Notes under the pieces: generated by a model | The model's database searches: none | Told to the model about the DNA's origin: nothing | What the model saw: the letters and a program-made list of their open reading frames with translations, nothing else | Part shown: one piece after another, positions 1 to 64,000 of the stretch | How positions within the stretch are numbered: the stretch's first letter is position 1 | Layout: every line of letters starts with the position of its first letter | Assembly (NCBI RefSeq): GCF_004766045.1 | Contig: NZ_SPQQ01000003.1 | Location: 620,001-684,000 of the forward strand | DNA from: Desulfosporosinus fructosivorans | Lineage (GTDB): Bacteria > Bacillota > Desulfitobacteriia > Desulfitobacteriales > Desulfitobacteriaceae | Reading direction: 5' to 3' | Length of the DNA stretch: 64,000 nt | Made by a program: the position numbers and the translations under genes

Positions 1-987
1 AGCGTGGGCAATGTATTGATCGTCTGTACTTACTAAGAGGGCTGGATGTTTGGCGACACCAGAGGTAATTAACTGTTGTAATGTTGGTAGGGCATCTGAA
101 ATTGGAATAGAGAAGCCCATCCCTTCAAAGCCTGTCTCCGCGTATTTAACCGAGTTAATGCCAATGACTTGACCTTGATAATTTACAAGCGGACCACCAC
201 TATTCCCAGGATTAATAGCTGCATCGGTTTGGATCAGATTGTAACTTGCCATACCTTGGAGGGCAAGTGTGCGGTTGAGTGCAGAGATGACCCCTGTGGT
301 TACAGAACGTGCAAATTCATCTCCGCCTGGATTGCCAATAGCGACAACGGGTTCACCCACTTCGACTTTTGATGAATCGCCCAGAGTCACTGCTGTAAGG
401 TTGGATACATCCGAAATCTGTAATACCGCAAGATCTGTGCGTGGATCCGCGCCAATGACTTTAGCTTCTAAATTTCGGCCATCACTTAGGCTAACGGTAA
501 TTTTTTGGGCACCCTCAATGACGTGATTATTCGTAGCAATATACCCTTTTTTTGCATCAATGATGAACCCAGAACCGCTGCCAGCTTCTTGAAGACCAGA
601 ATTTCCGATAGACCCTCGACTAGTTTGGAAATTTGAAACGCCGACAACCGCTGGGCCGACATTCTTAGAGATTTGTGCTACAGGAAAATTGGTTCCGTTG
701 GCAGTATATGCGACCTGTGTAAGCGGCGATGATGTACTTTCTGATTGGTTTGGGGACGCGTTTGCAGGATAAATATAGGGAATTACGCCTACAGTTGTAA
801 GTCCACCTATGAGAGCACTAATTAAGCAGAGGCTCGCATATGCGAAAATTTTTCTTTTCGGTTTATGGTAATAGATTGGTTGTTTTTGTTGTGAAATGGG
901 TACTAATTCTACTTCCTGTCTTTCGCCGTCTGAGATGTCAGCAGGGTCGTTATTGTCTTTTTGTGTAGAGAGAACGTCGTCTTCCAT
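1..987 (-). CDS. htrA: HtrA/DegP-type serine protease (3' end beyond window)
   Basis: Membrane-anchored S1C serine protease for quality control of exported proteins. The frame is open for 329 codons from ATG 987 to the window edge. A cytoplasmic N-terminus of about 45 residues is followed by one hydrophobic anchor (about 46-68). The catalytic triad is visible: His155 in NNHVIE, Asp185 in RTDLAV and Ser263 in GNSGGP. The C-terminal PDZ domain expected of the family would lie outside the window. The start follows GGAGG-like sequence (cagcctcc on the plus strand). Family assignment is secure; which HtrA paralog it is cannot be told. Confidence 0.93.
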   Translation of the reverse strand, partial: MEDDVLSTQKDNNDPADISDGERQEVELVPISQQKQPIYYHKPKRKIFAYASLCLISALIGGLTTVGVIPYIYPANASPNQSESTSSPLTQVAYTANGTNFPVAQISKNVGPAVVGVSNFQTSRGSIGNSGLQEAGSGSGFIIDAKKGYIATNNHVIEGAQKITVSLSDGRNLEAKVIGADPRTDLAVLQISDVSNLTAVTLGDSSKVEVGEPVVAIGNPGGDEFARSVTTGVISALNRTLALQGMASYNLIQTDAAINPGNSGGPLVNYQGQVIGINSVKYAETGFEGMGFSIPISDALPTLQQLITSGVAKHPALLVSTDDQYIAHA

Positions 988-1270
988 AATTACAGCCTCC
1001 TGTTACTAATAGATTTAGTTACTTATAATACCTACTTTCATAAGAATAACTAAAATATGTTAAGTAAAGAGGTCTAAATTGTGAAAGTTTATAGGTGTTT
1101 TAGTCGAGGATTTGTGAAATGGGCAGTAAAGAGGCAAAAGTTAGGCTGAAAGCGATGTTGCATCCAGCCTTATTACTACAAACAAAAGATTGTGTCCCTA
1201 ATAATAGGAGGAATACATTGAATTTTGCCGAATTATGAGAGGTGTGTAGAGTATTGCCTTGAAAAGGCAT
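988..1270. other. Intergenic stretch, no gene supported
   Basis: About 280 bp between the protease start and the end of the ferritin-like gene. It should carry the protease promoter on the minus strand. A 39-codon plus-strand frame (about 1119-1238) lacks a convincing start signal and coding character. A small hairpin (tgccttgaaaaggca, near 1255) lies just past the ferritin-like gene and has no T-run. Confidence 0.4.
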
Positions 1271-1819
1271 TTACATATCGTGGGAGTAAAAAAATTCATA
1301 ATTTTCCAGCCAGTGATGAGTGAGTGTTTCGTGAATTTCATTTAAAGTATTTAGATGCACTTTTTCCCATTTCACGAGGCGCTCATAAAGTGCTTTAGCT
1401 TCAGGGGAAATGGCTTTTTCAGCCGCCTGGGAATAGAAGTCGATGGCAGCTTGTTCCATTAAAGTTCCAACTTTAAAGACGGCTAGATCCATAGTGGCAG
1501 TTTGGAAGAGTTTGCCGTCTTCAAATTGTTCCTTTGCCTTAGCGAACAACTCAGGTGACTTACCTTTCTTTTCTCGTTCTGTTTGGTTTTTATGCTGAAT
1601 ATCCAGCCAACTTACGAACTCATCCTCAAAAGTTTTCTTTTGGAGAAGTCTTTCGAAAAGGTTCTTAAGCCATTTTTCATGGTCGGCTTCTTGGTCCTTC
1701 AAAAAGATCAGGGCCTCTTTGACTTCCGGATTGGAGGTTCTTTCGGCTGCTAGGTCATAGAACGCCATTCCTTCCACTTCATTGAGAATGGCCTGACGAA
1801 GAACATCTAAATCATCCAT
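1271..1819 (-). CDS. Ferritin-like (rubrerythrin-type) di-iron domain protein
   Basis: Protein of 182 residues predicted to be an all-helical ferritin-like domain. The expected pairs of metal ligands are visible: an E-x-E-x-x-A-F-Y motif in helix 1, D-Q-E-A-D-H-E in helix 2, E-Q-A-A-I-D-F-Y in helix 3 and K-W-E-K-V-H-L in helix 4. There is no C-terminal rubredoxin domain, so it is not a full rubrerythrin. Such proteins in anaerobes are linked to peroxide or iron handling; that role is inferred. ATG 1819 was chosen over a GTG three codons upstream because AAGGAG lies 8 nt before it. Single gene, divergent from the next transporter. Confidence 0.85.
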   Translation of the reverse strand: MDDLDVLRQAILNEVEGMAFYDLAAERTSNPEVKEALIFLKDQEADHEKWLKNLFERLLQKKTFEDEFVSWLDIQHKNQTEREKKGKSPELFAKAKEQFEDGKLFQTATMDLAVFKVGTLMEQAAIDFYSQAAEKAISPEAKALYERLVKWEKVHLNTLNEIHETLTHHWLENYEFFYSHDM

Positions 1820-1948
1820 GTTTAACACTCCTTATGAATTTGATCAACAGTGCTTTTTAGCAAAGTTATTAATTAGTTATTCTCTAAAGATAGTTTAATT
1901 CCTTTTTTAGAATTGAAACTAAAAAGATAAAAGGAGGAACATTTTAAT

Positions 1949-3040
1949 ATGCTACAACGTCATGGCATAAAATATTTTGCACCGGGTTGGTTTGCTGTGG
2001 TCATGGGCACAGGAGGGCTCGCAAACGTTCTATATAAATGGCAAGATAGTTTTTCTGCAGGACTCAATCTAGGAATAATTCTCGCAGCATTAGCAGATGT
2101 CCTATATTTTTTGATGCTCGTCCCTTGGATTATCCGCTGGGTATCATTTTTTAAGTATGCCCAAAGGGACCTTCATCATCCCGTGACGAGTAATTTTTTT
2201 GTAACTATGCCCGTGGCTACAATCATCGTAGGGACTAATATCTCTAATATTTGGAGCGGTTATTTCGGCGGACCGCTTACCTTTATGCTAATAACTATTG
2301 CTTGGATGATAGGAATTGTGGGAGTCACCTTTTTCACGTACTATACTACTTTCCGAATCATGCAGATTGAAGTGGCGCCCACGCCAGAAACAACAAACTT
2401 CTCCTGGATTATGGCGCCGATCGCCAATATGGCTACTTTGTTGCTAGGCAACAGTGTTTTGAAAATGAGCTTAAACTATCAGCCGACATGGAGTATGTCT
2501 ATTTTGATTACGAACTTAGCAATGCTTGGCATAGGATTTTTCTTATTTATCTTTATCAGTGCAGTAATTTTTGTTCGGCTTGCCCAATATCCCCTTCCAC
2601 CTGCGGAATTAACCCCTTCCTTCGGAATCCTATTGAGTGCAGTAGGTTTGGCTGTTATTGCCATCATCGATACGGCGAATAATGCTAATAATCTTAGGAT
2701 ATTAGCATCCGTAGATTTAGCGTATCTGGTAGCAGCGGTCATGTGGGGGTTTGGTATTTGGGTTTTAGGAATTATTGCAATGATCTGTTTCTACCACATT
2801 AGAAGAGGCGGGTTTCCGTATGGTTTGGGGTGGTGGGCGTTTATCTTTCCTTTGGCAGCCTATACAATAGCAAGCCAGAAAATAGCCAGCATATTTTCGA
2901 CACCCCTTACGTATTGGTTTTGTGCGTTTTTAACTATCCTCCTCATTCTTCTCTGGTGCTATACATTTTTCTATACGGTTGTTGGGGTTCTCAATGGTAA
3001 ACTCTTTATGGGTCGTCCAATCCCAAAATCAACACAGTAA
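1949..3040 (+). CDS. TDT-family (SLAC1/TehA-like) transporter
   Basis: Integral membrane protein of 363 residues with about ten hydrophobic segments, recognised as a tellurite-resistance/dicarboxylate transporter (TDT) protein, the fold of TehA, SLAC1 anion channels and sulfite exporters. The N-terminal G-W-F-A-V-V-M-G-T-G-G-L motif is typical. AAAGGAGG lies 12 nt before the ATG. Substrate cannot be read from sequence; sulfite, malate or another anion are options, and sulfite export would suit a sulfur-metabolising anaerobe (inference). It is divergent from the ferritin-like gene, with both promoters in the 1820-1948 gap. Confidence 0.85.
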   Translation: MLQRHGIKYFAPGWFAVVMGTGGLANVLYKWQDSFSAGLNLGIILAALADVLYFLMLVPWIIRWVSFFKYAQRDLHHPVTSNFFVTMPVATIIVGTNISNIWSGYFGGPLTFMLITIAWMIGIVGVTFFTYYTTFRIMQIEVAPTPETTNFSWIMAPIANMATLLLGNSVLKMSLNYQPTWSMSILITNLAMLGIGFFLFIFISAVIFVRLAQYPLPPAELTPSFGILLSAVGLAVIAIIDTANNANNLRILASVDLAYLVAAVMWGFGIWVLGIIAMICFYHIRRGGFPYGLGWWAFIFPLAAYTIASQKIASIFSTPLTYWFCAFLTILLILLWCYTFFYTVVGVLNGKLFMGRPIPKSTQ

Positions 3041-3094
3041 GGGTAAATTCAGTAATTCCCCTACTGTTTGATTTTGGAACGATTTATCTAACCG

Positions 3095-3190
3095 TACTAA
3101 CTCCCACTTCAACAAGTGGGAGTTAGTATCTTGCACTCTACTTCGGTGACGAATGCCTTCGATGTTCAAACTTTAGCGAAACAAGTTCAC
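3095..3190 (+). repeat. Two-hairpin dispersed repeat, copy A
   Basis: Starts with a perfect 14-bp stem (3096-3109 with 3114-3127, loop caac) built on the shared core CCCACTT/AAGTGGG. A second, weaker hairpin region around gttcaaactttagcgaaac (3164-3183) follows, then the shared end GTTCAC (3185-3190). The end overlaps the last codon of the convergent membrane-protein gene: the complement of tca (3187-3189) is its TGA stop. Related copies lie at 7092, 11243, 24019, 33849, 47404 (degenerate) and 63528. Confidence 0.85.
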
Positions 3191-4242
3191 TTATTGAGCA
3201 AATTAAGTAGGGACTTTGTGCGGCGATCTGCCCAGCGCAGTTCTGTCGCGACAACTGAGACCTCCATTAAGGCCCGTAGATAAAAGACGCCACTGACTTT
3301 TCGGTTCCACTCATCAATAGCCTTGTCAAACAATTCCCAGTAAAAAATGTCCTCACAATATAATTCTGAATCTTGCTTTTGATAGGCTGTTAAGCTAAGG
3401 GTATTAATCAGTCCAGCAAGTTTATCTTTACCGGCGGACAAGACATCCAATACCCCTTGGAATTCTGCGTTGATCTCATGGAGTTCTTGCTCAGAATATG
3501 CTGCTTGTCTTCTTTTGACCCGTTGGGAGGTCATTTCATTAATACTTTGCCCTCGTTCGATGAAGCCACGGCAAATTTCCAAGCGTCTTTCAATTAATCT
3601 CGGATTGTCTGCAACGTTTATTTCTTCCCGAGCATGCTCATTGAGTGCGATCACTTCTTCAAGTAGATCATTAAGTTCTTGCGGGTCCGGTTTTTGAAAG
3701 GAGGTTAAGTTTCCTGCTTGAACAAAGGTGTGCAGACTTTCTAAGAAATAGGTTGACGTGAGCAGGAAAAGAGAGTGGAGAGTACTCAGTAATTTAGTTT
3801 TGTATCTTGGTGGGGCTAAAACACGGTTAATAAGTAAGGCCACCCCAACTCCGACAAAGATACTAAGAGTTCGGGCAAACGCGTGGGTTAGGAAGGCTTC
3901 AGGGGGAGAATCAAGGATAAATACGATCGATACAATCCCCAAAACAATACCACCTGACCAACCAATCTTGTTACATAAGAGAATGAGGATGATTACCCCT
4001 GAACCGATGGAAATTGGATTTGTTCCAAAGAGTAGACCTATTATTAAGGACAACGTTGCTGCTAGTAAATGAACACCAATTTGTTCCCAGGCATTATTTA
4101 AGGACTTACTGACGGACGGTTGCATGTTTACGACAGCAGTAATAGCAGCAAAAGAAGCAGGTTCAATACGAAATACTTTACATATGAGGAATGTGGTTGT
4201 CACAGCAATTCCTGTCTTAATTGTGCGTGCTCCAATGAACAT
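3187..4242 (-). CDS. Aromatic acid exporter family 1 (ArAE/FUSC-type) membrane protein
   Basis: Protein of 351 residues. The N-terminal half (about 1-150) has five to six membrane segments beginning I-G-A-R-T-I-K-T-G, the signature of the ArAE_1 (DUF939, YgaE-like) family; the C-terminal half is a soluble, charged helical domain. The family is thought to export aromatic carboxylates; substrate here is unknown. ATG 4242 is preferred to ATG 4263 because AGTAGGA sits 7 nt before it and family members start there. The TGA stop lies inside dispersed repeat copy A. Confidence 0.82.
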   Translation of the reverse strand: MFIGARTIKTGIAVTTTFLICKVFRIEPASFAAITAVVNMQPSVSKSLNNAWEQIGVHLLAATLSLIIGLLFGTNPISIGSGVIILILLCNKIGWSGGIVLGIVSIVFILDSPPEAFLTHAFARTLSIFVGVGVALLINRVLAPPRYKTKLLSTLHSLFLLTSTYFLESLHTFVQAGNLTSFQKPDPQELNDLLEEVIALNEHAREEINVADNPRLIERRLEICRGFIERGQSINEMTSQRVKRRQAAYSEQELHEINAEFQGVLDVLSAGKDKLAGLINTLSLTAYQKQDSELYCEDIFYWELFDKAIDEWNRKVSGVFYLRALMEVSVVATELRWADRRTKSLLNLLNK

Positions 4243-4353
4243 ATAGATTCCTACTTTCGGCATATGCTGTCACTTCTACAAAAATATTGCAATGAGAATA
4301 AGGTTGTCGCGTTCGCGGCCAACCTTATTTAAAATTATTTGACCTGTTTTTAA

Positions 4354-4998
4354 TCATATGATCGTTTTAATGATCCATTCGTTGAACGATTCAACGTTAT
4401 AAAAGGCGTAGGCTGGCTTCATAGCTAATACTTTTTGTATTTGTACGGTTTCAGCCCAGAGCGCACTGATTGGTAAAACTCCAACTTCTCTAGCAGCCTG
4501 CACATCATAGGCGATGTCCCCGATATAAACGACTTCATCTGGTGAGAAATTCCAAAGTTCTAAGACTTGTTTAATATGTTCTGGTTTACTAGCATGGTGC
4601 TCGGAGCCAGTGATTATCACCTCGAAAAATTCTTTTAAGCCTGAGTGCTTCAAGGAAATTTCCATGCTACCCGCGCCCTTGCCTGAAACTAGGGCTAATT
4701 TCAGGCCACGCTCATGCAACAGGGTTAGAGCCTCAGCGACCCCTGGAAAAGGCTCAGCATAGGGCAGGTGAAGTCGGTCATACTCATTTAGATAAAACTC
4801 TAGAACCTCGTTCCATGAATCAGGGAACAACTTTTTAAAGATGCCTTCTTCCGAAGGCCCAAATAATGAGGATAATTCTTGGTCAGCGTAAACGCGCCCA
4901 CTGAACTTTAATAATGTAGTATTAAGACTGGTGCGAACAACTGGTAGTGAATTTATTAAGGTCCCGTCCAGATCAAAGATAAAGCCTTTAAGTTTCAT
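4354..4998 (-). CDS. HAD-superfamily hydrolase, phosphoglycolate-phosphatase-like
   Basis: Soluble protein of 214 residues with all four HAD motifs: F-D-L-D-G-T near residue 8 (nucleophile Asp), a serine in L-V-S-G-K-G, a lysine near S-K-P-E-H and the acidic pair in Y-I-G-D-I-A-Y-D. The cap insertion after motif I matches subfamily IA (Gph/PpaX type), which remove phosphate from small metabolites such as 2-phosphoglycolate or pyrophosphate. The exact substrate is undetermined. AAGGAG lies before the ATG. It reads toward the ArAE gene with a gap of about 110 bp. Confidence 0.85.
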   Translation of the reverse strand: MKLKGFIFDLDGTLINSLPVVRTSLNTTLLKFSGRVYADQELSSLFGPSEEGIFKKLFPDSWNEVLEFYLNEYDRLHLPYAEPFPGVAEALTLLHERGLKLALVSGKGAGSMEISLKHSGLKEFFEVIITGSEHHASKPEHIKQVLELWNFSPDEVVYIGDIAYDVQAAREVGVLPISALWAETVQIQKVLAMKPAYAFYNVESFNEWIIKTII

Positions 4999-5027
4999 TT
5001 TTCACTCCTTATTTGACCTAGTTATTT

Positions 5028-5044
5028 TGATATATTATATATCA
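5028..5044. promoter_or_regulatory. Perfect AT-rich palindrome, possible operator
   Basis: A 17-bp perfect palindrome (TGATATA-tta-TATATCA) sits upstream of the HAD gene and of the decayed Xre gene. It could be an operator or promoter element for either; nothing in the sequence proves it. Confidence 0.3.
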
Positions 5045-5139
5045 GAATAACACATCACACACACATTCAATTTCTTAATTACTGGGATAACTCGTGAAAT
5101 GTATAATCAAAATGTCAGAGTCTTCAAGGGAGCGAGTGA

Positions 5140-5346
5140 ATGAAGACGAGAATTATAAGAACTTCGAACACGATATTGATCTCACTCAGGAACAATTGGC
5201 CAAAAAGGTTGGAGTAAGGCGTGAAACGATTGGGTATCTTGAGAAAGGGGAATATAATCCCTCCCTCAAGCTTGCTCGAAGCTGCTCGTGTTTTGAATTC
5301 AATGATTGAGTAACTATTTGTTTTTGAGGATAATGATTTATTATAA
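5140..5346 (+). pseudogene. Decayed Xre-family (HTH_3) small regulator
   Basis: The core [17 protein letters not shown] is a perfect HTH_3 motif, but the gene around it is broken. A start with good Shine-Dalgarno spacing (aagggag, ATG 5140) reads M-K-T-R-I and then leaves the frame before the helix-turn-helix. After N-P-S-L-K-L-A a second shift is needed to continue as [11 protein letters not shown]. An in-frame TAA (5311-5313) then precedes L-F-V-F-E-D-N-D, the usual end of this ~68-residue family. At least two indels and one stop are needed, so it is called a pseudogene. A sequencing error is unlikely to explain three lesions. Confidence 0.75.
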
Positions 5347-5429
5347 CCCAAAAAGGTGAGAACGTAACTTATCTAACAAAGCATTCCTCAATTGCCCTTG
5401 AATTTTGTTTATTGGGGTGCTAGTATAAT

Positions 5430-5700
5430 ATTAACCGTTGAAGGGGAAGTAAAATCGCGAAATCAACCTCACAGAGAGTCGAGTAAGGTGGAAGCTCGGC
5501 AGGTATCGGAGCGAGTAAATGGGCCCCAGAGGGTGGAACGAAAAAGCTTAGGCTTTAGTAGTAACCAACGCAAAGCCAGCGTTACCGGGCTAAGGGTGTG
5601 TTGGCACTCTGCAAAAAAGGACGCAGATTGTTCTGTGCGTCAATTAAGGTGGTACAGCAGATTAACGTCTGTCCATATCGAAGGACAGGCGTATTATTTT
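5430..5700 (+). promoter_or_regulatory. T-box leader upstream of DAHP synthase
   Basis: The leader shows the usual order: a stem I region (about 5436-5535) containing GAGAGTCGAG and AATGGGCCCC-like elements, a central hairpin region, the T-box sequence AAGGTGGTACAGCA (5646-5659, against consensus AGGGTGGNACCGCG), then a 10-bp terminator stem (5665-5674 with 5683-5692) followed by attatttt. Uncharged tRNA would stabilise the antiterminator and switch the gene on. An aromatic amino acid tRNA is expected from the downstream gene. The specifier codon could not be assigned by eye; TAT at 5504-5506 (Tyr) is only one candidate. Confidence 0.85.
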
Positions 5701-5844
5701 GCACTCAGAAAGAATTGATATAGTTATATACTTTCTGAAAAGATAAGTGCAACTAAGGTTATCGCCGGCGCCTGAGGGTCGAGGATGAGTGAAACGTGCA
5801 GAGAAAGAAACCCCGCAAATTTATATTTGAGGGAGGTAATTAGT

Positions 5845-6984
5845 ATGAACGATTTAAGATTAGCAGGACTTAAAACTACGCGAAGCACCATTGAGGTCAA
5901 AGGGATAACCATCGGAGGAAAAGAAATTATCCTTATGGGTGGACCCTGTGCCGTAGAATCAAGTATTCAAATGAGTCAATCTGCCGAAACAGTCAAACAG
6001 GCGGGTGGTAAGATTCTGCGCGGTGGGGTTTTCAAACCGCGTACCTCACCCTATAGTTTCCAGGGCTTGGGCTTGGAAGGTCTCAACTATTTGGTTAAAG
6101 CCGCTAAAGAACAGGAACTCCTTTGTGTGACAGAGGTTATCGATGCGGCTAGTCTGGAGCTAGTGGTCGATGAGGTTGATATTATTCAAATCGGTGCGCG
6201 GAATATGCAAAATTTCGAGCTTCTGAAATTAGTCGGTAAAAGCAAGACCCCGATTATTCTTAAAAGAGGGTTGGCGGCGACAATAGAGGAATGGCTGCTG
6301 GCTGCCGAATATATTTTAGAGGCTGGTAATCCTCAAGTTATCCTTTGTGAACGGGGTATTCGCACGTTTGAACCCAGTACCAGAAACACCTTAGATTTAA
6401 GTGCTGTTGGAGTGGCCAAAGAACTATCCCATTTGCCAGTCATTGTCGACCCGAGTCATGCAGCCGGTAGAAGAGACTTAATAGCTTCCTTATCTAAGGC
6501 GGCTATCGCAGCAGGGGCGGATGGATTGTTAATTGAAACTCACCCTAATCCCGCTGAAGCAGTCAGTGATGGACCCCAGTCTTTGACCCCCGAACAGTTT
6601 ATCCAGCTAGCCGCCGAGCTTGGGGTGGTCGCGGAATCAGTTAAGAGAGTTTTCACGTTTGGTGGGATTGGAGATACTCTGGAAGTGTTGCGCACCCAGA
6701 TTGACAGGGTGGATCAAACTATTATTAAATTGTTAGCAGATCGTATGCAAATCGTCCAAAAAGTTGGAGATCAAAAACGCTTGGACCGGGTCAAAGATAC
6801 TAACCGTCAGAATGAAATTATTCAGCGCTTGAGTAACCTTGCCGCTGAACTTCAACTTCCTCCCGATTTGGTTAAAAGGCTGTATCCGATGATTTTTGAA
6901 TTTGGAGTTCAATCCCAAATCAAGAGCAAGCTTGCTCAGGATCAAGTATTGGAATCGGCGCTGTATACCCTTGGAAGTAAATAG
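5845..6984 (+). CDS. aroF: DAHP synthase-chorismate mutase fusion
   Basis: Bifunctional shikimate-pathway enzyme of 379 residues. The N-terminal domain (about 1-265) is a class I-beta DAHP synthase, joining phosphoenolpyruvate and erythrose 4-phosphate; G-G-P-C-A-V-E-S near residue 32, F-K-P-R-T-S-P and D-P-S-H-A-A-G-R-R are visible. The C-terminal part (about 280-365) is an AroQ-type chorismate mutase with the R..ID..D..I..LL..R pattern. The mutase is C-terminal, opposite to the Bacillus subtilis AroA order. ATG 5845 follows GGGAGG at good spacing. The gene lies directly behind a T-box, so it responds to aminoacyl-tRNA status. A large palindromic terminator follows. Confidence 0.93.
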   Translation: MNDLRLAGLKTTRSTIEVKGITIGGKEIILMGGPCAVESSIQMSQSAETVKQAGGKILRGGVFKPRTSPYSFQGLGLEGLNYLVKAAKEQELLCVTEVIDAASLELVVDEVDIIQIGARNMQNFELLKLVGKSKTPIILKRGLAATIEEWLLAAEYILEAGNPQVILCERGIRTFEPSTRNTLDLSAVGVAKELSHLPVIVDPSHAAGRRDLIASLSKAAIAAGADGLLIETHPNPAEAVSDGPQSLTPEQFIQLAAELGVVAESVKRVFTFGGIGDTLEVLRTQIDRVDQTIIKLLADRMQIVQKVGDQKRLDRVKDTNRQNEIIQRLSNLAAELQLPPDLVKRLYPMIFEFGVQSQIKSKLAQDQVLESALYTLGSK

Positions 6985-6991
6985 ACAAACC

Positions 6992-7052
6992 AATTATAGC
7001 AAAGAGAGGTTGGAAGCATTGTAACGCTTCCAACCTCTCTTTGCTATAAATT
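6992..7052. terminator. Long palindromic terminator after the DAHP synthase gene
   Basis: Arms of about 26 bp (6992-7017 with 7026-7052, one unpaired base) around an 8-nt loop form an almost perfect hairpin 8 bp after the stop codon. There is no long T-run, so it may act as a processing or stabilising hairpin as well as a terminator. Confidence 0.8.
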
Positions 7053-7091
7053 AGCATCTATTTTTAATAGCGAATATCCTTCATCCATCCA

Positions 7092-7203
7092 ATCGTGAGA
7101 ATCCCAATTCGATAAGTGGGAATTAGTATTCCGTACTCCGCTTTTATGGGGGGGAAACTCCCCAACGGAGTCTCAATGTTCAACTTTAGTTGAACGGTTC
7201 AAG
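7092..7203 (+). repeat. Two-hairpin dispersed repeat, copy B
   Basis: Begins with the shared lead-in CCAATCGTGAGA, then hairpin 1 (AATCCCAATT... AAGTGGGAATT, about 7100-7123), an extra internal hairpin (GGGGGGGAAACTCCCC, 7148-7163), ACGGAGTCTC, and hairpin 2 GTTCAACTTTAGTTGAAC (7179-7196, a near-perfect palindrome). It ends GGTTC rather than GTTCAC. No open reading frame lies inside. Confidence 0.85.
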
Positions 7204-7345
7204 GCCGATAATTTAAAGATATAATCAAATCACATAATTGAGTGGCTATATAAACATACTTATCATATCACGGTCAATAAGTACTTAAGCTGAAAAACCG
7301 TTTTGCAAAATGGCTTAATTCTAAGATTAGAAAGGAGGAACTACT

Positions 7346-7498
7346 TTGTCCCCTAAACGGAAAGAAATATCTAAACAGGTCACTAACCAGACGTCAACTC
7401 ATAAAAACTCCCCAACCGTCAATACATCTAAGAAAGAAAGAGACGCTATAATTCCATCAAAAGATAAAAGTCCAGATGATCTGGAAATTTTCGATTGA
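7346..7498 (+). CDS. Small basic hydrophilic protein, unknown function
   Basis: Fifty-residue frame starting at TTG 7346, preceded by a very strong AAAGGAGG 7 nt upstream. The product is lysine- and serine/threonine-rich in the first 40 residues and ends acidic (P-D-D-L-E-I-F-D). There is no hydrophobic segment and no recognised domain. A hairpin terminator follows at 7559. The ribosome-binding site and terminator support a real short gene, but no function is proposed. Confidence 0.55.
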   Translation: MSPKRKEISKQVTNQTSTHKNSPTVNTSKKERDAIIPSKDKSPDDLEIFD

Positions 7499-7558
7499 TT
7501 GTCTCTTTGAAATTATTTTGAAATGAAAGTGTGGCTTATTGGATCGAATATTTATGAA

Positions 7559-7602
7559 ACAAGGCTAGAGGCGCTATTCGCTTCTAGCCTTGTCTCTTTG
7601 TC
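7559..7602. terminator. Terminator hairpin shared by converging genes
   Basis: A 15-bp stem (7559-7573 with 7579-7593) followed by tctcttt. It sits between the small plus-strand gene and the end of the minus-strand aspartate decarboxylase gene, so it can serve both. Confidence 0.7.
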
Positions 7603-7619
7603 TAAGAACGAGGGCGGGG

Positions 7620-9251
7620 TTATTTTAAAGCCTTCCAGGAGGTTGCATATTCTTCAAACGTTTTTTGGACGGTTTTTCCGATTTGTAGATAAGCTTCATC
7701 ATTCAAGTTGGCCAGAGAAGTGCGAATGGACCACTTTGGCCCGCCAAACCCCCAGCCGTTAAGTAGTACAATCGAAGATTCCTCTGCTAAACGAAAAAGG
7801 ATGTCTGTGGGTTCATAGTTGGCTTGTAGATAGTCCGAGAATTTGTGACCGTACTTAATTTCAGCCCACACCAACAAATCAATTTGGCTGTAGTACGCCG
7901 CGTCAAACTGATCAGTGCGTAACTCCAGTCCAAAGCCTTCGTATAATAATTCTTGCCGATGGCGACAAATTCTCTGAGTTAACTTCTTGTAACGATTTTC
8001 CCTGTCAAGCAACGCGAAGAGAGCAAATAGCCCCATTTGTACTTGCTGAGGCGTCGATAAACCTGCAGTGTGATTAAGAGCGACTTGGCGACTGTCCGCC
8101 ACCATCCTATCAATAAACCGAAGTTGTTCAGGATGCAAACTGATTGTTCCATAACGCTCTGCCAGCGCATCAGTTTCATCGCGCGGGAGATCCTTTAACA
8201 GTTGATCAAAGACATTGTCTTGATGAACCGCGATAACTCCCAGACGCCAACCAGTAGCCCCAAAATACTTTGAGAACGAGTAAACTCCAAGTGTATTGAA
8301 CGGTAATTCAGCCATTAGGGAACGGAATTTATTGACAAAGGTGCCGTATACATCATCTGTAATAATCATTAAGTTTGGATTGTGCTCTTTTACCAACTTA
8401 ATGATATGGTCTTTCGATTCGTTTCTTATCGCTACTGAAGGTGGGTTGCTTGGGTTAACAACATATAAAGCTTTTATACTAGGATTGGCAAGTTTATCAA
8501 TCTCTGAATTTGCATATTGCCAAGTGTGAATGCCCCTTTCATCCATTTCCAGCGCATTAATTCTAATAATTTCAAAGTTATAGCGTTCTAAATGTGGAAT
8601 CTCGAGATAGGGGGTAAATGTGGGTACCATGAGCGCAATCTTGTCTCCAATGGACAGTAACTTATTCGCGATCAAAGAATCAAAAATATAACACATCGCC
8701 GCAGTGCCACCTTCAACCGCGAACAAGTCGTATTTTCCAGGTGGAGAATCATTATTGCACATTTCCTGAATAAGATAATCATGAACAACTTGTTCCAGAT
8801 GAGAGAGCATGCGATCGGGTACTGGGTAATTATCGCCGATAATTCCATCTACGAGTTCATGGATCCAGGCATCTGGATTAAATCCCCAATTGATTGCCCC
8901 GTAATCAAGGGCTTTCTTGAGGAAATCGGCTCCAGGGGCATCTTGATGTTGTTCCAGGTATGTCTTCAGACGTGCTGAGATGTTGTTGGTCTTTGGCATG
9001 CCAGCAAGGTCAGCATCTCTCCAGGTGCTGCGTGTCTCCTCCATAGCAAATTGGCCGAGGGTAAAGAACGCTTCTCGTGGTGTTGCTGCAATCCAGTTCG
9101 GGTTGCCCCTGCCCGCATTGAGCATCGCCCAAATGCTAGTATCTCCATTTTTATTGGCAAGGCTAATTAATTTGTCCTTCAGTTCAAAAGGGCTAAGTTG
9201 CTCGTAAGTTTGTTCGATTTTTCTGCGGACGATATTGTTAATAGTGATCAT
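7620..9251 (-). CDS. asdA: Aspartate 4-decarboxylase (PLP, fold type I)
   Basis: Enzyme of 543 residues that converts L-aspartate to L-alanine and CO2 with pyridoxal phosphate and usually also has aminotransferase activity. Length and sequence fit the aspartate beta-decarboxylase family (about 530-545 residues), longer than ordinary aminotransferases. The Schiff-base lysine is Lys328 in S-F-S-K-Y-F-G-A-T-G-W-R-L-G; the PLP-binding Asp lies in the T-D-D-V-Y-G motif near residue 300 and N-P-S-N-P-P near 266. Aspartate decarboxylation can drive a proton-motive exchange with an aspartate:alanine antiporter, but no antiporter gene is adjacent. The Shine-Dalgarno is unusually close to the ATG. Confidence 0.93.
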   Translation of the reverse strand: MITINNIVRRKIEQTYEQLSPFELKDKLISLANKNGDTSIWAMLNAGRGNPNWIAATPREAFFTLGQFAMEETRSTWRDADLAGMPKTNNISARLKTYLEQHQDAPGADFLKKALDYGAINWGFNPDAWIHELVDGIIGDNYPVPDRMLSHLEQVVHDYLIQEMCNNDSPPGKYDLFAVEGGTAAMCYIFDSLIANKLLSIGDKIALMVPTFTPYLEIPHLERYNFEIIRINALEMDERGIHTWQYANSEIDKLANPSIKALYVVNPSNPPSVAIRNESKDHIIKLVKEHNPNLMIITDDVYGTFVNKFRSLMAELPFNTLGVYSFSKYFGATGWRLGVIAVHQDNVFDQLLKDLPRDETDALAERYGTISLHPEQLRFIDRMVADSRQVALNHTAGLSTPQQVQMGLFALFALLDRENRYKKLTQRICRHRQELLYEGFGLELRTDQFDAAYYSQIDLLVWAEIKYGHKFSDYLQANYEPTDILFRLAEESSIVLLNGWGFGGPKWSIRTSLANLNDEAYLQIGKTVQKTFEEYATSWKALK

Positions 9252-9363
9252 TCCTTCCTGAATAATTAAATAAACTGACTAAAGTCATTGTTATTCTTCT
9301 AATAAGTGTTATTGTTAACCTAACAAGGAAAAAAATACAAGATGAGAAAGGGAGGAACTTATT

Positions 9364-9855
9364 ATGCCTGAAACGAAAAAAGTAAAAGAGTTAATGGTTC
9401 CCATTTCTGAATACCCCGTAGTTTATAATACCGATACCTTAAAAGATGCTATAAGGGTTCTTAAAACCTATCATATTGACAGCAAGGAACATCGTTCCAT
9501 GTTAGTCTTTAAAAGAGAAGGAACGGAAGAGAAACTTGCTGGTATTTTAACCGTGAGGGATATACTCAATACCATAAAAGGAAAAACTATGAGTTATGAC
9601 AATAATGAGCTTTTCACAATGTCATGGAGCAGATTTTATGGTAAAACTTCTTTAGGAAATAGCGTTTCTACTAAGGTTGAAGAGGCTATACGCCCGCTAG
9701 TCACTGAGTTTGTTCAAACCGAACAGGATGTATCTGATGCAATTCGTATCATGATGACAAAGGGGATTAATATTTTGCCGGTATTTGAAGGGGAAAAACC
9801 GGTAGGAATTGTCCGGGCTATTGATATACTGGATTATATTGGGGATTTGCTATAA
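9364..9855 (+). CDS. Tandem CBS-domain protein
   Basis: Soluble protein of 163 residues made of two CBS repeats (about 6-75 and 100-162) and nothing else. The first begins V-K-E-L-M-V-P and ends L-A-G-I-L-T-V-R-D-I; the second ends P-V-G-I-V-R-A-I-D-I-L-D-Y-I. CBS pairs bind adenine nucleotides and sense energy state; the partner is unknown. GGGAGG precedes the ATG. The gene is divergent from the aspartate decarboxylase gene and followed by its own terminator. Confidence 0.88.
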   Translation: MPETKKVKELMVPISEYPVVYNTDTLKDAIRVLKTYHIDSKEHRSMLVFKREGTEEKLAGILTVRDILNTIKGKTMSYDNNELFTMSWSRFYGKTSLGNSVSTKVEEAIRPLVTEFVQTEQDVSDAIRIMMTKGINILPVFEGEKPVGIVRAIDILDYIGDLL

Positions 9856-9879
9856 CTAATAACTAAAACATAGATATCA

Positions 9880-9937
9880 AAACAAAGAGAGTTTGTAATA
9901 AACTGAAACCAGTTTTTTACAAACTCTCTTTGTTTGC
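9880..9937. terminator. Palindromic terminator after the CBS gene
   Basis: A 19-bp stem (AAACAAAGAGAG... paired with ...CTCTCTTTGTTT) from 9880 to 9935, loop of about 18 nt, 25 bp after the stop. Confidence 0.75.
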
Positions 9938-10101
9938 CGTTCTAGATAATCATTCCGTCATCCTTTATAAAAAAATATTTATAAACTTACGAAATTCTTG
10001 CTATAGTATCCATCAATTCGTTACATACTATGGCTAGAAATATAAAAGGAGGGACATCTGCAAGATAAAGTGATAAATTATCTTACTAGGAGGGTAAACG
10101 A

Positions 10102-11178
10102 ATGATAAATAGGATAAGGTACGGTATATTAGTCGTAGGTTTTATATTTCTAAGTGCGTTGGTGTTCGCTGGATGTGGGCAAACTCCAGCCCCTACGCCT
10201 ACACCACCTACACCAGTTGCTACGACGACTTATGCCGGAGATGCCTCTTGTAAAGCATGTCACGAGGGTACGCACACATCCTACCAGACGAGTAAACACT
10301 CAACAGCCTTTAAACCCCTGTCGGCATATCCAATGACCGCTCCCTTAGGAACAATTTCCGTATATGACGCATTGAATACAGAAAATAAAACACCTGCTCA
10401 ACTTGATCTTTCTAAAGAAGGCACTGTGTTAGGCGTGATGATGGATGACTATGTGGTCGCTAAAGTCCCTGGATTTAAGGAGAAAATCTACCGCGTTGCA
10501 GCGGTACACAAAGCGGGAGACAAATGGGAGGTGCAGCCTGCCAAGGAAGTTCTCGATGCTGATAAAAAACCCGTTCTTGGAGAAGATGGAAAGCCCAAGT
10601 GGTCGGCAGAGAGCTACACCTGTGGCAAATGTCATAGCCCCGGAGTCGAAGCGAATTCCCCAAGTCTGGGGGTGTCCTGTGAATCTTGCCACGGCGCAGG
10701 CTCGGCTCACGTAACTGCTGCGAATGATAAGAAAAAGGGCAGTATTAACGTCCCTGATTCGGAAGATTGCTTAACCTGTCATAAGTCTGATCCGGCAAAG
10801 GATGCAAAAACAGGAGTTATTACTGTAAACACGCATTATGGAACACGAAACTTCTCAGCCAGTGCACATTCTCAAAGTGGACAACTTAAAGGGTGCATGA
10901 CTTGTCATACTGTGCATAAGGCAAACGCTGCTGGTTCGTTGCTCCAAAAGGATAAGGCTGCGGATATTTGTATTTCTTGTCACGCGGAGAAGAAATATGA
11001 CCCGGCCAAGATAATGTGGAAAAACCCAACGGATGAAAGAGGTCATTTTACCGCTGACCATAGTTTTGGTATTAAGTATGAAGACCTAGGGGATGATCTT
11101 GCAACAAAACCGGTTGAAGTCACTAATCCTGCAACTATTGAGCTACTTAAGAAAGCAGTACCAGATCTGGCTAAGTAG
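10102..11178 (+). CDS. Six-heme cytochrome c lipoprotein
   Basis: Exported lipoprotein of 358 residues. The signal peptide ends in the lipobox V-F-A-G-C with Cys25 as the lipidated residue, followed by a proline/threonine-rich linker. Six C-x-x-C-H heme sites are visible, at about residues 50-54, 174-178, 193-197, 223-227, 265-269 and 290-294. The spacing resembles multiheme electron-transfer cytochromes (NrfA/octaheme-like C554 superfamily), but no catalytic C-x-x-C-K site is present. It would carry electrons on the outer face of the membrane, probably between menaquinol and an acceptor; partner unknown. Strong AGGAGG. Monocistronic, followed by a hairpin. Confidence 0.92.
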   Translation: MINRIRYGILVVGFIFLSALVFAGCGQTPAPTPTPPTPVATTTYAGDASCKACHEGTHTSYQTSKHSTAFKPLSAYPMTAPLGTISVYDALNTENKTPAQLDLSKEGTVLGVMMDDYVVAKVPGFKEKIYRVAAVHKAGDKWEVQPAKEVLDADKKPVLGEDGKPKWSAESYTCGKCHSPGVEANSPSLGVSCESCHGAGSAHVTAANDKKKGSINVPDSEDCLTCHKSDPAKDAKTGVITVNTHYGTRNFSASAHSQSGQLKGCMTCHTVHKANAAGSLLQKDKAADICISCHAEKKYDPAKIMWKNPTDERGHFTADHSFGIKYEDLGDDLATKPVEVTNPATIELLKKAVPDLAK

Positions 11179-11191
11179 TATCAAAATTATT

Positions 11192-11229
11192 GAAAAAGGG
11201 GCAGAGTTAAATCTCTGTCTCTTTTTTTA
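11192..11229 (+). terminator. Intrinsic terminator of the cytochrome gene
   Basis: Imperfect stem AAAAAGGGGCAGAG/CTCTGTCTCTTTTT with loop ttaaat and a trailing run of T, 14 bp past the stop codon. Confidence 0.8.
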
Positions 11230-11242
11230 ATGTCAATTCAGC

Positions 11243-11342
11243 CAATTGTGAGACTCCCAATTCTATAAGCGGGAGTGCTACTCAAGACTTAACTTTTGTA
11301 GATGTAGACTTCACCGAAGTCTCGATTCAACTTTAGTGGACC
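11243..11342 (+). repeat. Two-hairpin dispersed repeat, copy C
   Basis: Carries the lead-in CAATTGTGAGA, hairpin 1 (ACTCCCAATT... AAGCGGGAGT, about 11254-11276), the middle segment ACTTCACCGAAGTCTCGA and a reduced hairpin 2 (TTCAACTTTAGTGGACC). It directly follows the cytochrome terminator. Confidence 0.8.
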
Positions 11343-11501
11343 GAATTACCTTCTTTCTGTTTTGGAAGAAGATGGTCTTTTAATTCAGCCGAATTGTATA
11401 GATTTGTATAGGGAAAAGATAAGGGAATTGGCGATTTAAAGTCAAATGCGGTATGATTGGATTACAATGAAAGTTAATCTTTGAAAGGCGTGAGGTATAA
11501 G

Positions 11502-12137
11502 ATGTCTACACAACTAAAACCATGGCGTATCTATACAGAAGAGTGGAATCCATCGGAGGAACAAATTAATAGTGTATTTCCTATTGAAGAGATAGCAGCA
11601 GAAATAGGGAAGGACCTCAGCCTTGAGGTATTACGGGATGATGAAGTAAGACTGAAATATCCTGATCTTTATAACATTTCAGTTCAGGCTAGAGCACATA
11701 ACCGGGGGCTCGTCGAACTATTACAGACATATTATGAATCGAATAGAGAGAGTCCGGAGCTTGCCAGTTTATTAGGGGTGCAATTACCACAAATCATGTG
11801 GGTTGATAATTTAGGTTTAGAAGACAAGATTATTACGATTCTTATATCAAAGCTTAATAAGGACGAGGTTTTCATTAACGATATCGTCTTAGTCAAGAAT
11901 GAAGACTTCGACCCATTAAGTGATGCTTTGCTTGATAAGATCCTTAAAAATTTGCGTAAGTTTGCCAAAGAGCAAGGCGCTAAATATCTGTCGGGTTATG
12001 CATCGAATAGGAATACGTTAAAACTATTAGTAGGTAAGGGATTTAAAGAAGATCATAGACCGAATATGGGCAATGATTATCTTTCATCGATAGCAAAATC
12101 GACTGGCGAACAGTTCCCTTACTATGATGAGCTTTAA
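11502..12137 (+). CDS. Putative GNAT-like protein of unknown function
   Basis: Protein of 211 residues, soluble and acidic. The C-terminal third has the order strand-helix-G-A-K-Y-L-x-G-Y-A-S-N-R-N-T-L-K-L-L-x-x-x-G-F, which resembles the last motifs of GNAT N-acetyltransferases; the N-terminal two thirds are not recognised. ATG 11502 is chosen over TTG 11481 because TGAGGT precedes it. The gene ends 6 bp before the DsbA-like frame, so the two are probably cotranscribed. Confidence 0.55.
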   Translation: MSTQLKPWRIYTEEWNPSEEQINSVFPIEEIAAEIGKDLSLEVLRDDEVRLKYPDLYNISVQARAHNRGLVELLQTYYESNRESPELASLLGVQLPQIMWVDNLGLEDKIITILISKLNKDEVFINDIVLVKNEDFDPLSDALLDKILKNLRKFAKEQGAKYLSGYASNRNTLKLLVGKGFKEDHRPNMGNDYLSSIAKSTGEQFPYYDEL

Positions 12138-12143
12138 ATTCCT

Positions 12144-12755
12144 ATGACAAAAAAGATGACGGTCTACTCAGATTTCTTATGACCCTTTTGTATAATTGGG
12201 AAAGTCCCACTTGACCAGTTGGTTAAGGACAAAAATATTAAGGTAGAATGGAAAGCCTTTGAACTTAGGCCCGAAGGGGTTGAACTCCCAGAAAAGCCTC
12301 CGGAAAATCTTGCCCGGGCGAAGGCTGGTATTGAGGCGTTAGGCCGAAAGTACGGTCTTCTCATGACCTTTAATAATAAGAGTAAACACTCCAGATTAGC
12401 TTTAGAAGGTGCTAAATTTGCGGAAAGACATGGGTTGGTCAACGAATATCACGATGCAGTTTTTGCCGCGCAATTTCAAAAAGAAGAAAACATTAATGAC
12501 TTGAACGTTTTGTGCGAATTAGCTAAGCAGATCGGTTTAGATCAGCAGAAATTTAGGAATGCACTCGTGACTAGGACCTATGAACAAGCTGTTTTGCAGG
12601 ATGTTGAAGAAGCCCATAGTTTAGGTATTCATACTGTTCCCTGTTATATTGTAGATGGTCGCGCGCTATATGGCGCGCAGAACTATCGAACTCTTGAGAG
12701 ACTACTTCAGGGAGATGGAACTGGGTTCCCCTTGGATACTAACCTATTAAAGTGA
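12144..12755 (+). CDS. FrnE-like DsbA oxidoreductase, candidate selenoprotein (UPFC)
   Basis: Thioredoxin-fold oxidoreductase of the DsbA/FrnE family, about 203 residues if the in-frame TGA at 12180-12182 is decoded. From ATG 12144 or 12156 the frame reads Y-S-D-F-L-[TGA]-P-F-C-I-I-G-K. Family members have D-F-x-C-P-F-C-x-x-G-K there, so TGA replaces the first catalytic cysteine and would give U13-P-F-C16. The remaining ~190 codons are intact: E-W-K-A-F-E-L-R-P-E-G, the cis-proline segment H-T-V-P-C-Y-I-V-D-G and G-A-Q-N-Y. A 7-bp hairpin (12210-12216 with 12221-12227, loop AGTT) lies at SECIS-like distance. The Shine-Dalgarno is weak; coupling to the upstream gene is likely. The alternative is a nonsense mutation. 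Confidence 0.75.
12204..12230 (+). promoter_or_regulatory. Candidate bacterial SECIS hairpin
   Basis: RNA stem CUUGACC/GGUUAAG (7 bp with one G-U) capped by AGUU, extended by GUC/GAC across a CCA bulge. The apical loop starts about 35 nt after the in-frame UGA and has G at its second position, within the loose bacterial SECIS rules as I know them. A competing smaller hairpin, UGGGA-AAG-UCCCA (12197-12209), lies 14 nt after the UGA. Which one forms cannot be decided without folding calculations. Confidence 0.5.
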
Positions 12756-12789
12756 TTATATAGTTGCAACAGAAATGTAATAATAATCT

Positions 12790-12826
12790 AGGCCCCGAAG
12801 AGAAATTAACCTCATCGGGGGCCCTG
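12790..12826 (+). terminator. Terminator-like hairpin after the DsbA-like gene
   Basis: GGCCCCGA pairs with TCGGGGGCC (one bulge) 35 bp after the stop codon; the run of T after it is short. Confidence 0.55.
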
Positions 12827-12913
12827 TGTTTCGCAATGTGAACGCAATAGACGATTTGTACTGCCTGAGAAATTAATGACTATCCGCTTCTTCGGGTCCG
12901 TTAGAAAATCAAG

Positions 12914-12958
12914 AAAATGATATGACATGCCTCAAAAAAGGGCATGTCATATCATTTT
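12914..12958. terminator. Perfect palindromic terminator between converging genes
   Basis: Perfect 17-bp stem (12914-12930 with 12942-12958) with A-rich and T-rich flanks, usable from both strands. It lies 45 bp after the RNase J stop on the minus strand. Confidence 0.8.
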
Positions 12959-13002
12959 GCGAAGACACATGGCGCTTTGATCTTGACTGAAAGTGAGTGT
13001 TA

Positions 13003-14664
13003 TTATACCTCTTGGAAAATCGGGATAACCATAGGGCGCCTCTTGGTCTTATCATAAAGATGTCTGCTGACAGCATCCCTGACGCGATTTTGTAAAAGGG
13101 GAGTTTCTCGGATACCATTTTGGAGACTGCGGGCAATAGTTTGTCTGGTAATCGCTTTTACCTCATCGAGCATAAAGTTAGACTCTCGAACATAGACAAA
13201 ACCACGAGTGACAACATCTGGGCCGGCTAATATGCTACTTGTTGCGCTATTGAAGGCTAAAATGATGATCAGGATTCCATCTTGGGATAAGAGTGTGCGG
13301 TCTTTCATAACACTATTTCCAATATCCCCGATTCCTAAACCATCGATAAAAACTCGACCGGCAGTAACGTTATCAGCAAACTTAGCCCCATGGCTTGTAA
13401 ACTCTATCACATTGCCAATTTCGGCTACGAATATATTTTCCCTAGGGATTCCTAGTTGTCCAGCGAGTTCAGCATGTTTCATGAGCATGCGGTATTCCCC
13501 GTGGACCGGAATAAAGTACTTAGGCTTTACCATGGTTATCATGAGTTTAAGCTCTTCTTGACTGGCGTGACCTGAAACGTGCATCCCCGAAATAGATTCA
13601 TAGATGACTTTGGCCCCTAACTTGAAGAGCAGATCAATATTCCGAGACACTGCTTTTTCATTTCCAGGGATAGGAGAAGCAGAAAGAATCACTGTATCCC
13701 CCGGATAAATGGAAATCTGACGGTGATTATGCATGGCCATACGGGTTAGGGCAGCCATCGGCTCCCCTTGACTGCCTGTCGTAAGGATGCATACCTGGTT
13801 GGCCGGTAAACGCATGGCCTCGTCAACATCAACGAGCGTGCCTTCTGGGACATCGAGATAACCGAGCTCAGAGGCTATGCTCACGACATTGATCATGCTC
13901 CGTCCTACGGTCGCAACCTTGCGGTTGTATTTGGAGGCAGCGGAGATCGCTTGCTGAAGCCGATTGACATTGGAAGCAAAACTGGCAAAAATAACTCGCC
14001 CCTCTGCGTCCTCAAATGCCTTGTCAATATTTTCTCCAACGAGGCGCTCAGATTTTGTAAATCCTGGACGTTCCACATTGGTACTGTCAGACATGAGACA
14101 AAGAACTCCGTTGTCGCCAAGCTCTGAAAATTTATGTAAGTCAAGGACCCCTCCACTCACTGGTGTATGATCTAGTTTGAAATCCCCAGTGTGAACAATG
14201 GTTCCTAGGGGAGAATGAATGGCTAAACCGACGGTGCCAGGTATGCTATGACTGCCATTGATAAAATCTACGGAGAACGAACCAAGTTTTATGGTTTCTC
14301 CAGGTTGGATGACATGGGTGGTTACTTGCCCCAATTTAGCTTCTGTTAGTTTATATTGAATTAAACCAATGGCCAAGCGTGTTGCGTAAATAGGAACGCT
14401 CAAATGTCTCAATAAGTAAGGTAGTCCCCCAATATGATCTTCATGGCCATGAGTGATCAGGATGCCCAGAATCATGTCTTTGTTTTCAATGAGGTATGTA
14501 TAATCAGGGATAACGAGGTCCACCCCCAACATATCATCGTCAGGAAACGCCAGACCGGCATCGACTAACAAAATTTGATCATTATAGCGTATAGCGGTTG
14601 TGTTTTTTCCAATTTCCCCTAGGCCACCGAGGGGGATAATTTGCAATTTATTTTCTTTGGTCAA
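13003..14664 (-). CDS. rnj: Ribonuclease J
   Basis: Metallo-beta-lactamase/beta-CASP ribonuclease of 553 residues, acting in mRNA and rRNA processing with 5'-3' exonuclease and endonuclease activity. The zinc-binding motif T-H-G-H-E-D-H is at residues 71-77, followed by beta-CASP motifs (S-D-S-T-N, G-x-S-M-x-N) and P-V-H-G-E-Y-R. The frame is open further upstream, but TTG 14664 is chosen: AGTAGGAGGT lies 9 nt before it and the protein then has the family's usual length (about 555) and start. Whether it is RNase J1 or J2 is not decided. Monocistronic. Confidence 0.93.
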   Translation of the reverse strand: MTKENKLQIIPLGGLGEIGKNTTAIRYNDQILLVDAGLAFPDDDMLGVDLVIPDYTYLIENKDMILGILITHGHEDHIGGLPYLLRHLSVPIYATRLAIGLIQYKLTEAKLGQVTTHVIQPGETIKLGSFSVDFINGSHSIPGTVGLAIHSPLGTIVHTGDFKLDHTPVSGGVLDLHKFSELGDNGVLCLMSDSTNVERPGFTKSERLVGENIDKAFEDAEGRVIFASFASNVNRLQQAISAASKYNRKVATVGRSMINVVSIASELGYLDVPEGTLVDVDEAMRLPANQVCILTTGSQGEPMAALTRMAMHNHRQISIYPGDTVILSASPIPGNEKAVSRNIDLLFKLGAKVIYESISGMHVSGHASQEELKLMITMVKPKYFIPVHGEYRMLMKHAELAGQLGIPRENIFVAEIGNVIEFTSHGAKFADNVTAGRVFIDGLGIGDIGNSVMKDRTLLSQDGILIIILAFNSATSSILAGPDVVTRGFVYVRESNFMLDEVKAITRQTIARSLQNGIRETPLLQNRVRDAVSRHLYDKTKRRPMVIPIFQEV

Positions 14665-15141
14665 GTGAATAGTACCTCCTACTTTAAAATTCTTTAAATG
14701 ATTAGCCAACATGAACAAATCATGAAGTATACGAGCATAGTATTTTAAGCAACCAGTCTTGCTCAGAAAATCCGAGAGGCCAATTCCTATAAAACTCATT
14801 ATGTAGTCTTTGCAGAAACCATTATAAGAATACGTAAAAATACAAACGCCCACGGTATTAAAAGGTATTCTTAAGAAATATAAGTCCGCACGAAACCCAT
14901 TAACTTTTACTATAACTTAATAGGATGCCTATTGCAAGGTTTGCTTGAGTTAATTAATCAGTTTATACTGGGACATAAAGAGATCCTTTCTATTGGAAAA
15001 CGATTGTTTGACAGTAACTTTACAACAAGAGAAACTGACATTAGGCATAGGGGTATAAATTGTTGGGAGACTATATAAATGCAGCTTATTAGTTAATAGG
15101 ATTAGAGAGAAATTTCGAAACTAATACAAGGGAGTAGGAAC
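14665..15141. other. Intergenic stretch without recognised genes
   Basis: About 475 bp between the divergent RNase J and mqnB genes. The RNase J frame remains open upstream to 14853, but that part shows no conserved protein sequence. The region should hold both promoters. No hairpin or repeat stood out. Confidence 0.4.
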
Positions 15142-15852
15142 TTGAAGATTAAACAAAGAGCAGAAAAACCATTCGGTTTAATGTCTTGCGGTCAGCAATC
15201 TGAAGTGCGTATTCTTATAATGACCGCTGTCTCGGTCGAGAGAGATGCGGTATTGCGTGGGCTACATAGCGATTCGAGGTTTGATGTCCTGTTGGCTGGT
15301 GTCGGCTCGGTAGCTGCCGCAGTGAACACAGCTAAGGCATTGGCTACTTCTGAGTACAGTTTGGTCATAAGTGCCGGTATTGGTGGGGGTTTTCCTGGTA
15401 GAGCTGAGGTGGGTTCACTCGTGCTAGCAAACGATATTATGGTGGCCGACTTGGGTGCAGAGACCTCAGAAGGTTTTCGTAGTGTGGATGATTTGGGCTT
15501 CGGCTGCAGCCATATCCAAATCGATGCTAGTATAGTGGAGCTAGTGGAGCGTGTTACTAGAGCGATGCTAGTGGCCGGGTTGCCGGTTATTACTGGACCA
15601 GTGCTCACGGTATCAACCGTTACCGGTACGGCAGAGAGAGCCGTAGAACTGGCTACTAGAATACCAGGGGCCACTGCTGAAGCTATGGAGGGGTTCGGTG
15701 TAGGATTCGCAGCAGTTGATCGCGGTTTGCCAGTTCTGGAGCTTCGTGCAATCTCCAACATGGTCGGTCCGCGTGATCGATCTACTTGGCGCATCAAGGA
15801 CGCTCTAGACGTTTTGGAAGTAGCTAGCTCAGTATTGACGGAGGTGTTTTAG
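15142..15852 (+). CDS. mqnB: Futalosine hydrolase
   Basis: Enzyme of 236 residues of the nucleoside phosphorylase/hydrolase superfamily that cleaves futalosine to dehypoxanthinyl futalosine and hypoxanthine in the alternative menaquinone pathway. Visible are the early S-V-E-R-D-A-V, the glycine-rich S-A-G-I-G-G-G-F and the active-site E-A-M-E-G-F-G. The start is TTG 15142, preceded by GGGAGTAGGA. It ends one base before mqnD, whose pairing makes the call firm. These two genes look more GC-rich than their neighbours. mqnA, mqnC and mqnE are not in the window. No terminator separates it from mqnD. Confidence 0.9.
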   Translation: MKIKQRAEKPFGLMSCGQQSEVRILIMTAVSVERDAVLRGLHSDSRFDVLLAGVGSVAAAVNTAKALATSEYSLVISAGIGGGFPGRAEVGSLVLANDIMVADLGAETSEGFRSVDDLGFGCSHIQIDASIVELVERVTRAMLVAGLPVITGPVLTVSTVTGTAERAVELATRIPGATAEAMEGFGVGFAAVDRGLPVLELRAISNMVGPRDRSTWRIKDALDVLEVASSVLTEVF

Positions 15853-15853
15853 T

Positions 15854-16696
15854 GTGAAAATTTCAATTTCGCCATGTCCCAACGACACATTTGTTTTTCA
15901 TGCCTGGGTACACGGTCTAATTCCTGGTGCACCTCGGCTTGATGTAACCTACGCAGACATTGATATTACGAATACTTTGGCAGCCGGCTCGGCGGGACCA
16001 GATGTTGTCAAGATTTCGTACGCTGCACTTCCCTGGGTCTTGTCTGAGTATGCATTGCTGCCATGTGGGGGCGCTTTGGGTAAAGGTTGCGGGCCAATGG
16101 TACTGACGTCAAACCGTGCGGGTTGTAACAATGATTCAGCAAGGCTATCCGGTAGACGTGTAGCGGTTCCTAGTGAACGATCAACCGCTTATTTGCTTTT
16201 CCGGTTATGGGCGGCTCAACATGTGCCAGGGGGAGTGGGTGAGATTGTCGTTTTGCCATTCCATGAAATAATGCCTGCGGTGCGTGACGGTTTGGTTGAT
16301 GCGGGGCTTGTGATCCACGAGGCACGTTTCACTTATCCTTCATATGGGCTAACCCTCTTAGCTGATTTAGGCAGTTGGTGGGAGCAAGATACTAACCTAC
16401 CGATCCCGCTGGGTGCGATCATTGCTCGACGTTCACTGGATTTACCTGCAATCACCGGTTGGATTCAGGCCTCGGTAAAATACGCCTGGGCTCACCCGGA
16501 GGAATCGAAGGAGTACATACTGCACCACAGTCAAGAATTGTCCCCTGAAGTAACTCAAGCACACATTAAACTGTATGTAAACGAGTTCACCGAAAATATT
16601 GGTGAGACAGGGTATAAGGCGGTTGTTGCCTTGTTAAGCCGAGCTTCGCAAGAAGGCCTAGTACCAAAGATTGATTTGACAGCACTATATTTGTAG
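15854..16696 (+). CDS. mqnD: 1,4-dihydroxy-6-naphthoate synthase
   Basis: Protein of 280 residues of the periplasmic-binding-protein-like MqnA/MqnD family, converting cyclic dehypoxanthinyl futalosine to 1,4-dihydroxy-6-naphthoate. The N-terminal I-S-P-C-P-N-D-T-F-V-F-H motif is diagnostic of MqnD, and the conserved G-L-V-I-H-E-A-R-F-T-Y segment is present near residue 150. GTG 15854 is the start; it is translationally coupled to mqnB. Menaquinone made here would serve anaerobic respiration, in line with the six-heme cytochrome nearby. A perfect palindromic terminator follows 12 bp after the stop. Confidence 0.92.
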   Translation: MKISISPCPNDTFVFHAWVHGLIPGAPRLDVTYADIDITNTLAAGSAGPDVVKISYAALPWVLSEYALLPCGGALGKGCGPMVLTSNRAGCNNDSARLSGRRVAVPSERSTAYLLFRLWAAQHVPGGVGEIVVLPFHEIMPAVRDGLVDAGLVIHEARFTYPSYGLTLLADLGSWWEQDTNLPIPLGAIIARRSLDLPAITGWIQASVKYAWAHPEESKEYILHHSQELSPEVTQAHIKLYVNEFTENIGETGYKAVVALLSRASQEGLVPKIDLTALYL

Positions 16697-16707
16697 AAAA
16701 AATTAAT

Positions 16708-16750
16708 AAACTTCAATAGCCATCCTATTTAGGATGGCTATTGAAGTTTA
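16708..16750. terminator. Perfect palindromic terminator after mqnD
   Basis: A perfect 20-bp stem (16708-16727 with 16730-16749) around two loop bases, flanked by A-run and T-run. Confidence 0.85.
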
Positions 16751-16837
16751 ATTAATATTACTTCTATGGAATATAAGCAAGCCACAAAACGTATCGTGTG
16801 GAGGGACCCTCACACTTGTTTGAGTTCTTGGTATTGG

Positions 16838-16895
16838 TATAAAGAGGGATTAATGGTTTTTTGGAGAATACTGTCAGGATTCGAGAAAGGCGGGT
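16838..16895 (+). repeat. Upstream repeat 1 of DUF2238 gene
   Basis: About 58 bp starting ATAAAGAGGGATTAATG, roughly 70-75% identical to 17682-17741. Each copy lies upstream of one gene (this one before the DUF2238-like gene, the other before the NfeD-flotillin operon), followed by a similar gtaaa...tttacaa stretch. It may be a duplicated regulatory region. Confidence 0.55.
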
Positions 16896-17030
16896 AAAAT
16901 TTTACAAAATTAATAAATTAAATGTAACCATATGGGATAGTAAACCCCTCTATAAATCGAAGGGGAGAATAGGGGGAATTTCAAGTTTTCAATTTGTACT
17001 ACAATGGAACGCAAAGGAGAAGAAATTGAA

Positions 17031-17663
17031 GTGAATCATGGACAAAATAAGATGGATTTTGAACTAAAACATATTGGCTTCTTATTAATTTTCTTGGTAA
17101 CTTTACTCTGGTCTGTCATTAATCCGAAGGATTTGTTCACGTGGTTTTTGGAGGTACTACCTGCTCTGATAGGGTTGGCAGTCATCCTAATCACTTATAA
17201 TCGTTTCAGACTGACCAACTTAGTGTATGTTTTGATATTAGGACATGCGATTATTTTGGTCATAGGGGGGCACTACACCTATGCTGAAATGCCTTTCTTT
17301 AATTGGCTACGAGATACGTTTCAGCTTGATCGGAATTATTACGATCGTTTGGGTCATTTCGTACAGGGCTTTGTGCCTGCAATTATTTGTCGAGAAATAC
17401 TATTATACAAGTCCCCTATAAAGAGTGGTAAACTATTGTCTTTCCTTGTTATTAGTATTTGTCTTGCGATTAGCGCTTCGTACGAATTAATAGAATGGGG
17501 TGTAGCGGTAACTACTGGTAGTGCAGCGGATGCTTTTTTAGGGACTCAAGGAGATGTCTGGGATACGCAATGGGATATGTTTCTGGCCTTATGTGGGGCG
17601 GTAATTTCTCTGCTAACACTTCAAAGATTCCATGATTCTGTTCTGAAACAAAGGCACCAGTGA
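17031..17663 (+). CDS. DUF2238 (YjdF-like) membrane protein
   Basis: Integral membrane protein of about 210 residues with six hydrophobic segments and the family signature D-R-x-x-H-F-x-Q-G near the middle, later Y-E-L-I-E-W and D-x-x-W-D-T-Q-W-D-M. This matches the DUF2238/YjdF family, whose function is unknown. GTG 17031 is chosen because AAAGGAG precedes it; ATG 17004 has no ribosome site, and ATG 17052 remains possible. It lies upstream of the NfeD-flotillin pair and shares an upstream repeat with it. Confidence 0.8.
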   Translation: MNHGQNKMDFELKHIGFLLIFLVTLLWSVINPKDLFTWFLEVLPALIGLAVILITYNRFRLTNLVYVLILGHAIILVIGGHYTYAEMPFFNWLRDTFQLDRNYYDRLGHFVQGFVPAIICREILLYKSPIKSGKLLSFLVISICLAISASYELIEWGVAVTTGSAADAFLGTQGDVWDTQWDMFLALCGAVISLLTLQRFHDSVLKQRHQ

Positions 17664-17681
17664 ATTATAATTCCGTTTGTG

Positions 17682-17741
17682 AATAAAGAGGGATTTATTG
17701 GGTTCTAGAGAATAATATTAGAATATAGGAAAAAGGTGGAG
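17682..17741 (+). repeat. Upstream repeat 2 before the NfeD gene
   Basis: Second copy of the sequence at 16838-16895 (ATAAAGAGGGATTTATTGGG...). Located about 50 bp before the NfeD-like start. Confidence 0.55.
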
Positions 17742-17789
17742 GTAATTTGGAGAAATGGGAGTAAACCTTTACAAGGGGGAGGTGGTAGC

Positions 17790-18368
17790 TTGAATATGGA
17801 TACCATGACGAGCATATTCAATGTATGTTTACTAACGGGGTTTGCTGTACCAATCCTGAATCTGTTAACAGGTGTATTCGGGTCAATATTCGATGGGAAT
17901 TTCGACTTAGATACAGGTCATGATTTTGATGGATTCGTACCATTCAATTTAATGTGTACTTGTTTTGCATTGATTGTTTTTGGGTCGCTCGGAAGATTGT
18001 GTGTGCCATATATGACGAATACCTTATTTAAAGCCATAATTATTGCGTTGTTAGCGTTAGTATCTTTTGTAGCTTATTTGTTGTTATATAAATATGTAAT
18101 AGTTAAGTTGAAACGTAATAGCCCTTTAGCAATAACGAGTTATGAGATAGTGGGGTTAGTAGGGAAATTAACGTTGAGGGTGACACAGGATAGTGATGGG
18201 GTTGTATCCGTATTGGATAGTACTGGGGCAGCCATATCTTATAGGGCTAGGGCATGTGACTTCTATAAATTTGACGATAGCGGTAGGATAGACCAAGGAA
18301 CAGAAGTTGTGGTCACAGGGTTTGATAAGGATGCAAATATTTATTATGTACATCCGTTGTACGAATAG
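17790..18368 (+). CDS. NfeD-like membrane protein (YuaF type)
   Basis: Protein of about 192 residues: three hydrophobic segments, then a C-terminal OB-fold-like soluble domain (G-L-V-G-K-L-T-L-R-V and later G-T-E-V-V-V-T-G-F). NfeD/YuaF proteins partner with flotillins in membrane microdomain organisation, and the flotillin gene follows by 24 bp, which fixes the role. TTG 17790 is chosen for its GGGGGAGG Shine-Dalgarno; ATG 17796 is nearly as good. In Bacillus subtilis the homologous operon is controlled by sigma-W; no such promoter was confirmed here. Confidence 0.8.
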   Translation: MNMDTMTSIFNVCLLTGFAVPILNLLTGVFGSIFDGNFDLDTGHDFDGFVPFNLMCTCFALIVFGSLGRLCVPYMTNTLFKAIIIALLALVSFVAYLLLYKYVIVKLKRNSPLAITSYEIVGLVGKLTLRVTQDSDGVVSVLDSTGAAISYRARACDFYKFDDSGRIDQGTEVVVTGFDKDANIYYVHPLYE

Positions 18369-18392
18369 AAAAAGAAAGTGGAGGTGGATTTA

Positions 18393-19997
18393 ATGTTTAA
18401 TTCGGTCTTTGGGGTTGTAGGGATAATCTTGTTAGGTCTTATTCTTATCATCGTGGCGGTATTGAGCACGTGGAAAAAGATACCCTCAGATAAAGCGGCT
18501 GTAATTGTTGGGTTGGGCAAACCTAAGGTAGTAACTGGTGGCGGTACAATGGTAATCCCGATTATACAGAGAATGGATGTAATTACACTAGAGAACATTA
18601 TGTTTCCTGTAGAAATCCGACAAACTAAGACGGCATTAGGGGTCCCACTTAATGCAGAAGGTATAGTTGTAATTAAGGTGAAGAATGATGAAAATAGCAT
18701 TTTAGCTGCAGTGCAACAGTTTAACTGTACAAAAGATGAGCAAACATTAACTACAATCAGAACCCAAGCATCCGAAATATGTAAAGGTAAACTTCGCGAA
18801 ATTGTATCATCCATGAGTGTCGAGGATATTTACAATGATAGGGAAAGCTTTTCAGCTAAAGTACAGCAGGTAGCAGGAACCGAACTGGGCGAAATGGGTC
18901 TTGAGCTCAAATCATTCACTATCAATGACATCACGGATGATGAAGGATACATTGAGGCTCTTGGTAAAGAGCAAATCGCAAAGGTTAAATCATCCGCTGC
19001 TATTGCGGAAGCTGAAGCGGCTAAAGAACGTGAAATTCGTACTGCAGAGGCGCTTAGAGAACAGCAAATTAAAACGGCAGAGGCTCGTAGACTTGGTAAA
19101 CAGGCAGAGCTCGGGGCAGAGGCTCAAATTGCTGAGGCAGAAAAAGATAAAGAGTTAAAGATACTCGGGTACAAGAGGGACCAAGAAACCCAGAAAGCCG
19201 TAGCGGATGCGGCCTATCAAATTCAGCAAAACATTACCTCTAAAGAAGTTAAGAATACTGAAATGGATGCACTTGTGCTTGAAAAGCAACGTGATAAGGA
19301 AGTAGCTGAAGCGCAAGTACAGGTAATGATCATAACAGAAGAGAAGAATATCGAGCTGGCTAAACGTAAGGCTGAGAGAAAAGAAGCTGAGCTATTAGAG
19401 ACGGTTGTTAAGCCTGCTGAAGCGGCTCGACAAAAACAACAATTAGAGGCAGAAGGGAAAAAGTTTGAACAAGTTAAAGCGGCTGAAGCCGAAGCGGAAA
19501 AACTCCGCTTAGAGGGTGAGGCTCAGGCTAGTGTCATTGAGGCGGTGGGTAATGCGGAGGCTGGTGCCATAAGGGCGAAGGGGTTAGCGGAAGCTGATGC
19601 ACTTGCGGAGAAAGCAGAAGCACTTGCAAAAATGAACGAGGCAGGTAAACTCCAGATGGTTATTGAAAAACTTCCTGAAATCGCACGAGCAGTTGCTGAA
19701 CCTCTAGCTAGAATTGATAAAATTACAATCATTGGTGGTGGGGGTGGTTCAGATGGAACATCTGAAGTAGCGAGATACACAGTGGGGGCACTTAAGGCAG
19801 TAACTGAGGCCCTAAAGGAAACGATTGGGTTTGATCTTATGGATGTAATGAAGGCAAATACATTCGAAGCCAAGACAACCAAGAACATCAACCTTGATGT
19901 AAAGGGTCTGCCGGAGGGTCAAGGATTAAGCAACGAGACTATAAGTGCTGCTGTAGATAAAATAATCGAAGATACTGAGAAAACAACCAATGCTTAA
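18393..19997 (+). CDS. floT: Flotillin (FloT/YuaG type)
   Basis: Protein of 534 residues. A short N-terminal membrane hairpin (about 5-27) is followed by the SPFH/PHB domain (about 30-190) and a long heptad-rich coiled coil of alanine/glutamate/lysine repeats (about 195-430), then a glycine-rich turn and a C-terminal segment. This is the standard flotillin layout and length. It scaffolds functional membrane microdomains. Strong GGAGG before ATG 18393. It forms an operon with the NfeD-like gene and is followed by a hairpin terminator. Confidence 0.93.
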   Translation: MFNSVFGVVGIILLGLILIIVAVLSTWKKIPSDKAAVIVGLGKPKVVTGGGTMVIPIIQRMDVITLENIMFPVEIRQTKTALGVPLNAEGIVVIKVKNDENSILAAVQQFNCTKDEQTLTTIRTQASEICKGKLREIVSSMSVEDIYNDRESFSAKVQQVAGTELGEMGLELKSFTINDITDDEGYIEALGKEQIAKVKSSAAIAEAEAAKEREIRTAEALREQQIKTAEARRLGKQAELGAEAQIAEAEKDKELKILGYKRDQETQKAVADAAYQIQQNITSKEVKNTEMDALVLEKQRDKEVAEAQVQVMIITEEKNIELAKRKAERKEAELLETVVKPAEAARQKQQLEAEGKKFEQVKAAEAEAEKLRLEGEAQASVIEAVGNAEAGAIRAKGLAEADALAEKAEALAKMNEAGKLQMVIEKLPEIARAVAEPLARIDKITIIGGGGGSDGTSEVARYTVGALKAVTEALKETIGFDLMDVMKANTFEAKTTKNINLDVKGLPEGQGLSNETISAAVDKIIEDTEKTTNA

Positions 19998-20010
19998 CAA
20001 AAAAATGTTA

Positions 20011-20048
20011 AAAAGTAGGGTGCCTAATTTATAGGCGCCCTACTTTTA
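20011..20048 (+). terminator. Terminator of the NfeD-flotillin operon
   Basis: Stem AAAAGTAGGGTGCCTA/TAGGCGCCCTACTTTT (one G-T type mismatch) 14 bp after the stop. Confidence 0.8.
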
Positions 20049-20355
20049 AGTTACCTTAAAAACTGGATCATTAGATACGAATTTAGGGCGAGTCTATGGT
20101 TCAGAGGGCCCAGTCTGAAAAGCCAGCACTGGTAAGTTTAGTCGTCAGAAAACCTGGGATGCGTGGTTGTTTGCAGAGAATTGATGGACATGACCTAACG
20201 AAAGTTATAACTCGAACAATCTTATTGTTTCTAGCCTAATTTCTAAAGAAATCGTCAAAGGGGAAATAGGTATTCTTAAAAATTGGATTAAAATGTAACA
20301 GTAACCATAAATATACTTAGTGAATATAGTATCCTAGATAAGGAGGTGTTTTCTG
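20049..20355. other. Intergenic stretch before cotD
   Basis: About 300 bp with no supported gene. It must contain the promoter of the spore coat gene, which in this family is read by a mother-cell sigma factor; I could not place its boxes with confidence. Confidence 0.4.
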
Positions 20356-20625
20356 GTGCATGGTTGTGTAAGACCAATTTGTTGCCCCCCACAGTATTGC
20401 GTGCAAGATTTTTACACCCAACGATTTGTCCCTGTAATCCATCCGATTGTGACTATCAATCGCCAAAACATTGTCGATGTTCCTCAGCATATTTATCAGC
20501 GAGCCGAAAGAACCGTGGTTGTTAATCAAGGCTTTCAAGGTCAAGTACAAGGGCAAGGAGCGGACTTTCTAGCTGCTCAAGGGACTCAAGGAACTCAAGG
20601 ATTCACTAATCGTCTTTTTCGTTAA
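20356..20625 (+). CDS. cotD: CotD-family inner spore coat protein
   Basis: Protein of 89 residues with a cysteine-rich start (C-V-R-P-I-C-C-P-P-Q-Y-C), a central V-P-V-I-H-P-I-V segment typical of CotD, and a glutamine/glycine-rich C-terminal tail with G-T-Q repeats. CotD is a mother-cell-made inner coat component. The gene starts at GTG 20356 behind a perfect AGGAGGT. It marks the organism as a spore former. Monocistronic with its own terminator. Confidence 0.85.
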   Translation: MHGCVRPICCPPQYCVQDFYTQRFVPVIHPIVTINRQNIVDVPQHIYQRAERTVVVNQGFQGQVQGQGADFLAAQGTQGTQGFTNRLFR

Positions 20626-20647
20626 ATCATATGGGAACTAAAATCCT

Positions 20648-20676
20648 ATACCACGCTTATTTCAAGCGTGGTATTT
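20648..20676 (+). terminator. Terminator of cotD
   Basis: Perfect 11-bp stem ATACCACGCTT/AAGCGTGGTAT followed by TT, 22 bp after the stop. Confidence 0.85.
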
Positions 20677-20691
20677 ATCTAATCTTTCATA

Positions 20692-20720
20692 TAGACAATT
20701 CCACAATAGTTAGTTAAAAT
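20692..20720 (+). promoter_or_regulatory. Housekeeping-type promoter of the CoA ligase leader
   Basis: TAGACA (20692-20697), exactly 17 bp, then TAAAAT (20715-20720). A transcript would begin near 20727, just before the structured leader. Confidence 0.6.
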
Positions 20721-20726
20721 AGATAA

Positions 20727-20888
20727 GGTAGAACCTGTGAGTTGTTTCACAGGGTGTAGTAAGGTAGCAGGAGTGACTGGAAGAATTGGTATATAGGTGA
20801 ATTTTCACAGTACGGAAGGATGGTAGAGAGAAATGCATTTAACGATTGTATTTAAGTAGCTATCCTTTTTGTGATAGCTATTTTTGTT
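20727..20888 (+). promoter_or_regulatory. Structured leader with terminator, possible unknown riboswitch
   Basis: Between the promoter and the CoA ligase start is a ~230-nt leader. It contains the hairpin CCTGTGA-N6-TCACAGG (20734-20753), a GTGA/TCAC hairpin (20797-20808) and a terminator, TAGCTATC/GATAGCTA (20857-20880) plus TTTTT. GGAAGGAT (20814-20821) can pair with ATCCTTTT (20862-20869), which would break the terminator stem. Mutually exclusive pairings of this kind are the mark of an attenuator. I do not recognise it as any known riboswitch class. Confidence 0.5.
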
Positions 20889-20955
20889 TTCTTGTATCTC
20901 TATCAAACAGCAACGGGTTTTAGAAATCATTCAGTAGAAGAAAGGTTGGTTAATC

Positions 20956-22263
20956 GTGATCTGGAATAAAGAACAAGAATGTATGACCCGCAGTCGATTA
21001 GAAGAACTGCAACTGGAACGTCTGAAGTGGACAGTTAACAGGGTGTACAATAAGGTTCCGCATTATAGGGCTAAATTAGATGAACTAGGTATCAAACCCG
21101 AGGATATCAAATCCTTGGCGGATATAAAGCGTTTGCCTTTTACTTCAAAGGTCGACTTAAGGGATAATTATCCCTTTGGTCTCTTCGCCGTCCCTCAGAA
21201 GGAAGTTGTTCGTGTCCATGCCTCATCGGGTACCACTGGCCGACCGGTGGTCGTCGGTTATACTGCTAACGATCTGAATACCTGGACTGATCTGACGGCT
21301 CGTATGGTTACTATGGCCGGCGTCACCTCGGAGGACGTTGCCCAGGTAGCTTTTAACTACGGCCTTTTCACAGGAGGGTTTGGTTTGCATTATGGCTTAG
21401 AAAGGGCAGGGGCCCTTGTCGTCCCCGTTTCTGGCGGGAATACCGAACGACAGATTATGTTAATGCAAGATTTTGGCACTACAGTGCTCATTGCTACACC
21501 TAGCTATTCTTTATATATCGCTGAAGTTGCTCATAAAATGGGGGTAGATATCTCCTCGTTGAAACTACGGGTCGGGTTGTTTGGGGGGGAACCCTGGACG
21601 GAGGAAATGCGTAAGGAAATTGAATCCAGGCTTCATATTATTGCTACAGATAACTACGGACTAAGTGAGGTCATGGGGCCGGGTGTCGCTGGAGAATGTG
21701 TACACAAGTGCGGTCATCATATTGCAGAAGACCACTTTATCATAGAGACTATTGATCCCGAGACAGGTGAAGTCCTCGAACCTGGCCAGGAAGGGGAGAT
21801 GGTTTTTACTTCCTTGACTAAGGAAGCGTTTCCGGTGATCCGCTTTCGGACCAAGGACATCTCTTGCATTACCCAAGAGCCCTGCGAGTGTGGTCGCACC
21901 ACTGCGCGTATGCGCAAGATCATCGGGCGGACGGATGATATGCTGATTATTCGAGGAGTTAATGTCTTTCCTTCCCAGATTGAAAGCGTCCTAATGACCA
22001 TCGAGGGTATCGGTCCTCATTATGTCATCAATGTTCATAGACGTAACTTCCTTGATGAACTTGAGGTAGTAGTTGAACTCACCCGTGAAGATTTGCTCGA
22101 ACCCTATTCTAAGCTGGAAGACTTCACAGGATACATCCGCCAGAAGCTTCACGGCGTTCTCTCCATTAATGTTCGCTTAAAGATCGTTCAGCCAGGAACC
22201 CTAGAACGCAGTGCAGGTAAGGCCAAGCGGGTCTTTGATTACCGCAATCAGTCCAATCAGTAG
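20956..22263 (+). CDS. paaK: Phenylacetate-CoA ligase family enzyme
   Basis: AMP-forming acyl-CoA ligase of 435 residues, the length of PaaK. The phosphate-binding loop A-S-S-G-T-T-G-R-P is near residue 92; Y-G-L-S-E-V-M-G-P-G near 234, the R-T-D-D-M-L-I-I-R-G-V-N hinge near 328 and a C-terminal K-A-K-R-V lysine are all present. It activates an aryl-acetic or related acid to its CoA thioester with ATP. In anaerobes such enzymes also occur as arylacetate ligases next to indolepyruvate oxidoreductases; none is next to it here. GTG 20956 start. Preceded by an attenuator-like leader. Confidence 0.88.
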   Translation: MIWNKEQECMTRSRLEELQLERLKWTVNRVYNKVPHYRAKLDELGIKPEDIKSLADIKRLPFTSKVDLRDNYPFGLFAVPQKEVVRVHASSGTTGRPVVVGYTANDLNTWTDLTARMVTMAGVTSEDVAQVAFNYGLFTGGFGLHYGLERAGALVVPVSGGNTERQIMLMQDFGTTVLIATPSYSLYIAEVAHKMGVDISSLKLRVGLFGGEPWTEEMRKEIESRLHIIATDNYGLSEVMGPGVAGECVHKCGHHIAEDHFIIETIDPETGEVLEPGQEGEMVFTSLTKEAFPVIRFRTKDISCITQEPCECGRTTARMRKIIGRTDDMLIIRGVNVFPSQIESVLMTIEGIGPHYVINVHRRNFLDELEVVVELTREDLLEPYSKLEDFTGYIRQKLHGVLSINVRLKIVQPGTLERSAGKAKRVFDYRNQSNQ

Positions 22264-22345
22264 GAGTGATTCATGAGCTGCCTGTGCGAATTTTTAATTG
22301 CAAATCCGTACAAGAGGATTGAATTTGAATGAGGTGCTAATTGAG

Positions 22346-23941
22346 ATGTCAATAAGTTCGCTTTTACTTACGTTGACCCCTATTGCCGTAATCATATGGA
22401 TGCTCGTTGTTTGGAAGAAGCCTGCGGATATTAGTGGTATCGTAGGATGGATCGCTATATCAGTTATTGCTTTCTTTTTCTTCCAAACGAGTCTTGAAGT
22501 GATATTCAGGTCTACCATTGCTGGGTGGGTAAAGTCTTTTACTGTCTCTTTAGTAGTCGCAACTTCTTTATTGCAGATGGCTTATATGGAGAAGACAGGT
22601 GCGCTCAAGAGGATTATTATTTTAATTAAAACGATTGCCAGCGATAACAAGGCAGTTCAAATCATGTTGGTAAATATCGGATTTGGCACCCTAATGGTGT
22701 CTGTGGGGGCTACTCCTGTATCCCTGCTTCCGCCTATTATGTTGGCACTTGGTTATTCAACTTATGTTTCAATAGCACTGCCTTGTATTGGGTATGATGC
22801 TCTTTGCACCTATGCACTTTTGGGGGCCCCCATTGTCGTTTTTGTCGACGTGGCGAATTCATTTCTCGGCAAGGGTCATGAAATTAGCTTATCACAGGCT
22901 GGTGGAGTGTTTTTCATGTTCCTGCCAGTCATTTCTACCTTGATTGGTTTCTGCATGCTCTGGATTGTCGGACGGTGGCAAGGAATCAAAGATGGCTGGC
23001 TACCGTGCATTATTACTGGAGGGGTAATAACTCTCGTCTCATATTTTACCAATCAAGTAGATAGATTAGTGGTTCTGACCGGAATCATGTGTGGCGCAGC
23101 CGTAATTGTCGCCATGGTAGTTTACCTTAAGGCAACTGGGAACAAGGTCATTGACAAGAGTAGGCTCACAGCTGAGGAATTGGAGTATGAAAAAAAGTTC
23201 TCCCTCTGGAAGGCCTTAACACCTTGGGGAATCCTTATTGTAGTCATTATCGCGCTCAACCTTCCTACGGATATGTTTAACTTTCTATATCGGAAGGTTA
23301 CTCTGCCAATCACTGGTTTGTCAGCAGATGGTAAGCCTATTATGACGAGAGCGTTGTGGAACGCCTATACTTGGATCTTTGTGAGTACCTTTCTCTCTAT
23401 GGCCTTTATAAAACCAACGTCTTCTCAATTGAAAGAGACCTTTAGGGTGTGGGCGAAGAGGGCTCCCCGACCAGTTTTTGCAGTAGCTATTTTCTTTAGT
23501 ATAGGGGAAATAATGAACATGTCCGGTTATGATATGGTAGCCAATAAGTATGCTGTTGCAAGCATGGTGCAGGTCTTAGCGAACTTTTCATCCCAGATCT
23601 TCAGTAACGCTTACGGTTCGGTTGTTGCTTTCATTGGCTTATTGGGAGGATTTATTACTGGTAGCGAAGCTTCAACGATTGCAATGTTTGCAACGTATAC
23701 AATGAAGACAGCAAACATACTTGAGATGGGTGTGACAGGAATGCTCATTATCACTGCTGGTTTGGCCTTTGGTGGCGGACTAGCAAGTGTTATTTCTCCA
23801 GCAAAGTTACAAAACGCTGCAGCAGCAATTGATAAGTTAGGTGAAGAAACAAAGGTTATTAGAATCGCCTTTGTATTTGCCTTACTGTTAACAGTAGTGA
23901 CAGCTGTTTTGGTAGTCGTATTTTTGAAGATGTATGTCTAA
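22346..23941 (+). CDS. lctP: L-lactate permease family transporter
   Basis: Membrane protein of 531 residues with about 13 hydrophobic segments. The conserved segment G-Y-D-A-L-C-T-Y-A-L-L-G-A-P near residue 147, an S-V-G-A-T-P-V-S motif and a late G-S-E-A-S-T segment place it in the LctP/LldP lactate permease family, which takes up lactate or glycolate with protons. ATG 22346 is preferred (GAGGTG 9 nt upstream) although the frame is open from 22298. No lactate dehydrogenase gene is adjacent, so its substrate could be another hydroxy acid used by this catabolic region. Confidence 0.85.
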   Translation: MSISSLLLTLTPIAVIIWMLVVWKKPADISGIVGWIAISVIAFFFFQTSLEVIFRSTIAGWVKSFTVSLVVATSLLQMAYMEKTGALKRIIILIKTIASDNKAVQIMLVNIGFGTLMVSVGATPVSLLPPIMLALGYSTYVSIALPCIGYDALCTYALLGAPIVVFVDVANSFLGKGHEISLSQAGGVFFMFLPVISTLIGFCMLWIVGRWQGIKDGWLPCIITGGVITLVSYFTNQVDRLVVLTGIMCGAAVIVAMVVYLKATGNKVIDKSRLTAEELEYEKKFSLWKALTPWGILIVVIIALNLPTDMFNFLYRKVTLPITGLSADGKPIMTRALWNAYTWIFVSTFLSMAFIKPTSSQLKETFRVWAKRAPRPVFAVAIFFSIGEIMNMSGYDMVANKYAVASMVQVLANFSSQIFSNAYGSVVAFIGLLGGFITGSEASTIAMFATYTMKTANILEMGVTGMLIITAGLAFGGGLASVISPAKLQNAAAAIDKLGEETKVIRIAFVFALLLTVVTAVLVVVFLKMYV

Positions 23942-23957
23942 TTAGCAGGGTCTTAAC

Positions 23958-24021
23958 CGAGAGACAGAGAAAAGCCCATTATCCCGACTTGAGAGGGGGA
24001 ATGGGCTTTTCCCGTCTCTCG
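23958..24021. terminator. Large imperfect palindromic terminator
   Basis: CGAGAGACAGAGAAAAGCCCATT pairs with AATGGGCTTTTCCCGTCTCTCG (one internal mismatch zone) 17 bp after the permease stop. Its right arm merges with the lead-in of dispersed repeat copy D. Confidence 0.75.
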
Positions 24022-24128
24022 TGAGACTTCCCCTTATTACAAGTGGGAGTGGCAGCTCGTACTCTGATTCGGTGGGGGTAGACTCACTCACGGAAGCCTC
24101 GATGTTTTTGTTAAGTTAGCTAGTTCAC
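24019..24128 (+). repeat. Two-hairpin dispersed repeat, copy D
   Basis: Carries the shared lead-in TCGTGAGACT, hairpin 1 core (TTCCCCTTATTACAAGTGGGAGT), the middle motif TTCGGTGGGGGTAGACTCACTCACGGAAGCCTCGATG and the terminal GTTCAC (24123-24128). The usual second hairpin is replaced by GTTTTTGTTAAGTT, which pairs with four AACTT repeats directly after the element (24129-24152). Confidence 0.8.
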
Positions 24129-24200
24129 TTAACTTAACTTAACTTAACAAAAACGGAATCGAGTGGGTTCGCTTGTAGAAATATCGAGTAACAACAATTT

Positions 24201-24258
24201 GGTTGCATTGTTAATACAATGTATCAAATATGCAACCGTTTTGTAGTGGGTATGCAAC
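24201..24258 (+). promoter_or_regulatory. Probable enhancer (UAS) for the sigma-54 activator
   Basis: Inverted repeat GGTTGCAT (24201-24208) and ATGCAACC (24230-24237), with an inner ATTGT-taat-ACAAT palindrome and a third half-site TATGCAAC (24251-24258). It lies about 150-195 bp before the sigma-54 promoter, the usual place for an enhancer-binding protein. Confidence 0.55.
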
Positions 24259-24312
24259 TAATAATTGGAGTTGACTAAAAAGACTTAGGAAAATAGATTA
24301 ATAGGACCATTA

Positions 24313-24366
24313 TAGATAAGTCCGAATTTACAAATTTATCAGTAAATTCGGACTTATCTATTTTTT
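24313..24366. terminator. Palindromic terminator upstream of the sigma-54 promoter
   Basis: Perfect 18-bp stem (24313-24330 with 24343-24360) followed by TTTTTT. It lies between the enhancer-like repeat and the promoter, perhaps insulating the operon from upstream transcription. Confidence 0.75.
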
Positions 24367-24396
24367 CGGAAACTTTATTTGGTAATTCAATCGGTT

Positions 24397-24412
24397 TGGC
24401 ATGGATTTTGCG
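24397..24412 (+). promoter_or_regulatory. Sigma-54 (-24/-12) promoter
   Basis: TGGCATggattTTGCG matches the TGGCAC-N5-TTGCA consensus with exact GG-to-GC spacing (24398 to 24410). Transcription should start near 24423, giving a leader of about 170 nt before the first MFS gene. A PAS/AAA+/Fis activator of the right type is encoded at 35581. Confidence 0.75.
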
Positions 24413-24594
24413 TATATCAACCAGTAGCGGTGAATTATCAATCCATTACAAGGGGGGCGATGTAAAGGCTGAGCTGTAATTGAGATTATTGGGACTAATT
24501 ACTTATGAACAAGAAGGAAGGAAACAAATTTAGAATCTCTATGTATCAACGACTAAATGTAAACGCTGACGGGGTGAGGGGGAGGGGCAAATGA

Positions 24595-25938
24595 ATGATT
24601 AAATCTTCGATCTCTTCGGTTATTGACAGATTGGGCGTCTCGAAATATACGTATCTTATTTACGTTTTAGTGGGTCTCGCTCTCTTCTTTGACGGGTACG
24701 ACTATATGATTGTGGCCTATACAATGCCTCAAATGGCGAAGGAATGGGGGTTGTCGAAGGTTCAGACTGGAAGCCTTGCTTCCTGGAGCGTTATTGGGTT
24801 ATTGATAGGGGGCTTGATTTCAGGGATAATTTCGGATCGCATTGGGAGGAAAAAGACTCTTGCTTTCTTTGTTGCATTTTATTCTCTGCTAACCTTACCC
24901 ATTTATTTTGTGAATAGCTTTGAAGCATTCGCACTTCTCAGGATTATTAGTGGTATTGGTATAGGTGCATGTATACCAATCGGCATAACCATGATGTCCG
25001 AGAGTGTTCCAACTAACAATAGGGGATTTTTCATATCATCTATAATGGCGTTTTATGTCTTTGGCTGGGTAGTCGCTGGTATTGTAGCCATATATACTGT
25101 TCCATTATTTGGTTGGAGGATGTGTTTTCTTACTGGAGGGTTACCTGCTATTTACGCTGTGATTGTACTACTTAAACTCCCAGAATCGGCCCATTGGCTT
25201 TTAGGCAAAGGGCGGGAAACAGAAGCCATACAGTTGATTAAACGTATGGAGATAGCAGCGAAGGCCGAAGCTGGCGAGTGGCCGCTGGGCAGTCTCGTCG
25301 CACCGCCTCCCCCTAAGAAAATAGGAGTAAATGCTCTTTTTTCTTCAGAGTATCGCAAACAAACGTTAACTCTTTGGCTTATTTACTTCATGGGTTCAGT
25401 CGTGATCTATGGTATAACAAGCTGGTTGCCCACCCTGCTTGTCGGAAAAGGGTATGGTTTGGTTAAGGGTTATTCTTTCGCTGTTTTACAAAATGTTTTT
25501 GGAATGATTGGTGGGTTTGTCACGGGTTTCGCGGCTGATGCCTTTGGACGTAGAAAAAACGTAATTTTTGGTTGGATATTTACGGCAGTAGCCATTCTCC
25601 TTCTAGGGGTTGCAACAAGTCAAGGGCAAGTTGTTGTTTGCGGGATGTTAGTTGGCCTCGCCATGAATTGGGGGCTCAGTGGGACCCAGCCTCTCTTAGC
25701 TGAGGCATATCCAACTGAGTTTAGAAATACTGGTGTCTCTTGGGCTCAGTCCTTTGGTCGAGTCGGAGGATTTCTTAGTCCGATATTCGCAGGTTATATT
25801 CAACAGCTCGGTGTTGGTTTTAGCGGTACTTTTGTATTTTTTGCAATCGCGGCAGTCATAGCTGCTTTGGTAGCACTGTTATTTGTAGCAGAAACAAAAG
25901 GGAAAAGCATCGAAAGCTTAGCCAGTGCTAAAGCCTAA
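24595..25938 (+). CDS. MFS transporter, aromatic acid:H+ symporter type (paralog 1)
   Basis: Twelve-segment MFS permease of 447 residues. It has the D-R-I-G-R-K-K motif in loop 2-3 and D-G-Y-D-Y in helix 1, the charged motif of the aromatic/organic acid:H+ symporter (AAHS) family; a central hydrophilic loop (about 190-245) splits the halves. GGGGGAGGGG precedes the ATG. It is the first gene behind the sigma-54 promoter and is followed by hbd and a CoA-transferase, so it probably imports the acid degraded here. It is a close paralog of the protein encoded at 28382; long identical stretches are visible. Confidence 0.9.
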   Translation: MIKSSISSVIDRLGVSKYTYLIYVLVGLALFFDGYDYMIVAYTMPQMAKEWGLSKVQTGSLASWSVIGLLIGGLISGIISDRIGRKKTLAFFVAFYSLLTLPIYFVNSFEAFALLRIISGIGIGACIPIGITMMSESVPTNNRGFFISSIMAFYVFGWVVAGIVAIYTVPLFGWRMCFLTGGLPAIYAVIVLLKLPESAHWLLGKGRETEAIQLIKRMEIAAKAEAGEWPLGSLVAPPPPKKIGVNALFSSEYRKQTLTLWLIYFMGSVVIYGITSWLPTLLVGKGYGLVKGYSFAVLQNVFGMIGGFVTGFAADAFGRRKNVIFGWIFTAVAILLLGVATSQGQVVVCGMLVGLAMNWGLSGTQPLLAEAYPTEFRNTGVSWAQSFGRVGGFLSPIFAGYIQQLGVGFSGTFVFFAIAAVIAALVALLFVAETKGKSIESLASAKA

Positions 25939-26019
25939 TTATTAAATCTTCGTTTCTTGCTTCATTGAAGTAGAAAGCCTTTTAAATCGAGCGAAGTATT
26001 AAATAATGGAGGGGTTATC

Positions 26020-26886
26020 ATGACGATTAGAAAGATTGGGGTTTTAGGTGCAGGTGCAATGGGGGGCGGAATTGCCCATCTGGCAGCAGCAAAGGGTTTT
26101 GAGGTGGTACTTTGTGATGTGGAGCAACGGTTTGTTGAAGGTGCAATTAATCGTATTGCCGCTTTCATGGATAAGAGTATTGAAAAGCAGAAAATGACAG
26201 TGGCGGAAAAAGAGGTGGCCTTAAAGCGGATCAGCATCACGACGCGGATGGAGGATTTTGCCTCAGTGGATATGGTGATCGAGGCAATCTTCGAAGATAT
26301 TGAGGTTAAAAAAAGCGCTTTCGAAAAACTGGATAAGATTTGTTCTCCAGAGACAATTTTTGGCTCTAATACTTCCTCCATGTCAATTACTGCATTAGCT
26401 GCTGCTACCTCCCGACCAGATAAGGTTGTTGGCTTGCATTTCTTTAATCCTCCCCTGATCATGCGGTTGGTTGAAGTCATCCGTGGCTATTATACGAGCG
26501 ATGAGACTCTAAAATTGGCTTCTGAAGCTGCTCAGATGATGGGCAAAACTCCTGTGGTAGTTAAAAAGGACACTCCTGGTTTCATCGTAAATCGCGTTAT
26601 GATGCCCCAGTTCCTCGAGGCTATCCGCATAGTTGAGGAGGGAATAGCCACTCCAGAGGATGTTGATACGGCTGTTAAATTGGGTTTGAACTATCCCATG
26701 GGTCCCTTCGAACTTATGGATTATACAGGCGTAGACATAGCTGTACATGTAGCGGACTATTTTTTCAGTGAATCTAAAGATACGAAATGGAATGCACCTC
26801 AGACAGTGAAAGCTCTGATCCGGGCCGGACGACTGGGCAAGAAGACTGGTGCCGGGTGGTACGAACACAAAAAGAAAGGAGAATGA
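26020..26886 (+). CDS. hbd: 3-hydroxyacyl-CoA dehydrogenase (Hbd type), paralog 1
   Basis: NAD-dependent 3-hydroxybutyryl-CoA dehydrogenase family enzyme of 288 residues. The Rossmann motif G-A-G-A-M-G-G-G-I is near residue 9; the catalytic histidine lies in G-L-H-F-F-N-P-P near 139, with the pairing Glu in V-E-V-I-R-G. The C-terminal domain contains D-T-P-G-F-I-V-N-R. It oxidises 3-hydroxyacyl-CoA to 3-ketoacyl-CoA (or the reverse). GGAGGGG before the ATG. Lies in the sigma-54 operon; a second copy is encoded at 32173. Confidence 0.92.
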   Translation: MTIRKIGVLGAGAMGGGIAHLAAAKGFEVVLCDVEQRFVEGAINRIAAFMDKSIEKQKMTVAEKEVALKRISITTRMEDFASVDMVIEAIFEDIEVKKSAFEKLDKICSPETIFGSNTSSMSITALAAATSRPDKVVGLHFFNPPLIMRLVEVIRGYYTSDETLKLASEAAQMMGKTPVVVKKDTPGFIVNRVMMPQFLEAIRIVEEGIATPEDVDTAVKLGLNYPMGPFELMDYTGVDIAVHVADYFFSESKDTKWNAPQTVKALIRAGRLGKKTGAGWYEHKKKGE

Positions 26887-26995
26887 GGGAGTTTAATAAC
26901 TTAAATTAACTGAATAGTGAAAATATCTATTCTGTAATCAGAGAAGGTTGTACTCATTAGGACTAAATGTGGTGTCTGAAAGGGGAATTTGAAAA

Positions 26996-28279
26996 ATGGA
27001 AAGATGGAAGGAACTAGTGCGCATACCTGCCCCGGCATTAATGCCAACCTATGGTCCACTGACAGGTATGAGAGTGCTGATGACGGGAAGTATTGTCGCT
27101 GCACCTTTTTGTGCTTCATTGCTTGCGGAGTTTGGTGCAGAGGTCATTCATGTCGAACGTCCAAACATTGGAGATCCTTACCGCGAACAGGCTCCTGTAA
27201 TCAAACGCGGTGAGAGAAAAGTAAGCGCTGGTTGGATTCAGGAGGCTAGAAATAAGCTTAGTCTAACATTGGAAATAAACCTCAAAATCCCGGAGTGTAA
27301 AGAGATCTTTCTCTCCCTAATCAAAAATTGTGATGTTTGGGTGGAGAATATGGTTTGGACAGAGAAGTTGGGAATCACAGAACAGATGTTGTTGGAAGTC
27401 AACCCGAAGCTAGTCATTGCTCACATAAGCGGCTTTGGGAGGCCACAATTCGGAGGTCTGCCGGAAGAGTGCGACCGACCTTCGTACGATCCCATTGGCC
27501 AAGCCGAGGGGGGATATATGCATATCAATGGTTTTCCCGAGCCATCCCCTCCATCTCATGCTGCCACATTTATTAACGATTACATGACAGCAATGTTCGC
27601 AACTAATGGAATTCTGATGGCTTATATTCACGCTCAAAAGACAGGTCTCGGGCAAGCCATTGACATTGCCCAGATCGAGGCAATGAGTAAGGTTCTAAAT
27701 GACACCTTTGTCCAGTATTTTGTGCTCGGTAAAGTTAGAGAACGAAAAGGTAATAAGGTAGCAATCTTTCAACCTGGAAACCTGTTCAAGACCAAGGACG
27801 AGAAGTATTTATATATTGGCGCATATGGTCCCGCAGTTTACGGGCGATTTATCAAAGCGCTTGGACTCGACTTGAATAAGTACACTCACGAAGCGGCAGG
27901 TGGTTCGGTAGAAGCGATAAATTCTGAAATGGGACTTGAGCTTAATCGAATTGCTACTGAATGGGTAGCAGCACGCGAAGCGGAGGAGGGTAAGCAATAC
28001 TTGTTAAGCTTGAAGGTGCCCTGTGGAATTGTACGAACTTCCGCTGACCTAGCAGAGAGTGAACATTACCAGAAGAGGGGGAATTTTATAGAGTATGAAG
28101 ATGAGACCTTAGGGGAAATCGTGAAAGGATTTGGGTTCTGTCCGAAGATGAGCGAGACTCCGGCACAAATATGGCGTGGAGCACCGACCATTGGACAGGA
28201 TACCGACACAATTCTGAATACCCTCCTCGGATACAGTAGTAGAGAGATTTCTTCTTTCAGAGAGCTCGGGATTATCTAG
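26996..28279 (+). CDS. Family III CoA-transferase (CaiB/BaiF type)
   Basis: Protein of 427 residues of the CaiB/BaiF class III CoA-transferase family, which move CoA between acyl-CoA and a free acid. The probable catalytic residue is Asp165 in S-Y-D-P-I-G-Q-A, matching the conserved Asp of CaiB and formyl-CoA transferase; F-I-N-D-Y-M-T-A-M-F near residue 195 and G-x-G-Q-x-I-D near 225 are also typical. Among characterised members it looks most like carnitine CoA-transferase. It would activate the acid imported by the flanking MFS proteins without ATP. Precise substrate is unknown. Confidence 0.88.
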   Translation: MERWKELVRIPAPALMPTYGPLTGMRVLMTGSIVAAPFCASLLAEFGAEVIHVERPNIGDPYREQAPVIKRGERKVSAGWIQEARNKLSLTLEINLKIPECKEIFLSLIKNCDVWVENMVWTEKLGITEQMLLEVNPKLVIAHISGFGRPQFGGLPEECDRPSYDPIGQAEGGYMHINGFPEPSPPSHAATFINDYMTAMFATNGILMAYIHAQKTGLGQAIDIAQIEAMSKVLNDTFVQYFVLGKVRERKGNKVAIFQPGNLFKTKDEKYLYIGAYGPAVYGRFIKALGLDLNKYTHEAAGGSVEAINSEMGLELNRIATEWVAAREAEEGKQYLLSLKVPCGIVRTSADLAESEHYQKRGNFIEYEDETLGEIVKGFGFCPKMSETPAQIWRGAPTIGQDTDTILNTLLGYSSREISSFRELGII

Positions 28280-28381
28280 TGGGTAGTCTTCAATAGTGAT
28301 GTGAGAGCCCTATGGATTTAGGACAGGCATTAATTGCTAGAACAGATCAGGATGAGAAAAAGTCGGGGAGGCGATAAATAT

Positions 28382-29725
28382 ATGAATAAGGTTTCAATTT
28401 CTGAAGTTGTCGATAGATTAGGCGTTTCGAAGTATACCTTCAAAATATACTTTTTAATTGGGCTTGCTCTAATCTTTGCAGGATACAACTATATGATTGT
28501 AGCATACACAATGCCGCAGTTGGCCAAGGAATGGGCCCTTACGAAAATTCAAACGGGAAGTCTCTCTTCATGGAGCATTTTGGGTTTATTAATTGGGGGA
28601 CTAAGTGCAGGGATTATTTCGGATAAACTCGGGAGAAAAAAGGCGTTTGCTTTCTTTGTCCTCCTATTTTCCTTGCTTACTTTCCCGGTTTATTATGTGC
28701 ATAGTTTCGAAGCCTTTGCCATTCTTAGGATCTTAGGAGGTATTGGTTTTGGTGGTTGCATACCCATTGCTGTAACAATGATGTCAGAGAGTGCACCCAC
28801 CAAAAACCGTGGCTACTTTTCCGCATCAATTATGGCCTTTTATGTCTTAGGTTGGGTCGTGGCAGGTATTGTGGCCATTTATGTAGTTCCCGTATTTGGC
28901 TGGCGAGTTTGCTATCTTGTCGGAGGACTTCCTGCTTTATATGCTTTCATCTTAATGGCCGTACTGCCTGAATCAACACATTGGCTTTTAGGCAAAGGAC
29001 GAGAAAAAGAAGCCATCGAGTTAATTAAGCGAATGGAGATTTCGGCTAAAGGTCAAGCTGGTGAATGGATTACAGATACTCTAGTTGCTCCTCCTCCCCC
29101 TAAGAAAGTTGGAGTTGGTGCCCTCTTTTCTCCCCAATTTCGCAAAGCAACGATAGCCCTTTGGTTAATTTACTTCATGGGCTCGGTGGTTATTTACGGT
29201 ATTAATGGTTGGTTGCCTACTTTGTTGGTTGGGAAAGGGTATGGTTTGGTCAAAGGTTATTCTTTCGCCGTCCTACAAAATGTTTTCGGAATGGTGGGTA
29301 GTCTTGTCACGGGTTATGTGGCAGATATCATTGGGCGCAGAACAAACGTAATTTTTGGTTGGATATTTACAGCTGTAGCGATTCTCTCTCTCGGATTTGC
29401 TACAAACCAATGGCAAGTGGTTATTTGTGGGATGTTAGTGGGTATGGCCATGAATTGGGGGTTAAGTGGTACCCAGCCACTCCTTGCTGAAGGGTACCCC
29501 ACTGAATTCAGAAATACTGGTGTTTCTTCAGCTCAGGCATTTGGGCGTGTGGGAGGGTTTCTAGGTCCGATCGCTGCAGGCTTTGTACAACAGTTGGGTG
29601 TCGGTTTTACTGGTCTTTTTGTATTCTTTGCTATACCTGCAGTCATTGCTTCGTTTGTAGCATTTTTCATGATCGACGAAACAAAAGGGAGAAGTATTGA
29701 GAGTATTGGCAGAGTTAAAGCCTAG
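28382..29725 (+). CDS. MFS transporter, aromatic acid:H+ symporter type (paralog 2)
   Basis: Second AAHS-type MFS permease of 447 residues, same length and closely similar to the protein encoded at 24595: both begin with an S-x-x-V-D/I-R-L-G-V-S-K-Y-T segment and share the loop motif V-A-P-P-P-P-K-K. ATG 28382 follows GGGGAGGCG; the frame is open 48 bp further up. The helix-1 charge motif reads A-G-Y-N-Y instead of D-G-Y-D-Y, a loss of both acidic residues compared with paralog 1, so specificity or coupling probably differs. Confidence 0.9.
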   Translation: MNKVSISEVVDRLGVSKYTFKIYFLIGLALIFAGYNYMIVAYTMPQLAKEWALTKIQTGSLSSWSILGLLIGGLSAGIISDKLGRKKAFAFFVLLFSLLTFPVYYVHSFEAFAILRILGGIGFGGCIPIAVTMMSESAPTKNRGYFSASIMAFYVLGWVVAGIVAIYVVPVFGWRVCYLVGGLPALYAFILMAVLPESTHWLLGKGREKEAIELIKRMEISAKGQAGEWITDTLVAPPPPKKVGVGALFSPQFRKATIALWLIYFMGSVVIYGINGWLPTLLVGKGYGLVKGYSFAVLQNVFGMVGSLVTGYVADIIGRRTNVIFGWIFTAVAILSLGFATNQWQVVICGMLVGMAMNWGLSGTQPLLAEGYPTEFRNTGVSSAQAFGRVGGFLGPIAAGFVQQLGVGFTGLFVFFAIPAVIASFVAFFMIDETKGRSIESIGRVKA

Positions 29726-29772
29726 AGGAACATGGTATAGGGGATTGATGGAAGAAAGTGAGAGTGAGATTT

Positions 29773-31527
29773 ATGAGTAATTTACCTAAAGGGGGAAGCT
29801 TCCTCTTCAGTCAAACCAATCCTCAAGATATTTTTACCCCTGAGGATTTCACCCTTGAGCATAAAATGATTTATCGCATGACGACAGGATTTGTGACTGA
29901 TAGTGTTTTAGCCCAGATGAATGAGCTGGAAGCCAAGAAAGAGGGCTTGATAAGGGAACTCTTAATGGCAGCAGGAGAGTTAGGCCTTAATGGTGCCGAT
30001 ATTTCCGAAGAATATGGTGGCATGGAGATGGATAAAATCAGCACCACAATCATTGCCGAGTGTATGGGGCGCTCTGGTTCCTTTGCCATGACTCAGGGCG
30101 GCCAGACTGGTATCGGTAGTATGCCTATTGTCATGTTCGGTACCCCAGAACAAAAGAAAAAGTATCTGCCGGGAATTGTCACTGGCGAAAAAGTCGGGGC
30201 ATATGCTTTGACGGAACCGGGAGCGGGGTCGGACGCTTTGTCTGCCAAGACTCGGGCAAATTTAAGTCCTGACGGAAAGCACTACATTCTAAACGGCACA
30301 AAACAGTTCATCACCAATTCCGCCATGGCCGATATCTTCATCGTTTACGCGAAAATAGACGGGGATAAATTTACTACTTTTATTGTTGACGGAGATTCTG
30401 AGGGGCTTTCTACCGGTGCAGAAGAACACAAGATGGGGATTAAAGGCTCCTCCACAAGGTCGGTAAGTTTTGATGATGTAAAAGTGCCCGTGGAAAACTT
30501 ACTCTTTGAAATTGGTCGAGGACATGTGGTGGCCTTTAATATCCTGAACTTAGGACGCTATAAGCTCGCTGCGAATTCATTGGGTAATGCCAAGTTTGCC
30601 CTAGAACTGTCGGCAAGCTATGCCAATGAGCGCAAACAGTTTGGCACCCCCATCGCAAATTTTGGTCTAATTAAGGAGAAACTGGCTGAAATGGCGATTA
30701 AAATCTATGTCATGGAAAGCATGGTCTATCGCACCGGAGGGCTGTTGGAGAGTATGATGCACAGCCTAGATACCTCGGGAGCTGATGGAGGTCAGGTCGC
30801 TGCCAAGGGTATTGAGGAATATGCCCTGGAGTGCTCCATGAACAAGGTATTTGCCACAGAGGCGCTGGGGTATGTAGTGGATGAAGGAGTGCAAATCCAT
30901 GGCGGTTATGGATTTAGTTCCGAATATACCATCGAAAGACTCTATCGGGATGCTAGGATTTACCGCATATTTGAAGGAACGAATGAAATAAACCGTGTTT
31001 TGATTCCTACAACTTTGTTGCGGCGGGCAGCAAAAGGAGATTTGCCCCTTGTGGAAACCATTGCCCAACTCAAGGAGAAAATCGCAGGCGGGAGCTTGGC
31101 CCGAGAAGGAGAAGCTGGATTAGTACAGGCAGCAAAGGATATCTTCCTGCTGACCATGGGTGCTGGGCTTGCCAAGTATGGAAAGGATTTACCGAAACAC
31201 CAAGAGATATCGGGCAGGTTAGCGGATCTAGCTATACGCGCCTTTGCCATAGAAAGCGCTTGGCTCCGAGCCCAAAAGGCGGTAGCCAATGAAGGTGGGG
31301 TTAAGACAAAACTAAAGCTCAGTATGGCTATGGCCTACATCAGTGCTACCGTTGGCCTTTTGGAATACTCCGCTAAAGAAACGTTGACGGCCCTTGCAGA
31401 GGGTGAGGAATTGGCAAGCCTACTGGAGAATCTGCAGAGGGTGACCCAGTATAAGATTCGGAATACGGTAGCGTTGAGACAGGAGATTGCTGCAGCTGTT
31501 TCGGAAGAGGGCAAGTATGTAGTGTAA
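29773..31527 (+). CDS. Acyl-CoA dehydrogenase (extended, ~585 residues)
   Basis: FAD enzyme that introduces the 2,3-double bond of an acyl-CoA. The N-terminal helical domain, the middle beta domain with Y-A-L-T-E-P-G-A-G-S-D and the C-terminal domain with R-x-Q-F-G and Q-I-H-G-G-Y-G-F are present; the catalytic Glu is in I-F-E-G-T-N-E-I-N-R near residue 403. About 200 extra C-terminal residues place it with the long Firmicute type (as in Bacillus FadE). ATG 29773 is preferred over GTG 29758. No Etf genes are in the window, so its electron acceptor is encoded elsewhere. Confidence 0.92.
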   Translation: MSNLPKGGSFLFSQTNPQDIFTPEDFTLEHKMIYRMTTGFVTDSVLAQMNELEAKKEGLIRELLMAAGELGLNGADISEEYGGMEMDKISTTIIAECMGRSGSFAMTQGGQTGIGSMPIVMFGTPEQKKKYLPGIVTGEKVGAYALTEPGAGSDALSAKTRANLSPDGKHYILNGTKQFITNSAMADIFIVYAKIDGDKFTTFIVDGDSEGLSTGAEEHKMGIKGSSTRSVSFDDVKVPVENLLFEIGRGHVVAFNILNLGRYKLAANSLGNAKFALELSASYANERKQFGTPIANFGLIKEKLAEMAIKIYVMESMVYRTGGLLESMMHSLDTSGADGGQVAAKGIEEYALECSMNKVFATEALGYVVDEGVQIHGGYGFSSEYTIERLYRDARIYRIFEGTNEINRVLIPTTLLRRAAKGDLPLVETIAQLKEKIAGGSLAREGEAGLVQAAKDIFLLTMGAGLAKYGKDLPKHQEISGRLADLAIRAFAIESAWLRAQKAVANEGGVKTKLKLSMAMAYISATVGLLEYSAKETLTALAEGEELASLLENLQRVTQYKIRNTVALRQEIAAAVSEEGKYVV

Positions 31528-31648
31528 CTAAAGAAGCTCGGGACTCAGGGAATTTCATATTTGAAATATGAGCCTCTCGGGGCGTAAGAGGTGACGTTTG
31601 TTTCGAGAAGGTTATATTCTAATGGGTGATTTGGAGGAGGTCACAGTA

Positions 31649-32140
31649 ATGAATCTAGAACAAGCTGTTACTATTGCTCCATATATGCAAGATTTCTATG
31701 ATGAAGATGTCACAGTTGTCATCTCCAGTCTGCAAAGTGTTATTGTTGTTATCAACTACAAAAACCAAAATTTAATCGTTAGTCAAGACGAGCCAACGAA
31801 CGAAAAAACGATCACCTCTCAGTGCTTGAAAGAGAGAAAGAGAGTGGTTATGCGAGTACCATTAGAAAAATCACAGTTTGGAATTTCATATATTGCAATC
31901 GCTAACCCCCTGTGGAACAATGGCAAGCTGGAAGGCGCGATGACCGTGGTCATATCCGGTAAACGGTATGATGCCTTGAAGTTGCATGACTCGATTGAGG
32001 GAGCAAGAGCCGGAGATAAGAGATGGGGTTTGGAAGTGGTTGCCGATGAATTCGGAAAGCTATATGAAAGCGAAAAGAATTCAGATTTAGTTGTTTCTGA
32101 TGATGTAATTGAGGTCAATGTTAGTGAACTGTTTAATTAG
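31649..32140 (+). CDS. Stand-alone sensory domain protein, no output domain
   Basis: Soluble protein of 163 residues. It resembles the cytoplasmic sensor part found at the N-terminus of soluble methyl-accepting chemotaxis proteins of related Clostridia: an I-A-P-Y-M-Q-D-F start, then I-A-I-A-N-P-L-W-N-N-G-K-L-E-G-A-M-T-V-V-I near residue 85. There is no chemotaxis signalling or DNA-binding domain. GGAGGAGG before ATG 31649 decides the start. It lies inside the beta-oxidation cluster between the dehydrogenase genes, so it may sense a pathway compound; that is inference. Confidence 0.6.
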   Translation: MNLEQAVTIAPYMQDFYDEDVTVVISSLQSVIVVINYKNQNLIVSQDEPTNEKTITSQCLKERKRVVMRVPLEKSQFGISYIAIANPLWNNGKLEGAMTVVISGKRYDALKLHDSIEGARAGDKRWGLEVVADEFGKLYESEKNSDLVVSDDVIEVNVSELFN

Positions 32141-32172
32141 GTTCCTAAAAATATTTAAGGAGGATGCACTTA

Positions 32173-33030
32173 ATGGAATTTAGAAAGGTAGCTGTTCTTG
32201 GTGGAGCGGGCACTATGGGTTCTGGTATTGTACAAACGATTGCTCAAGCGGGTATAGAAGTACTACTCTTTGAAACAAATCTAGAATTGGCCCAAAAGGG
32301 AAAGACAAAGCTGGACAAAGTTGTCCAAAAACTCGTGGATAAAGGTAAAGTAAGCGCTCAAGATAAAATTAATATGTTGGATCGAATTGTCCTATGTGAT
32401 AACTATCAGGCAATGGCGGACGTCGATTTAGTAATTGAAGCGGTCTTTGAGAATATCCAGTTGAAAAAAGATATTTTCAAACAACTGGATGAAATCGTAA
32501 AACCTGAGGCACTCTTGGCTAGTAACACTTCGGCTCTTTCCTTGACAGAAATTGCGAGTGCTACCAAAAGGCAGGACAAAGTAATTGGGTTACATTTCTT
32601 TAACCCTGTCCCTGTGATGAAACTAGTTGAGTTGGTCATGGGTTTGGCAACCAGTGAAGAGACTTATCAAGCTTCCGTCGTTTTCTGTGAACAAATTAAC
32701 AAGAAAGTCATTAGGGCAAAGGACACCCCTGGCTTCTTAGTGAACTATCTTCAGATCCCGCTACTTAATGGGGCTGTAGCGGCTTATGAAGCAGGATTAT
32801 CCTCAGCGGAGGATATCGATAAGGCATGTGTGTTAGGGATGAACCACCCCATCGGTCCACTAGCCTTACTAGATCTGATCGGACTAGATACTGCCTTAGA
32901 CGTTTTCAACGTCATGTATGAAGGGACCGGAGATATGAGATTCTGGCCGAGGACTATTCACCGGCGTCTAGTTCAAGCCGGACATCTTGGTCGCAAAACA
33001 GGAAAAGGCTTTTACAATTACAATCAATAA
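32173..33030 (+). CDS. hbd: 3-hydroxyacyl-CoA dehydrogenase (Hbd type), paralog 2
   Basis: Second Hbd-type enzyme, 285 residues. Rossmann motif G-G-A-G-T-M-G-S-G-I near residue 9, catalytic His in G-L-H-F-F-N-P-V near 138 and D-T-P-G-F-L-V-N-Y in the C-terminal domain. It is clearly diverged from the protein at 26020, so the two likely act on different acyl chains or at different steps. ATG 32173 is chosen (AAGGAGG 9 nt upstream) over ATG 32164, which lies too close. Followed 20 bp later by the enoyl-CoA hydratase gene. Confidence 0.92.
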   Translation: MEFRKVAVLGGAGTMGSGIVQTIAQAGIEVLLFETNLELAQKGKTKLDKVVQKLVDKGKVSAQDKINMLDRIVLCDNYQAMADVDLVIEAVFENIQLKKDIFKQLDEIVKPEALLASNTSALSLTEIASATKRQDKVIGLHFFNPVPVMKLVELVMGLATSEETYQASVVFCEQINKKVIRAKDTPGFLVNYLQIPLLNGAVAAYEAGLSSAEDIDKACVLGMNHPIGPLALLDLIGLDTALDVFNVMYEGTGDMRFWPRTIHRRLVQAGHLGRKTGKGFYNYNQ

Positions 33031-33050
33031 TTACCGAAGGAGGAATAACG

Positions 33051-33833
33051 ATGCCTGAAAATAAGGTCGTTGAGCTTACAGTTGCCGAAGGAGTAGGGGT
33101 GATCACCATAAATAATCCCCCTGTAAACGCTCTTACTTTAGATGTTAGAGAACAATTAAGGCAAGTTCTGCAGGAAGTAGAGGGGAGTAATGAGATCAGG
33201 GCCTTGGTTATTACAGGCGCTGGTTCAAAGTGTTTTGTCGCAGGTGCTGACATTAAAGACTTTCCTAGGCAGATGGAAAATGGTCCGAGGGAAAATGCTA
33301 CTATTTATAAGGAGATGTTTACTTATCTGGAAGAAGCACCTATGCCTATCATCGCAGCATTGAACGGTCTGGCCCTGGGTGGAGGGTGTGAGTTGGTTTT
33401 AGCATGTGATCTCAGAATTGCCGATGAATTGGTGAAAATCGGCTTACCGGAAGTGACTCTGGGACTTATCCCGGGACTCGGTGGGACGCAAAGGTTGGCA
33501 AGATTGGTCGGGCAGACCAAAGCCAAAGAGTTGCTATTTACAGGTACAATTATCTCTGCCGAAGAAGCCCTGAGGATTGGCCTTGTAAATCAAGTTGTGC
33601 CTCAAGGTACAGCGCTAGAGGAAGCTCTCAAGTTAGCCAGAAAACTCGCTAAAGGGGCTGGAGTTGCCATGGCTTATGCTAAGCATCTCGTAAATGCGGG
33701 AAGTGAGCTTCCCTTGCAGGAGGCACTGGAAATGGAAATGCAGCATGTCGAAAAAATCTTCGATACTGAGGATCTACAGGAGGGCCTTGAAGCATTTATT
33801 AACAAACGCCCTGCAGTATTCAAGAACAGGTAA
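33051..33833 (+). CDS. Enoyl-CoA hydratase (crotonase family)
   Basis: Crotonase-fold protein of 260 residues, hydrating trans-2-enoyl-CoA to 3-hydroxyacyl-CoA. Visible are the oxyanion-hole segments A-G-A-D-I-K-D-F near residue 65 and N-G-L-A-L-G-G-G-C-E-L near 105, with the two catalytic glutamates expected in G-G-C-E-L and L-P-E-V-T-L-G near 128. AAGGAGG precedes the ATG. Downstream of hbd2 and ending just before dispersed repeat copy E. Confidence 0.92.
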   Translation: MPENKVVELTVAEGVGVITINNPPVNALTLDVREQLRQVLQEVEGSNEIRALVITGAGSKCFVAGADIKDFPRQMENGPRENATIYKEMFTYLEEAPMPIIAALNGLALGGGCELVLACDLRIADELVKIGLPEVTLGLIPGLGGTQRLARLVGQTKAKELLFTGTIISAEEALRIGLVNQVVPQGTALEEALKLARKLAKGAGVAMAYAKHLVNAGSELPLQEALEMEMQHVEKIFDTEDLQEGLEAFINKRPAVFKNR

Positions 33834-33848
33834 ACATAAACATTTATC

Positions 33849-33930
33849 CAATCGTGACTCCACTTCTAAAAGTGGGAGTGATACCCCATACTTCGTCTCG
33901 ATGTTTTCAACTATAGTTGAGAGTTCACTA
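33849..33930 (+). repeat. Two-hairpin dispersed repeat, copy E
   Basis: Short complete copy: lead-in CCAATCGTGACT, hairpin 1 (ACTCCACTT/AAGTGGGAGT, about 33857-33879), ACTTCGTCTCGATG, hairpin 2 TTTTCAACTATAGTTGAGA (33904-33922) and the end GTTCAC (33923-33928). It lies between the enoyl-CoA hydratase and thiolase genes inside an apparent operon. Confidence 0.85.
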
Positions 33931-34010
33931 GCCATTGTTGCTAAAGATTACTGTCTGAGGATTTGGGAACCTGATATAAAATCTACTCGAAATCAAAGGA
34001 GGATATTCAA

Positions 34011-35222
34011 ATGTATACAAAAGCATTTATCCCATATGGTGGTTACTACAGTACGCCCTTCGTTCGCTGGCAGGGGAGTTTGCAAAACGAGCATGCGGTT
34101 GAATTGGCCGGGTCAACCGCGAGAAAATGGTTTGAAACAAGAGAAATCGATCCTAAAATCTTCGAATACCTTGTTTTTGGGAAAACAATTGGACAATTGT
34201 GGACTTTTTACGATGCGCCTTGGGCAGCGACTCTAATGGGTGCTCCTGATATTCCAGGTATGCATATCACTCAGGCATGTTCTACTTCCACTACTGTTTT
34301 AAATCAAGCCGCTGCAGCTCTCGAAACAGGTCTTTATGAAAGCTCATTTTGTATGATGACAGATCGTTGTTCTAATGGTCCTTTTACAGTCTGGCCTAAT
34401 CCAAAGGGTCCTGGTGGCGAATTAATTAGGGAAAGTTGGCTGATGGATAACTTTGACGGTGGCCCTTGGAAAGGAGTTGCCATGGTTCAGACTGCTGAAA
34501 ACGTGGTTAAGAAAGTCGGTGGGATTACTAAAGAAGATGTTGATCGAGTTACGGTTAGACGCTATGAGCAATATGAGGATGCTTTGGCCAAGGATCGGGC
34601 GTTCCAAAAACGTTACATGATTCCAGCGGAATATAAGATAAGTAAAAAGAAAACGGGAATAGTTGAAACGGATGAAGGCGTGACTCCCACAACTCTTGAT
34701 AGTTTGACTCCATTAAACCCAGTTATTCCTGGAGGAGTACACTCCTTTGGTGCTCAGACCCACCCGGCTGATGGAAACTGCGGGCTTATAGTAACCACAA
34801 AAGAGAAAGCTCGTGAACTGAGTACTGATAAAAACATTGAGGTTCAAATACTGTCCTATGGTTATGCCCGTGCGGAACAGGCCCATATGGCTATGGCAGT
34901 AGTTCCTGCAGCGAGAATGGCATTGAACAATGCTGGTATCAGTATTAAAGATGTGAAAGCTATCAAAACGCACAATCCATTTACGGCCAATGACTTGTAT
35001 ATGGCTAACGAAATGGGTATTGATGTCATGACGATGAATAATTACGGTTGTCCCCTTGTTTATGGGCATCCCCAGGCGCCTACTGCTGGTCGGGCAATTA
35101 TTGAAATGATTGAAGAACTGGCTATCTTAGGTGGGGGATATGGTCTATTCACAGGATGCGCAGCCGGCGACACTGGTGCAGCCCTTGTTATCAAGGTCTC
35201 TACGCAGAACTTTAAGGCCTAG
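34011..35222 (+). CDS. Thiolase-family enzyme, atypical acetyl-CoA acyltransferase
   Basis: Protein of 403 residues with the thiolase fold. The nucleophilic cysteine is in Q-A-C-S-T-S-T near residue 90; the histidine motif reads G-C-P-L-V-Y-G-H-P-Q-A-P-T-A-G near 352 and the second cysteine lies in G-C-A-A-G-D-T-G near 386. The usual N-E-A-F-A block is replaced by H-N-P-F-T-A-N-D, a departure from biosynthetic thiolases. It would cleave 3-ketoacyl-CoA with CoA at the end of the beta-oxidation route. AAAGGAGG precedes the ATG. Terminator follows. Confidence 0.87.
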   Translation: MYTKAFIPYGGYYSTPFVRWQGSLQNEHAVELAGSTARKWFETREIDPKIFEYLVFGKTIGQLWTFYDAPWAATLMGAPDIPGMHITQACSTSTTVLNQAAAALETGLYESSFCMMTDRCSNGPFTVWPNPKGPGGELIRESWLMDNFDGGPWKGVAMVQTAENVVKKVGGITKEDVDRVTVRRYEQYEDALAKDRAFQKRYMIPAEYKISKKKTGIVETDEGVTPTTLDSLTPLNPVIPGGVHSFGAQTHPADGNCGLIVTTKEKARELSTDKNIEVQILSYGYARAEQAHMAMAVVPAARMALNNAGISIKDVKAIKTHNPFTANDLYMANEMGIDVMTMNNYGCPLVYGHPQAPTAGRAIIEMIEELAILGGGYGLFTGCAAGDTGAALVIKVSTQNFKA

Positions 35223-35565
35223 GAAGAAAATCTTAGCTTGTAATAGGAGAGTACTTAAATGACCTTTTCGAAAACTCCGTTGCCTAGTATTCTGTTCTAG
35301 AGGACGGGGTTTTCGCGTTTTTGTTAACATTGTCCTTGTAGTATACTACTTTTGCTTTTGCTGATAAAAGTTATAAATATAATGATCTATATAAAGGAAA
35401 TATCGCTAAGATAAAGAATATATTTATATAATGAATAGTGTGAATAGTTAAACAATTTGATTCGTTTATTAGTCTTAGAATTTGTAATTACCTTGTTCTT
35501 TTGAGTTTTTAACAGAATAGCTTTTCACGGATAGATTTGGTAGATACTATTATAATCAGACCACT
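35223..35565. other. Intergenic: terminator and AT-rich promoter region
   Basis: About 340 bp. The first 100 bp holds the thiolase terminator (35269-35323); the rest is AT-rich and presumably carries the promoter of the regulator gene. No small gene is supported. Confidence 0.5.
35269..35325 (+). terminator. Terminator of the beta-oxidation operon
   Basis: CGAAAACTCCGT pairs with ACGGGGTTTTCG (one mismatch) across a 23-nt loop, followed by CGTTTTTG. Confidence 0.75.
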
Positions 35566-35580
35566 GTGGGAGGTGATAAA

Positions 35581-37023
35581 GTGGCTTCAGCACTTGAAAA
35601 GCAAATTCCTCGCCAACAAGATGTTCAAGCGGACGAATTAAGAAAAACCCTTGGACAGCAGTTTTTACAACAAATTATTGATAATTCGTTTGATTCAATA
35701 TTTGTTACTGATAGATATGGCAATGTGCTTTTGGCTAACGCAGGAACAGGGGAATTTATGGAAACCAAAACTGAGGATATGGTTGGGAAAAATGTTAAGG
35801 ATTTTGTAAAAAGTGGTGTCTATGATTGGTCGCCTACTATGGAGGCAATAAAAACACGGTCGCTCGTCTCAGGTATCGTGAGAAACAAGCATGGAGTTCA
35901 GCAAATGGCTACTAGTAAGCCACTGATGGATGAAGGTGGCGACATAATTATGATCATTACCAATGCCCGTGATAAGGATTTAGTTGATCAGTATATCGCA
36001 GCTTTAGATAAAGAAAGAACAAGCGTTCATCGCTACAAAACGGCAGTAGAATATTTAAGCGAAGTGGATTTGGAGAATAAAGAAATCGTAGCTGAAAGTC
36101 AGCAGATGCGCAAAATAATGAGAATTAGTAATGTTATAGCCCGAACGGATAGCACCGTTATGCTAATCGGTGAAACTGGAACCGGAAAAGAAGTAATGGC
36201 AAGGCATATCCACAGAAATAGTCTGCGTTCAAAAGAGCCGTTTATCCCCGTAAATTGCGCAGCAATTCCGCATGAATTATTGGAGTCGGAATTTTTTGGT
36301 TATGTGAGAGGAGCTTTCTCAGGCGCAAACCCACATGGGAAACCAGGGTTGTTTGAAATTGCCGATAAAGGAACGTTGTTTTTGGACGAAATTGCGGAAT
36401 TACCTTTAGCGATGCAGTCTAAGCTACTAAGAGTATTAGAATCCAGTGAAGTACAAAGGTTGGGTGATACGAAGACTTATCATGCCGATGTTCGTTTTAT
36501 TGCTGCAACGAATAGAGATTTAAAAGCAATGATCAGTCAAAAACTTTTCAGAAGTGACTTATACTATCGTCTCAATGTAATTCCCATCAGTTTACCGTCT
36601 TTAAAAGATCGTACTGAAGATATATTAGCTTTTGCGCATAAATTTCTAGAGGAACTAAATAGAAAATACGCGCTAAAGAAGCAATTTTCTACCCAAGCGA
36701 CTCAGTTACTGTTTAACTATAATTGGCCGGGGAATGTACGTGAATTGCGTAATGTCATAGAGCGATTAGTTATTACGTCAGCAGGTGACATCTTGAATTT
36801 TGAGGATGATTCCTTGGTCAACAGCAAAACTCGTTTAGAGAGTGCAGAATCGTTGCCAAGTATTAATACACGTTATAAAGGGACTTTGAAAGACGTTATA
36901 AAGGCAGTGGAAGGGGAGTATATTAATCAAGTACTCACCGAATGTGGTGGTCGGGTAGGTGAAGCCGCCAAACGATTGGGAATTCATCGAACCATGTTAT
37001 ATCGAAAGACTATAGGCCGATAG
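35581..37023 (+). CDS. PAS-AAA+-Fis sigma-54-dependent activator
   Basis: Enhancer-binding protein of 480 residues. An N-terminal PAS domain (about 30-135) is followed by the AAA+ domain (about 165-395) with Walker A G-E-T-G-T-G-K-E, the sigma-54 contact loop as G-A-F-S-G-A (canonical G-A-F-T-G-A) and Walker B L-F-L-D-E-I. The C-terminal Fis-type helix-turn-helix is G-E-A-A-K-R-L-G-I-H-R-T-M-L-Y. GTG 35581 follows GGGAGGTG. It is the last gene of the catabolic cluster and the obvious activator of the sigma-54 promoter at 24397; the PAS domain may bind the substrate. Confidence 0.92.
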   Translation: MASALEKQIPRQQDVQADELRKTLGQQFLQQIIDNSFDSIFVTDRYGNVLLANAGTGEFMETKTEDMVGKNVKDFVKSGVYDWSPTMEAIKTRSLVSGIVRNKHGVQQMATSKPLMDEGGDIIMIITNARDKDLVDQYIAALDKERTSVHRYKTAVEYLSEVDLENKEIVAESQQMRKIMRISNVIARTDSTVMLIGETGTGKEVMARHIHRNSLRSKEPFIPVNCAAIPHELLESEFFGYVRGAFSGANPHGKPGLFEIADKGTLFLDEIAELPLAMQSKLLRVLESSEVQRLGDTKTYHADVRFIAATNRDLKAMISQKLFRSDLYYRLNVIPISLPSLKDRTEDILAFAHKFLEELNRKYALKKQFSTQATQLLFNYNWPGNVRELRNVIERLVITSAGDILNFEDDSLVNSKTRLESAESLPSINTRYKGTLKDVIKAVEGEYINQVLTECGGRVGEAAKRLGIHRTMLYRKTIGR

Positions 37024-37068
37024 TATCATTTTCGAATAATGGCCAGTTAGTATTTATCGATCATAGTT

Positions 37069-37107
37069 TAGACCAGTCGTTGAGGTTTGCAATGATTGGT
37101 CTTTTTT
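37069..37107 (+). terminator. Terminator of the sigma-54 activator gene
   Basis: AGACCA...TGGTCT stem with a long loop, followed by TTTTTTCTTCTTCTT. Confidence 0.65.
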
Positions 37108-37181
37108 CTTCTTCTTAACTCCTCTAAAGTGTTATTATGATTAGGTAGAGAATTTTTCCTTAGTGAAAGGAGACATCAACT

Positions 37182-37952
37182 ATGTGTTTGCTTTTTTTTG
37201 CGTATGAGTGTCATCCGCGCTATCGTTTGATATTGGCCGCAAATAGGGATGAGTATTATTGTCGTCCGACTGCGGCCGCTCATTTCTGGGAGGATCACCC
37301 TTGGGTTTTCGCTGGTAGAGATTTGGAGATGCTGGGAACGTGGATGGGGATTACGCGATCAAGTCGTTTCGCAGCACTAACAAACTTTCGGGATCCTTCG
37401 GCACAGATTATAGATCCTAAATCACGGGGGATGTTAGTAAATAATTTCCTATGTTTAGATGAATCTCCAGAAAGATACATGTTAGAGGTCGCCAAGAACC
37501 GTACTCTGTATAATCCGTTTAATCTCTTAGTGGGAGATTTATCAAAGCTATTATATTTTAACAAACAGTTCTCGAAAGCATTGGCACTTAAACCTGGATT
37601 ATATGGGCTTAGTAATCATTTTATAGATACTCCGTGGCCCAAAGTTCAAAAAAGTAAGCTGGCTTTAGCTAATTACATTGAAAATAAAACGTTCATTGAT
37701 CCACAAGGTCTTTTCGAAATTTTAGCAGATACTGAACTTGCTCAGGACCACGAATTGCCACAGACCGGGATAGGCCAAGAATTTGAAAGATTCTTATCTT
37801 CGATTTATATCAAAGGGGCAGAGTACGGGACACGAAGCTCCACTGTACTCTTAATAGACCGCAATAATCATGTGATCTTCAGGGAAAACAGTTACATTCC
37901 GGGTCAGGAACAGTGTGTCGAAGTGGACTGCGAATTTGATCTTACTAATTAG
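37182..37952 (+). CDS. NRDE-domain (TANGO2-like) protein
   Basis: Protein of 256 residues starting with M-C and carrying the name-giving A-N-R-D-E motif at about residues 25-29, followed by R-P-T-A-A-A-H-F-W and a T-N-F-R-D-P motif near 70. This is the NRDE/TANGO2 family, an Ntn-hydrolase-like fold with Cys2 as the likely nucleophile after loss of Met1; biochemical role is unsettled. AAAGGAG precedes the ATG. Single gene. Confidence 0.85.
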   Translation: MCLLFFAYECHPRYRLILAANRDEYYCRPTAAAHFWEDHPWVFAGRDLEMLGTWMGITRSSRFAALTNFRDPSAQIIDPKSRGMLVNNFLCLDESPERYMLEVAKNRTLYNPFNLLVGDLSKLLYFNKQFSKALALKPGLYGLSNHFIDTPWPKVQKSKLALANYIENKTFIDPQGLFEILADTELAQDHELPQTGIGQEFERFLSSIYIKGAEYGTRSSTVLLIDRNNHVIFRENSYIPGQEQCVEVDCEFDLTN

Positions 37953-38200
37953 CAAAATTGAGAAAAGATAATAACTTAATGCGAAGTAGAGTTACGATAG
38001 CATACTTCAAGTGGTATAGTTAGTTAGGTTGCTATGGAAACATAGTCAAAGTGTAAATGTGTAATGCGCAAGGTAGTTCTGAGCAAGTCAGAACAGTGCC
38101 CTTAACTTGCGAACATGCAAATAAGGGAACATAACAGGATGCAATTCAAGAACCGTCCCCCGACCTACGCTTGCAAAAATTCATTAAAGAAGGTAGTAAT
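37953..38200 (+). ncRNA. Multi-hairpin structured region, identity unknown
   Basis: At least four good hairpins are packed in about 170 nt: GAAGTA/TACTTC (about 37982-38011), CTATG-GAAA-CATAG with a GNRA loop (38033-38046), GTTCTGA-gcaag-TCAGAAC (about 38075-38093) and CCCTTA/TAAGGG enclosing TTGC/GCAA (about 38098-38126). The dense hairpins and GNRA loop recall a domain I fragment of a bacterial group II intron, or an uncharacterised leader RNA; neither is proven. AAGAACCGTCCCCC (38147-38160) resembles a REP-type motif. No terminator is present before the ATPase gene. Confidence 0.4.
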
Positions 38201-39775
38201 ATGTTAAAGCATAAAGACATACCAGTGATTTTGTCAGAACAGGTTCAGACGACCCTAACAAACCTAGAGCCCCTCACCCGGAAAGTCTTCCTTTCACTCA
38301 CGCCTCCTAGTCCCATGGATAATCGGGCAGATGTCGATCAAGTACGTCAAATGCTAGAACGTAGCTATGACTTTGTCTTGGTGCCTTTGGCACTTATGCG
38401 TAAGATACCGAGCATATGTCGAGGCGCTCATTGGCAGGTCACAGCGACACTAGCGGAGAGTGGAAATGGTTGGGAATTAATTGATCTAGAACCTGGCGAT
38501 ATGACCGAGCAGCAATTTGGGTTGGCCATTGACATTGGTACGACAACGGTGGTCGTATACCTTGTCGATCTGTGTAATGGTGCGGTCCTGAGACACGCAG
38601 CCGACTATAACGACCAAATCATCTTGGGAGAGGACATTTTGAACCGTATTCGTCATGCTGCTGAACTAGGCGGTCTAGCACGTCTGCAGAATGCGGTTTT
38701 AGATACTCTGAACCGCTTAATTAGGGTCCTATGCCCACTACCCATGGAGACGAAAAAAATTACCGCCGTGGCCGTCGGCGCCAATACGACTATGATCCAT
38801 CTCTTGTTGGGCTTGGACCCAGCTTCTATTTGTCGAGATCCATATACCCCAACCGTAAATAATCCTGGCCTAATTCCTGCAGGAGAAATAGGACTTGACG
38901 TCAACCCCCTTGCCCCAGTTTATTGTCTGCCAAGCATAGGAAGTTACCTTGGGGGAGACGTCATCGGCGGGATACTAGTAAGTGGGATGCACAAACAGCC
39001 AGATGTATCCTTGTTTGTCGACATTGGTACCAATGGAGAGATTGTGATGGGGAACGAAGACTGGCTTGTCGCTTGTGCCGGAGCTGCTGGGCCGGCCCTT
39101 GAAGGTGGTGTCACATCCTTCGGTATGCGGGCGGAACCGGGAGCGGTGGATCACGTTTCCATTGATCCCCTTACAGGGCAGGTCGTGTATACAACTGTGG
39201 CGAATATGCCTGCCCGTGGCATTTGCGGCTCTGGACTGGTGGACACCTTAGCTGAGCTTTTCCTTAATGGTATTATTGACAGAAATGCCCATTTCCAGAA
39301 AGGGCGGGAGACTTATGTAGTTGTCCCAGGCAAAGAAACCGCCTCGGGAGAGGACATTGTAGTTACTCAGATCGATATTAATAACTTCATAGCCACCAAA
39401 GGGGCGGTCAATGCAGCTACTGATCTATTAATGGAGAACGTTGGTTGCGCTTGGCAAGAAATGAAGCATTTTTATGCAGCAGGGGCGTTTGGCCAATACT
39501 TGCCGATCGAATCGGCCATTACAATCGGCCTATACCCTGACCTTCCGCGCTCATCCATCGTACGTTTGGGCAATAGTTCCGGTGAAGCAGCTCGCCAAGT
39601 ACTATTATCTCGGACTAAACGTCTTGAAGCAGAAGAGATCGCGGCAAAGGTTACTTATTTCGAGCTTAATGCCAACCCCTCGTTTATGGAGAAATTCAGT
39701 GGCAGTAAATTTCTGCCTCACACGGATCTCGCCCGTTACCCTAGCGTCAAACGACGCCTGCAAACCCTCGTCTGA
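38201..39775 (+). CDS. RACo-like ASKHA ATPase (DUF4445) lacking the ferredoxin domain
   Basis: Protein of 524 residues. Residues 1-100 match the linker domain of reductive activators of corrinoid proteins (RACo), with L-E-P-L-T-R-K-V-F-L near 22. From about 105 follow the two actin-like ATPase halves: A-I-D-I-G-T-T-T near 110, V-D-I-G-T-N-G-E near 270 and G-I-C-G-S-G-L-V-D near 340. Typical RACo proteins are about 100 residues longer, with an N-terminal [2Fe-2S] ferredoxin; that part is absent and replaced upstream by a structured non-coding region. The function would be ATP-dependent reactivation of a corrinoid methyltransferase, whose gene is not here. ATG 38201; the frame is open to TTG 38171. 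Confidence 0.85.
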   Translation: MLKHKDIPVILSEQVQTTLTNLEPLTRKVFLSLTPPSPMDNRADVDQVRQMLERSYDFVLVPLALMRKIPSICRGAHWQVTATLAESGNGWELIDLEPGDMTEQQFGLAIDIGTTTVVVYLVDLCNGAVLRHAADYNDQIILGEDILNRIRHAAELGGLARLQNAVLDTLNRLIRVLCPLPMETKKITAVAVGANTTMIHLLLGLDPASICRDPYTPTVNNPGLIPAGEIGLDVNPLAPVYCLPSIGSYLGGDVIGGILVSGMHKQPDVSLFVDIGTNGEIVMGNEDWLVACAGAAGPALEGGVTSFGMRAEPGAVDHVSIDPLTGQVVYTTVANMPARGICGSGLVDTLAELFLNGIIDRNAHFQKGRETYVVVPGKETASGEDIVVTQIDINNFIATKGAVNAATDLLMENVGCAWQEMKHFYAAGAFGQYLPIESAITIGLYPDLPRSSIVRLGNSSGEAARQVLLSRTKRLEAEEIAAKVTYFELNANPSFMEKFSGSKFLPHTDLARYPSVKRRLQTLV

Positions 39776-39812
39776 CTAAAAGGGGCACGATGCATCGTGC
39801 CCCTTTTAGTCT
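39775..39812. terminator. Perfect 36-nt palindrome terminator
   Basis: Positions 39775-39810 are perfectly self-complementary (ACTAAAAGGGGCACGATG and its reverse complement). The palindrome starts within the last codons of the ATPase gene and serves the convergent chemotaxis-type gene as well. Confidence 0.85.
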
Positions 39813-39886
39813 GGTACCCTTTGATCGAATAATTGTGTCATTCTTCTAGCGTTAGAGCATGATGCGCGTACCCTTGCGCTGCAGCA

Positions 39887-40891
39887 TTATAAGGTCTCAC
39901 TTACTAGGGCAGACCAATTTTTCCCTTTATAGGCATTATAGCCGCGGGTATGGGCATAACCATAAATTTTAGTGGCCCTTAATTCCTTTTCAAAGACATA
40001 TCCGTAAGTTTCCCCTTTCATCGCATGTTGGGCGGCATTAAGGTGCTTCAAATTATCAGATAGTATTCCCTTGCGACTCCGGCACGCTATGACGTAGCCT
40101 GATTTATTGATGATGGAAATATCCCCATTCTTACCGATGCGAGCTGATTCTATAATGTCATAGATGAAATTCCAGTTAAATCTAGTCGAAAAGTATCCCA
40201 ATACGCGACCATCATCACTGTGGATCGGACATGTGTAGGCCACAGTATATAACTCACTACCAATAGTTGAAAGATAAAGGTCGCTTACAGATATGGCGTT
40301 TGCCAATTTGGCGTCTTTAAACCAGACTTTATCGGCCATGCTTTGACCGATGAATTTGTGGTGAACACCGGCAGCGACGATCATACCCTCAGTATCAAGT
40401 ACATAAAGGTCAAGATAAACTTCATAAATATCAACCAGTTTTTTCAACAGATCGTTCGTGGCAGAAAAGCGATCGGAATCTGTAGAGCATAAGCAGCTCT
40501 TAACTTTGTCAAAACCAGCCCATGCTTGGGCATCGCAATTGCGTTCAAAAAGGTTTCGATCAATTTTATCAATGGTATCATAGGCTACATCCGCTGTTCG
40601 AACGGCCATAATTTCGTTTGCCTTGCTCTGAATGTTTTCGATAATTTTAGTACTTTCTTTGGTTGAAGCTAAACTGCTTGTGGCAAGCTTTTTAATTTCA
40701 TCCGCTACTACGCTAAATCCCCGACCCGCTTCGCCGGCTCTTGCCGCTTCGATCGCTGAATTTAGAGACAAAAGGTTTGTGTGCTGAGCGATTTGTCGGA
40801 TGGATTCGATTACTTGACTCATTTCTTGATTAGCATCTTTAAGTTCACTAAGCAAGACTGAAGAATCGATTCCTAGAGAGTCTTTTGACAT
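39887..40891 (-). CDS. Soluble chemotaxis-type receptor with inverted domain order
   Basis: Protein of 334 residues with no membrane segment. The chemotaxis signalling tip comes first (about 15-95): Q-T-N-like [21 protein letters not shown], then G-F[11 protein letters not shown]. A Cache/PDC-like sensor follows (about 135-320): [14 protein letters not shown] and S-D-L-Y. Most receptors have sensor first. The signalling helices are also short. It may be a cytoplasmic receptor of a redox or small-molecule signal. AAAGGTGG precedes the ATG. Confidence 0.82.
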
Positions 40892-40916
40892 GAGAATACC
40901 ACCTTTAAGGCAAAAA

Positions 40917-40945
40917 TAGCCTACCTGAAAAATCAGGCAGGCTCG
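40917..40945 (-). terminator. Terminator of the 135-residue protein gene (minus strand)
   Basis: Read on the minus strand: GCCTGCCTGA-ttttt-TCAGGTAGGC with one mismatch, then TATTTTTGCC. It separates the two minus-strand genes. Confidence 0.7.
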
Positions 40946-41008
40946 TTGCCAATTTTGTTTTTTTATTATATAACAGGCAAACGGAATTGCAAAGAATTTA
41001 TTTCACAA

Positions 41009-41416
41009 TTAACTTTGGTCCTCCGAACTCGGAACTGAAAAGGATAAATGACTAAAGGTGAGCACATCGCAAAATTCGAGAAAGTTATAGTCACTTTTTT
41101 GGGCTTTTTCCATAAGTACAGATATCGGGGTTGTCGTCAGAATGACATCTTTAGGTTCATGTAATTGGTCAATGAGGCCAAAGTGCTGGGAGTTAAAGCG
41201 AATAGCAATGTGGATTTCGTTTTCCCAGATTACTTGCAGGACATAGGCGTCCTTTTGTTCAGTTGCAAACCAATTATAGGTATATCCTGAGAGACCAGAC
41301 TGATTGACAGCGCTGACTTCTTCGGAAAATTCTTTGACGTATAGAATAAGTACGTCGCGACCGTTTTCAAGTTTGCCAAAGGCAGATTGTTCCGGTGTAT
41401 AAGCTTGAGTAAACAT
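41009..41416 (-). CDS. Hypothetical soluble protein, 135 residues
   Basis: ATG 41416 follows GGGGGAG; the frame is open a further ten codons. The product is soluble, with alternating strands and a middle segment rich in aromatic residues (Y-T-Y-N-W-F). It ends in a serine-rich, acidic tail. I do not recognise a domain. Same orientation as the chemotaxis-type gene but separated from it by a terminator. Confidence 0.6.
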   Translation of the reverse strand: MFTQAYTPEQSAFGKLENGRDVLILYVKEFSEEVSAVNQSGLSGYTYNWFATEQKDAYVLQVIWENEIHIAIRFNSQHFGLIDQLHEPKDVILTTTPISVLMEKAQKSDYNFLEFCDVLTFSHLSFSVPSSEDQS

Positions 41417-41630
41417 AGCTCCCCCTTTTAGGACATCTAAGCCCAAGTCTCTGTTTGATCTTTAGTTGAACGGGTTTCATTCTTTTCAACTCAATTTTAA
41501 CAAATTCATTATAGACTATTTATTTTATTTATGTAAGTATTAAGATGGAGAAACACTTGGGGCAAAAGGCTTAAGTGTTTTCTTTGATAGCCACTCAGGG
41601 ATTGGCTTGATTAACGAGGAAGGAGTAGAT

Positions 41631-41903
41631 ATGATGGATAATCCATGTGGAACAACCAAGGCCCATGTCTTTGAGAGTACAGAGATAAACGGGACCCCCA
41701 TTTATTTTGGTTCTGGAGTTAATCCGGTGAATTCCCCTGCCCAGTATTTTGTCGCTTGGGGCAAAGAGGCTCTTATCGGTGGTTTGATTCACACCTATAA
41801 CACCAAGTCGCCAGAACAGGGAGCAGAGTGGTTTGTTGATGAAGATGAAGCGGAGGCCAAATATATCAAGATACAGAAGCTTTTGGCAGGATGCTTGTTA
41901 TAA
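41631..41903 (+). CDS. Hypothetical small protein, 90 residues
   Basis: ATG 41631 follows AAGGAG with good spacing. The product has P-I-Y-F-G-S-G-V-N-P and a C-terminal charged helix ending in L-L-A-G-C-L-L. No known domain. It is followed by a long perfect palindromic terminator, supporting a real transcription unit. Confidence 0.6.
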   Translation: MMDNPCGTTKAHVFESTEINGTPIYFGSGVNPVNSPAQYFVAWGKEALIGGLIHTYNTKSPEQGAEWFVDEDEAEAKYIKIQKLLAGCLL

Positions 41904-41918
41904 ATGGTATAAATGATC

Positions 41919-41970
41919 CAACTAAACTAGAAAGAGCCTTCGTGCGAGGGCTCTTTCTAGTTTAGTTGAG
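41919..41970. terminator. Perfect palindromic terminator
   Basis: Perfect 20-bp stem (41919-41938 with 41949-41968), 10-nt loop, 15 bp after the stop codon. Confidence 0.85.
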
Positions 41971-42094
41971 GGTATTCCTAGACACAATCAGGTTATAGTA
42001 CCAACAATATATAGACTGAACACTATAATTTTTGTCAGTCTTTAACAAATTATTATAAGTGTATATTTTAATTGAAAGAGAGAGTATACTAAGT

Positions 42095-42118
42095 TTAGAT
42101 GGTTGCCTAACTATCTAA
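42095..42118. promoter_or_regulatory. Candidate SdpR operator
   Basis: Interrupted inverted repeat TTAGATGGTT-gcct-AACTATCTAA (one mismatch per arm) about 40 bp before the ArsR-type repressor gene. Its position fits an autoregulated operator. Confidence 0.55.
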
Positions 42119-42155
42119 GGATATTATATTGTAATGGGGGGAGGAGAAACGTTAT

Positions 42156-42452
42156 ATGCTTAATTTGCCATTCAAAGCACTTGCAGATCCGACTAGGCGA
42201 AAAATCATTTTACTATTAAAAGAACGGGATATGACGGCTGGCGAAATTGCGGACCAATTTGATATGACTAAGCCAAGTATTTCTCACCATCTCAATGCCT
42301 TGAAACAAGCTCTGTTAGTTACGGATGAGCGAAAGGGACAAAATATATATTATTCATTGAATACCACGGTGTTTCAAGAGGTGGTCAACTGGTTTTTTAA
42401 CACAACTAATGTTAACGAAGGAGGCGGAGCAGAAGATGCAAAAAACAAGTAA
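42156..42452 (+). CDS. sdpR: ArsR-family repressor, SdpR type
   Basis: Winged-helix protein of 98 residues: L-A-D-P-T-R-R-K-I-I near residue 10 and recognition helix M-T-K-P-S-I-S-H-H-L-N near 43. No cysteine metal site of the ArsR sensors is present. Its overlap with an SdpI gene (17 bp) matches the Bacillus sdpRI autorepressor-immunity operon, where membrane-bound SdpI titrates SdpR. An inverted repeat upstream is the likely operator. Confidence 0.85.
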   Translation: MLNLPFKALADPTRRKIILLLKERDMTAGEIADQFDMTKPSISHHLNALKQALLVTDERKGQNIYYSLNTTVFQEVVNWFFNTTNVNEGGGAEDAKNK

Positions 42453-43089
42453 TATCCTAAAGCAAGATTGGTTGATTTTAATTCTGATTCTTTCAGGATT
42501 CGCCTTGGGAGCCTATTTCTATCCCTCACTACCAGACAAAGTACCTACCCACTGGAACGCGAGTGGAGAAGTAAACGGCTATGGGAGCAAATTGTTTGGT
42601 GCATTTGGACTGCCTGCTATAAGTTTAGCAACTTATTTATTGTACCTTGTACTTCCTTATATTGATCCCAAAAGGAAGAACTATACTGATTTTGAGTCGA
42701 CTTATCAATTTCTGAAGTATGTACTAATTATATTTTTCCTTGGAATTGAACTAATGACCCTCCTCATCGCCTCAGGGGTTATCGTTAACAAACCAGTCTT
42801 TATTCAAATCATGGTTTCCTTGCTTTTTATCCTAATCGGAAATGTGATGGGAAGATTTAAACACAATTATTTTGTAGGGATAAAGACCCCCTGGACATTG
42901 GCAAATGAAGAAGTGTGGAGGAAAACCCACAGACTGGCTGCTCCGTTATGGGTATTAGGCGGTGTTTCTAATATATTGCTGGCTCTTACAGGAATGAGTT
43001 TTAACGGCATCGGGTTCATAGTTATTATCGCAGTGATTTCGATTGTGCCGATTGGTTATTCTTATGTTGTTTATCAGAAAGTTGTTTAA
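42436..43089 (+). CDS. sdpI: SdpI-family immunity/membrane protein
   Basis: Membrane protein of 217 residues with six hydrophobic segments. The N-terminal DUF1648 part holds the classic P-x-H-W-N-A-x-G-E-V-N-G-Y-G signature (about 35-48), and the C-terminal SdpI part holds I-G-N-V-M-G-R-F-K-x-N-Y-F-V-G-I-K-T-P-W-T-L. It would protect against, and signal, a Sdp-type toxin. No sdpA, sdpB or sdpC is in the window. ATG 42436 lies inside the sdpR end, translationally coupled. Confidence 0.9.
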   Translation: MQKTSNILKQDWLILILILSGFALGAYFYPSLPDKVPTHWNASGEVNGYGSKLFGAFGLPAISLATYLLYLVLPYIDPKRKNYTDFESTYQFLKYVLIIFFLGIELMTLLIASGVIVNKPVFIQIMVSLLFILIGNVMGRFKHNYFVGIKTPWTLANEEVWRKTHRLAAPLWVLGGVSNILLALTGMSFNGIGFIVIIAVISIVPIGYSYVVYQKVV

Positions 43090-43132
43090 AAACAGAAGCA
43101 TCTGCGCCTAGCGCAGATGCTTCTGTTTTTAG
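43088..43132. terminator. Perfect palindromic terminator after sdpI
   Basis: Perfect 20-bp stem (43088-43107 with 43111-43130), loop cta, beginning at the sdpI stop codon. Confidence 0.88.
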
Positions 43133-43268
43133 AGAGATGTCTGATCTTGTTACCACCAACGATGTCCCCAGCGAGGTGCAATGATTATTCTTTTTAGTTA
43201 ATCTGAAAATCATGTTTGGAATAAGTCCTGGTGGGAATTCATGAATTGTCCCTACGATAATTTAGTTG

Positions 43269-43297
43269 TTGACATAAGACTTAACTAGATGTAAATT
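43269..43297 (+). promoter_or_regulatory. Promoter of the efflux operon
   Basis: TTGACA (43269-43274), 17 bp, TAAATT (43292-43297). The spacer and -10 lie in an AT-rich ttaact...ttaaac region that could hold a MarR site; this is not certain. Confidence 0.6.
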
Positions 43298-43356
43298 AAA
43301 CTATGCTTAACGGTACGCGCACGAACTGTTTCTGTACAAAGAGAGAGGGGATCGGG

Positions 43357-44325
43357 ATGAAAAGAGCAATGTTGATTAGTCTGGCAATGGTTATGGTGCT
43401 TACGGGATGCAGCGCTTCAGCTCAAAAAGAAGAGCAAGCAAGTACTGAGGTTCAAGCAAGTAAGCAGGTCTATGTAATGGCGGGGATTATAGATGCCAAC
43501 GAAAAAGCTGAGATTACTACTAAGATTTCAGCAAAAATTACAGGAATCTCGGTGGACGTTGGCACTGTAGTGAAAAAAGGAGATACACTTATTTCACTTG
43601 ACTCCAAAGATATTGAAGCCCAGATTACACAGGCCCAAGCAGGTGTAAATACCGCCGAAGCAAATTTGGCTAAGATGCAGTCTGGGGCTAGACCGGAGCA
43701 GATCGCTCAAGCTCAGGCGACAGTAGATAGTGCAAAAACAAGTTATTTAAATGTAAAGAACACTTACGAAAGGAACCAACAACTCCTAGTTGCTGGTGGA
43801 ATATCACAGTCTCAGATGGAATCCTCTGAGACGCAGTTAGCTGTAGCACAGGCGCAGTATAACTCTGCTCAAAGCCAGTTAGATATTCTAACAAAAGGGG
43901 AAACTCAAGAAACTATAAATATCGCGCAAGCGCAAGTCCAGCAAGCCCAGGCAGCGTTAGACTTAGTAAAAACTCAGCTTGCCTATGGAACGATAACGTC
44001 TCCGGTTTCTGGAATCGTTAGTGCAAAAAATATCAATGTTGGAGAATTGGCGTCACCTGGCGTAATCTTGGTTTCAGTAGTGAATGTTGATTCTCTATAC
44101 ATCAAGGCTTCACTGCCGGAAGGACATATGAAGAGTGTAAAAGTTGGACAGGCAGTCATCGTAAAAGTAACCGAAATTCCCGATAAAGAATTTCCAGGGG
44201 AAGTTTCTTTTATGGACTCTGTCATAGACTCTCGTAGTAGAAGTGTTTTAGTAAAGATTAATTTAAATAACCCGGATTCAATCTTGAAACCCGGAATGCT
44301 GGCGGAAATTGGTCTTAAAAATTAA
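43357..44325 (+). CDS. Membrane-fusion efflux adaptor lipoprotein
   Basis: Lipoprotein adaptor of 322 residues. Signal peptide with lipobox L-T-G-C (Cys20). Lipoyl half-motifs (about 45-85 and 225-255) flank a long helical hairpin of Q/A-rich heptads (about 90-210), followed by the beta-barrel. This is the RND/MacA/HlyD adaptor pattern. In a Gram-positive cell it would be tethered to the outer face of the membrane. ATG 43357 follows GAGGGGATCGGG. First gene of an operon with a second adaptor, a DHA2 pump and a MarR regulator. Confidence 0.87.
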   Translation: MKRAMLISLAMVMVLTGCSASAQKEEQASTEVQASKQVYVMAGIIDANEKAEITTKISAKITGISVDVGTVVKKGDTLISLDSKDIEAQITQAQAGVNTAEANLAKMQSGARPEQIAQAQATVDSAKTSYLNVKNTYERNQQLLVAGGISQSQMESSETQLAVAQAQYNSAQSQLDILTKGETQETINIAQAQVQQAQAALDLVKTQLAYGTITSPVSGIVSAKNINVGELASPGVILVSVVNVDSLYIKASLPEGHMKSVKVGQAVIVKVTEIPDKEFPGEVSFMDSVIDSRSRSVLVKINLNNPDSILKPGMLAEIGLKN

Positions 44326-44340
44326 GGGCAGGTGAATGGA

Positions 44341-44994
44341 ATGAATGAAAAGCGTAAAAAAATAATTTTTTTAATCATAGCCGTGATGGTCATTGCGTTT
44401 GCTAGTATAGGAGGGTATTACTGGTATAAAAATGCCTACTTCGTTTCTACAGAGGATGCCAAAGTAAAGGGAGACATAGTCAGCGTAAGTCCGCAAATTT
44501 CTGGAAAACTTTTGGAAATAAATATTGAAGAGGGAGACGCCGTGGTTAAGGATCAGATTCTTGGTCGCCAGGGAATGAGTAATCCTCAAGAAAGTAACAT
44601 TGACCAATCTGTTTTTAGGGCACCAATCGACGGAATCGTTATCAAAAAGCAAGGAACCGTGGGGGAGATTGTTTCTCCGGGACAAACTATTGCTATGTTG
44701 ATTGATCCCAATAAATTGTATATTACAGCAAACATTGAAGAAACAAAATTAGGAAGTATTAAACAGGGTCAGAAGGTGGATATTACCATCGACCAGTTTG
44801 CCAAAAAGACATTTTCTGGTCGTGTTAAATATGTTGGTCAAGCCTCCAATTCGACCTTCGCCCTTCTCCCTTCATCTACGAGCGGTACTTTTACTAAGGT
44901 TATCCAGAAAATACCGGTAAAAATTGAATTTGATAAAAGCGATAATACGTTATTGCCAGGTACTAATGCTGTTGTCAATATTCACATAAAGTGA
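44341..44994 (+). CDS. EmrA-like adaptor without the coiled-coil hairpin
   Basis: Membrane-anchored adaptor of 217 residues. One N-terminal membrane helix (about 8-28), then lipoyl half I-S-G-K-L-L-E-I-N-I-E-E-G-D, a very short joint, lipoyl half F-R-A-P-I-D-G-I-V, and the beta-barrel. EmrA-type proteins are usually 330-400 residues because a long helical hairpin sits between the halves; here it is missing, leaving about 15 residues. It follows the first adaptor by 15 bp and precedes the pump. It may pair with the other adaptor, which keeps its hairpin. Confidence 0.85.
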   Translation: MNEKRKKIIFLIIAVMVIAFASIGGYYWYKNAYFVSTEDAKVKGDIVSVSPQISGKLLEINIEEGDAVVKDQILGRQGMSNPQESNIDQSVFRAPIDGIVIKKQGTVGEIVSPGQTIAMLIDPNKLYITANIEETKLGSIKQGQKVDITIDQFAKKTFSGRVKYVGQASNSTFALLPSSTSGTFTKVIQKIPVKIEFDKSDNTLLPGTNAVVNIHIK

Positions 44995-45009
44995 TGAGGT
45001 GAAATGCGC

Positions 45010-46635
45010 ATGACTGAACATGACCTACAGGAAAGTGCAGGTGACGGTTCGTATAAGTGGGCTGCCTTGGTTGTTGTTGTCATAGGAACGTTTATGGTTA
45101 TGCTAGACAGCAGTATCGTTAATATCGCAATTCCTAAAATGATGAATGTTTTTGGATCGAATCTGGATGCGGTTAAGTGGATATTAACGGGTTACACCCT
45201 GACAATGGGTGCTGTTGTACCAATAACAGGATTTTTAAGTGATACATTTGGAGTTAAAAAACTATTCATCTTTGCTTTGATATTTTTTACCATAGGGTCT
45301 TTCTTGTGCGGCTTTGCATGGAGTACTAATTCTATGATATTCTTCCGTGTTATACAGGCGGTAGGCGGCGGTGCAATCATGCCGGTTGGAATGTCTTATA
45401 TTATGCAGATGTTTCCTGTCAGTGAACGTGGTAAGGCCCTGGGCTTTTGGGGGATCGCTTCAATGTCTGCGCCTGCTATAGGTCCTACTCTAGGAGGATA
45501 TATCATTCAATACATGGATTGGCGTTTCATATTTTATGTTAATGTACCAATTGGAATCTTCGGAGTAATTCTTGCGGGTATTTTATTGCGGGAAACAACA
45601 GTTAAACCCTATAAAGGTAATTTTGACTACATTGGATTCTTCTCCTCAATTATTGGGATCGTCAGTCTGTTATATGTCCTCGGCGAAGGCAATACTATTG
45701 ATTGGGGAGATGTAAAATTCCCTCTTTTGTTAGCATTTGGCTGCTTTAGTCTCCTCATATTTGTTGTGAATGAATTAATGCATCCAGAGCCTTTGCTTGA
45801 CTTACGGGTATTTAAAATATACGATTTTACCCTGAGTCAATTTATTACAGGCGTAACCACTTTGGCTATGATGGGTGGTGTATATATACTTCCTCTATTT
45901 CTACAAAATTTACGAGGGTATACCGCGATGGAAACAGGCTTAATTCTTTTTCCATCAGCCATTGCTTCTGGGTTAATGATGCCTATCAGTGGTGCTCTTT
46001 TTGACAAGTTTGGGGCCAAGGTCGTGACAATACCTGGACTTGTAGTGATTGCCTTTGCTACCTATAAAATGTCCTTGTTTAATATGGATACGACGAGAAC
46101 AAACATAATGCTGATCGCAACTCTCCGGGGAATTGGTCTAGGGTTTGCCATGATGCCAGTCAATACGGCCGGGATGAATTCTGTGCCAAGACATCTCTTT
46201 GGGAAAGCAACGGCACTGTCGACCACCGTTCGAAGTATTATGGGTGCCGTAGCAATTACGTTTATGACCACCATAATATCCAATAAATCAAGTTATAACT
46301 ATGCTAGACTAAGCGAGCAAATAACGCCCTTTAATAATACTTCAAACAATATTGCCCAAGCCCTGCAAGGGGTTCTTATGAAATCGGGGTTGTCCCAAGG
46401 GGATTCTCAAGGGTATGCTTATTCGACTCTGGGACAAATGATTTATGCGCAGGCCTATCTAGACGCCATGGATTATGCTATTGGGGTGACGGTAGTGGCA
46501 GTACTTGTAGCTATTATTTTGGTTCTCATGATGAGTAGTAAGAAAAAAGCTAAGAAAAACGAGTCAGATAGAAGTTTAGTAAAGGAGAAGGTTTTGCATG
46601 AATCAGAAGCCGGAGTTGCAGGATTTATGGAGTAA
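45010..46635 (+). CDS. DHA2-type (EmrB/QacA) drug:H+ antiporter
   Basis: MFS transporter of 541 residues with 14 hydrophobic segments, the DHA2 family layout. F-M-V-M-L-D-S-S-I-V-N-I-A-I-P in helix 1 (motif D1) and G-A-I-M-P-V-G-M and G-P-T-L-G-G-Y-I in helices 4-5 (motif C) are diagnostic. Multidrug or solvent export driven by protons is expected. ATG 45010 is taken because GAGGTGA sits 8 nt before it; ATG 45004 would be too close. It overlaps the MarR gene by 38 bp. Confidence 0.92.
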   Translation: MTEHDLQESAGDGSYKWAALVVVVIGTFMVMLDSSIVNIAIPKMMNVFGSNLDAVKWILTGYTLTMGAVVPITGFLSDTFGVKKLFIFALIFFTIGSFLCGFAWSTNSMIFFRVIQAVGGGAIMPVGMSYIMQMFPVSERGKALGFWGIASMSAPAIGPTLGGYIIQYMDWRFIFYVNVPIGIFGVILAGILLRETTVKPYKGNFDYIGFFSSIIGIVSLLYVLGEGNTIDWGDVKFPLLLAFGCFSLLIFVVNELMHPEPLLDLRVFKIYDFTLSQFITGVTTLAMMGGVYILPLFLQNLRGYTAMETGLILFPSAIASGLMMPISGALFDKFGAKVVTIPGLVVIAFATYKMSLFNMDTTRTNIMLIATLRGIGLGFAMMPVNTAGMNSVPRHLFGKATALSTTVRSIMGAVAITFMTTIISNKSSYNYARLSEQITPFNNTSNNIAQALQGVLMKSGLSQGDSQGYAYSTLGQMIYAQAYLDAMDYAIGVTVVAVLVAIILVLMMSSKKKAKKNESDRSLVKEKVLHESEAGVAGFME

Positions 46636-47056
46636 TCCTTCTGAAAGAGTCGTCTATCTCTTTAAGGCTGTTCACAAAATATACAGGGATCAGATTTATG
46701 AAAAATCTAGGCAATATGGTTTTACGGGACCACAAATCGGTCTGATTATTGGATTGAGTAGGAACCCTTATATAACTTTGAAGGAAATGAGTGAATGTTT
46801 GGGTTTGTCTAAAAGTACTGTTTCGGGTATGGTGGATCGTTTAGTTGGGCAGGGGGTTGTGATTCGTGAGATCCCTGAGGATAATCGAAGAACGGTAAGA
46901 TTGTCGATATCTCCCGACTTTCAAAAGAATAATTTCTTGAAAGAGTTAGCAAACAAATATATTAATGATTCCCTCAGGAAAGCTAGTGAAGAGGATCTAG
47001 ACAAAATAATTACTGGCTTGGAAATCCTGCATCAACTATTAACTGAAAACGAATAA
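46598..47056 (+). CDS. MarR-family regulator of the efflux operon
   Basis: Winged-helix regulator of 152 residues. The recognition helix is in L-S-K-S-T-V-S-G-M-V-D-R-L near residue 72, followed by the wing R-E-I-P-E-D-N-R-R-T-V-R-L. It overlaps the pump gene and is preceded by AAAGGAG, so it is the last gene of the operon and a likely ligand-responsive autorepressor. No terminator is evident directly after it. Confidence 0.9.
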   Translation: MNQKPELQDLWSNPSERVVYLFKAVHKIYRDQIYEKSRQYGFTGPQIGLIIGLSRNPYITLKEMSECLGLSKSTVSGMVDRLVGQGVVIREIPEDNRRTVRLSISPDFQKNNFLKELANKYINDSLRKASEEDLDKIITGLEILHQLLTENE

Positions 47057-47075
47057 CGTAATAACTCTAATCTCA

Positions 47076-47369
47076 TCAGTCTGAGGAAAGATCTTCGCTA
47101 AGAAGCTGAGCTCTGTCAAAGGTCAGTCGATTTTTCAAGTCTGTTTTGTAATCAAGAAAATCTTGTTCAATCTCTGCAGGTGTGCTGGCGTCAGAAGTCA
47201 AGAGTTCGGTCTGTCGGATACTTGGCTTTTTTCGTTTGCTTGCCTGTCCTTGACGAGCTCTTTCATAGAGGTACATAAGCTCGCGTCGCTCACGTTTAAA
47301 TATTTGAGCACGGATTTTGCGGACGGGCTGAACGCTCTGAATTGGTGAGTTTCTTTCATTGTCATCCAT
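47076..47369 (-). CDS. Hypothetical small charged protein, 97 residues
   Basis: ATG 47369 follows GAGGAGGAG. The product is hydrophilic: a basic middle (R-K-I-R-A-Q-I-F-K-R-E-R-R-E-L) and an acidic, serine-rich end. There is no recognised domain. It converges on the MarR gene with a gap of 19 bp. A DNA- or RNA-binding role is possible from charge only. Confidence 0.55.
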   Translation of the reverse strand: MDDNERNSPIQSVQPVRKIRAQIFKRERRELMYLYERARQGQASKRKKPSIRQTELLTSDASTPAEIEQDFLDYKTDLKNRLTFDRAQLLSEDLSSD

Positions 47370-47403
47370 TCAATGTCTCCTCCTCAAGTTATCTGCTACA
47401 ACT

Positions 47404-47470
47404 AGGGTGGTACCACATACTCACTACGGCGGCGCGAAGCTTAATGATCAACGTTAGTTAACAAGTCCTT
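47404..47470 (+). repeat. Two-hairpin dispersed repeat, degenerate copy F
   Basis: The segment from GGTGGTACCACATACTCACTACGG to ATGATCAACGTTAGTTAACAAGTCC lines up with the middle and end of copy A (TCGGTGACGAATG... TCAAACTTTAGCGAAACAAGTTCAC), but hairpin 1 is lost. It lies upstream of the 97-residue gene, about 35 bp before its start on the minus strand. Confidence 0.5.
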
Positions 47471-47574
47471 ATCCTTTATATTATCGTACAGTTTTATTGA
47501 TTAGATTAAATTAAATTAAAATACATATCGTCGAACAATGTAAAGGCTTTTTAAAAAAACGTTCGAAAAAGGTG

Positions 47575-47603
47575 TTGACCAATATCATAATTTCTTGTAA
47601 AAT
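47575..47603 (+). promoter_or_regulatory. Promoter of the molybdenum hydroxylase operon
   Basis: TTGACC (47575-47580), 17 bp, TAAAAT (47598-47603). The transcript would start near 47610, about 17 nt before the guanine aptamer. Confidence 0.75.
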
Positions 47604-47626
47604 GACATTAGATAAAAGAAAATAGT

Positions 47627-47695
47627 GTTCATATAGTAGCAGAGATATGGTCTGCGAGTTTCTACCGGACTGCCGTAAATGGTCCGACTATGAGC
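47627..47695 (+). promoter_or_regulatory. Guanine-class purine riboswitch aptamer
   Basis: All purine aptamer parts are present: P1 GTTCATA/TATGAGC, P2 GCAGA/TCTGC enclosing GATATGG, J2/3 GAGTTTCTACC, P3 GGAC/GTCC enclosing TGCCGTAAAT, and J3/1 GACTATG. The ligand-reading base is C (47688), equivalent to C74, which specifies guanine or hypoxanthine rather than adenine. It is followed at once by a second RNA element and then a terminator. Confidence 0.93.
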
Positions 47696-47812
47696 GAAAG
47701 TGTACCTAGGGTAACAGCCCAAGTGGTACAGATCCAAAGACTTATTGAGAGTCTTTACTTTGTTTTTGGATTACACCGAAGGGATATAGGCAACTTGCTT
47801 TGATAGAAGTTT
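47696..47812 (+). promoter_or_regulatory. ykkC-family-like RNA next to the guanine aptamer
   Basis: GAAAGTGTACCTAGGG (47696-47711) is the typical opening of ykkC-family RNAs of the nucleotide-binding subtypes (PRPP and relatives), and TTACACCGAAGGGATATAGG (47771-47790) resembles the second conserved block (ACACc-AAGGGA-AAA-GCC). Between them are GTACC/GGTAC (47702-47706 with 47725-47729), GGG/CCC and a variable hairpin AAAGACT/AGTCTTT (47736-47756). The usual CCGAGAG stretch is not evident, so the subtype and ligand are not assigned. Guanine-PRPP tandems are known upstream of purine genes; family recall, not a search. Confidence 0.6.
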
Positions 47813-47820
47813 AGTTGAAC

Positions 47821-47883
47821 AAACCCAGGCGGACAGGTTTCTCTCACTTATTAGAGTTGAAAGCTGTTCGCTTGGGTTTTTAT
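47821..47883 (+). terminator. Attenuator terminator before the hydroxylase genes
   Basis: A 16-bp stem with G-T pairs (47821-47836 with 47864-47879) followed by TTTTTAT, 75 bp before the first start codon. Its position after both aptamers implies control by premature termination. Confidence 0.85.
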
Positions 47884-47955
47884 GTTTGGGTTAGCCAACT
47901 TTTCTTTATGATATCAGACACCTATGTACAAAATTGACAGTAAGGAGGAGCTAGA

Positions 47956-48753
47956 GTGTTTACATTAAGTAATTTAGTTCAACCAGAAACATTAGAGACT
48001 GCTTATCAGATTCTCTCGGATAAAAGAAATAACACAATTCTTGGTGGCTGTGCCTTCCTGAAAATGAGCTCCAAGAGAATCGGTACTGCTATTGACCTTT
48101 CCAATCTTAGCCTGAGCTATATTAAGGAAACTGACGGCTTTATTGAAATCGGCGGGATGACTTCTTTAAGAGAGCTTGAAACTCATACGCTGTTAAAAGA
48201 GTCTTTTAATGGAGTGTTGCCTAAGGCAGTTTGTAGCATTATCGGTGTGCAATTTAGAAACTGCGTTACCGTAGGTGCTTCAGTATTTTCTAAATACGGA
48301 TTTTCAGATTTGATTACAGCGTTACTAGTTTTAGACACTGAAGTCGAGTTATATAAAGATGGCAGAATGCCTCTAGTTGACTTCTTAAAGATGCCTAAGC
48401 AAAAAGATATCTTAGTGAGATTGTGGATAAAGCTTGTCAACCGTAAAGCAACTTATTTGAATTTGAGAAAATCAGCCAGCGACTATTCGGTCTTAAATGT
48501 TGCCGTATCCAAACTGAATAATCACTGGACTATCGTCGTAGGGGCTAGGCCTAGAAGAGCCGCTATCGCCTCTAAGGCTTCAGCAACCTTATCGAAGGGA
48601 ACACAAAGTGCCGCAGAGGTTGAGGCTGTAGCCAAAGAGGCAGCAGATGAGTTATCCTTTGGAACCAATATGAGAGGGTCGGCTGAATATCGGAAGGCAC
48701 TCTGTAAGGTGCTTGTCAAGAGGGCAATAATGGAGGTGAAGGCATGCAAATAA
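47956..48753 (+). CDS. Molybdenum hydroxylase FAD-binding subunit (XdhB/CoxM type)
   Basis: Protein of 265 residues with the vanillyl-alcohol-oxidase-type FAD fold of xanthine dehydrogenase medium subunits. I-L-G-G-C-A-F-L-K near residue 30 and the T-V-G-A-S-V-F-S flavin segment near 107 (usually T-I-G-G-N) are visible. It would pass electrons from the Fe-S subunit to an acceptor. GTG 47956 follows AAGGAGGAG. First gene of a three-gene operon controlled by RNA elements upstream; overlaps the next gene by 10 bp. Shorter than average (about 285) but intact. Confidence 0.88.
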   Translation: MFTLSNLVQPETLETAYQILSDKRNNTILGGCAFLKMSSKRIGTAIDLSNLSLSYIKETDGFIEIGGMTSLRELETHTLLKESFNGVLPKAVCSIIGVQFRNCVTVGASVFSKYGFSDLITALLVLDTEVELYKDGRMPLVDFLKMPKQKDILVRLWIKLVNRKATYLNLRKSASDYSVLNVAVSKLNNHWTIVVGARPRRAAIASKASATLSKGTQSAAEVEAVAKEAADELSFGTNMRGSAEYRKALCKVLVKRAIMEVKACK

Positions 48754-49193
48754 CATTAACCATTAACGATAAATTAGTAACCTGGGACGTAGAACAGGAT
48801 GAGTTTCTAGCGGATACGTTAAGAGCGCATGGCTATCTTAGTGTTAAGAAGGCTTGTGAAACAAGCTGTTGTGGACTTTGTACTGTCTGGGTGGAAGAAA
48901 AGTCGGTACTATCTTGCACTATTCTTTCAGTGCGAGCTCACGGTAAAAAGATCACAACCATCGAGGGGGTCCCGAACGAAGCAGGGGAATTTGCACGAGT
49001 TCTTACGGCAGAAGGGTCTGAACAGTGCGGCTTTTGCAGCCCGGGCTTCGTTATGAATGTGTTGGCCATGAAAAATGAATTAGTTAACCCCTCAGACGAA
49101 GAAATCATTCATTACCTAACTGGTAATTTGTGCCGATGCACTGGCTATATGGGACAGCTCAGAGCCGTTAAGACCTATCTGGGGGTGCTTTAA
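48744..49193 (+). CDS. Molybdenum hydroxylase [2Fe-2S] subunit (XdhC/CoxS type)
   Basis: Protein of 149 residues with two [2Fe-2S] clusters. The plant-type ferredoxin cluster uses C-E-T-S-C-C-G-L-C (about 38-46) plus a later Cys in L-S-C (near 58). The second, four-helix domain uses Q-C-G-F-C-S-P-G near 97 and N-L-C-R-C-T-G-Y near 130. It relays electrons between molybdopterin and FAD. It overlaps the FAD gene and ends one base before the catalytic subunit gene. Confidence 0.93.
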   Translation: MQITLTINDKLVTWDVEQDEFLADTLRAHGYLSVKKACETSCCGLCTVWVEEKSVLSCTILSVRAHGKKITTIEGVPNEAGEFARVLTAEGSEQCGFCSPGFVMNVLAMKNELVNPSDEEIIHYLTGNLCRCTGYMGQLRAVKTYLGVL

Positions 49194-49194
49194 C

Positions 49195-51486
49195 ATGACA
49201 AAGGTAGGTATGAAAAGCGTAGGCCACAGCATTCGCAAGATTGATGGAATTGCGATTGCTACAGGTAAACCAGTGTATACTCAGGATTTAGCTATGTCCA
49301 ATGCTTTAGTTGTGAAAATATTAAGAAGCCCACATGCATTTGCCAAGATCAAATCGATTGACCTCTCAAGGGCAGAGCAAGTGGAAGGTGTGGAATGCAT
49401 CCTGACCTATAAGGATGTTCCGGGCGTCCGATTTACGTTAGCAGGGCAATCATATCCTGAACCCTCGCCCTATGATCGCTTGATCCTCGATGAAATCGTT
49501 CGCTATGTTGGAGATGAAGTGGCGATTATTGCGGCGGTGGACGAAAAGACCGCGCGTCAGGCCATGAAGAAAATTAAGGTTGATTATGAAGTCTGGGAAC
49601 CTGTCTTGGACTTTGAGAAGGCTTTGGGACATGCCTCTGCCGTTCATCCTGAAGAGGATTTGCACTTCAATTTTGATATTGGACTGCATAAAGAACAGAA
49701 TATCGCCTCTTCTTGCAAAGAAGAAGTAGGGGACGTAGAGGAAGAATTTAAACAGTGCAGCGTCGTGGTGGAGGATGTCTACTATCCTCAGGCCCAAGCT
49801 CATGCGATGATGGAAACGTATCGTGCTTTTACGTATCTAGATCATACGGGAAGACTTGTCGTGGTTAGCTCAACCCAGGTTCCTTTTCATATTAGACGAC
49901 AGTTAGCCAGAGCATTACAGATTCCTGCCAGTAAGGTTAGGGTTGTAAAGCCGAGAATCGGCGGCGGTTTTGGGGGAAAACAAACGGGCTCGGTCGAGAC
50001 GTTTGCAGGAATCGTAACTCTGAAGACTGGGAAACCTGCAATTATCATTTATGATAGAAAAGAAACGTTCTCTTGTACTACCAGCCGTCATGCTATGAGA
50101 TTAAAGACTAGAGTAGGGGCTGATCAGGACGGGATAATTCGAGCGATCGATATTCAAGTTTTATCGGATACTGGAGCATACGGAGAACATGCCCCCACTG
50201 TTTTGAGCTGTGTAGGCCATTATACTCTTCCACTTTATAATAAAACGAGAGCGGTTCGTTTTACCGGGAATGCAGTTTATACGAATAAAATGCCCGCCGG
50301 GGCTTTCCGAGGGTATGGAGCGACTCAAGGAACGTTTGCCTTGGAATGCACAGTCAACAAGTTAGCTGAAAGATTAGGGTTGGATCCAACCGAGGTTCGC
50401 CTCAAGAATATCAGCAAAGTAGGGGAAACCTATCTGACCGGTCAAGGGGTTCTACTCGGAAGCACGAGCTTAGAAAGCTGTATTGAAAAAGGCAAAGAGC
50501 TAATCGGCTGGAAGGACAAATTTCCCTGCCGAAAAATTGGGGATAATAAAGTGCGAGCGGTGGGAATGGCGGTCACGATGCAGGGCTCGGGAATTGCCAA
50601 TATCGGTACCGCTTCCGTTGAACTTCGCTTAAACGATGATGGTTATTTCACACTCCTCTCGGGTGCGACGGATATGGGACATGGTTGTGATACTATACTC
50701 ACCCAGATGGCCGCTGAGATTTTAGAGGTGCCGATGGAAAATATTGTTTTTAACGCTGGGGATACGGATACTTCTCCCTATGATCCAGGGTCATACGCCT
50801 CAAGTACAACCTATGTTGCGGGAACTGCGGTCGTCAAAGCGGCGCAAGAACTGAAAAAGAAAATCCTGGAGCAGGGAGCAAAGTTCTTAGGAGTTTCTTC
50901 GCAGGATGTCGAAATGGATGGTTTAACGGTCCACACATTTCGAGGAGAAGAGATTAGTCTGGCCAAAATTGCGGAGTTAACTGTACTGGGTACGGGGAAA
51001 CTTCAACTTGTGAGTTATGCGACCCATGGCAGTGAAATTTCTCCCCCACCATATGTAGCAGGCTTTGCTGAAGTAGAAGTTGATCAAGAAACCGGAAAAG
51101 TAGAGCTGATTGATTATGTGGCAGTCATCGATTGTGGAACCGTGATTAATCCAAATCTCGCTCGAATTCAAGCTGAGGGTGGGATTGCTCAGGGCATCGG
51201 AATGGCCCTCTTTGAAGAGGTAAACTATAATGCCGTGGGAAAGATGGCATCTAATTCCTTTATGCAGTATAAAATTCCGTGCCGCAAGGATGTCGGAAAA
51301 GTGCGTATAGCGTTTGAAGAAAGCTTTGAACCCTCCGGCCCTTTCGGAGCGAAATCCATCGGGGAAGTAGTCGCCAATACTCCGTCTCCAGCCATTGTCC
51401 ATGCAGTATATAATGCTGTAGGGGTCAGAGTAAACCATTTGCCGATTACACCTGAAAAGGTATTTATGGGAATGCAGAAATTATAA
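49195..51486 (+). CDS. Molybdenum hydroxylase catalytic subunit (XdhA/CoxL type)
   Basis: Large molybdopterin-binding subunit of 763 residues. Conserved parts include G-G-G-F-G-G-K-Q near 260, A-F-R-G-Y-G-A-T-Q near 370 and late E-x-G-G-I-A-Q-G-I-G near 660; the base Glu lies in G-A-K-S-I-G-E-V near 722. Xanthine/hypoxanthine or nicotinate-type hydroxylation is plausible; the guanine-class aptamer upstream favours a purine substrate (inference). Cofactor insertion genes (XdhC chaperone, MocA) are not adjacent. Some Clostridial members carry labile selenium, which cannot be read from sequence. A terminator follows. Confidence 0.9.
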   Translation: MTKVGMKSVGHSIRKIDGIAIATGKPVYTQDLAMSNALVVKILRSPHAFAKIKSIDLSRAEQVEGVECILTYKDVPGVRFTLAGQSYPEPSPYDRLILDEIVRYVGDEVAIIAAVDEKTARQAMKKIKVDYEVWEPVLDFEKALGHASAVHPEEDLHFNFDIGLHKEQNIASSCKEEVGDVEEEFKQCSVVVEDVYYPQAQAHAMMETYRAFTYLDHTGRLVVVSSTQVPFHIRRQLARALQIPASKVRVVKPRIGGGFGGKQTGSVETFAGIVTLKTGKPAIIIYDRKETFSCTTSRHAMRLKTRVGADQDGIIRAIDIQVLSDTGAYGEHAPTVLSCVGHYTLPLYNKTRAVRFTGNAVYTNKMPAGAFRGYGATQGTFALECTVNKLAERLGLDPTEVRLKNISKVGETYLTGQGVLLGSTSLESCIEKGKELIGWKDKFPCRKIGDNKVRAVGMAVTMQGSGIANIGTASVELRLNDDGYFTLLSGATDMGHGCDTILTQMAAEILEVPMENIVFNAGDTDTSPYDPGSYASSTTYVAGTAVVKAAQELKKKILEQGAKFLGVSSQDVEMDGLTVHTFRGEEISLAKIAELTVLGTGKLQLVSYATHGSEISPPPYVAGFAEVEVDQETGKVELIDYVAVIDCGTVINPNLARIQAEGGIAQGIGMALFEEVNYNAVGKMASNSFMQYKIPCRKDVGKVRIAFEESFEPSGPFGAKSIGEVVANTPSPAIVHAVYNAVGVRVNHLPITPEKVFMGMQKL

Positions 51487-51516
51487 ATTGAAAGACGACT
51501 CATACATTATTAATGT

Positions 51517-51558
51517 AATAGCGAGAGGACCAGTTTTGAGCCGGTCCTTTCGCTATTT
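51517..51558 (+). terminator. Terminator of the molybdenum hydroxylase operon
   Basis: AATAGCGAGAGGACC pairs with GGTCCTTTCGCTATT (one mismatch) 30 bp after the stop, followed by TAG. Confidence 0.8.
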
Positions 51559-51566
51559 AGTTAAGT

Positions 51567-51593
51567 GGGACAAGGGGACAGGTTCGTTGTCCC
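51567..51593 (+). repeat. REP-like hairpin
   Basis: GGGACAAGGGGACAGG... TTGTCCC forms a short hairpin (TGGGACA/TGTCCCA arms). The wording is familiar from extragenic REP-type sequences of Firmicutes and related bacteria, sometimes tied to a RAYT transposase; no such gene is in the window. Confidence 0.4.
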
Positions 51594-51730
51594 AGCTCAC
51601 TCCACTCTGTGAAACAAGGATTCTATTTTCACCTGCACATCTTTTGGCAGCCTCTTTTTGCCTTAGCAAAAGAAATTATCCTATTCTAATTTCATGTTAT
51701 AATAACATGAGTAGGAAAGGAGGTAATGCG

Positions 51731-53062
51731 GTGGGAAGAGTCGTTAGATCAAGAAAAATATGGATAGGAATTGGATTATTTTTGTTGGGGATTTTAATAC
51801 CATATTTGATAAAACCTCAACTTATAGGATTGGATCAATTACTCCAAACGATGAACCAAAAAACAGACGGCAGCGCGTTAATGGTTAATGCCTTTCTCAT
51901 TGTGTCAATTAATACCATTATTTCCATACCTCAGTTCCTCAGCGTGGTGATGTTGGGAGATGGAATGGCAGATGCTTTCAATCGTTCTGGATTTAGAACC
52001 ATCATTCCCCTAACTGTAGTACCGCTCGCTTATGTGATCGTCAATCTGGTGACTCCATTAAACTATAGTTTTGGGGCTACAGATATTTTTCTTTGGCTAT
52101 CGATTGTAGTGATGCAGAAACTAAGCAAACAGAAATTGAATATGGGAATGAAACTACTGGTTTTCTCCCAATTGATTTTTGGTGTTGCTTGGTTAAACCA
52201 AGTACCTTTTCTCACTCCTTATGGTTTCGGACAAGGTTCCTTATCGATAAGAATAAAACAGGTAGCGATTCAAATAGGATTTGGTCAGGTGCTTTCACTT
52301 TATGCGAATGTTTTGTTTTTTATCTTCGTAGCAAGTGCTATTACTTTATGGATTTATTTGATTTTATATATGGAGAAATGGGCTATTTCGCAAGACCTAC
52401 ACCGTGCCCAACTTGAAGCCAATGAATCTCGTTCAGGACGTGAAGTTCTCCTTCTTGTCCACGACCTTAAAACTCCGCTTGCTACAATCGAGGGACTGGT
52501 TTCATTGATGGAGATGCGATGGCCGGATCCTAAGATGCGAGAATACTGTCAAACTATCTATGGTTCTATTAATTCAATGAGTGAAATGGTTTCGGAAATT
52601 TTGTATGAGGATCGAAAGAACTGGTGTGAGCTTAAAGAACTAATTAATTATATTCGAGCTAGTCGTTTAATCGGGACGAATTCGGCGGTGGATATTGAAT
52701 TAGAAGGAGAACCTGAATCTTGTCTTTACATTAATAAAATCAGGTTGACTCGAGCAATCATAAATTTAATTGATAACGCGTTGGATGCCATTCAGGAGCG
52801 GGAGAACGGAAGGGTAGTTTTACGCGCCATAACTTTAAAAAACGTAGTAGAACTAGAGGTAGAAGACAACGGATACGGTATTTCGGAAAATGATATAAAA
52901 AGAATCTGGAAGACTGGATACAGCACGAAAAACCATCCGGGATTTGGCTTAGCTTTTGTACGACAGGTTGCAGAAGGACACGAAGGGTCCGTTAATATAA
53001 AAAGTGAAGTAGGTCAGGGGACGAAGGTCTGGATAACCCTGCCACGGGGAGAAAGCCAATGA
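51731..53062 (+). CDS. Membrane sensor histidine kinase
   Basis: Protein of 443 residues. The N-terminal ~230 residues hold six to seven hydrophobic segments without a clear extracellular domain, suggesting a membrane-embedded sensor. The H-box is L-L-V-H-D-L-K-T-P-L near 237; N-box N-L-I-D-N-A-L-D-A near 352 and G1/G2 motifs D-N-G-Y-G-I and G-F-G-L-A follow. GTG 51731 is chosen for its AAAGGAGG; the frame is open to 51488 but without a ribosome site. ATGA overlap with the response regulator gene. Confidence 0.9.
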   Translation: MGRVVRSRKIWIGIGLFLLGILIPYLIKPQLIGLDQLLQTMNQKTDGSALMVNAFLIVSINTIISIPQFLSVVMLGDGMADAFNRSGFRTIIPLTVVPLAYVIVNLVTPLNYSFGATDIFLWLSIVVMQKLSKQKLNMGMKLLVFSQLIFGVAWLNQVPFLTPYGFGQGSLSIRIKQVAIQIGFGQVLSLYANVLFFIFVASAITLWIYLILYMEKWAISQDLHRAQLEANESRSGREVLLLVHDLKTPLATIEGLVSLMEMRWPDPKMREYCQTIYGSINSMSEMVSEILYEDRKNWCELKELINYIRASRLIGTNSAVDIELEGEPESCLYINKIRLTRAIINLIDNALDAIQERENGRVVLRAITLKNVVELEVEDNGYGISENDIKRIWKTGYSTKNHPGFGLAFVRQVAEGHEGSVNIKSEVGQGTKVWITLPRGESQ

Positions 53063-53685
53063 AAATTATAATTATGGATGATGATCAGTCCCTGCGCTAT
53101 ACGCTAAGTGAAATATTTAAGTTTGCTGGATGGGATCCCATAGTCTATCCTAATGGGAGAGAGGGAATTAAAGGGTTCCTAAACCATGGAGCGGATATCA
53201 TATTAGTGGATTATCATATGCCTGAAATTGATGGCCTAGAAACGGTTCGCCTGATTCGGGAACAGAATCAGCAAATACCTATTCTTGTTCTCACCGTGGA
53301 CGAAAGGCAGGAAATTGCCGATCGTTTTCTGGATGCAGGAGCCACCGATTTCGCACTTAAACCTGTCAAAGCGCCGGATTTGATTGCTCGCGTTCAATTG
53401 CATAAGCGGTTGTTGGATATGACAAAGACTGTTCAAGCAACCTCAAAAATTCAATACGAAGTGTTTGTAACCAAAGGAATTAGCGAAACGACCCTGACCT
53501 ATATTGAACGACATCTCTCGGCTAGTTTGCAACCCGCCACAGTGGAGGAAATTTCGAAGGAATTGTCGTTAGCCGTTCCTACAATTTATCGATATCTTAC
53601 TTTTCTTGTTCAAAATGGCAAGGTGCGGTCAATTCCTAGTTATCAAAAAATAGGAAGACCAAAAAATCGATATTATTGGATTTAA
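53059..53685 (+). CDS. Response regulator, CitB/DcuR-like
   Basis: Regulator of 208 residues. The receiver domain (about 1-120) has D-D-D near 7, phosphoacceptor Asp in L-V-D-Y-H-M-P near 53 and Lys in L-K-P near 104. The C-terminal part (about 150-208) is a winged helix with E-I-S-K-E-L-S-L-A-V-P-T-I-Y-R-Y, the arrangement of CitB/DcuR-type regulators. It likely regulates the adjacent ABC transporter operon, whose first gene starts 200 bp downstream (inference). Confidence 0.9.
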   Translation: MKIIIMDDDQSLRYTLSEIFKFAGWDPIVYPNGREGIKGFLNHGADIILVDYHMPEIDGLETVRLIREQNQQIPILVLTVDERQEIADRFLDAGATDFALKPVKAPDLIARVQLHKRLLDMTKTVQATSKIQYEVFVTKGISETTLTYIERHLSASLQPATVEEISKELSLAVPTIYRYLTFLVQNGKVRSIPSYQKIGRPKNRYYWI

Positions 53686-53696
53686 TTTGAATCATC

Positions 53697-53730
53697 AACC
53701 CCCTTAGGAAATCCCAAGGGGGTTTTCTTT
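53697..53730 (+). terminator. Terminator of the two-component operon
   Basis: AACCCCCTT/AAGGGGGTT stem with 10-nt loop followed by TTCTTT. Confidence 0.85.
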
Positions 53731-53885
53731 AAGATTCGAAACCTAAATAAACCTATCGGTACTTTTTCTCTTTTTTATTTCTTTAGTTCGCCTAACCCTT
53801 TTGCTATAATTAGGTAATATGATTAAGGGTTATATTGCAGGAAATATGCAATAATTCCAATTGAAGAAAAAGTAGGAGGAAGAAA

Positions 53886-55445
53886 ATGAGAAAAATGAGA
53901 AAAATTATGGCTCTTGCTCTGGCAGTTGCTGTCATCGGTGTTTCTGTGACTGGATGCGGCAAAGCAGCAAGTACCGACACCCAACCAAAGGCCAGCGATA
54001 CCTTGATTTATGCGCAAGGTGCAGAGCCTAGAGGACTGGATCCAGCGCTGGTTGACGACGGTGAGTCGGCTAAAGTAATGATCAACATTTACGATGGACT
54101 TTTAAAGTACAACAAGGATTCAACTAAAGTGGAGCCCTCCTTAGCCAAAAGCTGGGATGTTAGCGCAGACGGTCTTACTTATACTTTCCATCTACAAGAA
54201 GGCGTAAAATTCCACGACGGCACTGATTTCGATGCCAACGCCGTGAAGGTTAACATTGACCGCCAATTGCCGCCACAGGTGACAGCGGACATGCCGTACG
54301 CTACTTTCGTTTATGGCTCCGTGAAAGATGTCCAGGTTGTAGATAAGAACACCGTTAAAGTTAACTTGACGGCTCCTAGCACGCCATTCCTCGCCAATTT
54401 GGCTATGGTCATGAGTGCGCCTATTGTTAGCCCTAAGGCCTTAACGGATAGTAAAAACAACGTGAACCAAGCACCAGTCGGCACAGGCCCTTACAAGTTT
54501 GTAAAATGGGCAAAGGATGAAAACATTGTTTTAGTCCGCAATGATGAATACTGGGGAACTAAAGCTATAACCAAAAACGTCATCTTCAAATTCATTAAAG
54601 ATAACTCAGCTCGCGTGGTTGCCCTGAACAACGGAGAGGCTGATATGATCGATGGTATTGATGCGACTGTGGTCAAGCAAATCACCGATGCAGGCAATAA
54701 AATCTTTAAAGCTCCGGGTATGAACATCAATTACATGGCTTTCAACACCTCCAAAGCACCTTTCAATAACGCTAAGGCCCGGACAGCTGTTTCTCAGTCT
54801 ATCAATGTTCCGGAATTGGTAAAGAGTTTGTATCAAGGATATTCTGAACCAGCTACTTCCATTCTGCCAGCCTTTATGGATGGCTATGACAAGAGTATCT
54901 CCCAAGTTGCCTATGATGCTGCTGCTGCAGCAACGGCTATAAAAGCAGCCGGATTGACAAAGGTACACATGATCACCTACACCAACCCTAGACCGTATAA
55001 TACAGCAACTGGTCAATCTCTGGCTGAATCCATTCAAGGGTATCTTGCTAAAGTCGGCGTTACCTGCACAATAGATTCCTTTGACTGGACCACTTATAAG
55101 CAAAAAGTCAAAGCAGGCGACTACGATCTCGCTTTCTACGGTTGGACTGGGGATAACGGAGACCCGGATAACTTTCTGTATCTGTTATCTGTAGATGACC
55201 CCACCATGAATATTGCACTTTACAAAAACCCAGAATTTGATAAGTTAATTGCTAAGGGTGTAGTGACACCTGCTGGCATGGAGCGCAATGCAGTTTACAC
55301 CCAACTGGAAAAGATTGCCGCTGCCGATGCTGCCTGGCTCCCAATTTCCCATGCCGAAACACTTTGTGCCTACAGGGCAAATATCGATGGTTTTTACTAC
55401 CATATGACGGGTGTTACGCCTTTTGCTGGTGTATCAAAGAAATAA
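53886..55445 (+). CDS. ABC transporter solute-binding lipoprotein (DppA/NikA family)
   Basis: Extracellular family 5 solute-binding protein of 519 residues. The signal peptide ends with V-T-G-C (Cys21), so it is a lipoprotein. The family signature A-K-S-W-D-V-S-A-D-G-L-T-Y-T-F near 90 and N-I-D-R-Q near 128 are present. Substrate classes include oligopeptides, dipeptides and nickel chelates and cannot be separated here. Strong AGGAGG. It heads a five-gene operon; a terminator-like hairpin follows it. Confidence 0.9.
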   Translation: MRKMRKIMALALAVAVIGVSVTGCGKAASTDTQPKASDTLIYAQGAEPRGLDPALVDDGESAKVMINIYDGLLKYNKDSTKVEPSLAKSWDVSADGLTYTFHLQEGVKFHDGTDFDANAVKVNIDRQLPPQVTADMPYATFVYGSVKDVQVVDKNTVKVNLTAPSTPFLANLAMVMSAPIVSPKALTDSKNNVNQAPVGTGPYKFVKWAKDENIVLVRNDEYWGTKAITKNVIFKFIKDNSARVVALNNGEADMIDGIDATVVKQITDAGNKIFKAPGMNINYMAFNTSKAPFNNAKARTAVSQSINVPELVKSLYQGYSEPATSILPAFMDGYDKSISQVAYDAAAAATAIKAAGLTKVHMITYTNPRPYNTATGQSLAESIQGYLAKVGVTCTIDSFDWTTYKQKVKAGDYDLAFYGWTGDNGDPDNFLYLLSVDDPTMNIALYKNPEFDKLIAKGVVTPAGMERNAVYTQLEKIAAADAAWLPISHAETLCAYRANIDGFYYHMTGVTPFAGVSKK

Positions 55446-55477
55446 ACCCTGGTAGAGCTTTTCTTAACTTTAGACTG

Positions 55478-55518
55478 CCGAGAACCGGTTTTATACCGGT
55501 TCCCGGTTTTGTTTTTTT
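55478..55518 (+). terminator. Intra-operon attenuator after the binding-protein gene
   Basis: CCGAGAACCGG pairs with CCGGTTCCCGG across TTTTATA, followed by TTTTGTTTTTTT. It would let the binding protein be made in excess over the membrane and ATPase subunits. Confidence 0.8.
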
Positions 55519-55616
55519 CGCTAGTCAAAGGAAAAATCCACCATACGCCACATGGCGCCAGCTCAGTGGGACTTCTCACGGGAGGCTGAGTGCCTAAAGC
55601 TGAAAGGTTGTTGTCG

Positions 55617-56633
55617 ATGCTCAAATATATCCTTAAACGAATCCTAATGTTAATTCCCGTGCTGATTGGCGTTTCGATTATTGTCTTTCTCATAATGCGT
55701 GTCTTTTCACCTGATCCGTCTCCGATTGTTTTGGGCCAGCATGCAACACAGCAGGCCACAGAGGCATGGCGGCAGGCCAACGGATTGAACGATCCGGTTT
55801 ACATGCAATACTTTAATTTTATTAAGGGTGCTCTAACTGGCGATCTCGGTACATCATATTATACCAAAACACCTGTTGTTAAAGAGATTTTTTCCCGTTT
55901 TCCGGCCACGATTGAACTGGCCTTGGTGGCTATTGTACTCGCTTCAATTTTCGGAATCCTGATTGGTGTCATTTCCGCTGTAAAAAAGAACTCCATTTTC
56001 GATAATGCTGGTATGCTAATCGCGCTAATTGGTGTTTCCATGCCGATCTTCTGGCTAGGTATTTTGCTTATTATTCTCTTTTCAGGCACACTGCACTGGC
56101 TTCCCTCCAACGGAAGAATCGATCCGCTGCTGCAGCCCATGAATGTTACTGGGTTTTATCTAATTGACAGCCTGATTGCCGGAGATATGTACGCATTTAA
56201 AGATACCTTGCGGCATTTGGTGTTGCCGGCCACAGCATTGGCTATGTATTCCATGGCTATCATTACCAGAATGACCCGTTCCAGCATGCTGGAAACTTTG
56301 CAGCAGGATTACATTCGTACCGCGAGGGCGAAGGGAATTTCGGAGGGCAAGGTGATCCGCAAGCACGCGCTGCGCAACGGATTGATTCCGATTGTCACGG
56401 TCATCGGCTTACAACTTGGGAGCCTTCTCGGCGGCGCTGTGCTGACGGAAACGGTGTTCTCCTGGCCCGGGATCGGTGCCTATACTGTGGCCTGTATCCT
56501 AAAGTCCGACTTTCCGGTGGTGCAGGGTGTCGTATTGCTCATTGCTTTCATATTTGTTATGGTGAATTTACTGGTCGATGTGATCTATGCGTTCCTTGAT
56601 CCGCGTATTAAATACTCGAAAGCAAAGGGGTAG
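55617..56633 (+). CDS. ABC transporter permease (DppB/NikB type)
   Basis: Permease of 338 residues with six membrane segments. The cytoplasmic EAA loop is R-T-A-R-A-K-G-I-S-E-G near 243. The family start L-K-Y-I-L-K-R-I-L supports ATG 55617; GTG 55590 with GGAGG 4 nt upstream is an alternative adding nine residues. Followed 5 bp later by the second permease gene. Confidence 0.92.
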   Translation: MLKYILKRILMLIPVLIGVSIIVFLIMRVFSPDPSPIVLGQHATQQATEAWRQANGLNDPVYMQYFNFIKGALTGDLGTSYYTKTPVVKEIFSRFPATIELALVAIVLASIFGILIGVISAVKKNSIFDNAGMLIALIGVSMPIFWLGILLIILFSGTLHWLPSNGRIDPLLQPMNVTGFYLIDSLIAGDMYAFKDTLRHLVLPATALAMYSMAIITRMTRSSMLETLQQDYIRTARAKGISEGKVIRKHALRNGLIPIVTVIGLQLGSLLGGAVLTETVFSWPGIGAYTVACILKSDFPVVQGVVLLIAFIFVMVNLLVDVIYAFLDPRIKYSKAKG

Positions 56634-56638
56634 CTTGT

Positions 56639-57571
56639 ATGAAGAAAAAATATAGTGCAAATACAGATGAAAATCTGATACAGGCTGCAGAATACGTGGA
56701 AAAACCGGAATCGCAGCTAAAAGAAATGTGGGAGACGCTCAGGCAGAACAAGGCCGCAGTAGTCGGACTCTTTACCATCTGCTTTCTTGTGCTGATTGCC
56801 CTGTCCGTCTGGGTGAGCAGTCTGATGGGAAAACAAATTTTACCCTATGATCCTAATTACTCTGACATGACTAAAAGCTTTATCTGGCCGAACGCCCAGC
56901 ACTGGTTTGGAACGGACCAATTGGGCAGGGACATGTTCAGCAGAATCCTTGATGGTACAAAGATATCTTTGTTTGTGGGTATTGCTGCAGTTACTATTTC
57001 GCTTTCCACCGGCGTTTTGTTGGGGGCACTTGCTGGGTACAGAGGTGGACGGACAGATGCAGTCATCATGCGGGTAATGGATATGATGCTTAGCATCCCA
57101 TCCATTCTACTGGCCATCGCTTTTATGGCGGCTTTGGGCAAGGGGATAGATAAAGCAGTCATCGCCATCGGTCTAGTGTCCATTCCAGAATATGCCCGTA
57201 TAGTGCGTGCCAGTATTCTATCTGTCAAAGAAAATGATTACGTGCAAGCAGCCAAGGTCATCGGCAGTAGTGATACTCGGATTATTATGAAACATATTCT
57301 GCCGAATATCATCTCCTTGATTGTCGTTAGAGCCACCCTAGGTATTTCCACTGCTGTTTTGGATACCGCAGCCCTAGGCTTCTTAGGTCTGGGTGTTCAG
57401 CCGCCATTCGCCGAGTGGGGTGATATGCTGGGGAGAGCAAGGGGCTTTATTTTCAGCGCACCTTACACCTTGATTTTTCCCGGGATTGCCATCACTATTA
57501 CCGTGTTGGCCTTTAACCTGTTGGGCGACGGACTGCGAGATGCACTTGACCCCAAATCCAGAATAAAATAA
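56639..57571 (+). CDS. ABC transporter permease (DppC/NikC type)
   Basis: Permease of 310 residues with a cytoplasmic N-terminus of about 40 residues, the family motif F-G-T-D-Q-L-G-R-D-M near 92, six membrane segments and an EAA loop (Y-V-Q-A-A-K-V-I-G-S-S) near 202. Partner of the preceding permease. Confidence 0.92.
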   Translation: MKKKYSANTDENLIQAAEYVEKPESQLKEMWETLRQNKAAVVGLFTICFLVLIALSVWVSSLMGKQILPYDPNYSDMTKSFIWPNAQHWFGTDQLGRDMFSRILDGTKISLFVGIAAVTISLSTGVLLGALAGYRGGRTDAVIMRVMDMMLSIPSILLAIAFMAALGKGIDKAVIAIGLVSIPEYARIVRASILSVKENDYVQAAKVIGSSDTRIIMKHILPNIISLIVVRATLGISTAVLDTAALGFLGLGVQPPFAEWGDMLGRARGFIFSAPYTLIFPGIAITITVLAFNLLGDGLRDALDPKSRIK

Positions 57572-57585
57572 GGGCGGTGAATAGG

Positions 57586-58575
57586 ATGTTGCTGGAAGTA
57601 AAAAATTTAAGTACGGAATTTAAACTGAAACGTGGTACTGTACGTGCAGTCGATGACATCAGTTTTACCATAGATAAGGGCGAAATTCTAGCGATTGTCG
57701 GCGAATCTGGCTCCGGAAAAAGCGTGACATCCCTTTCTATTATGGGACTTTTACAGAAACCCGGTAGGATTGCAGGTGGGCAAATTTTGTTTAACTCCCA
57801 GGATTTGAACAAAATGAGTCAAAAGGAACTGCAACAGATCCGTGGCAATCAGATTTCTATGATTTTCCAAGAACCGATGACTTCCTTAAATCCAGTTTGG
57901 CGCATCAAAGACCAAATTATGGAAAGCGTTATGACGCATATGAAGCTTTCTAAGAAAGAAGCGCTGGCACGCACCATTGAAATGCTGGATACAGTGGGCA
58001 TACCCTCCCCGGCCGAGCGGGCCAACGATTATCCCCACCAGATGAGCGGCGGCATGCGTCAGAGGGTCATGACCGCAATGGCTCTTTCCTGCGGGCCCGA
58101 TCTGTTGATTGCTGATGAACCGACCACAGCACTGGATGTTACGATTCAGGCTCAGATTTTAGAGCTCTTATATCGGATGCGTGAGAAGTTCGGTATGGCG
58201 GTTCTACTCATCACGCATGATTTGGGCGTGGTTTCCGAAGCCGCCGACCGCGTCATCGTGATGTACTGTGGTAAAATTGTAGAGGAAGCCAATGTGAAGA
58301 GTCTGTTTGCCCATCCGATGCACCCTTACACTGTGGGTTTGCTCCAATCAATACCTCAGATTGATGATGAAAGCGATGAACCCTTATATATGATTAAAGG
58401 CATGGTGCCCAACCCCCTGCGTATGCCGCAAGGTTGTCCCTTTTCCGACCGTTGTGACCGCTGTCTAGAACGCTGCACTCAAGAAATGCCGGAACTGCAA
58501 GAGATTGATGGACATAAGGTTCGCTGCTTTTTATATAACCAAGACAGTGAAGGGGGACGAGCGCAAAATGAGTGA
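57586..58575 (+). CDS. ABC transporter ATPase (DppD/OppD type)
   Basis: ATPase of 329 residues. Walker A G-E-S-G-S-G-K-S near 39, signature M-S-G-G-M-R-Q-R near 150, Walker B L-L-I-A-D-E-P near 171 and the C-terminal oligopeptide-transport extension with C-P-F-S-D-R-C-x-x-C near 283, a family feature that in some homologues binds an Fe-S cluster. ATG 57586 is favoured by GGGCGGTGA spacing; GTG 57577 is also possible. Overlaps the next gene by 8 bp. Confidence 0.92.
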   Translation: MLLEVKNLSTEFKLKRGTVRAVDDISFTIDKGEILAIVGESGSGKSVTSLSIMGLLQKPGRIAGGQILFNSQDLNKMSQKELQQIRGNQISMIFQEPMTSLNPVWRIKDQIMESVMTHMKLSKKEALARTIEMLDTVGIPSPAERANDYPHQMSGGMRQRVMTAMALSCGPDLLIADEPTTALDVTIQAQILELLYRMREKFGMAVLLITHDLGVVSEAADRVIVMYCGKIVEEANVKSLFAHPMHPYTVGLLQSIPQIDDESDEPLYMIKGMVPNPLRMPQGCPFSDRCDRCLERCTQEMPELQEIDGHKVRCFLYNQDSEGGRAQNE

Positions 58576-59533
58576 AGTATTGATGGAGATACAGAATCTT
58601 TCTAAACATTTTACCCTCGATACCAGTTTGCTCGGCAAGCCAACTGTCGTTTTGAAAGCGGTTGACGACGTTTCTTTTAGAATTGACAAAGGGGAAGCGT
58701 TTGGTCTCGTTGGTGAATCTGGTTGCGGAAAAACAACCCTGGGTAAAATCTTGGTCAATCTTCACAGTCCTACAAACGGCAAAATATTTTTTGAGGGTAA
58801 GGAGTTAACTGCCCTGAATGATAAGCAACGCCGTTCCTATTGTAAGGATATTCAGATGATTTTCCAGGACCCTTATGCCTCTTTAAACCCCAGAATGACA
58901 GTGGGAGACATCATTGCAGAACCAATTATTATCAATAAATTGCTTCCCGCAAGTAAAGTGGAAGAACGCGTCATCTATCTTCTAAACTGTGTGGGTCTGG
59001 CTCAGCATCAACGCAACCGTTATCCGCACGAGTTTTCCGGCGGTCAGAGGCAGCGTGTGGGCATTGCCCGCGCTCTTGCGGTGGAACCGAAACTGATTGT
59101 CTGTGATGAAGCGGTTTCTGCTCTGGATGTTTCTATTCAGGCTCAGGTGTTAAATCTGCTGGTTGATTTAAAAAAGGAATTTGGGTTGACCTATCTGTTT
59201 ATCGCTCACGGTTTGAATGTGGTCAAGCATATTAGCGACCGAGTGGGAGTAATGTATCTAGGCAAATTGATGGAAATCGCCCCAAAACGGGAGCTTTATG
59301 CTAACCCTTTGAACCCCTACACCCAGGCGTTGCTTTCTGCAATTCCTATTATTAATCCGGAGAAGAAAAAGGAACGCATTATTCTGAACGGCGACGTTCC
59401 TAGCCCGATTAACCCACCCGCCGGCTGTCGCTTCTCTTCCCGTTGCTTTAAGGAGCTGGACCATTGCAAGTTCAAGGATCCTGTACTCAAAGAGGTCTCG
59501 CCTAATCATTGGGTTGCGTGCCATTTGTTTTAG
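58568..59533 (+). CDS. ABC transporter ATPase (DppF/OppF type)
   Basis: ATPase of 321 residues. Walker A G-E-S-G-C-G-K-T near 52, signature F-S-G-G-Q-R-Q-R near 157, Walker B L-I-V-C-D-E-A near 178. The switch region reads F-I-A-H-G-L-N-V: the usual H-D-L is H-G-L, a substitution next to the catalytic His that is worth noting. The C-terminal C-R-F-S-S-R-C extension is present. ATG 58568 is chosen (GGGGGACGAG upstream); the frame is open to 58505. Last gene of the operon. Confidence 0.9.
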   Translation: MSEVLMEIQNLSKHFTLDTSLLGKPTVVLKAVDDVSFRIDKGEAFGLVGESGCGKTTLGKILVNLHSPTNGKIFFEGKELTALNDKQRRSYCKDIQMIFQDPYASLNPRMTVGDIIAEPIIINKLLPASKVEERVIYLLNCVGLAQHQRNRYPHEFSGGQRQRVGIARALAVEPKLIVCDEAVSALDVSIQAQVLNLLVDLKKEFGLTYLFIAHGLNVVKHISDRVGVMYLGKLMEIAPKRELYANPLNPYTQALLSAIPIINPEKKKERIILNGDVPSPINPPAGCRFSSRCFKELDHCKFKDPVLKEVSPNHWVACHLF

Positions 59534-59567
59534 CGATTTTAGAGCGAATTTTTCTAGGGAACATCTA

Positions 59568-59621
59568 AATCATTTGCTGATCACACCGGAAAAGGTGTTT
59601 GTAGGAATGTATAAACTGTAA
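59568..59621 (+). pseudogene. 3' fossil of a molybdenum hydroxylase catalytic-subunit gene
   Basis: Seventeen codons read N-H-L-L-I-T-P-E-K-V-F-V-G-M-Y-K-L and stop. The intact catalytic subunit ends N-H-L-P-I-T-P-E-K-V-F-M-G-M-Q-K-L: 14 of 17 residues agree and both end at the stop codon. Nothing upstream of 59562 continues the match; it runs straight into the end of the ABC ATPase gene. DNA identity is well below that of a recent copy, so this is the tail of a diverged paralog left by deletion or by insertion of the transporter operon. Confidence 0.8.
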
Positions 59622-59625
59622 ACAA

Positions 59626-59674
59626 AAAAAGACTGTGCTTTAAGCAATATTAGCTTTCAGCCCAGTCTTTTTCC
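59626..59674 (+). terminator. Terminator after the ABC operon/fossil
   Basis: AAAAAGACTG/CAGTCTTTTT stem, internal GC/GC pairings in the loop, T-run included in the arm. It probably once ended the lost hydroxylase gene and now ends the transporter operon. Confidence 0.8.
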
Positions 59675-59929
59675 ATGCGTGCTGTATTTGTTTTGTTGCG
59701 TAAGAGTTTTAAAGAGACTGAGTTATTTTGTTTATCCAAGCGTCAGACTTTCAATTCTTCACATGAGAGTGGTACCCGGAATGAGCAATTTAATGGAGAT
59801 TAGAGATAGATTGAATTATACTGATTAAAATGTTAACAAATTATTTTTTTGAAAAAGTGAACCATTTATTATATTTAATACACTTTATTATAGATGACAA
59901 CTCTTATAGTGTAAGGAAGTAGGGACAAT

Positions 59930-60529
59930 ATGGGGAATACCGATCTAATTAAACGATGTCAAGTTGGTGATTTGGGTAGCTTCAGCGAGCTTTACCATCT
60001 ACATAGAAAAAAAGCTTTAGGGACCGCTTACCTTATATCCAACCAAAAGGGGATCGCAGAAGATATCGTGCAAGAATCCTTTATTGAGTGTTTCCGTAAA
60101 ATCAAAACCGTAAAGAATCCAGAAGCTTTCGAGGCTTGGTTTTATAAAATTCTGGTGAGAACCGGTTGGAGGATGGTAAAAAAACATAATTACTTACTCC
60201 CAATGGATGAGCAGAATATGGAAGGATTATGCACATCCGTGGATTATAATTCCGATTTGAATACGAGCGAGACCAACCTAGTGGTACACGAAGCTTTAGC
60301 TCGGTTAAGTATATCATTGAAAACTGTTGTCATACTTTACTACTTTAATGATATGACCATTGAGAAAATTTCTAAGGTTTTGGGGTGCTTTCCGGGAACT
60401 GTAAAATCTAGACTATATAATGCTAGAATACAGCTCCATGACGTATTTGATGAAAATGAACTTAATAGGCCAGCTGCCAATATTTTTTTTAGTAAAAGAA
60501 AGGAGTATGGGTTTGATGGAAATGCATGA
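59930..60529 (+). CDS. ECF-type sigma-70 family factor
   Basis: Sigma factor of 199 residues. Region 2 (about 10-80) includes L-Y-H-L-H-R-K-K-A and D-I-V-Q-E-S-F-I-E; region 4 (about 115-170) includes V-V-I-L-Y-Y-F-N-D-M-T-I-E-K-I-S-K-V-L-G and G-T-V-K-S-R-L. There is no region 1 or 3. The next gene overlaps by 14 bp and encodes a single-span membrane protein, the usual anti-sigma arrangement. Confidence 0.9.
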   Translation: MGNTDLIKRCQVGDLGSFSELYHLHRKKALGTAYLISNQKGIAEDIVQESFIECFRKIKTVKNPEAFEAWFYKILVRTGWRMVKKHNYLLPMDEQNMEGLCTSVDYNSDLNTSETNLVVHEALARLSISLKTVVILYYFNDMTIEKISKVLGCFPGTVKSRLYNARIQLHDVFDENELNRPAANIFFSKRKEYGFDGNA

Positions 60530-61043
60530 ACTCGATAAGAGAATTAAAAGGGCACTTTTGTCCAAAACAAATGAAATACTACCATCGGAAGAAACTTTCA
60601 CGCAAATCCTAGCTGGTCTTGAAAAGAAGAAAGCACGTAGGAGTGTTTATATAAGCTATAAACATTACATAATAGCCTTTATATGTGCAGTTTCTGTGAT
60701 ATTTGGAACAACGTTAATCCCATCAGTGGATGTGAAGAATTCGGCAACAGAAATGATAAGCACTGTTACAACAGTAATTATGTTGGATAAGAGTAATAAA
60801 GTTTTTGCAAGAAATGCGAACGAATTATTTAAACATATCGATAGTACCCAGTTAGCTAATGCAGATAATTCCAAAAGAGTAGGTGCGAGTGTCCTCTTTT
60901 TGCGAACATTTACAAGATGCTTTTTGTTAAATAAAGTGAACAAATTAGAATTATATCTAAGACTTTTGATCATTGGAAGAATGACAATGATACAAACTTT
61001 GTATGATGACAAGTTTCGGCATAGGCAGGTCCCATTATATTAA
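60516..61043 (+). CDS. Probable anti-sigma factor, membrane-anchored
   Basis: Protein of 175 residues: cytoplasmic charged N-terminus (about 1-48), one membrane segment (about 50-66, I-I-A-F-I-C-A-V-S-V-I-F-G), then a short extracytoplasmic part. It overlaps the sigma factor gene and ends just before secD. Placement and topology support an anti-sigma role; no zinc-binding motif is visible. The last 50 residues look irregular (basic, leucine-rich), so a late frameshift that altered the C-terminus is possible. ATG 60516 is preferred over ATG 60507, which lies too close to AAAGGAG. Confidence 0.6.
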   Translation: MEMHELDKRIKRALLSKTNEILPSEETFTQILAGLEKKKARRSVYISYKHYIIAFICAVSVIFGTTLIPSVDVKNSATEMISTVTTVIMLDKSNKVFARNANELFKHIDSTQLANADNSKRVGASVLFLRTFTRCFLLNKVNKLELYLRLLIIGRMTMIQTLYDDKFRHRQVPLY

Positions 61044-61058
61044 GAGGGAGGAAAGCAG

Positions 61059-62291
61059 ATGAGACGAGGAAATATCATCAAATTAGTAGCGCTTGTGTTA
61101 CTGGTCGCGGTAGCAGTTGCACTATCGATAAAACCCCTTGTGGATCCCGTGAAGGGTATCCCGTTGGGGCTTGACCTACGTGGTGGAGTGCATTTAGTAC
61201 TACAAGCGGAACAAGACAAAAATGGCACCCCCATTACGAGAGATGATATCGATAAAGCAAAAGCGATCATCTCGAACCGAGTCAATGATCTTGGGGTATC
61301 TGAACCCATAATGCAAGCAGACTATGATAAGCAACGTATTGTTATCGATTTAGCTGGGGTCTCTGACCCAGATAAAGCTGTGGATATACTGAAAACAACG
61401 GCCAAGTTAACCTTTAGGGATCCCCAAGGAAATGTTGTGTTGCAAGGAGATGAACTAAAAGATGCTAAAGGAGGGCGAGACCAGCAGCAGGGTTATGTTG
61501 TAAATTTGACGTTCTCATCTGATGGGACCAAAAAGTTTGCAGATTTAACGACCAAGTATCTCGGGCAACAAATTGGAATATATCTGGACGATAAACTTTT
61601 GAAGAATCCAAAAGTAGAAACTCCAATTCTCAATGGTCAAGCGGAGATTGATAATTATGCTACCTTGGAAGCTGCAGCGAAGGATGCCGTCCTCATGCGC
61701 TCCGGTTCCTTACCTGTGAGTATGAGTATTGCTGAGAAGCGTCAGGTGGGAGCATCTTTAGGTGTTGACTCGTTAAACAGAAGCATTCAGGCTGGACTCT
61801 ACGGTCTAATCTTTATTTTTCTATTTATGCTTATCTTCTATCGTTTACCTGGGGTTGTAGCCGATTTCTCCTTAATCGTATATGCACTCATCGTCCTGTG
61901 GGTTTTTTGGATGTTCCGAGTGGTATTGACTCTCCCAGGCATCGCCGGCTTTATTCTTTCGATTGGGATGGCCGTCGACTTCAATATCATTATCTACGAA
62001 CGAGTAAAAGAGGAAATTCGAGCCGGAAAATCGCTGCGGGCTGGCTTGGAATCTGGGTTTAGCCGGGCCTTCATTACGGTTATTGACGCCCATGTAACAA
62101 CGCTTATTGCTGCAATGACACTTTACGCTTTTGGAACTGGTTCTATTAAGGGATTTGCCCTCACTCTGGGCATCGGGATTCTTGCTAGCTTATTTACCGC
62201 GATTACGTTTACTAGACTTGTATTACGCTGGACTGTGGGAATCAACCCAAAAATGAATATAAGATGGTTTGGCGTTAGGAGGGATGTATAA
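61059..62291 (+). CDS. secD: Protein translocase subunit SecD
   Basis: Membrane protein of 410 residues that with SecF uses the proton gradient to help SecYEG-driven export. One N-terminal membrane helix, then the signature G-L-D-L-R-G-G-V-H near 37, a periplasmic P1 domain, and five membrane helices with D-F-N-I-I-I-Y-E-R near 307. Compact Firmicute length. GAGGGAGGAAAG precedes ATG. Stop overlaps the secF start by one base. Confidence 0.95.
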   Translation: MRRGNIIKLVALVLLVAVAVALSIKPLVDPVKGIPLGLDLRGGVHLVLQAEQDKNGTPITRDDIDKAKAIISNRVNDLGVSEPIMQADYDKQRIVIDLAGVSDPDKAVDILKTTAKLTFRDPQGNVVLQGDELKDAKGGRDQQQGYVVNLTFSSDGTKKFADLTTKYLGQQIGIYLDDKLLKNPKVETPILNGQAEIDNYATLEAAAKDAVLMRSGSLPVSMSIAEKRQVGASLGVDSLNRSIQAGLYGLIFIFLFMLIFYRLPGVVADFSLIVYALIVLWVFWMFRVVLTLPGIAGFILSIGMAVDFNIIIYERVKEEIRAGKSLRAGLESGFSRAFITVIDAHVTTLIAAMTLYAFGTGSIKGFALTLGIGILASLFTAITFTRLVLRWTVGINPKMNIRWFGVRRDV

Positions 62292-63241
62292 TGGAGAAAA
62301 CTGGACATCCAGCGACTTACGATGAAGTCCAAAAGCTACACCCTCTGTATTTTAATATTGTTAAGAAACGGTTTTGGTGGTTTGCTATTTCATTACTCAT
62401 TATTATCCCGGGAATAATTTCCTTCTTTATGCAGGGGCTGAATTTGGGGATTGATTTCAAGGGCGGAACAATGCTCGACGTGACCTTTAAGAAAGCTGTG
62501 ACACAGGCTGCTATTACGGATACTATGAAATCGGTTGGGCTAGAAGGCATTGTACAGTTGTCCGCTGGAGATACATCAGCTTTAATCCGAACAGAGGCTC
62601 TTGAAGAAGGCAAACGAAGTGAATTACTGACTGCCTTGGAAACCAAGGTTGGAGAGTATGACAAAACGAATATTAAAGAGGATAAAGTAGGACCTGCCAT
62701 GGGGCAAGAACTTACCCGCAATGCCATTTATGCATTGATTATTGCCATAGGAATGATGATCATTTATATTACGATAAGGTTCCAATTTGTCTTTGCTATC
62801 TCCGGAATTATTGCGCTAATTCACGACGTTTTAGTGGTTGTGGGGATTTTCTCGTTGTTCCAATGGGAAATTGATTCAGCGTTTGTGGCGGCCATATTGA
62901 CAATCGTCGGTTATTCCATTAATGATACTGTAATTATTTTTGACCGGATTCGTGAGAACGAAGCCAAGATGAAACGAGCAGATAGTTATGGAGATATGGT
63001 CGACAAATCCGTTTGGCAGACCATGCGTCGTTCCATTAACACGGTCGTTACGGTACTGATCGCATTGCTATCGGTATTTATCCTAGGTGGGGAATCCACA
63101 AGGATGTTCTCTTTGGCTATGTTGATAGGGGTATCTATCGGAGCTTATTCCTCGATCTTTATCGCTAGTCAAATCCTCTTGGAAGTTAAGATCCATTGGA
63201 GTAAGAAGCCACGTAAAGGCGGTAAGGCAGTCCGGGTTTAA
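62291..63241 (+). CDS. secF: Protein translocase subunit SecF
   Basis: Membrane protein of 316 residues: six hydrophobic helices with the family motifs G-I-D-F-K-G-G near 55 and G-Y-S-I-N-D-T-V-I-I-F-D-R-I-R-E-N near 207. It begins at ATG 62291 within the secD stop codon, so the two are translationally coupled as separate subunits rather than fused as in Bacillus. Confidence 0.95.
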   Translation: MEKTGHPATYDEVQKLHPLYFNIVKKRFWWFAISLLIIIPGIISFFMQGLNLGIDFKGGTMLDVTFKKAVTQAAITDTMKSVGLEGIVQLSAGDTSALIRTEALEEGKRSELLTALETKVGEYDKTNIKEDKVGPAMGQELTRNAIYALIIAIGMMIIYITIRFQFVFAISGIIALIHDVLVVVGIFSLFQWEIDSAFVAAILTIVGYSINDTVIIFDRIRENEAKMKRADSYGDMVDKSVWQTMRRSINTVVTVLIALLSVFILGGESTRMFSLAMLIGVSIGAYSSIFIASQILLEVKIHWSKKPRKGGKAVRV

Positions 63242-63527
63242 GCCCTAATGCAAATTTTATTTCAACATTAGCCTGATAACCTAAACACTAGGGCAAGTAG
63301 ACCCCTAAAATTGAGAACCGATTTCAACAAGAAGAGGCTGTAACAAAACTTATTTTCCAGTTTGTTACAGCCTCTTCTTGTTCGAGAATTGTCGATATTT
63401 TCGAGGATTATTCACCACTTTACAGGTGTATAATCCTCTTTATTGGGGATAGCGCACCACCACCCTGAAAATTTCTCAAGTTTTGTTACGCCCCCTTCTT
63501 CTGGGGGTTAGCGTTATCAGTTTTCAA
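63242..63527. other. Intergenic stretch after secF with stacked hairpins
   Basis: About 285 bp without a gene. Holds the terminator at 63326-63382, a further hairpin GAGGATTAT/ATAATCCTC (63399-63438) and a CCCCC/GGGGG hairpin (63491-63507) leading into dispersed repeat copy G. Confidence 0.5.
63326..63382. terminator. Palindromic terminator after secF
   Basis: AACAAGAAGAGGCTGTAACAAA pairs perfectly with TTTGTTACAGCCTCTTCTTGTT, about 85 bp after the secF stop. Confidence 0.8.
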
Positions 63528-63566
63528 AGCCCCTACTTCTATAAGTGGGGCTGAACGAGTTCACTT
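63528..63566 (+). repeat. Two-hairpin dispersed repeat, copy G (short)
   Basis: AGCCCCTACTT-ctat-AAGTGGGGCT (63528-63552) is hairpin 1, followed directly by GAACGAGTTCAC with the shared end GTTCAC. As in copy A, the end supplies the stop of the convergent gene: the complement of tca (63561-63563) is TGA. Confidence 0.75.
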
Positions 63567-63962
63567 AGTAACAGCGAGTTTACAGCGGTCCATTTCCTTG
63601 TACCCTTTAGGATTGTTCTTCATAGTTATTTCCCCCGTAGATATGTTGCTTGCAAGACCAGCATAGTGCTTACAGACTCCTGAACTAGAGAACATAGCTC
63701 CTTCACCTTCCGGTTTGACGCAGTACTTGCATAGACCTACACAACGGCACCTAAAAATAGAGATGCTAGCGAGGTATTTCTGCATATCTGTCATGATATA
63801 TTCTGGTAAGTTGTCTGCCCCAATAGCTTCAACAAATTTGTCGTTAACGTAGGTAGCGACGACAACTTGCACTGAATTTTTTTGTTTGTTCGCTAACGAA
63901 AATTCTACAACATTACCAGGCTTTCTTTTTGAGTCCTTGATAGACCAAGATTTTGCTGCCAT
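63561..63962 (-). CDS. Hypothetical cysteine-rich protein
   Basis: Protein of about 133 residues from ATG 63962 (frame open to TTG 63974; neither start has a strong ribosome site). The first half begins with a K-S-W-S-I-K-D-S strand and looks like a small beta domain; the second half has a cluster C-R-C-V-G-L-C-K-Y-C and a further Cys in G-V-C-K-H-Y, which could bind zinc or an Fe-S cluster. No family is recognised. The end of the gene lies in dispersed repeat copy G. Confidence 0.55.
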   Translation of the reverse strand: MAAKSWSIKDSKRKPGNVVEFSLANKQKNSVQVVVATYVNDKFVEAIGADNLPEYIMTDMQKYLASISIFRCRCVGLCKYCVKPEGEGAMFSSSGVCKHYAGLASNISTGEITMKNNPKGYKEMDRCKLAVTK

Positions 63963-64000
63963 TACACAAACCAACTTTCTTAAAAATCAATATTAGAAAC

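Follow-up and report, generated by a model that had tools for sequence, protein, structure and literature searches.

The closest described counterparts of the gene considered here are the 'DsbA-like' selenoproteins of COG2761, which we take to be the FrnE group. Nine such proteins, with UXXC motifs and SECIS-like stem-loops, were found in the Sargasso Sea survey (Zhang et al. 2005; PMC1088965), others were reported from Desulfotomaculum reducens and further organisms (2006; PMC1794560), and a later count gave 45 in 41 organisms (2016; PMC5029168). Two more occur in Asgard archaea (PMC11227280). A 2026 review lists DsbA-like 'form 1' as a family that is predicted and not experimentally verified (PMC13188914). 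Within the accessible text of these sources no Desulfosporosinus member is named among the published proteins, and our literature searches found nothing relevant naming FrnE and selenoprotein together. The best comparison on the Cys side is FrnE of D. radiodurans (DR_0659; PDB 5cnw, 5cp1 and 5co3), in which a C-terminal CXXXXC motif has been proposed to regenerate the active site; many but not all accepted FrnE proteins have this motif, and it is not required (PMC8945050).

The locus described here, frnE, lies in a window of Desulfosporosinus fructosivorans DNA (the whole stretch analysed, 64,000 nucleotides). With the known DsbA-like selenoproteins (COG2761/PF01323), frnE shares the domain family, a UxxC motif with selenocysteine (Sec) first and a downstream SECIS-like stem-loop, but it differs from them in belonging to a Sec-only orthologous group, made up of the genus and some Bacilli, and in having a putative tandem-hairpin SECIS. 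Because the 2005 survey already listed DsbA-like COG2761 proteins with UxxC, we regard frnE as an added, well-supported member of a known selenoprotein family. An earlier note on this DNA had likewise called the DsbA-like class known, and this stands; it singled out the U-P-F-C form in an FrnE-type protein for checking, and this form is not new either, given the COG2761 UXXC proteins in that survey (PMC1088965). Less expected are the Sec-only group for which no Cys form was found, the exchanges between Cys and Sec, six to nine of them on the sampled family tree, and a putative tandem-hairpin SECIS common to frnE and selD.

The frnE reading frame

The frame reads MTKKMTVYSDFL-[TGA]-PFCIIGK... 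and contains a single internal TGA, followed by 190 open codons up to the stop (Table 1). The earlier note had described just this arrangement, a lone in-frame TGA at the first Cys of a CPFC motif with about 190 intact codons beyond it and conserved FrnE segments to either side, and each element was found again on recounting the frame and comparing relatives, in which purifying selection is strong both before and after the TGA. It had also foreseen that gene calling would start after the TGA and lose the active site, and ordinary ORF calling indeed returns a 178-residue piece from TTG 12219 that lacks it. With the TGA entered as Cys, the Pfam DSBA domain (PF01323) matches residues 6–189 (E=4.6e-32). 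From the evidence reported below, we put the probability that this is a functional selenoprotein gene, with UGA codon 13 read as selenocysteine, at roughly 0.94.

Table 1. Coordinates of frnE, its predicted functional elements and the adjoining upstream frame (window positions)
Feature	Position	Strand	Remarks
frnE (predicted FrnE/DsbA-type selenoprotein gene)	12144..12755	+	203 residues; ATG 12144, stop TGA 12753-12755
UGA, predicted Sec codon (residue 13; stands for the first Cys in the redox motif C-P-F-C)	12180..12182	+	Every Sec-clade relative has TGA here; Cys codon in 42/42 Cys-form rows
Second catalytic Cys of the predicted U-x-x-C pair, residue 16 (TGT)	12189..12191	+	Invariant in the alignment of relatives
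Putative SECIS hairpin 1, GGGA-AAG-UCCC	12198..12208	+	All 31 sequences keep its three G-C pairs, though third codon positions could change freely
Putative SECIS hairpin 2, CUUGACC-AGUU-GGYYAAG	12210..12227	+	Invariant synonymous sites; one compensatory pair
cis-Pro P166 followed by extra Cys C167	12639..12644	+	P-C in most of the Sec clade
Upstream ORF, 218 aa	11481..12137	+	Ends 6 bases 5' of the frnE start

The upstream ORF had no Pfam match. In several congeners its C-terminus can be recognised ahead of frnE, and the two genes are possibly co-transcribed. A multihaem c-type cytochrome-like protein is encoded two genes upstream of frnE (window 10102-11178, +). Elsewhere in the window, a purine riboswitch (RF00167, 84.3 bits) was located at 47609-47710 (+), upstream of an ORF at 47956. 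No other TGA-interrupted gene with a redox-type motif was found when the window was scanned.

Conservation of the TGA codon and the Sec machinery

The earlier note had proposed that homologs be compared at the TGA codon, that the genome be searched for sel genes and that a bacterial SECIS be sought after the TGA, and it held that scattered stops and relaxed selection in relatives would speak against Sec. The homologs proved to be of two kinds, with TGA or with TGT or TGC in this column, and the frames of the TGA forms are intact. In the host genome (6.12 Mb) and its congeners the pattern is uniform. The nearest named protein relatives, at 67–80% identity, are nearly all from Desulfosporosinus, and an orthologue is present in 27 of 30 genomes of the genus (own genome included), always with TGA at the same codon. 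The same codon is TGA in Aneurinibacillus, Paenisporosarcina, Terrihalobacillus, Evansella, Sediminibacillus and Virgibacillus (55–61% identity), in another Bacillota genome and in further genomes of the Bacilli order, giving at least eight Bacilli overall, and in three metagenome-assembled genomes of Chloroflexota (32–37% identity). The fixed TGA codon spans 32–80% protein identity across the Sec-clade relatives. As the identical codon is TGA in the genus, Bacilli and Chloroflexota, and TGT or TGC in Cys relatives, a chance TGA is excluded. A sequencing error for TGC or TGT is contradicted by dozens of independent genomes.

The 92-sequence tree places the Desulfosporosinus and Bacilli orthologues in one group (support 100/99) of 36 Sec forms and no Cys forms, although picking the sequences by profile score may have passed over a rare Cys orthologue. 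No earlier description of such a Sec-only frnE group across the genus and some Bacilli was found in the literature searched. Across the sampled family, parsimony gave nine exchanges between Sec and Cys, at least six of which are forced by well-supported branches. Two Bacilli genomes carry a Cys paralogue directly upstream of the Sec-form frnE (L018:2371 and L018:3037; L101). Further Sec-form FrnE genes were seen in other clades of the phylum (L118, L124, L126; L083, L088, L092, L093, L096, L098, L099), scattered among Cys forms and with single SECIS-like hairpins that are differently placed.

The search for Sec machinery showed that selA, selB, selC and selD are all present in the genome. The selA gene (548 bits) adjoins a TGA-containing selD on one contig (C11), and selB and tRNA-Sec (67.3 bits) lie on another (C36). 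Among distant genomes with a TGA-containing FrnE, all ten had a tRNA-Sec match above the Rfam cut-off, although the match in one of them (G081, 48.8 bits) is only tentative, as it scores no better than weaker secondary matches elsewhere in the family search. In the order of Terrihalobacillus (Bacillales-type genomes), all 17 genomes whose listed FrnE matches include one with an internal TGA also have selA (TGA position confirmed directly in six of the 17), compared with 139 of 299 genomes overall (hypergeometric P=1.3e-6). In three congeners (G028, G015 and G017) a further strong tRNA-Sec and a further selB lie at a separate site, which suggests that their Sec system is duplicated.

RNA signals in frnE and selD

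The search for a SECIS that the earlier note had proposed revealed an RNA signal resembling one just downstream of the TGA. In 29 non-redundant Sec-clade genes, codons +6 (GGG), +10 (CTT) and +12 (CAG) are invariant, and at codons +8, +11, +13 and +15 the same residue is always encoded by the same codon. Among pairs of genes with the same residue, codon identity in the Sec clade averages 0.91 at +6 to +15 and 0.47 beyond +16; over the same +6 to +15 block it is only 0.50 and 0.37 in two Cys clades. The frozen third positions coincide with the stems of two adjacent hairpins (Table 1), whereas codon +9, which lies between the hairpins, and sites outside them vary freely. Mean third-position entropy is 0.11 bits at paired and 1.13 bits at unpaired sites, and two alternative folds separate the two classes less well. 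Covariation is weak because the stems hardly vary; a single compensatory change, G-C to A-U, was seen in hairpin 2 of two Bacilli.

According to the 2026 review, the small apical loop of a bacterial SECIS carries a G at its first or second position, often followed by G or U, and lies 16–37 nt after the UGA (PMC13188914). Hairpin 2 agrees with this rule: its loop, AGUU, has G second and then U, and starts 34 nt past the UGA. The stability of the window's own 51-nt RNA is unremarkable (z=-1.4), and no Rfam SECIS family matched the frnE region. Folding the window RNA as a single sequence told little, and the minimum-energy structure obtained, which differs from the conserved two-hairpin fold, was discarded in the light of the alignment. 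A long-range alternative in which UGACC pairs with GGYCA explained fewer of the constrained sites than the two hairpins did. In other Sec-form FrnE genes one strong hairpin lies closer to the UGA (a Chloroflexota genome has GAGUCC-GGUCU-GGACUC and Bacilli have AGCGGA-GGU-UCCGCU, for example), and hairpins are stronger in 14 Sec forms from outside the main clade than in 42 Cys forms (P=6e-7).

A similar arrangement is present in the Sec-form selD genes of the genus (loci L064-L066 and L130-L150). In 20 distinct sequences, two adjacent hairpins were located at nucleotides 15–29 and 31–45, numbered from the first base of the UGA, and the loop of the second is GUU or GUA. Pairing holds in 97.9% of the alignment cells in these stems, both sides change in three pairs, and the covariation score was not reached in any of 500 shuffles. 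Five Cys-selD paralogues of the genus lack both hairpins, with means of -1.6 and -0.9 kcal/mol against -7.9 and -7.4 kcal/mol in the Sec forms. Three copies of selD with a TGA occur in the window's genome. As one of the three (L066) has hairpin 1 only, the second hairpin is not universal. The same arrangement occurs in the unrelated frnE and selD genes and is absent from the Cys-selD paralogues of the genus. We tentatively suggest, at rather less than even odds, that Desulfosporosinus and the Bacilli sharing its frnE may use, in place of a single stem-loop, a composite two-hairpin SECIS with an (A)GUU-type second loop, a distinct bacterial class read by the SelB of this lineage. No earlier description of a two-hairpin SECIS was found in the literature searched. 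The 2026 review notes that many bacterial SECIS elements are unlike each other and unlike those of E. coli (PMC13188914).

These results bear on how the UGA is read. Suppose that a reassigned tRNA or a suppressor tRNA decoded it as Cys, Trp or some other residue: Cys would fit what homologs have there and would likewise give a complete active site, but the same gene ends on an ordinary TGA stop, the genome holds a full Sec system, and the SECIS-type constraint on the RNA is confined to TGA forms; we consider such decoding highly improbable. Translation from TTG 12219, the sole start that conventional ORF calling offers, is less probable still. Conservation extends to the residues that precede the TGA (K-I/M-T-V-F/Y-S-D-F-L), and, judged by the AlphaFold2 model, a protein begun at the TTG would be missing the catalytic motif as well as the first strand of the fold. 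The ribosome-binding site of the window gene is weak; those of Bacilli orthologues are clear and precede the upstream ATG (for example AGGAGG), which again argues against the TTG. That the gene has decayed, the TGA being a nonsense mutation and the remainder a pseudogene, has next to no probability, for although a lone early TGA looks in isolation like one nonsense mutation, this idea is refuted by the conservation of the TGA and the intact frame across genera, with the same TGA kept in more than 35 species-level genomes, all 190 following codons open, flanking residues under purifying selection, and synonymous sites varying outside the hairpin block.

The predicted selenoprotein and its implications

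Profile comparison ranks D. radiodurans FrnE (E=6.6e-42) and S. coelicolor SCO1869 as the nearest proteins of known structure. The AlphaFold2 model is confident (pLDDT 91.9, pTM 0.88), and its top PDB matches are the D. radiodurans FrnE structures (5cp1, E=8.5e-14, TM 0.81). Because both profile and structure matches point to FrnE, the product is assigned to the FrnE type within the DsbA fold. Of the features of COG2761 FrnE, the DSBA domain is present, with both the thioredoxin fold and the helical insertion, and the CP(W/F)C active site aligns with U-P-F-C, Sec replacing the first Cys. The window protein differs from D. radiodurans FrnE in this replacement, in being shorter and in lacking the C-terminal CXXXXC; its only in-domain Cys positions are 13 (Sec), 16, 124 and 167. 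The sole NCBIfam match is to the Rcas_1661 family of DsbG-like seleno-lipoproteins (NF041057), which likewise are thioredoxin-like and have UxxC, but at 53 bits against a cut-off of 190, and over residues 79-189 only, it marks a fold relative and not a member. The position after the cis-proline sits near the active site in thioredoxin folds. P-C is found there in 29 of 36 Sec-clade rows and in none of the 37 Cys-form rows with a readable motif, and one may speculate that C167 resolves a Sec intermediate.

In the mechanism we propose, the ribosome would initiate at the ATG and meet the UGA at codon 13, where SelB with Sec-tRNA(Sec), recruited by an RNA element within the ~45 nt of mRNA that follow, would insert selenocysteine. 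Judged from sequence, insertion at this codon by SelB and tRNA-Sec is very likely. The product would be an oxidoreductase of FrnE/DsbA fold with a Sec-Pro-Phe-Cys active site and Sec13-Cys16 as the redox pair. Most likely, the Sec selenolate would attack substrate disulfides, or a selenenylsulfide would form with Cys16. We infer a cytoplasmic thiol-disulfide oxidoreductase or reductase, and lean modestly towards a reductase or isomerase role.

Ordinary gene calling would mis-annotate frnE across a genus of sulfate reducers and some Bacilli. The Sec-only group, together with the tandem Cys and Sec paralogues of two Bacilli, would provide a good natural test of what selenium brings to an FrnE-type enzyme. 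The rigid two-hairpin element, present in two gene families for which Cys genes serve as controls, would make the recognition of a SECIS unlike that of E. coli by a Gram-positive SelB directly testable.
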